From Hydra vulgaris (lineage: Eukaryota > Cnidaria > Hydrozoa > Anthoathecata > Hydridae): a stretch of DNA of 64,000 nt. The notes under the pieces were generated by a model. That model did not search any database. It was not told the origin of the DNA and was given only the letters and a program-made list of their open reading frames with translations. The stretch lies in contig NC_088931.1 of assembly GCF_038396675.1 (NCBI RefSeq), positions 75,000,001-75,064,000 of the forward strand, given 5' to 3'. Both the position numbers and the translations under genes were made by a program. Shown here piece by piece: positions 1-64,000 of the stretch (positions within the stretch are counted from its first letter, which is position 1; every line of letters starts with the position of its first letter).

Positions 1-99
1 CAAATGATAAAATTTTTTTTAAATATGTGTATATATAAAGTTAATAAATATAATTTCATAATTATATAAATCAAATGATAAGAGTACTCTTACTTAACG

Positions 100-2410
100 C
101 CTTAAAAGAAATTTAATTCATTGTCGTTAATTAGAAGAGTTTGCCTAAGTTTTGTTTTTTAAATTGGGTAAGCGAAGAGAATGTTTTAAGATCATCATTT
201 AAAAGTGTATTCCATAATTTAGGTCCTCAGTTTGTGATTGAGTATTTAGTGACTGAATAATAGGTTTTGGATTGACTAAAGTTATTTTTTGAGAATCTTG
301 TGTTTTGTATATGATTTATTTTTTAAATATCGAGTAAAATAAAGACGATGCCGTTTTTTTTATCAAGTTTAAACATAAATATTAGAATTTGATAAAGATT
401 TATTTTGAAAACATTTAAGATATTGAGTTTATTAAAAAGTATTTTTGTAAGAGTCGACCTTCATTTGTAATAATCCTAATAGCATGTTTCTGTTTTCAGA
501 GAAGTTTATTTATTTTTGTAGCGTTGGTGCTGACCAAGCAATATTTGCATAGTTTAGGTAACAATGTATAAATAAAAAGTTTATGTATTTCAAACAAGTT
601 TGGTTTAAAAACTGTTCAACTTTATACAGCATATCAATATTTTTTGAAATTTTATTTTCGATTACATTTATATGTTCTCTCCAATTAATATTTTTATCTA
701 GAATTACGCCCAAGAATTTTAATGATATTTCCATTTTTATTAAATTATTATCAATAAAAAGATTCGGTAGTTTTAATGGAATATTTTTTTTTAGAAGCAT
801 GATCGAATAATATGTATTTAGTTTTAATAATGTTTAGGGATAGTTTATTGGATTTAAACCATTGGCTTAGTTTATCAAGTTTTTTGTTTACTGTTAAAGA
901 TAAAATAATAATATCTTCATTAGAATAAAACAAGTTAGTATCATCGGCAAATAAAATTGAGTTTAAGATATTAAAAAAATTATTTAAATTATAAATATAA
1001 GCTAGAAACAAAAGGGGTCCAAGTATTGAACCCTGGGGAACACCGTATGTTATAGTCATATTATCCGTTTTTCCCCCTTCCTATGAAATATATTGCTTCC
1101 TGTTAAACAACTAACTTTTAAACCAAGCCAAGTTTGAATTTCTTATAGCGTAGATTTCGAGCTTAGATAAAAGGTTTATATGATCAGATGTATCAAAGGC
1201 TTTGCTTAGATCTACAAAAACACCTAAAGTATACTTTTTTTCATCAAACCCTTTAAACACATCATGTACAAGATGTAAGATTACGTGAGCACTAGAATGA
1301 CCAGATTTAAAACCAAATTGTTTATTATACAAAATATTATTTTTGTTTAAGAAGGAATAGAGTTTATTAAACGTAATTTTGAAATTGGGACTACTCTAGC
1401 GATTTTTAACTTATCCGAAAAAACTCCTTCTTTTAAAGATAAATTAAATATATACAATAGCGAGATTGTAATGAGTTTTATTGAATTAATAATGATGCTA
1501 CTACTTATATTGTCAACTCCTATCCTTTTTTGGGCTTGATTAAAGATACCGCGACTAATAATTCTTCTTCTGTAAGTTTATCATTAGACAAAATATTAGT
1601 GTTATTAGAAAACAAGTATGCATCAAAGTTGGTTTGTGAGGATTCAATTTTTGATGCTAATGGAGGACCAACATTTACACAAAGTTCATTAAGTGTTTCA
1701 GCCGCAATAACGTAGTTATTATTTAATTTGAGAAATTTTTGAATAGTATTTCTGTCAGAATTATTTTTACCAATGGATTCCTTAATAATACGCCAAGTAC
1801 TATTTTTTTACAAATGAGTCAAAGAGCCGTTTGTAGTTTTTATAATTAGTTTCATTACGAATAGTTTTTTTTTTAAGAAATTTGTTATATCTTCAATGTT
1901 TTTTTAGAAGATTTAAGAATACCCTTAGTAATCCAAGGTTTTAGTAGCGTTTTTGTGTGAACCAATTTTGAAACTTCTGGAAATGCTTTGTTATAATATT
2001 TATAATACTCTGATATGAATATATCGCAGGCTTTATCAGAGTTTTGATTCAGGAATAGGTTATCCCAGTTAACACATGATAAAAGGTTATGAAAATATTT
2101 AACTGAAGAGTCCTTTATTATTTTTGTTGTTATTTTTTAATTTTTTTGAATATCATTTTTATTACATTTTTGTGAAATAATAAATATGGGAAAATGATCA
2201 GAGTAGTCTGTTTTAAATATTCCTGTTTTTATTTTTATATTAAGGAAGTTATTGGTGATAACTTGGTCTATTGAAGTTTCACTTTTTCTAGTTGTGCGCG
2301 TAGGTTTATTGATGACAGGAATGTAACTGTTTTCATAGATTACATTGAAAAATTTTTTATTGCTTTTATTTGTGTCATAACCTAAAATATTGAGATTCAA
2401 GTCACCAACC
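100..2410 (-). mobile_element. APE-type LINE, 5'-truncated and decayed
   Basis: The minus strand encodes broken pieces of a non-LTR retrotransposon in the expected order. At 2400-2137 is the C-terminal part of an APE-type endonuclease, ending near the motif SDHFPI. At 1420-1111 is the RT N-terminal half, with QFGFKSGHS and FVDLSKAFD. At 1059-751 is the RT core, with GVPQGSILGPLLF and FADDTNLF, so the catalytic ADD is intact. At 800-510 follow FLGVILD and the NYANIAW region. The remaining C-terminus decays towards position 100. Frameshifts and stops separate the pieces. The motif set fits the CR1/L2/Jockey group; the exact clade cannot be fixed by eye. No 5' ORF1 is present. Confidence 0.85.
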
Positions 2411-2465
2411 AGATAAACAGATTTTTTTAAAATCGAATTATTTTTAATTACACTTTTAAGGTGAT

Positions 2466-2517
2466 CTTCAAATACGGGGTATTATTTATAACTTCAAATA
2501 CGGGGTATTATTTATAA
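2466..2517. repeat. 26-bp perfect tandem duplication
   Basis: Two adjacent copies of a 26-bp unit beginning CTTCAAATACGGGGTATT sit at the 5' breakpoint of the LINE fragment. Confidence 0.9.
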
Positions 2518-2975
2518 CTCTTCTGGGATTAGTTGAGTAATCTTTATATTTCCGGATTTGTTTAGTTATTGAGTTGCTAATTATATCAGAGAAGCAGTAT
2601 TTAAATTTAGAACTATAATGGAATTACGCTATTGTAGAGCTATTTTTGAATTAAGTAATATTGGGTATCACCTGTAACCTACTTGATGAAGTAAAAATTA
2701 TTTCTTGCTGACATTCATATATTGCAAACATTCTAATAATTAATATATACTTTATTTACGGATATAACTTATATTATCAAATAATTAACAACCGATCAAA
2801 GAGAAGACAGTGAAAAAAAAGTGTAGGCATTTATTTTAGCATTTTTTAAATTTCTAAAGCTAAAATCAAAAGTTGAAAAATGTCAAAACGTCTAAACATT
2901 AAAAGTACATTTAACAAAATAAAAGATATACCAAATATTAAATATATCAGAGTTTAAGGTATCAAGATTAGTAAA

Positions 2976-3205
2976 GTAGCTGTGGCGTAGTGGTAGCGCA
3001 CACATAGAAAGTAGGCGTGGCATAGTGGTAGCGCACTTGCTTCAAAAACAAAGGATCCGTGGTTCAAACTCCACCTCTGGGCAAGTTTTGTGACATTGGT
3101 TAGGAAGATGGCCTGAACTTCTAATCAAATGCTCATCCGCGGTGCTCTATGATAAGACCGTAAGGACTTCTTGGGACACCAAAACAAAACTTTAAAAATA
3201 TATAT
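2976..3205 (+). mobile_element. tRNA-derived SINE with duplicated A box
   Basis: An RNA polymerase III type promoter is visible: A-box-like TGGCATAGTGG at about 3018-3028 and B-box-like GGTTCAAACTCC at 3061-3072, with the T arm GTGG/CCAC around it. A second A-box copy (TGGCGTAGTGGTAGCGCA) lies about 34 bp upstream, so the 5' end is partially duplicated. The 3' body is unrelated to tRNA and runs into an A-rich end near 3181-3200. It is a SINE and not a tRNA gene because the acceptor stem does not pair and the transcript continues. Confidence 0.7.
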
Positions 3206-4283
3206 CAGGTATATTTAATATATCAAGGTATATCATATATATCAGAAGCATGCTATACAATCAATTTTTAAAATAACAAAGAGCATGCAAAATCTCTTCT
3301 TAAAATCTTTCTATTATCCTTGTATGAACCAAGAGTATATCATCTACTATGTTTGATGCATTTTTCAAAATGCAAAATACACAAAACAGCTCTATGTCTA
3401 ATTGTAATTTTTCAAAATGGAAAAAAAAATCTTTGTTCTTATATCGAAAAGCCAGTATATAAACACCTATTGCGCACAAATAGTAAAGAGACTTTAACTA
3501 AATGGGTCACAAAACTAAGATCTTTTAAAAAGCAATCATTATCTATATTGTAAACATAATTGGAGGATATATTATTAAAGAATACAAGATTGATATCTTA
3601 AATAACTACCGTCCTAAAATTATATGCTTTTATAAATTAAAATTTGTAACTAGTTTTTTTTTAAATAAAATTTATAAGCCACATTTCCATAGCTCGTTTA
3701 CATAAAAACTTGAAATATTATTTTTATAACTAACCCCCTGAAACACGATAAATGTCAAAAAATGAACTGGTCCTATCAGTACAATTAATGCTGGTTTATC
3801 AATCAAAATGCAGATGTTAATTGTATAATTACAACAATCTGTACATCTTTTGTTCTACTACAAAGTACACATATTTATATTGATGTTATTATCCTGAAAA
3901 GTAATATTGAAATTATAAATTAAAAGTCATATTTAAACTATAAATTAAAAGTTATATCTATATTAAAAGTAACATTAATATTATAATTTTTCTTAAAAAG
4001 TTAATTTTTTCTTAAAAGTACTTCTAATAAAGTTGACCCAGACATACTAAAGAGATTTTATGTAAACTGATCACAGTGTATAAAAAACATCTAAATTGTT
4101 CGATTATCTTATCTTTAAAAAAGTCAGTTTGGTTCTATGTTCGTTCGGTTTATTACAAAGTTAAAACAAAAACAAGGCAAAAAGAACAAAAAAAAAAATT
4201 TGGGTCTCGTAAGTAGTTATAACATAATACGCATTAAAATAATTTAAATTTGATTCATTATTAAGTTAAATTTAGAAAGATTA
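3206..4283. other. gene-free AT-rich stretch
   Basis: No coding motif is recognised. A 77-codon open frame at 3320-3553 has no family signature that I recognise. Short local repeats (ATTAAAAGT-like) occur around 3900-4020. Confidence 0.5.
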
Positions 4284-4692
4284 AGGGCCATTCATAAATG
4301 ATGTCAGTGATTTTTCTTGTTATTTTAACGTCTTTAATTACCTTCTTTGCTAAACTGTCAATTATTGGCCAACCCTTTTTTAAATTTTAATTAACATCAA
4401 AATCTGTAAACTCTAATCTTATACAACAATATTAAAAGTTAGCCTACTTAAAAACATCTATACTAAAGCAAGGTACACTATATTTTTGTTTTAAAAAATA
4501 CATTATATTTTGGCAAAAATTATAAAACAAAAAGCATTTAATACTAGTTAATGAAGAATATAATTTCAATTCTAATGCATTGCAGACTGAATTTAAAACT
4601 ACAATCACCGGCTTTTACAACGGAATTTCATTTATCTCTTTAGGCGATATTAGCAAAATTTGTTGAACAATTATTATTATTATTATTATTAT

Positions 4693-4725
<33 letters not shown>

Positions 4726-5040
4726 TATTAATATTATTATTATTTTTGTTACTATTATTGTTATTACTTTTATGATTTTATTATTAAAAGAAAAAAAGGA
4801 AAAAGAAAAGGAACAAATTATAAAAAGTTGAGAAACCTGCCTAACGCGACAAATTCATATTTAACCTAAAAATTAGTTTGTCTTTGCAGTACAACAACTT
4901 TTAACGTCTCAGATTGAAAAATTGCTCCGACAATTAGAAGTTGAAATATCTCTGTATAAATATTTAAAACAATTTTCAACAGAATAAATTAAACAGTATA
5001 AAAAAATACGTATTTCGTCAACTTATTGTTTTTTGTTTTG
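4284..5040 (+). repeat. diverged duplicate of the acid phosphatase 5' region
   Basis: Blocks here match, in the same order, blocks around exons 1-2 of the acid phosphatase gene. Examples are GGGCCATTCATAAATG (4288), TTAATTAACATCAAAATCTG (4390), ACCGGCTTTTACAACGGA (4607), an (ATT)n tract (4672-4770) and GAGAAACCTGCC (4830). The other copy is at about 7570-8885. The roughly 360-bp segment carrying exons 1 and 2 is absent from this copy. Confidence 0.75.
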
Positions 5041-5322
5041 TGATGATGTCAATTGTTATTGATGAAATATTTTGCTTAAAAGTTTTTACAAGATTGTTAT
5101 CTATTTGAAAACTATTACTAAATTAGTGCTACCTTGACCGGTAGTGGCCAAACCACTGCCCGCGGGCTAAAAAATGCCCGCAGAGACTTTTTTAAATGCC
5201 CGTTAAACAATTTAGATATTTATGAGACAACCATCTTGGTAATATGATACTTCTGTCTACCTCAAAAATCAATCCAGACATCAAATAACTAGTTTCAGAC
5301 TCAAATTAGTGCTGCTTAGACC

Positions 5323-5567
<245 letters not shown>

Positions 5568-5706
5568 AATTCATATAAAAAGATTTCGAAATTTTATGAC
5601 ACAGAAGAGTCTATAGAAGATCTATGAATGATAGAAATGTTGTTAAATTGAACAACTTTGTTAAAGTGAGTTTGCCTTGCATCCCTTTTTCTTCTCAAAA
5701 TTACTT

Positions 5707-5866
5707 ATCAAAGTCTATACGTTTTACGTATCAAAGTCTATACGTTTTACGTATCAAAGTCTATACGTTTTACGTATCAAAGTCTATACGTTTTACGTAT
5801 CAAAGTCTATACGTTTTACGTATCAAAGTCTATACGTTTTACGTATCAAAGTCTATATGTTTTGCA
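5707..5866. repeat. 23-bp tandem repeat, about 7 units
   Basis: Units of ATCAAAGTCTATACGTTTTA plus CGT repeat nearly perfectly; the last unit diverges. It abuts the hAT remnant. Confidence 0.93.
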
Positions 5867-6075
5867 ATGTCAGACTCAATACTTAGCCTAGCCAGGTTGT
5901 TAAGGCAATCCTGACTCATGGTAAACCTGAGAAAATTTATCATAAGTTTAAGCTTGGTGAAGCTCCTTTCTGCTGATGCTACTGTTACTGGTGCTGTGAA
6001 AAATATCTTCAAACTGACGCTGAGGTTTCGATATATACTATCTACTTTGCACTCTGTTAAAGCATTAAATATTTA
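5855..6075 (-). pseudogene. hAT transposase C-terminus (ZMYM1/TTF-type)
   Basis: On the minus strand a frame reads through SLKIFFTAPVTVASAERSF, then TKLKLMINFLR and LNNLARLSIESDIA. This is the characteristic hAT dimerisation region of ZMYM1/TTF-type transposases (P-V-T-V-A-S-A-E-R-S-F followed by LK..K..LR). Only this terminal fragment is present, with no zinc finger or DDE region nearby. It is a dead remnant cut off by the tandem repeat at its 3' side. Confidence 0.8.
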
Positions 6076-6349
6076 ATAACTCTATCAGAAATAAAAAGTT
6101 TTCATTATTTGACTCACCAATGCGTTGCGAAGATCTCTGAAAAGCAAGGCTACGTTCTCCTAAGAAAAGGATTTTTTTTTTTTTTATTTACTTTTATTTC
6201 GCTGATTAAACAATATTACAACTTTTCATATAAAGTAAATAACATCGTAAACATAAAAAAAAAAAAACCTTGATAAAAAACGTTTTTAATTTTTTTAAAT
6301 TTATAATATATATACTCATACACATATACTCATGCACACACACATATAT

Positions 6350-7120
6350 ATATACTGTTGTAATCAGTCAGGAACTCAAAGAAGGTAAGGATGATGCGTT
6401 TATTATCACAACCTTTTCATAGAGAAAAACACTTTAATTTTTTAAAGTAAAATAAAAATTCAATAAAGCAAAGCTCTTTTTTTTTTAGTGTAAAAAATTA
6501 AAAACAAAAAAAAATATTAAAACACATAAGAAAAAAAAAATCATAATAAAACAATTTTAAAAAATCTGAAAACATGTACTGTAAACTATAATATATATGT
6601 CAGAAATTAAGGAGATGCATTTCAGCTTGTCGTTTAAACGATGAAATGCTTTTTCGGTCTTTAATATTTTTATTTTGGAAATGATTCCATATTGATGGAC
6701 CACGGTTTGTAATTAAAAAACTTGGCTGCTGTGATGTAGTTTTCCCTAGGTGATGGTCGTACCTGGTATTTGAACGCAGATTATATTTTTCAGAAAATGA
6801 TATCAAGAAATTATCTGAAAAACGCATGGTAGAAAGTTGTAATTATACTTACACATAAAAATTAATATCTGTAATGTGCTAAGTTTCTCAAGACCTAGAA
6901 CCATCATGCTTTTCATCACTGGGGCCGGGTTTACTAACCTATTTAAATAATTAATTGTTTTGGATGCATGGTTTTGTAGCAATTTTAGCAATTTGGTTTT
7001 ATGGGTGCTTGTGCATACAATATTTGCATACAAAAACTGACTATGCACAAGACTAAAGTAAAGCACATTACGTGATTTACTATCGAGAAAAGGTCTTGAC
7101 TTATACAAAATACCTATTAC
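6350..7120 (-). mobile_element. LINE 3' fragment (RT thumb and C-terminus)
   Basis: Minus-strand frames at 7108-6803 and 6827-6600 read as the end of a LINE ORF2: SRNVLYFSLVHSQFLYANIV, then MMVLGLEKLSTLQILIFMCKY, then KYNLRSNTR and ITNRGPSIWNHF. This layout is the usual region after the RT palm in CR1/L2/Jockey-like elements. One frameshift lies near 6810. Sequence from 6600 to 6350 is A-rich and probably 3' UTR. Confidence 0.75.
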
Positions 7121-7566
7121 AGGATAACATCAATAATTTTTAAACTTTGATACCATTTTTCCAATTCCACTTTAATTGATGATTCAATAAAATTATCAAT
7201 ACCGTCTAGCACTAAAAGACGTCGTTCGAATTCATAGCCATGCTAGATAGCATTCTCTATGCCCAATTCATGATCATTTTTTTGATCTGTTTCATGTAAT
7301 TCTGTAAAATCTGAAATCCTTTAAGACCTCGAGTGTAAATATAGTTGTTTATTAAAAAGAAACTTGATATATTCAGGCAAACCAAACTGTTCATAATTTT
7401 GTAACATGTCATCATTTTTCGCTTGAGGCCACAAATTTCTAGTAGTTCAAAAACAAGAATTCTAAGTTATGTAGGTAAACTATTCTATCTCTCTTCAATT
7501 CTGTGCGCAACCAAATCAGAAAGCAATATTCTAAAATTGAGTTATTAACATAATAAAATTTTACAG
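7121..7566. other. unassigned stretch
   Basis: Minus-strand frames show short open pieces, but no motif I can name. It may belong to an old transposon. Confidence 0.3.
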
Positions 7567-8270
7567 GGGAAAGGACCTGTCTATAAATGTTGTCAGTGAT
7601 TTTTTTGGTTTTTTGACGTCTTGATGTCAGTTTTTGTTACCCACTCACGTAAAATAAAACAAATTTATTTACCATCAACTTTTAATGTTTTTTTTTTAAA
7701 TCGATCTTTTTAAAAACGTGCTAATGGATGACGTAAATATAAACTTTACAATTTAAATTGACATTATTTTGGTGTCAACACCTCCTCCCCATTTTCAATT
7801 ATTGCCAAACTTTTCCGCAACTCTCCGCCCCCCTTTCTATTTACTGACCATTTATGGATGGCCCCAAACGCGTTTTACTTAACATTTTAAGTTTTAATTA
7901 ACATCAAAATCTGGATACTCTAATCTTATACAAACAATAATAAAAATAAGCTAACTTAAAAACACTTTTTTTAAAGCAAGATACTTTTTTCTGTTTTAAC
8001 TTGCCAGAGAAAATACATTATAATTTGGTTGAAGTTATTAGGCAAAAAAGATTTAATACTAATAGAATTTCAATAGTTGTGGTTGCGGAGCGAATCCAAT
8101 ACAATAATTACCGGCTTTTACAACGGATGATTATTTTTATTTTTAAGCGATATCAGCCTAAATTGATATTGTTAAATGTTATAAGTATTTGTTGTGATAT
8201 AAGTTAGTTATAGTACTGAAAGAAGTAGATTTTCATACATGCTACAATATCTTTTTCTGAACTTTAAAAG

Positions 8271-27460
<19,190 letters not shown>

Positions 27461-27659
27461 AATAGTAAACTCGGACAATTATTAGCCATCATAATCCGCA
27501 AGAAAGATTTTTTTCATATATATATGCACCCTAATATAATTTCAGTATTTATATTTATTGTTAACTTTTAACTGTTTCTTAACTAGTCAAACTTTGTTAT
27601 TTATCAATTTTGTGTTATTCTTTATCAATTGAATGATATTAGCTATTTGTTGCATCCCT

Positions 27660-27897
<238 letters not shown>

Positions 27898-27898
27898 T

Positions 27899-30599
<2,701 letters not shown>

Positions 30600-31400
30600 A
30601 TTGACTCTACTTTAATACTTTGGCAGCCATACTCCATAATCCATTACAAGAACATTCACAGTTTTCAACACTTAAACTTTTAACTCTTTATTTACCCTTT
30701 CCTAATGCCCATTTATTTTCTATTTTTTGTTGTTTTGACTTTTTTGATTTTTCAGAGGATTTAAATAGTGATTTTTTATCAAATAGTGATGTTGTTATTA
30801 TCTGTGATTCTTCTCTTTTTCTTGGTAATAAAGTGATCTTTGTAATAGCTAAAATATTAGAAAAGCAGGGTATTACTATATTTAAATCAATATTTTCTGA
30901 ACATCCTGACAACCAAGGTAAAAAGGTGCTTGAATAAACTTGTAAATCAATTTTATCAGGTTTATGTAAGTTGGCATTAGAGCTTTTGTCATTACTAAAC
31001 TTAATGACTGGAATTATATCACGACACAAAAGATAAATTCCAGATGTACAAAAGCCAGAACAGGTAACTTCTATTGAGATAACTTTATGATATGCTTTAG
31101 AAAATATACCTCTAAGTTGATAATTTGTTATTTTCGTCCAAGATGCTCATGTAACCATGATCCACATTATATATCATAAAAAAGTTTTAAGCGGTTTAAA
31201 ACAACAGTTGTCGTCACACCTCGTTCAACACTAGTTACAGAAGAAACACAACGTTTTCCTATTATTGTTATAAATTTAACAGATTTATGAACAGTTGTTA
31301 TGCCTGATTCATGACGGGTTAAAATTTGATGAGGTTCAAACTTGTACTTTTTTATAACAACTTCTATATTATTGAAATAAATGTTCAAAGAACTGCTGTT
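30600..31400 (-). pseudogene. pogo/CENP-B-like (DDE_1) transposase remnant
   Basis: At 31388-31167 the minus strand reads FNNIEVVIKKYKFEPHQIL, then RHESGITTVHKSVK, then SVTSVERGVTTTVVL. This matches the pogo/Tigger/jerky first-acid region (usually N-x-DETG..T), with Asp replaced by His. After a deletion of the rest of the catalytic core, 31100-31020 gives IFSKAYHKV..GIYLLCRDIIP, the C-terminal 'GIYP' region. A low-complexity tail (30990-30690) follows. The missing core and mutated Asp make it inactive. Confidence 0.7.
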
Positions 31401-32070
31401 TAAACCTTAAATACGATTTAAAGACAACCCTTAAGGTATTCTATTTAAAAGGTCTGTATGTCTCTTTAAAAACACACTTATAATCTTTAAAAATCTCTTC
31501 CTGAAACACCATTATACTTATGAATGGATGAACTATTTTTGTATTTTTCAACATACTGGCAACTCGTTGAATGTCACTTATAGGCAATCAATTTCTTTTA
31601 TGTAGTTAACTAATTGATTTTCAGTATCATCTGGCAATAATTAAATAAACCAAGTGATTTTTAATGCATAATAATAGTCTAAATTCTTTAATTTTCTTTA
31701 AATCCTCCTGTGTAAAGCATCTTTATTTACGATAAATGTCAAAGCTGCTATTCTCAATAAGATTTCTTTTAATTTTAATATAACATGCTCTGCTCAGTAA
31801 AGTTGCCACATTTAGTTTTTCTCGTATAGTTTCTAACCATATTTAACTTTTTAAATAAACATGGTTGATATCGGCAAAACAAAAAAATCAAAACTTCTCG
31901 TTTTGCCCCGCAACGACTTACATCGAAATTGTGTAATTTTCGGCCAGTTTTGTCATAGAAATAAAATATTAATATATGAAAATGAAAGAGCAATGCCTAA
32001 AGATGATAATAAAACACTAACTTTGAATATAACATTTTTTCCACAACATAAGATAAAAAACACTGAGAAA
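31401..32070. other. unassigned stretch
   Basis: Overlapping short open frames occur on both strands (31775-31993 -, 31861-32076 +). Neither shows a recognisable motif. Confidence 0.3.
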
Positions 32071-32371
32071 AATTAATCTTTTAATAAAGTGCTCAACTTT
32101 TTCAATCAAAGACATAGTATAACTTTTTTCATCTAGTATAGGTATATTTTTCAAAGAGTAAGTTATTAGTTTCCATATTTACACGGAATGTTAAAATACA
32201 ATTAAAAGTGCTCAACAAATTTTAATAAGGAGTCTAATATATATATTTAAACAATTTTAAAATGTATTCTACAAAATAGAGTGCTCAATGTTCTTTGAAA
32301 AATATACCTATATTAGATGAAAAAAGTTATACTATTTCTTTGAATGAAAAAGTTGAGCATTTTATTAAAAG
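32071..32371. repeat. inverted repeat, arms about 80 bp, spacer about 135 bp
   Basis: CTTTTAATAAAGTGCTCAAC..GGTATATTTTTCAAAG (32071-32155) is the reverse complement of CTTTGAAAAATATACC..GTTGAGCATTTTATTAAAAG (32290-32371). The right arm leads into the RT element. Confidence 0.85.
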
Positions 32372-34440
32372 AATTCGTTGAAAAGCCCATTTTTTCTTAA
32401 AACCAAATACAAACACATATGATGTATTTAATATTAACCAAGATAATGATAATTATGGATTTAAAACAAAAAATACCCCACCTTTTATACCTGATTTAGA
32501 AAATTTTGAAAATGACATACTACATTTAATTAAAACAATAAAGTTTCGCCCTATAAAAAAATGAATTTCAAACAGAATTAAAGTTAGATGTTAAAAAAAT
32601 TAAATCAAACCCCAATATTTTGGTTTTTGCTGATAAAACAAATAACATTTACCAACTCACAACAGAAAACTATGAAAAAATTTTACGCGACAATATTACT
32701 AGTTCTTATGAAAAAGCCCCTAAAAATTTGGAAAACGCAATTAATTTAGAAGCGTAAAGTATTGCTAAAAAAATAAACCTTGATAACCGAATCGAATCAA
32801 CTGTCCCTGCCCAGGCCTTCGTAACACTAAAAGACCATAAACCAAATTTTCAAAATAAACTTGCTTGTAGGTTATTGGTTCCATCAAAAAGTGAGATTGG
32901 ACATGTAAGCAAAATTAAATTGGACAAAATTAATAATATTCTTAGAAATAAATTAAATTTGCAAAAATGGAAAAATACCATTGATATTATAAATTGGTTC
33001 TCCATAATCGAAAGTAAAAATGACTGTACATTTATTCAATTTGATATTAATGATTTTTACCCTTCAATAACTTCAAATACTTTAGATAAAACGATTGAAT
33101 TTGCAAAAAGCCACACAGTTATTCCTAAAGAAACAATCCGTATAATAAAACATTGTAGAAAAACCTTACTTTATTTTAATAAGAAAACTTGGAAAAAGAA
33201 AAACATACATGACTGCTTTGATGTAACAATGGGCAGTTATGACGGAGCAGAGAATTGTGAATTTGTTGGACTATACATATTAGATTTATTAAGTAAAATA
33301 ATCAATATAAATGATTTAGGCCTTTATCGCGACAATGGTTTAATAGTAATGCGTAAAAAATCTGGTCCACAGCTCGATAAAATTAGAAAAGATATTATAA
33401 AAATTCTTAAAAATATTGGCTTTCAAATCGAAACAAACATAAATTTAAAAAATTGTGAACTTTCTTGATGTCACATTTAACCTCTCTAAAAATAAATATA
33501 AGCCTTTCAAAAAACCAAACGATGAATTGTTGTATATTAATATTAACTCAAATCATCCAACCCAAATTCTAAAAGAAACCCCGATTTCAAATAATAACAG
33601 GCTAAACCAAAACTCATCCAATGAAAATGTATTCAATTCCTCTAAACGAATATTTGAAGATGCTCTTAAAAAAAGTGATTTAGAAAATTTTGAACTAAAA
33701 TTTTACCCGAAGAAAAAGAATACAAAAAAGCGAAATAAAACTAGAAATGTAATTTCATTCAACCCCCCATATAGCAAAAATGTTTCCACTAACATAGGAA
33801 AAGCGTTTTTCTAAAATTGGTCGATAAGGATTTCCCGCCCTCTAATTAATTACATAAAATTTTTAATCGAAATACAATTAAAGTTAGCTACAGTTGTACA
33901 AAAAATATGGAAAAAATTATAAAAAGTCACAATAATGCTTTGTTAAACAAAAAAAAAATCCGAAATGAAAAAACTACAGAAAATTGTAATTGTAAACAAA
34001 AAAACAATTGTTCAATGAGTGAAAGTTGTTTATAAAAAAATGTGGTACATAGTTGTGTTGTTTCCTCCAAGATTGTGCCTGATAAACAATATATTGGCAT
34101 AACAGAGAGTGAATGGAAAAAATGTTTTGCCAATCATAAGCAATCTTTCAAAAATAAAAGTATTCAAAAGACACCATGCTATCAAAATATATATGGGAAT
34201 TAAAAGATAAAAATATTGATGATTTTATACTGAATTGGTCCATCCTTAAAACAGCGCCTGCATTTAACAATATTTCCAAAAAATGTATACTATGCCTTCA
34301 AGAAAAATTTGAAATAATTACACACGCAAACCAAGAATGTTTATTAAACAAAAAATCGGAATTAGTTTCTAAATGCAGGCACGAAAATAAGTTTCTCCTT
34401 AAAAACTATAAAAATAAATGAGCTAAAAAATATTTTTCTA
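32372..34440 (+). pseudogene. decayed RT plus GIY-YIG retroelement (YRDD type)
   Basis: Reading through stops and frameshifts, the order is: HFFLKPNTNTYDVFNINQ; FVTLKDHKPNFQNKLACRLL (about 32815); FIQFDINDFYPSIT with palm motif A Asp; VTMGSYDGAENCEFVGLYIL; GLYRDNGLIV, where relatives have YRDD; VNFLDVTFNLS; a cysteine cluster CNCKQKNNC..C at 33985-34035; and KQYIGITESEWKKCFANHKQ (GIY-YIG nuclease). It ends with WSILKTAPAFN, CILCLQEK and SKCRHENKFLLKNY at 34230-34420. RT then GIY-YIG fits Penelope-like elements, but the YRDD box and Cys cluster mark a distinct lineage I cannot name with certainty. At least four stops or frameshifts are present. Confidence 0.8.
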
Positions 34441-34551
34441 AAAAAGCATAAGTAATCATTTCCAAAGAATTCTTTTAATAATAGTGTTAGCAAATTCCAC
34501 AAATGTGTGAAAATTTACAGTAGTTAAGACATTTGCGACTTCCTATATATG

Positions 34552-34870
<319 letters not shown>

Positions 34871-34959
34871 AACTACATATATATATTTAGGGTTTGCATA
34901 ATCTAGCCCTAAATATATATATATATGTATAAATATATGTATAAATTAGTAAAAAACAC

Positions 34960-35545
34960 TTATCTAACTTTTTTCTTCAACTTTAAGTTTTACCATTGCT
35001 GGATCATCAGGAAGAGTTACTAACTCTCAAAAAAAAAATTCAATTTATAGAAAAAAATAATTTACAGGAAGTTATAAATTATTATAACTAAAAATAAAGA
35101 TAGAACAAATTTTTAATTACTATATTTTTTTGGTTTACGGGAAGTTTTAGAAAGTACGTATTAAATAAATTTCTTTGGAATGGGGATAATTTAATTTGGT
35201 CATTTGTTTTTATAATTTTTTAAGAGGTATTTATTTTCGTGTCTACATTTAGAAATTAATTCAGATTTTTTATTTAATAAATTTTCCTGATTTAAATGAG
35301 TAATTATTTTAAATTTTTCTTGCAAACATAGCATACATTTTTTGTAAATGTTATTATAGGCAAGGGCAAATTTTAGAATAGACCATTGTAAGTAAAAATT
35401 TTTAATTTTTTCTTTTAAATCCCAAATATATTTTGACAGCATAGTCCTTTTTGAATATTTTTTGTGTTTAAACGATTGTTTGTGGTTGGCATAACGTTTT
35501 TTCCTTTGCCCTCGGTTAAGCCAATATATTTTTTATCAGGGCAAA
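34960..35545 (-). pseudogene. inverted partial copy of the YRDD-type element
   Basis: At 35442-35200 the minus strand encodes LSKYIWDLKEKIKNFYLQWS..CRHENKYLLKNYKNK. This is very close to the C-terminus at 34176-34421 on the other strand, and its upstream GIY-YIG part runs to 35545. The two copies form an inverted pair about 760 bp apart. The junction at 35545 is the left end of the next DNA transposon. Confidence 0.88.
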
Positions 35546-35935
35546 TATGTTTAAACTTACTCACAAATAATTTCAGCGCCATTGAACCACTCTTTCCTTG
35601 CCCTCAAAGCACATGTTTGGAAAAAAAAGGGACCCAAAAATGACCAAAAACGGATTACTTTAAATGTCTTGGGGGCAAGGTTAGCATAAATATTTATGAT
35701 AAATTTTTTTTTTAGGGTTTAGATAAATATCTGTATTTTTGATTAAAAAAGTATGGTTATTTTCTTTCTTCTCAAAAATAAGTATAATTTACATTTTAAA
35801 TCGGCTAAAAAACGTGGTGCGGCGTTGTTTTTATAACCTTTTCAACAGTTAAATTCAAACTTTGTTATTTAAATTCATAATACAGTTTGCAAATGTATAT
35901 ATTTAAAATAAGAATAGAAAAACTTGTTTAATGTA
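35546..35935 (+). repeat. left long terminal inverted repeat
   Basis: Pairs with 39260-39644. Divergence is roughly a few to ten percent by eye. Confidence 0.88.
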
Positions 35936-36399
35936 TGTTTAATACCATTACCAAACAAAAGAATATGTTCTTAACTTATAACTACAATATTTTCAATTTT
36001 ATAAGAAGCGATATGAAACAAAAATTAAGATAAAATGTGTTATATATATATCATTAAACAAGTGAAATAAAACTATATAAAATATAGTAAATATTTAAAT
36101 AATATAATAAGTATTTTTCCGGCTTTTATAATATTTACAATTATATTCTTGGTTATTTAAATTAATGATAATGATAAATACTAAACTTTCCGAAAAATAT
36201 GTATAAAGGAAACGAAAAGTGCATGTTTGAAAACAAATTTAAGTTAATTTCTAATAAAAAAAAAGTAATTGTTTATTATTAAAGCAGCTAAACCAGAAGT
36301 TACAGGTATTTTCTAGTTTGTAAGAAACTTGAACAACTTAATGTATACTATGTATTTAAGATAGAGAGTGATCTAAATTATCTCAATAAAACATAATGA

Positions 36400-38870
36400 A
36401 CAAAAACAAATATGCATTTGGATATTCAACTTCCAACAGGCATGGATATTCTACAACATCTACCTGCAATTTATACTGTCTAAAACCACAAAAAAAATCA
36501 ATTTGGTTACATGCTCGCTTCGTAAAAATTTTGAAAGATGTGAAAATTTGGATTGTAGCTGTGTTTTAGCTAAGGTTAAGAAACCCTGGATAAAAGCAGG
36601 GTTTGAAGTTGTTAGCGACACTCAACTATTAAAAAATCTTATTAAAGCAGTATTCTAATTTTAAAAAAAAACGAAAAAAAAAAGCTCCTAAAGATTTAAC
36701 AAATCAGAAAAACTTTGAGAATTACTTAAAAAAGGTTTTTTGGGTAGGCAAGCCAAATTCGAAGAACATTATTAGGACCGACAAAAAAAGATCTGACAAG
36801 GGTAAACTCGAAGACTTTAAGTTTTCGGAAGACCATGAAAGACAAAGAAGTTTATTCTTGGGACAGAAGATAAGAAATTTTGTAGAAAGGTAAAACTTAA
36901 AAATTTAAAGTATTAAGTTATATTTTTCTTATAAATTATTTTGTTATAATTAGTATTATTTTATGCTTGTAGACAGCAGAGAGTAACAGAAAGAAAAATA
37001 GAACGAAGGATGTGCGATCAACAAAATCTAATTATGAAATTGAACTCAATTCTGATTTGAGTTCTGATTCATCTTATGATTCTGATTTTGAGCCTAATAA
37101 CTATTATCAAAAAGAACCATCTCAATCTAGCTGTACAGTAATTGCAGAAATTCAAATATATGTGTATACTGGGAACGTTGCCCTAATGGATACGTTAAGT
37201 GATGTTTCGCCAAATATTTTGCAAAGAGTGACAAGTGTCATTTTAACTGAAGCTGGTGTTGAACTTACAGATATACATTGCAGTAAATCAACAGCCTTTA
37301 GAAAGATGAAATTAGCAAATGAAAATATGTCAACCTTAGCAAAAGAGGATGTAAAAAATGCAAAAGAAACTTCTCCTTATACATGTGTTATACGTTTTGG
37401 TGGAAAAACTTTTTATGAAATTAATGCAGAAAAAAAGTTCAAGATTGAAAGGCTGGCAATTCTTATGAACATTGAGGTGAGGATCTGGTGAGGATCAATA
37501 TGCAAGTAATATGAACCTATTAAAGGAATAAAAACTTGAACCAAAAGTAGGAAGTCTTTGTTTTGATACAACTGCAAGCAATACCGAGATCAAAAATGGT
37601 TCAATCATAAAGATATCCAACAGTTTATGTACATATCTTTTAAAACTAGCATGCAGGCATCACATAACAGAATTAAGAATAGTGCCTTTTTGGAAACATA
37701 CAATAAATGAGTTGACTACAGGACCAGAAAACTTATTATTTCAAAAATTTAAGAGCCTATTTAAACATCCTAATTTTAGTTATGCCCCAAGCGATCTGTG
37801 CAAGTTTTACTGGAAGGAGGTGAGTGGTAGTATGAGTGAAAAGGCTGCTGAAGATTATTTTGAACTTTTGCAAAGCATATATAGAAAGAAAGGGGAAAGC
37901 AGGAGAAGATAAACGTGAAGACAGAAGAGATCTGGCTGAATTAGTTGTGACTTATCTATCACCTTCTGTTTATAAAATTAGGAAAACTGGAGCTATCCAT
38001 TATGCCCGGTTTCTTGGTAAAGCAATATACTATCTGAAAATGTAACTTTTATTTTCTCAACTTTACTTTGTTCAAAAAAATAATAATCTCATAAAAGAAA
38101 TCAAGCTTATCGCAGAGTTTGTCGTCTGTTTTTATGCCAAATGGTATTTAGAATCGAGTAATGTATCAAAGGTTCTTAACTTAGATATTAAAGCTATACA
38201 TCAGATCCATCAATTTAGAAATATTTATTGGAATCCAAAAGCAGATGATGCAGTGCTTGATTCGCTTTACAAGCACACTTGGTATTAGACTCAACTATGA
38301 TTCCACTAGGCCCTATTAGATGAGGATTTGCCTTCGCATAAAAAACGAAAAATTGCAGCTGCAATTCTTTCATTTAAAGCACCTAATATTGAACACTTTA
38401 AAAATGAAAACAAAAAAAAGAAAGACATTAGAAAGAAGATAAAAAAAAAAAATGAAAGATCCACCAAGCTTTACCCGTTTGGTAGATGAATTTTCTTACC
38501 TTATGTATAGTTTTAGTGGTTTAACTGAAGAAAGAATAAAAGACTGGCTTTCTCTTCCACCGCAATACTGGCATACACAGTCTTCGTTTAAAATTTTTGA
38601 AAATTATGGCAATAGCCTTTTGTTGTCAATGACCATTCGGAAAGAGCCGTCGGCATGATGCAGCAATATGTCCATCGTTACAACAACAAAGAGGAAAAAC
38701 AGAACAGATTAATGTTGACAGAGTTCACTCTGCTTTCAGGATTTTGGGCAAAAGCTCCACCAGCCTTACCAAAAAAAGATTATCTGATAGTCTTTTCTCC
38801 TTAGCGAAGAAAAAAAACACGAACAAAAAAAAAAAGATTAATTAGATAAAATATAGAAGAAACTTCTACG
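36400..38870 (+). pseudogene. unclassified transposase gene, broken
   Basis: Several open pieces share one element. 37012-37491 is an acidic start (SDLSSDSSYDSDFEPNN) leading into TSPYTCVIRFGGKTF. 37682-38045 contains DLCKFYWKEVSGSMSEKAAE, then GAIHYARFLGKAIYYLKM. 38100-38280 reads WYLESSNVSKVLNLDIKAIHQ. 38600-38750 reads VVNDHSERAVGMMQQYVHRY, then KEEKQN. The blocks HARxxxKAIYxLK and VNDxxERxVxxMQ are ones I recognise from uncharacterised, repeat-encoded proteins of invertebrates. I cannot assign the family to a named superfamily. Stops and frameshifts separate the pieces. Confidence 0.65.
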
Positions 38871-39259
38871 AAATCTTTTTAAGTATTTAAAAATTGTTTT
38901 TTTCATTTAATAAATAATATTGAATCGTGATATGCAAAAACCAGATATGCTACAAAATCCAAATTTTTGGTAAATTTGAAAAAAACCTTTTTATTTCTTA
39001 ATTGTTAATGATTTGTTTTTAAAGACTACTTGATAACTGCGTATTTACTAATGATGTAAGGTACTTTGGCACATGTTTGATTTTTTCAGAATATCATAAG
39101 GAACATTTTTTGCAATAAAATCTCCAAATTTTACAAAAAAGTAAAAAAAATGCGAAGTGTAGTTTTTGAAGACAAATTAATAAATTGTAGTCATAACTTA
39201 AGCAGTATTTTATATTATTCTGATTAAAATATTACAAATAATAAACGTACATAAAATGA

Positions 39260-39644
39260 GTAATTCTATTCTTATTTTTAGTATATACATTTACAAACTG
39301 TATTATGAATTTAAATAACAAAGTTCAAATTTAATTGTTGAAAAGGTTACAAAAAAACGCCACACTACGTAATAAACGTTTTTTAGCCAATTTAAAATGT
39401 AAATTATACTTATTTTTGAGAAGAAAGCAAAAAACCTTACTTTTTTAATCAAAAATACAGATATTTATCTAAACCCTGAAAAAAAAAATTATTATAAATA
39501 TTTATGCTAACCTTGCCCCCAAGACATTTAAAGTAATCCATTTTTGGTCATTTTTGGGTCCTTTTTTTTCCAAACATATGCTTTGAGGACAAGAAAAGAG
39601 TGGTTCAATGGCGCTGAAATTTTTTGTGAGTAATTTTAAACATA
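39260..39644 (-). repeat. right long terminal inverted repeat
   Basis: Reverse complement of 35546-35935. Confidence 0.88.
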
Positions 39645-39734
39645 ATTGTTTCAAATCTAGACGGTTTGGTTTTTCAAATTATAATTTTTTTTTCTGAACA
39701 CCCCTAATATATATATTTATTATATAATATATAA

Positions 39735-42700
39735 AGGGTCATGGCACCCCCTACCGTGATGAAGCACCTACCGTGGTTTTTGAAAAAATCAGTAAATTTT
39801 TTATGTTTTTTTCTTAAAGTTTTTTTTTTTTAGTATTGTTTTATACAAAACTAACTTATTTCTGTTATAACATATTTTTAAAAAGATATATTTTTAAAGA
39901 ATTGAGATGTTTTTTTACGCGAAAATGATTTTTTATTGCTTTCTAAAGAAAATCTTTAACAGTAAAAACAAGTTTGTCTAGTTTTTTTTATGGTATAAAA
40001 TATATATATAATCTTTTCGATAAAGTTTAAAATAGTTGTAAAAACATTGATTATTTTAAATTTTATCAAAAAATATTAACATTTTTTGTATAACATTGAT
40101 TACGAAAATTATAATAGTTAGCACTTACCGTTTATAAAAAAATTTTTATCGGACCTATTTTATTTTGTGAAGTTTTCTCTCTAAAAAACCATTAAGTTAA
40201 ACTAAATTACCAATTAAAGGTAATTTAACCCAAGACACAGTGGGCCAAAATTCACTTTTACTGGACAAAATTCATAACTAATTTAATAATAGGGCTATAT
40301 TCACTAAAACTAGCATGAGTACTAATATCAAGTCGGGGTTTTTTATGAAGGTAATATTTTTTTTATTTCGGTGCAATGGATACCTTTATTTTGCTAAGCA
40401 ACAACCTATTTTTGGTATTTGCAGATATTTTACCAGTGCTATATTCACTAAATTCGGCATGAGTTCCAATATGAGATCACATTTCTTATAAAAGTGATAA
40501 ATTTTTGTTATTTAGTTGCTATGGATACTTATATAGCTTAGTTATCAGATACTTTTCTTAGTTACAAAGGGGTAATTTGATTTTTGAATAACTTTTATCG
40601 GATTTTCGACCCACCTGAATTGAATAGCAATTAAGTATTTAGGTAAATAATGGTTTAGCAATAGTAAAAACAAAAAATTGTGGAAAAAAACATTGTCAAC
40701 TTAAAATTTTACCAAAAATTATAAAAAAATAGTATCGTTTGAAGATTTTTTAAATAATTGTAAAACATCTGAAGGAAACGTTTTATGATTTGTTAGGTGT
40801 GATGTTGATTAACGCAATGATTAAATAACAGGATCACTGGAAACTAGGAGTCTATTGATTTGATCAGTATTTGTGGCTCTTCTGTTTGTTTTTCGGCTGA
40901 AATTTTCGCGATAAGATTTGAAGTGTTTATTTCTAGCCTCTTGAGCTTCCTCTGACATAAGTTCGATGGGTAGTATACGACTTTTAATTATGTGATGCCC
41001 ATGTATCACTGTTTTATGAACTGATTGAGCCATGTAATATTATGGATAAAAGGACATATATAGTTTGACAGTGTCAAAACAATAATCAGTCTATTTCAAA
41101 TCCTGAAGAGAGTGTTACCAAGATAATGTAAAATTTGAATAAAAGGTTTTGATATTTTTATAAATGCTTTGGTCAGTAGCATTATCAAAACCAGCCTTAC
41201 TCGTGAGTGTCATTGTTTTTATTGCTTTGTCGTTCAATATTGAGTGCCTCAGCACAGGTTCCTAAAGTGCACAGATTCTTTGCAAAGTATGAATTATTAA
41301 GTCTTTTAAATGAACTGAAACCAAACTGTAATATTTTTTGAATAACATATCAATTTTGCATCCCTGACCTCATTGTAAGCGGGGTAAATGTTATATTCTT
41401 TCTCCAAGGCTCCGCTTTTAATCAATTTTTATGAAGCTTTTGTCAGGCTGGCATCAATTATTAAAGCCAGTGCTTTGTCTGCTAAATAACTACTTGCTTT
41501 ACCTGTATTTGAAATATTTAAAACGTCCTTGGCAGCAATAACAATAGATTCATCTCTTAGTGTTTTACTAGCAGCAAAAAATAATTTATTGGATGAATGA
41601 GACTCAAATATACCAGATGCACACCATTTTTTAGTTTTAGTATAACTGGTTGTAAAAACTAATATACAAAGATGCACACCATTTTTTAGTTTTAGTATAA
41701 CTGGTTCAAATGTAACTGGTTTTCAACCACGTCTACTTGCAGTTGGTTCATTGTCATTTACTGACAACTAAATGTTCATTAAGCCAGTTCACAAACTTCT
41801 TTTCAAAATTTTTGACGGTATAGTTTGCAGATTTCCACTTTTTTTTCACAGCATGGCTAAAATCAACGTCTTTAAATTCAGCAATTTTTGCCGGAATAAA
41901 TTTCTTCAGTAATATTTTGTTTTGAAATATAAAACCATATCTAAATAATTCTTCTAACAAATATTTTGTATTTAAAAGTTTAATGTTAAAATATATATCT
42001 GCATAGGGTACTAATTCTTGTTTGTAATTAAGTTACTACAAATGTTAGTAATTAAAATTAAAAGCAATTTAATTACTGTTAGTGTTAGTAATTGAATTAC
42101 AAACAAGTATCAAAAATATGTTGTTGCTATGCTATGCAAAGTAAGGTATCCATAGCAACAACAACAAAAAATTAACTTTATAAGAATTGTAAATCTTATT
42201 TTAATACATACGCCCAATATTGTGTACTGCAAAGAAAGAAGAAGATATCAAAAAAATTGAACGTAAAAATAAAGCTGAAAAAAAAAAGAGTTGAAAGAAA
42301 AAGAAAAACAAGAAATATCTAAAAGAAAACAAGTTGTTACAAAAGAAAATGAAAATAAAAGACAAAAAAAAATAATTTAAAAAAAGAATTTAAAAAGAAA
42401 AAAAAGTTTAAATTCAGAAAAAAGTTTTGGTGGATAATTTTATAACCAATGTCTTCTTTGTTTTGTAATCATACTAAATTTATGTTTTTGTAAATTTGTT
42501 TCTTGGTTTAAATAAATAAAACGAAAAACTAAAAAAATAAACAATTTATTTCATACACGGTAGGTGGAGAATCGATTTTGGTAGGTGGTACTTTATCACG
42601 GTAGGTGAAGAAACGTACTAGATCTTACAAAAAATTAAAAATAACATTGAAAAAATAACTTTACTCAAATTCGAATTATATGATTTAGTTATTAATTGAG

Positions 42701-42810
42701 TATAAAATATTAATTCAAAACCCCTAAATAAAAATCTGTTATGGTTATGAAGTTAAGAAATTTTGAAGTTAAAAGTTTTCTTAAAATCGCGGTAGGGGGT
42801 GCCATGACCT
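39735..42810. mobile_element. 3.1-kb DNA transposon, TAA target duplication
   Basis: The left AGGGTCATGGCACCCCCTAC and the reverse complement of the right, AGGTCATGGCACCCCCTACC, form terminal repeats of about 22 bp. They are flanked by TAA (39732-39734 and 42811-42813). A 3-bp TWA-type duplication is typical of PIF/Harbinger, but no Harbinger protein is visible. CACGGTAGGTG-like motifs cluster near both ends (39761-39780; 42556-42610), probably transposase sites. About 100-bp internal direct repeats start GCTATATTCACTAAA at about 40290 and 40440. Confidence 0.82.
40821..41960 (-). pseudogene. ORF remnants of the TAA-flanked transposon
   Basis: Three minus-strand pieces lie in the element. 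41960-41754 is basic and contains FVNWLNEHLVV. 41677-41429 contains LFFAASKTLRDESIVIAAKD, then LADKALALIIDASLTKAS. 41033-40821 contains MAQSVHKTVIHGHHIIKS, LMSEEAQEARNKHFKSYREN and TNRLLVSSDP-like text. The last block (LSEEAQEARNKxxRxYRE) is a pattern I recall from repeat-encoded invertebrate proteins, without a known function. The order and single strand suggest one former gene. The pieces are interrupted by frameshifts. Confidence 0.6.
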
Positions 42811-42813
42811 TAA

Positions 42814-43098
42814 TGTATATAACATATAATTGTGAATGTATATAACATATAACTGTGAATACTTGTTTAGGTAACATCTCTGACATCACACTGAAATAGC
42901 CTGTAGCCGGTACATACATTGACTATCTTATAGCCTCTTGCTGCAAAGCAGTGCTGCTACATATACAGCGTATTCATATTTGGTTATAAAATCTATTCTC
43001 AATATGTTTTTATAAACTAAAATATAAATTATGTACTGTAATTAACTGACAGTTCAAAAATTAGTAAACTATTAATAGGTACTGATTATATATCAAAA
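42814..43098. other. unassigned stretch
   Basis: Short direct repeat GTATATAACATATAA..TGTGAAT (twice near 42815-42860). No coding motif is seen. Confidence 0.4.
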
Positions 43099-43220
43099 TT
43101 AAAAACAATGGTGTTAAAAACAATGGTGTTAAAAACAGTTGTGTTAAAAACAATGGTGTTAAAAACAGTTGTGTTAAAAACAATGTTGTTAAAAACAGTG
43201 GTGTTAAAAACAGTGGTGTT
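43099..43220. repeat. 15-bp minisatellite, about 8 units
   Basis: Unit TTAAAAACARTGGTG with G/T and A/G variants. Confidence 0.93.
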
Positions 43221-43515
43221 TGATAAGATAAGAATTAAAAATTTAATTTTACTTTATTTTTACAATTAAATGTAGAAATCGAAGTATGAAAGAATTGTAA
43301 AAGTATTATGATGTAGTAAATTCAACATAAATATAAATAAAAATACATTTTCTTAATATTTTTAACATTACTTTCTTTTCTATTTTTTTTTTTACTGTGT
43401 TTTTTGATTGTTCAATGACCATTCGTCCAATAAGGATTGAACTTGAAAGAGTATTGACTAATTTGTACTAAAATTAAATCTCGGTTAGGAGATAAGACAT
43501 TGGATAATTTAACCC

Positions 43516-43517
<2 letters not shown>

Positions 43518-43597
<80 letters not shown>
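43518..43597. repeat. (TA)n array
   Basis: Ends exactly at the left terminus of the Tc1 element. Confidence 0.97.
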
Positions 43598-43600
<3 letters not shown>

Positions 43601-45268
43601 TGTCCTCCAAAACATTAGCAACCAAATAAAATAAAAAAAATTTTCTACTTTGATTACTTATTACAGCAATTTTGTTTTTTTAATTACGCTTTAAATGAAA
43701 AAAATGGTTAATGTTACATATAAGAAAAAAGATTTTAACATAATAAGACTACTTGAAAAAAAATAAACGTGAATTTTTGTTTGTATTTGTATTTTAACGC
43801 AAAAACGTGGTCCTCCAAAACTTTTTTAAAACTACCCTAAAAAATGTTAATATCAATAGTTAATAGCATATCCTTTACTTTTTAGGATCAAGGAACATCT
43901 TCTCGGCATAGACTCTACGAGTTTATTAATTTTTACTTGTGTAATCTCATTTCACGTGGTTTCAATAGCTTTATATAGCTCATCGGCGTTTTTGAAGGGT
44001 CCTTTGTGTTTTAGGGAGGGTTTAATCGGGTTAAGATTAGGTGATTGAGCTGGCCGTTTCATTACTTTAATTTGATTTGTTTCAAACCATTCTTTAACGA
44101 GTTTAGAGGTGTGTTTGGGTTCGTTGTCTTGTTGAAATGTCCATAAAAGAGGCATATTTTTATCAGTATGAGGAACCACTTTTTCCTTGAGAATATCACA
44201 ATAAACATACTGATCCATAATGCCATTTATTCGGTAAACAGGTCCAACTCCACTAAAACCAGAAAAACAACCCCAAACCATTGCACTTTTTCCACCAACA
44301 TGCTTGATTGTTCCTCTTGTGTATTTAGGATCTAAGCGTTTACCTTTAGGTCTACGTACCTTTAAATTTCCATCAGGACCTTTCAAATTGTACTTTGATT
44401 CATCGCTCTAGAGTACTCTATTCCAACCATAAATAGTCTAGTCTCTATGAGAATTTGCAAACTCAATTCTAGCTTTTCTATTCTTCTGAGAAATGAAAGG
44501 TTTTTTTGCTGCTCTAAAGCTCAAAAGTCCTGAAATTTGTAACCGTCTACAAACTGTATTTTGGGAGACGGAAAGTTTCAGTTTTTTAATAGTATCATTA
44601 GCGTTGACAAAAGAATTTTTTTTAATATGACGAATAATTTTTCGATCCGTGAAACGACATGTTTTGAGTGGTCTTCCACCCTTATGTTCTGTTTCTACCT
44701 TTATTAAATCGTTTATTAAATCGATTATTCGACATACAATTGACTTGCTGATGGAGTATTTCGTTGTGATCTCATTTTGTTTGACTCCTTTCTTGTAATC
44801 TTTTACAATACGTTCTCGAAAAGCTAAATTATACTTGTTTCCTGCCATTATAATCCAAAACAGCATATATACGCAGTCTTAAATTAATATTGTAATAATT
44901 GCAACACTCCATATTCATCTCTGGACAAAAATTGACAATTAGTTGATTCTCATTGGTTAAGTACTAATAATTACAACACAACAATTCCCTTGGGCATTAT
45001 TTCCACACTTGTGTTGCTGATTTTCCGTGAGTTTTTGTGAGTAATTATAAAAAGTTGCTAATGTTTTGGAGGACCTTGTTTTTGCGTTAAAATACCTATA
45101 AAAACAAAAAAACGAGTTTATTTATTTTCAAGTAGTCTTAATATGTACAAATCTTTTTTCTTATATGTAATATTAAGCATTTTTTGTATTCAAAGCGTAA
45201 TTAAAAAAATAAAATTGCTGTAATTAGTATTCAAAATAGAAAAAAAGAATTTTTTTATTTGGTTGCTA

Positions 45269-45271
<3 letters not shown>
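43598..45271 (-). mobile_element. Tc1 element with IR/DR ends, right tip lost
   Basis: Inverted repeats of about 220-230 bp at each end (43598-43825; 45050-45271) carry paired direct repeats. The outer left repeat is TGTCCTCCAAAACATTAGCA and the inner left is GTGGTCCTCCAAAAC (43807). The inner right is its reverse complement GTTTTGGAGGACC (45063). The outer right is cut off at GGTTGCTAATG by a TA array, so about 15 bp are missing. This IR/DR plan is the one known from Sleeping Beauty-type Tc1 elements. Confidence 0.9.
43952..44848 (-). pseudogene. Tc1-like transposase, two TGG-to-TAG stops
   Basis: The probable start MAGNKYNLAFRERIVKDY is at 44848 (an upstream ATG at 44866 is in frame). The paired HTH region is followed by GGRPLKTCRF and AAKKPFISQKNRKARIEFA. 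Two stops near 44437 and 44410 replace Trp in HRDWT-like and VLWSDES-like positions. Later motifs are HVGGKSAMVWGCFSGF, WTFQQDNEPKHTSKL (second Asp) and SPNLNPIKPSLK, where the catalytic Glu is Lys and sequence is deleted. It is inactive. Confidence 0.9.

Positions 45272-45361
<90 letters not shown>
45272..45361. repeat. (TA)n array
   Basis: Replaces the right tip of the Tc1 element. Confidence 0.97.
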
Positions 45362-45363
<2 letters not shown>

Positions 45364-45494
45364 CTATAGGCCTTTTTTTCGGAAAAACAGGCATTGGCTT
45401 CAAAAAATAAAAAAGGATCTCAATTTGTGATTTGGGCGCCGCCCAAATACGGTCGGCGCTGTCGAAAACGGTCTAGAATAGCCCCTGATATAGA

Positions 45495-45497
<3 letters not shown>

Positions 45498-45583
<86 letters not shown>
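45498..45583. repeat. (TA)n array
   Basis: Preceded at 45433-45475 by a GC-rich inverted motif (GGGCGCCGCCC) that stands out from the AT background. Confidence 0.97.
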
Positions 45584-46304
<721 letters not shown>

Positions 46305-46498
46305 GTCATATTTTTGTTATACGATTTGTTTATAATATGTATATTGATTTCAATAAAAGACAGGGTATAACTATTTTTAAATATATTTGATATAATAATG
46401 TATTAGGTAATCAATGTATATTAATATATGTTAATATATTATTATATTAAATATATTTAAAAATTGTTATACGCTACCTTTTATTGAAATCAACTTAC

Positions 46499-46501
<3 letters not shown>

Positions 46502-46590
<89 letters not shown>

Positions 46591-46612
46591 TATATGTATG
46601 AATTTATATGTA
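46502..46612. repeat. (TA)n array
   Basis: Array with TG interruptions at the right. Confidence 0.97.
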
Positions 46613-46673
46613 TGTATATGTTTGCACTTTTATAAGTTCTGACGATAACATCTAACTTTTTAATGTATATAAC

Positions 46674-47271
46674 CAAAGATGTAGTGAAGATAGTAAAGCC
46701 AAAACCAAGACTAAGACCAAGACCAGTACCAAGACTGAATGCTTCAAGACCAAGACCAAGACAATAATCAACTCAAGAACAAGACTAAGACTTTAAAAGT
46801 TTTAACAAGACCCCGTTAAAGACTGTTAGGAGAATAGCAAATAAATCTTTTTTTCTTTTTTTTTTAATGTCTAAATAAAAACATTTATATATATATATTT
46901 TTTTATTCATGAGTTTTTATACATCATTAAAAAAAGAATATTTGTTAAAATGATAATATAAATAATTTTGATTAAATAAATTTAAAATTTAAATGATTTC
47001 TTTTTAAATTCTCCTAGCATAAAATATTTTGGTTAAAACCAACGCGACGAACTCTCATTGAGAGCGGGAAGTTGCGGCGATCTACGGTTTGTTATTAATA
47101 AGTAATCCATTCATTGAGTTGATATTTTTTGTAAGAATCAAGAAAGTAAAAGACAGTAGAGGTCCGAAACCAAGACTAATACCCTAGGCTTTCAAGACTA
47201 AGACCAAGACTTTAGGCTTCAAGGACCAATACCAAGACAGTTTAATATGAGAATCGAATCCTACATCTCTG
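46674..47271. mobile_element. non-autonomous hAT element, 598 bp
   Basis: The ends CAAAGATGTAGTGAAGATAG and, as reverse complement of the right, CAGAGATGTAGGATTCGATT resemble hAT tips (CAGRGATG-like). A perfect 8-bp target duplication TATATAAC flanks it (46666-46673 and 47272-47279). The interior holds two CCAAGA-type minisatellite tracts (46697-46812, 47166-47240) and no coding capacity. Confidence 0.87.
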
Positions 47272-47293
47272 TATATAACATTAGTGGTTTAAT

Positions 47294-47325
47294 CAAGGAC
47301 GTAAAATAAGATGGACGTTCAACGC
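47294..47325 (+). repeat. P-type left terminal inverted repeat
   Basis: A 32-bp perfect match to the right end. It starts 23 bp after the hAT element. Confidence 0.95.
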
Positions 47326-48452
47326 TTTGTTAAAGATCAGAGGTACCGCCAAATAGCTAAAATCTATGCGTGTTACCGTCAATTTTCTAAATATAAGATA
47401 CAGACATTCCGATGTCTACCCGTCAAATTTGTTTCGCTATACTTCACTCGGTAAACCCATTATAATTATGTCTATACTGAAGCTTAAGGTTATAAAAGAC
47501 ACATAAGTTATTCAAAAATAATTCATAAGTTTAAAAAAAGTAGAGTTGAGTCATTTACTTTGCTTAATAAAAAGATACCTAAGGTTAAACTTTGACGTCT
47601 AAAACTAAGCTTTTGCACGAAGGCAATATATAGTTTACAAGAATAGATAGTATAAAGTGAAGCGAATTTTTTACGCTAAATTAAAATTACTATGATATAA
47701 TTTAAAGGACGAATAAGATATTTTCAGTGTTCTTTTCACCCCACTCTCTGAATATACTTCCCACTTTAGGGTTTAAATAAGGGAATATTTCAAATTTTTG
47801 TAGGAAATGTCGAACTTATTTGCCTCACTTTTTTTTTAAATAAATATGTATTTTTTTTTCCGCGGACGACCTTTTTATGAAGTTTCTTATTTTTGTTTCA
47901 TAAATCGCATTTTAATATTTATTAAGTTTAAAATTTAAAGGTATTTTAACTAAGAGCATCTTACAATTCGTATAAAAAATTATTAGTTTCAGAAGCTAGA
48001 AAGAAATATAAAGTATGCATCTTTAATTAGTTTTTTTAATAAAACATTTTTAAACAGTCAGTGTAAACTACTTTATTTAATAATAATGATAGTAAATAAA
48101 TAAAACTTGATAATAACAAATATAGTCATAAAATTAATAAGATTATAATCTTATTATTATTAACAATAATGCTATTGTTATTATAATAAGATAATCTTAT
48201 TATTATTAACAACAGTGTTGTTGTTGTTATGATAAGATCTTACTATTAATCAATATTATTAAGAATAATAAGATAATCTTATCAATTTTATTATGCAATT
48301 GTTATAAGGATATTGCTATCTTGTAGATTGTATCTTTAGTGTCAAATTTTATGTATTCTACAAATGATGCACAACTTTTTTTTTAACTTTTTATAGGTAT
48401 TATATCAAAAGAAGTATATGTACATATCTTTTATCTCATTACTGGATAAATA
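47326..48452. other. P element 5' region
   Basis: Contains the subterminal TATGCGTGTTAC at 47365 and AT-rich sequence, including TTATTATTAACAA repeats near 48150-48240. The promoter of the transposase should lie here, but no single TATA box stands out. Confidence 0.5.
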
Positions 48453-52883
<4,431 letters not shown>

Positions 52884-53701
52884 ATATTCTCTTAAGTTAT
52901 ATTAAAACATTTTCATCAGGCAGTGACTCGAGTTTAAATGTCAATTTAATAAATATAACATACAGATATCTTGACTTAATATTACTTTTTAAATAATCCC
53001 ATATATTCAGGGTATTATGAGTGTATTATCATTATCGTAGTATTCAGCTTAATTTTAAAAGTATTTTCTATATTTACATATCGTGACGTTAGAATAATAT
53101 AGTTTTATTTCTATTTTATAATGTTGAGAGAATTTAACTTCTAACTTTTATTTATTAAATTATTTTGCAGCATGAGGTCTTTTTTTTATGTTATTCATGT
53201 TTTATAATCAATAATTCCTGAAATTGTCTGTTTGGAATATTAATTCTTAATAAAGTTGGAATTAACTAAAAAAACAACCTTAAAAATTATATAAATAAGA
53301 TTAATATATTGAAATTTTGTAATTAATAATATAATAATTAAAAACCGATAGTAATAATTGAGAAAGCGTCTCTTGAATTTTTTTTGTTTGTTTTTTAATT
53401 TAAGAAAAATAATCCAATATTCAGCTTATTTCCCACAAAATCGATTTACGAGATTTTTTCACCGTTTTTTTCACCGATTTTTAGGCCTGAAATTGATAAA
53501 CATGGGGTGTTAATAAGCTTGGGACATGCGGGAAAATTTTTAGAAAATTAATAAACTTTTCATCATTAAATACACCTTCGTGTAGTAAGAGTACAATAAA
53601 TGAAAAAATTTACTATTAAAAAAATAATTACCTAATCAATGAAAAATATATCAAAGCAACGATAAAAACCAAAAAAAAATACTGTTGTCAGTTATTTTAA
53701 C
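52884..53701. other. P transposase 3' flank
   Basis: AATAAA candidates occur at 53249-53254 and about 53596. No other coding motif is seen. Confidence 0.5.
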
Positions 53702-53737
53702 CAAGGACGTAAAATAAGATCTTATTTTACATCCTTG
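53702..53737. mobile_element. 36-bp P-type excision footprint
   Basis: CAAGGACGTAAAATAAGA (the first 18 nt of the terminal repeat) is followed directly by TCTTATTTTACATCCTTG (its complement with one change). TTTTAAC flanks both sides (53695-53701, 53738-53744). The unit consists only of two transposon tips and a 7-bp target duplication. P-type excision makes cuts staggered by 17 nt and is known to leave such tip remnants. Confidence 0.85.
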
Positions 53738-54077
53738 TTTTAACATTTCAACATTATCATTCCAAGATGATTGTTACATACACTTCCATTTCACTCTTAA
53801 TATTTTAATACAACAAAATCTAGTTAATTTCCATCAAACTTTTAAATTTAATCCATCTATTTTTTAAAAAAGAATATTTAATGAGTTGCTCATTGTAGTG
53901 TGAACGAAAAATATTTTTGAAAAAGCAAACAAAAATAACTTAGTAGTGTTTATTTTTACCAATCCTTTGTTAACAAAAAACAAATATAAAGATATATAAA
54001 TATAAAGCTAAGCATAAGATGTTAAACAAACATAAGTAAGATGTTTATTCTATATATAATAATATACAAATTTCTAA

Positions 54078-59490
<5,413 letters not shown>

Positions 59491-59543
59491 AACTATTTCA
59501 ATTTCAGAATCTGTGATAATAGCTGATCGTTATAAAACTTTAT

Positions 59544-59730
59544 TGTTACGTGTATAAAATTCTTGTCATAATATTATCAAAGTTAATTGATGTAATTTAT
59601 TAGTCAAGTCATAAGCTATTTTTGTATATAATTACGCCCTCGAGAATTTTTGTTTCTGTATAAAAGTTGTAAATAGAATTTAATAAACAGAGTCGAAAAA
59701 TAAAAGTATAATAAAGTTGTCGTATTAACA
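59544..59730 (+). repeat. LTR of an inserted retroelement, 187 bp
   Basis: Starts TGTTACGTG and ends GTATTAACA, so the tips TGTTA/TAACA are inverted. A TATAAAAG box lies at 59659-59666 and AATAAA at 59682-59687, in promoter-then-polyadenylation order for a + strand LTR. The last 30 bp recur in reverse orientation at 59814-59849. Confidence 0.78.
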
Positions 59731-59849
59731 AGCTATTTCGGCCACACTACAACATCTCCAGATCCATCAAACTTTCCAATCATTTTCGCCATAGATGCCA
59801 TACTGCCGAAATAGCTTGTTAATACGACAACTTTATTATACTTTTATTT
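59699..59849. repeat. inverted repeat of LTR end plus leader, 59-bp loop
   Basis: The left arm (59699-59742) contains the LTR end and AGCTATTTCGGC. The right arm (59803-59849) is its complement. The loop, read on minus, is the start of gag: ATGGCATCTATGGCG encoding MASMAKMIGKFDGSGDVVV. Confidence 0.88.
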
Positions 59850-62110
59850 TTTTGAGAAGCAGGTGCAGATTCCTCGTTTGTTCCCACCGTTGGTGTTGCA
59901 TTGTACCAAAATACCGCTAATAAAGGCCTCGCAGCTGTTCGTTTTACTGTGCGGTGGTTACGCTCCACAATCCCATTTCCTGATGGTCTATATGCACATC
60001 TATACTTCTTTTTAACACACCATTTTTCACATATATTTGAAAATTCACTAGATTTAAACACCGCTCCATTATCCATTAACAGTTCTTGCGGCGGGCCATG
60101 CTCCCTAAATACGGATTCCAATTGACTTACTACATTTTTGGTATCTTCGCGAGGCAACTTTCTCCAAATTGCAAACCGACTTGGTCCACAGTCAATCATT
60201 GTTAAATATGGCGACCCTTTATAGTGAGTCACATCACAAGCAACTCGGTACCATGTGTCTGGTACATCTAGCACTCCATTTTCCCATTTTATTGGCGCTG
60301 GATCAATTGAATTACATTGACAACATTTGCGAACACATTCTTCGACATCTTTTCTTAATACGTGCGGAAGTCTTCGTTGCACTGTAAACATTGTCCGATT
60401 AACGCCAAAATGATGCTTTGAGTGACAATTACGAATTTCTTCAGCAATACTTACTCCACATAGCTCTTTAGTACTTCTTCGTGAAAGCTCATTTAACCAA
60501 GTCTTTGGAACTCTTGTCAACACGTCAGCTTTGTTTTTGGAGGACGGAACCCATTTTAACGTGATGTTTATATTATATTCTTTTATTAGGTCTTGCAATA
60601 GAGAAAGTCTTCTTTTAATAAGCATTTCTGATAATGCATTTGATCGAATCCTATGGCTTTCAGTCAGCATACTTTTTAGCCATCCATGAACTGTTACTGA
60701 ATCAGTGAACACCGACAAATTCTTTATATCCCACTTAGCAGCTAGGTTTATCCCACGCACCACAGCATCTAATTCAGCAATATTAATATGCATAACATCA
60801 TTTATACTTCGAAGCCAGGCTGCATCCTCAATTATTACGCCATCGTATTCTATAGCAACCCCTATTGCCATGCTGCTAGCATCACACCACAATGTTGCTC
60901 CATTTTGAATCCCTTTAGCATTCCATTTCCCTCTCACAGAATCACAAACTTCTAATCGACACAATATTTCGATTAACCATGACTGAGCTTGATCTCCGAT
61001 TAGATCATCCCAAGTATTTCTTTGACTATGACGTTTTATAAAACTGCAGGCAATTCTAAGCCACCCTCCAACAGGATAGTGACCTAATAAGTGTCCACAT
61101 ATTGAAAAAAGTTTCCGTCGTGTTACTTTTTCAGTTTTGATATTTTGTGACTTTGGAATGATGTTTCCACGTTTCCAACATAGCTCCTTTTTTTCATTTC
61201 TAAACAGTTGCAAACCCAACACTCGTGCAGTATCACATTGCACCGGCTCTTTTGTTACCAATCCATAACACGCTAAATGATTTACGACCTTTTCAACTGA
61301 TGTCTTTTCCAAATTGACAATTATGTCATCAATGTAGTGGTCTGTTGCTTCACTAATACCAGCATTAAGATTCAACACACTGCCTAAGACTGAAGACATT
61401 ATTTTTGGGGCAGAATTTAACCCAAAACCAAGACGTGTAAGATAGTATTTTTCTTCTTTGTAGACTACCTTCTGATGCTCCCACAAACTCGGATCAATAT
61501 GTATTTGCATATAGGCGCATCTAAGATCAAGCGTTGCAAATTTGTCACCAACAGTTCTCCATTTTCTAACTTTTTCATCACATGCATCACTTGAGGCATT
61601 ATGTGAATTAACATACTGATTCAATTCGCGAAAATCCAGAACAGGTCGTATCTTTCCTTTATTTTCCTGCTCAACAGCCATTAACGGGACAATCCCTATT
61701 GTACTTTTTTCTTCTTTGTTGCATGGTTTCAACCAGCCATTTTTTACCCATACGTCCATCTCGTCATTAAATTGATGTAACAACTGGGGTTTCACCTTGT
61801 ACTGCGCGACAGAATTTCTCAGTTGTGGTTGACCTTGTTTCCATTTATATTTAGCAGTCCACTTTGTACCATCAAAATAAGCATCAAAATCCTTGTCCTT
61901 TATACCAACAGCTTGTTTCTCTGCATGAATTGAAACAAAACCAAATTCAATTTTTCCATTGTACAAATGCACTCTTCCATAGCGATTAATGACATCCATA
62001 CCAATAATAGCATCAATACCGTTGACAACACTTTTCAGAATCATTACTGATGTTTTGAGCTTTTTTCCTTCAATTATCAATGTTACTGTAGCTTCTCCCT
62101 CCGTTTTCAC
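59819..62110 (-). CDS. LTR-retroelement pol (RT, RNase H, integrase), 763 codons, incomplete ends
   Basis: An open frame without gag. Residues 1-60 are the end of an aspartic protease (IDAIIGMDVINRYG; the catalytic triplet is missing). RT covers about 100-300, with RPVLDFRELNQYV, ATLDLRCAYMQIHI and the catalytic YIDD at 259-262. RNase H lies at about 405-540, with LWCDASSMAIGVAI, NIAELDAVVRG and FTDSVTVHGWL. Integrase carries the HHCC zinc domain (HSKHHFGVNR..CVRKCCQCN). The core has VACDVTHY, LLMDNGAVF and SGNGIVERNHRT, so D, D and E are all present. The C-terminus breaks off at ESAPASQK, joining an LTR end. Its missing C-terminal domain lies inverted at 62108-62371. The first Met is only the first ATG after the breakpoint. 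Confidence 0.92.
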   Translation of the reverse strand: MKTEGEATVTLIIEGKKLKTSVMILKSVVNGIDAIIGMDVINRYGRVHLYNGKIEFGFVSIHAEKQAVGIKDKDFDAYFDGTKWTAKYKWKQGQPQLRNSVAQYKVKPQLLHQFNDEMDVWVKNGWLKPCNKEEKSTIGIVPLMAVEQENKGKIRPVLDFRELNQYVNSHNASSDACDEKVRKWRTVGDKFATLDLRCAYMQIHIDPSLWEHQKVVYKEEKYYLTRLGFGLNSAPKIMSSVLGSVLNLNAGISEATDHYIDDIIVNLEKTSVEKVVNHLACYGLVTKEPVQCDTARVLGLQLFRNEKKELCWKRGNIIPKSQNIKTEKVTRRKLFSICGHLLGHYPVGGWLRIACSFIKRHSQRNTWDDLIGDQAQSWLIEILCRLEVCDSVRGKWNAKGIQNGATLWCDASSMAIGVAIEYDGVIIEDAAWLRSINDVMHINIAELDAVVRGINLAAKWDIKNLSVFTDSVTVHGWLKSMLTESHRIRSNALSEMLIKRRLSLLQDLIKEYNINITLKWVPSSKNKADVLTRVPKTWLNELSRRSTKELCGVSIAEEIRNCHSKHHFGVNRTMFTVQRRLPHVLRKDVEECVRKCCQCNSIDPAPIKWENGVLDVPDTWYRVACDVTHYKGSPYLTMIDCGPSRFAIWRKLPREDTKNVVSQLESVFREHGPPQELLMDNGAVFKSSEFSNICEKWCVKKKYRCAYRPSGNGIVERNHRTVKRTAARPLLAVFWYNATPTVGTNEESAPASQKNKSIIKLSY

Positions 62111-62371
62111 GAGAAAAACACTGAAACTCAGGAAAGTTCACGGCAAGTTATGAAAACTTATAGAATTGGAGAAAAAGTTTATGTTCGCCCCGCTGATGCA
62201 AAGTGCACTTCAGTTTGGAAAATTGGTACTGTAACTGACATACTCACAAACACAAATATTGAAATTGATGGTGTACCAAGACATGTGCGAGACGTGAGAA
62301 TAGCTCCTGCCTCATCTGTCATATTCATTTTATGTTTAACTGTTCAAAAAATATATTTTACGCAATCTTAA
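62108..62371 (+). pseudogene. integrase C-terminal domain, opposite strand to its pol
   Basis: Reads HEKNTETQESSRQVMKTYRI, then GEKVYVRPADAKCTSVWKIG and VTDILTNTNIEIDGVPRHVR. This is the terminal DNA-binding domain expected directly after the truncated integrase. It points away from the pol frame and agrees in orientation with the 59544 LTR. It marks the second breakpoint of the inversion (about 62107). Confidence 0.85.
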
Positions 62372-62513
62372 GATATTTTATTGGATAGTCGAGACCTACT
62401 TTTTTTGACGTCGAATCTAATAAAAATATTCCCACATTTTGCAATTCTCCCTATTGTTTTCCTATTGTTCTCCAAACAATTCCGTAACACGCATATCTTT
62501 TTTTTTAAACAAT
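62372..62513. other. P element right subterminal region
   Basis: Contains GTAACACGCATA at 62484-62495, the inverted partner of the left subterminal motif. Confidence 0.6.
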
Positions 62514-62545
62514 GCGTTGAACGTCCATCTTATTTTACGTCCTTG
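62514..62545 (-). repeat. P-type right terminal inverted repeat
   Basis: A 32-bp perfect partner of 47294-47325. Confidence 0.95.
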
Positions 62546-62552
62546 GTTTAAT

Positions 62553-63727
62553 TTATATTTTCAATTTATATTACGATTTGTTGTCATTTTTAGTCTTGTT
62601 TATGTATTGATGTAAAAAACTTCTAAAAGGTGGGTAATTCCGCATCAAATCACCCAAAATTTAGAAAATTTTGAACCATGGGTCTTCAAATTTTTTAAAA
62701 ACCTCTTTGGCTGTTGCATCTTAAAAAGAAAAGTTAACATATAAAATTTTAGCTAAAAATGTTGAGAGGTTGACAAGATACTGCAATTTTAATACTGACC
62801 TGGTTTCCTAAAATGACCCGGTTTTCATAACACTCTGAAAATACATTTTTCTTAAAATAGTAAGAAATAAAAATGGCAAAAACATGAAAATAAACATATA
62901 TAATGTTTTTTTGATGCTGAATTCAATAAATGTACTTAAAATGCTAAAATATAAAAGGAACATGCTTAAAAATTAATAAAACAACTAGTTTCTATAAAAC
63001 AACTTTGGGGCCCAATATCTCAAAACACCCCCATCAAAAAAGTTTTTTTTTTGCTGTTAATATTTTCAGCTGTTTATAATCTTACTAGGCACAAGAAATC
63101 TAACTGGAAAAACGACTGAAACATACGGAACTTTAATTTCAAAGATGTATCAAATTTTCAATAAGCTATTTTAAAAAACTTTCAAATAGAATTCTGTAAA
63201 ATATTATATTTAGTTAAAAGACTCCTTAAAAAAACAAAACAATTTTGTTATATTTAAGGAAGTCTTAATTATATGATAACTTAGTTATTTGAACTTATCA
63301 ACTGAAAAAAACATCCTGTTTTGTTTTATATAAAAACTGAATTAGTGTGATATGGATGTGCATTTGTTTTTAAAATTTTGACAACTTTTGTAAAAGTTTA
63401 TAATAACTAGTTTATAAAAATTTCAGTTAAAAAACAGCATTCGTAAATTTTATTTAAATTTTAACAAATAACAATTTGATATATATATAAATTGTACATA
63501 TATATATAAATATATCTATAAAGAAAATTAACAATATCTATCAGTGTAAAAAATTATGCAACAGTGGGATTCTGAAAAGGTTTGAATTATTTCTATATTA
63601 ATTTTTTTTTTTTTACTAAAAATTAAGTAGGAAAATTCTTTTATTTAAGTAGGAGAATTCTTTTAATTAAGTAGGAGAATTCTCTTTTTTTTAGGAAATA
63701 CATTTATACAAAGTAGTTTATTATAAG
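62553..63727. other. gene-free flank right of the P element
   Basis: AT-rich, with three near-repeats of AAGTAGGAGAATTCTTTT at 63626-63690. No motif I recognise. Confidence 0.4.
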
Positions 63728-63952
63728 ATGTGTTCTATTGGGTTAATGACATCAGATGCATGCAAACGCCAACAAGATGTTATTGGAACTTTAAGCAACG
63801 AAGAAAAAATAGCTATATCATTACGCTGTAACATTGAACTATCAAACTTAACAACATTATGCGAAAAACATGCTACAAACTATTTGAAAATGTATCCTAT
63901 ATGGCAGAAAGCATGCTGTGATCCATTCAAAAAACATACAAAGAAAACTACA
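63728..63952 (+). CDS. possible first coding exon, cysteine-rich, unrecognised
   Basis: ATG at 63728 opens a frame of 75 codons: MCSIGLMTSDACKRQQDVIG, then LTTLCEKHATNYLKMYPIWQ and KACCDPFKKH. A consensus donor (ACAA|GTAAGT) ends it at 63952/63953. The regular Cys/His spacing and the good donor argue for a real exon continuing beyond the window. I do not recognise the family well enough to name it; a transposon-borne gene is equally possible. Confidence 0.45.
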
Positions 63953-64000
63953 AGTAAGTAAAAGTGGAATTTAAGTATTTTAATATATATATTTTTTTAA

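Follow-up and report, generated by a model that had tools for sequence, protein, structure and literature searches.

In the available text of Chan et al. (2010; PMC2895639), Drosophila P{wa} breaks with 17-nt tails were joined through a terminal AT in 14 isolates among 68 junctions; blunt joins and insertions of templated, AT-rich sequence were also recovered from these breaks, and 29% of junctions showed 5-10 bp of microhomology with short remnants. The 17-nt stagger of the P transposase is likewise given in the accessible parts of two other articles (PMC7776569; PMC10983969). Scars of this kind are already known from Drosophila. Within the P superfamily, Galileo is described as making mostly 7-bp duplications, with the consensus GTATTAC and a palindromic target motif (PMC4168063, accessible part). 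Relevant to the transposase described here are also the N-terminal region of RAG1 and N-RAG-TP of Aplysia (PMC8355894; PMC4411706); the latter source, in its available portion, stated in 2015 that no other known transposable element encoded the RING finger or the Chapa domain, as it calls a truncated N-terminal portion of RAG1.

The window analyzed here, a stretch of 64,000 nucleotides from Hydra vulgaris (NC_088931.1, positions 75,000,001 to 75,064,000), contains a P-type element of 15252 bp at 47294-62545, delimited by tip matches, terminal repeats, and flanking duplications. The 7-bp target-site duplication GTTTAAT lies on both sides (47287-47293 and 62546-62552, plus strand). The terminal inverted repeats at 47294-47325 (plus strand) and 62514-62545 (minus strand) had no mismatches over the 32 nt tested; those of Galileo, according to the accessible part of PMC3688188, are unusually long. 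Exact 7-bp duplications flanked six of the seven end pairs that we tried as full-length elements; the seventh (L068/L063), which lacks a duplication, was rejected as a single element and kept in the count. Near the right end lies a pol-like ORF (59819-62110, minus strand) that has matches of RNase H-like and integrase type. On visual inspection, the C-terminal part of this ORF appears to lie on the opposite strand (about 62110-62320, plus strand), and a short inverted repeat near 59700-59850 suggests an inverted segment.

The element encodes a P-type transposase with a RAG1-like N-terminus. All coding pieces lie on the plus strand: an ORF for the RAG1-like zinc region (48453-48773), whose frame in the window copy differs from that of the next exon, is followed by exons at 48776-50273 (P-type RNase H N-terminal domain), 50471-50571 (bounds set by eye from splice signals), 51426-51587 (GTP-binding insertion domain), 51767-51949, 52203-52335, and 52579-52883, the last of which carries QDPLEEYFG. 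Joining the window exons at splice signals yielded a 793-aa product that matched the P-type RNase H N-terminal domain (PF21787, E = 2.1e-21) and the GTP-binding insertion domain (PF21788, E = 2.6e-14), together with a weak match to the RNase H C-terminal model below its cut-off (PF21789, E = 0.024). The sole solved chain matched at E ≤ 0.1 was the P element transposase (6p5a/6pe2, E = 3.4e-9). In the alignment with 6p5a, DTPHLIK stands opposite DVPHLIK and QDIVEHFFG opposite QDPLEEYFG, and we take these aligned motifs to hold the catalytic residues. The element combines the P-type RNase H core and GTP-binding insertion with terminal inverted repeats and a 7-bp duplication, target duplications in the P superfamily being 7 or 8 bp long.

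The N-terminal ORF of the window copy matched RAG1 both by profile (PF12560, E = 1.4e-9) and by solved chain (E = 1.5e-6), and a search of NCBIfam with this ORF gave nothing useful. Another copy (L104, at C5; 13-1863, minus strand) has a single open frame of 616 aa that spans the P-type RNase H domain as well as the RAG1-like region, and the N-terminus of this frame again matched RAG1 (PF12560, E = 1.4e-10; RAG1 chains, E = 1.1e-5). The RAG1 match is confined to the first ~130 aa of the transposase: this part resembles the N-terminal region of RAG1 itself, to which the likeness is drawn rather than to N-RAG-TP, but it is joined to a catalytic core that matched P-type models and not the RAG1/Transib core. 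An N-terminal THAP domain is usual in P and THAP9 transposases and is not treated here as the core definition of the P superfamily. No THAP match was found at E ≤ 1 in the window's two pieces or at E ≤ 0.1 in L104. Across the genome, we counted 51 RAG1_imp_bd matches. KolobokP, as presented in the accessible part of its description (PMC9587614), is unrelated.

Inside the element, at 53695-53744, an earlier note had described two 18-nt tips of the terminal repeat standing head to head between copies of TTTTAAC, and this description proved exact. The left target-site duplication (53695-53701, plus strand), which occurs as a single copy in the empty alleles L008, L024, and L025, is followed by a left tip remnant, CAAGGACGTAAAATAAGA (53702-53719, plus strand), identical to nt 1-18 of the terminal repeat, or to 19 nt if the common T at 53720 is included. 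The right tip remnant, TCTTATTTTACATCCTTG (53720-53737, minus strand), corresponds to the same 18 nt apart from a C>T change, the single mismatch between the tips, and borders the right TTTTAAC copy (53738-53744, plus strand), assigned by direct reading and copy comparison. The AT at 53719-53720 is common to both tips and would represent microhomology. When up to three mismatches were allowed, the tip 18-mer occurred at four places in the window, i.e., the element ends (47294 and 62528) and both tips, against a mean of 0.10 for shuffled versions, none of which reached four in 100 shuffles. The C>T change is present in seven of the eight filled copies and absent from L006; the scar was therefore probably perfect at birth, and the change looks like later damage. 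A 346-aa ORF that adjoins the footprint (54078-55118, minus strand) had no Pfam match at E ≤ 0.001.

We consider it very probable that 53695-53744 is the end-joined excision scar of a sister element released by a P-type staggered cut of about 19 nt. When 600 bp spanning the footprint served as a probe, the genome gave at least 67 matches (40 of 68 candidates scored), many of them short and limited to the palindrome or to a 67-bp segment that lies elsewhere; alleles were compared at 13 loci, i.e., 12 with matches of at least 230 bp and one fragmented locus. The palindrome was present at eight of these (the window copy, L002-L007, and L026), and three (L008, L024, and L025) read straight through a single TTTTAAC. 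The other two were uninformative, as L027 stops short of the site and L028 is without the stretch. The earlier note had reasoned that a palindrome shared by all copies, with no one-copy allele, would be a built-in motif; with eight filled and three empty loci among the 13, the one-copy alleles argue that it is not, and they support the note's proposal that a sister element inserted here and left. In an unrooted FastTree analysis of the flanks, the three empty copies grouped with L027 (support 0.646, short branches), which is consistent with a single gain of the scar but not strong proof of it.

Filled and empty alleles were found at three independent sites. Besides the window's site, a footprint in a many-copy repeat (L035) had 77 matches, and all six fetched paralogues read a single GTT(A/G)TTC; for a footprint common to L037 and L038 in another repeat, five of eight fetched paralogues (from 44 matches) carried one GTTTAAC-like 7-mer, and the other three held different sequence there, neither filled nor cleanly empty.

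The whole genome (911.5 Mb, 15 contigs) was searched for paired tips. Tip-gap-tip arrangements with gaps of 0-24 nt occurred at 25 places and those with gaps of 25-55 nt at nine, four of which overlap the first set, compared to none for the reversed pattern in either case. The 25 include five copies of the window's site and two places that duplicate each other. Single tips with at most one mismatch numbered at least 68 forward and at least 64 reverse (control: 2 and 0). Tip-tip palindromes with 7-bp repeats, for which the earlier note had proposed a genome search, recur at many unrelated places; the genome-wide control was the reversed pattern only, and the shuffled tips that the note had suggested served within the window only.

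Of 46 loci entered in our catalogue, five were removed: L013 for its 8-bp repeat, L026 as a decayed instance of the same site, L071 for inverted flanks, L077 for lack of a repeat, and L080 for damage to its tip. The remaining 41 rows formed 33 independent clusters. Entry was limited to repeats of 7 bp with no more than two mismatches, a rule that favors 7, and under this rule the flush repeat was exact in 25 of the 33, with one mismatch in four and two in four. Row L089 (33 bp, two mismatches) is doubtful. No footprint among the 33 had an exact flush repeat of 4, 5, 6, 8, 9, 10, 11, or 12 bp. When the repeat-length rule was lifted (36 rows, duplicates included), 27 were exact at 7 bp, one at 8 bp, and none at 6 or 9 bp; an 8-bp duplication as the norm was rejected, since L013 alone among the loci examined had an exact one. 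Left and right 7-mers taken from different footprints matched in 14 of 1056 pairs. The 7-bp length resembles that described for Galileo in the accessible part of PMC4168063; the pooled duplication here is approximately GTT(A/T)AAC, a target that is palindromic by construction because it was counted on both strands. Two further arrangements were observed. At L071 (~401), a 34-bp tip-tip junction has flanks that are inverted instead of direct over ~18 bp. L072, L075, and L088 (~401-520) belong to a repeat family with a ~110-bp tip-to-tip insert, which is AT-rich inside and lacks a clear 7-bp duplication; this insert is perhaps an old footprint that has since been amplified.

The tip-tip cores measured 31-80 bp and included microhomology, blunt, filler, and templated-repeat joins. 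The commonest core, 36 bp (9/33), would fit two 19-nt tails annealed by their terminal AT; the 31-bp class (n = 4) would fit pairing of this AT with an AT inside the other tail, and the 34-bp class (n = 6) one-base pairing. Tips are joined bluntly in the 38-bp junction and with a single extra base in the 39-bp one, junctions of 42-54 bp carry filler, and those of 58-80 bp hold repeated tip segments. In L036, L017, and L043, tip segments recur or the duplication is present a third time, a pattern resembling templated repair synthesis. These features parallel those reported for Drosophila P in the available text of PMC2895639, where a flanking duplication, tips joined by a terminal AT, blunt joins, small insertions, and AT-rich templated filler all occur; unlike the P{wa} junctions, the scars here are natural and genome-wide. 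The Drosophila class with long microhomology (29% in the same text) leaves short remnants and would escape the patterns used here. The 36-bp palindrome could instead be a tiny mobile element or built-in motif rather than a scar, since the insertion of a 36-bp element would likewise yield a 7-bp duplication and 36 bp is the most frequent length. We give this reading almost no credence: the three copies without the palindrome show one TTTTAAC, and the spread of core lengths, with filler, one-sided trimming, and templated repeats, looks like products of repair and unlike copies of one element.

Within the excision reading, the length of the retained tips bears on the stagger. With up to two mismatches tolerated, the longest tip was 19 nt in 30 of the 33 footprints, 18 nt in two, and 17 nt in one; 19-nt tips occupied 45 of 66 ends, and none of the 33 footprints had a tip of 20 nt or more (gaps up to 55 nt). 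A one-sided case, L082, has a whole 19-nt tip running into the remains of its duplication. As the search patterns need ~11-13 nt per tip and scars with shorter tips are invisible, it is the upper limit of tip length alone that is informative, for gaps up to 55 nt. This limit also bears on the proposal that interrupted gap repair after excision, and not direct end joining of tails, gave rise to the junctions as internal-deletion derivatives. L073 retains ~170 bp of right-end sequence (estimated by eye) next to a left tip of only 19 nt, L076 is an insert of 271 bp with a tip at each boundary and a different interior, and single full-length ends without a nearby partner exist in the genome, all as gap repair could produce. 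Deletion endpoints should scatter, however, and no catalogued end passes nt 19 even though the terminal repeat of full-length elements continues as GGACG. We regard gap repair as a very improbable source of the junctions in general, though it may lie behind the few long cases; random internal deletion was rejected for the short junctions on account of tips that stop at nt 19.

For junctions formed by end joining of tails, the tails themselves might be 17-18 nt, near the Drosophila length, with the T at nt 19 supplied by filler or microhomology. That T is ambiguous in the 36-, 34-, and 31-bp classes, and our tally of nt 19 left out 29 ends with an ambiguous join; L083 has C at this position at both ends, and an element end at L087 also carries C there. 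At the 34 ends (42 loci) that extend to nt 18 with an unambiguous join, nt 19 was T in 23, C in seven, and A in four, and none of the 23 ends with T continued into the element's G at nt 20. The T count exceeds a chosen background of 0.36 (p = 1.8e-4, a value to be read with the ends of one event not being independent), and two complete 19-nt tips are present in the 38-, 39-, 48-, and 53-bp junctions. Tails of 17-18 nt are unlikely, though less so than the alternatives above; given the 11 ends with C or A at nt 19, the stagger may yet be 18 nt. From the repair products, and by comparison with Drosophila P, we infer that the transposase leaves 3' tails of ~19 nt, or possibly 18, by a P-like staggered cut. 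The earlier note had proposed P-like cleavage with a 7-bp duplication for this family: the duplication stood, and the cleavage is made plausible by the stop at nt 19. The tips suggest a stagger of ~19 nt here instead of the 17 nt of Drosophila. Drosophila P, in the available texts, has an 8-bp duplication and 17-nt tails, compared to 7 bp and a probable 19 nt in Hydra.

Under the end-joining model, a related element that shared these tips would have entered TTTTAAC in an ancestral element, generating the 7-bp duplication, a step that the empty alleles support. Excision by a P-type transposase would have followed, with one strand cut at the boundary and the other ~19 nt inside, such that each flank would retain a ~19-nt 3' single-stranded tail corresponding to the element tip, as suggested by tips of at most 19 nt and by Drosophila P. 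The identical tails would pair via their terminal AT, with fill-in and ligation giving 19 + 19 - 2 = 36 bp. Multiplication of the scarred element afterwards would account for a scar common to at least eight copies, and the same process would have produced the at least 33 independent scars catalogued in the genome.

Both the observation in the earlier note and its interpretation are supported. In the literature searched, we found no description of a natural, genome-wide set of P scars among the titles and abstract openings of the listed matches. The listed matches, with most subscription journals outside the search, likewise held no description of a P family with a 19-nt stagger and a 7-bp duplication, nor, with Repbase outside it, of a P-type transposase with a RAG1 N-terminus. 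We are moderately confident that these fossil scars reveal a 19-nt stagger and 7-bp duplication for this P-type family and that a RAG1-type zinc module, standing where P elements carry a THAP domain, moved between different DDE transposase lineages. The long staggered cut has been described for the Drosophila enzyme, according to the parts of the sources available; natural footprints would add a second estimate of the stagger, from an animal lineage far from flies and without bench work. The same footprint ruler is applicable to other genomes with a P-type family, and the RAG1-like N-terminus bears on the origin of the non-core part of RAG1.
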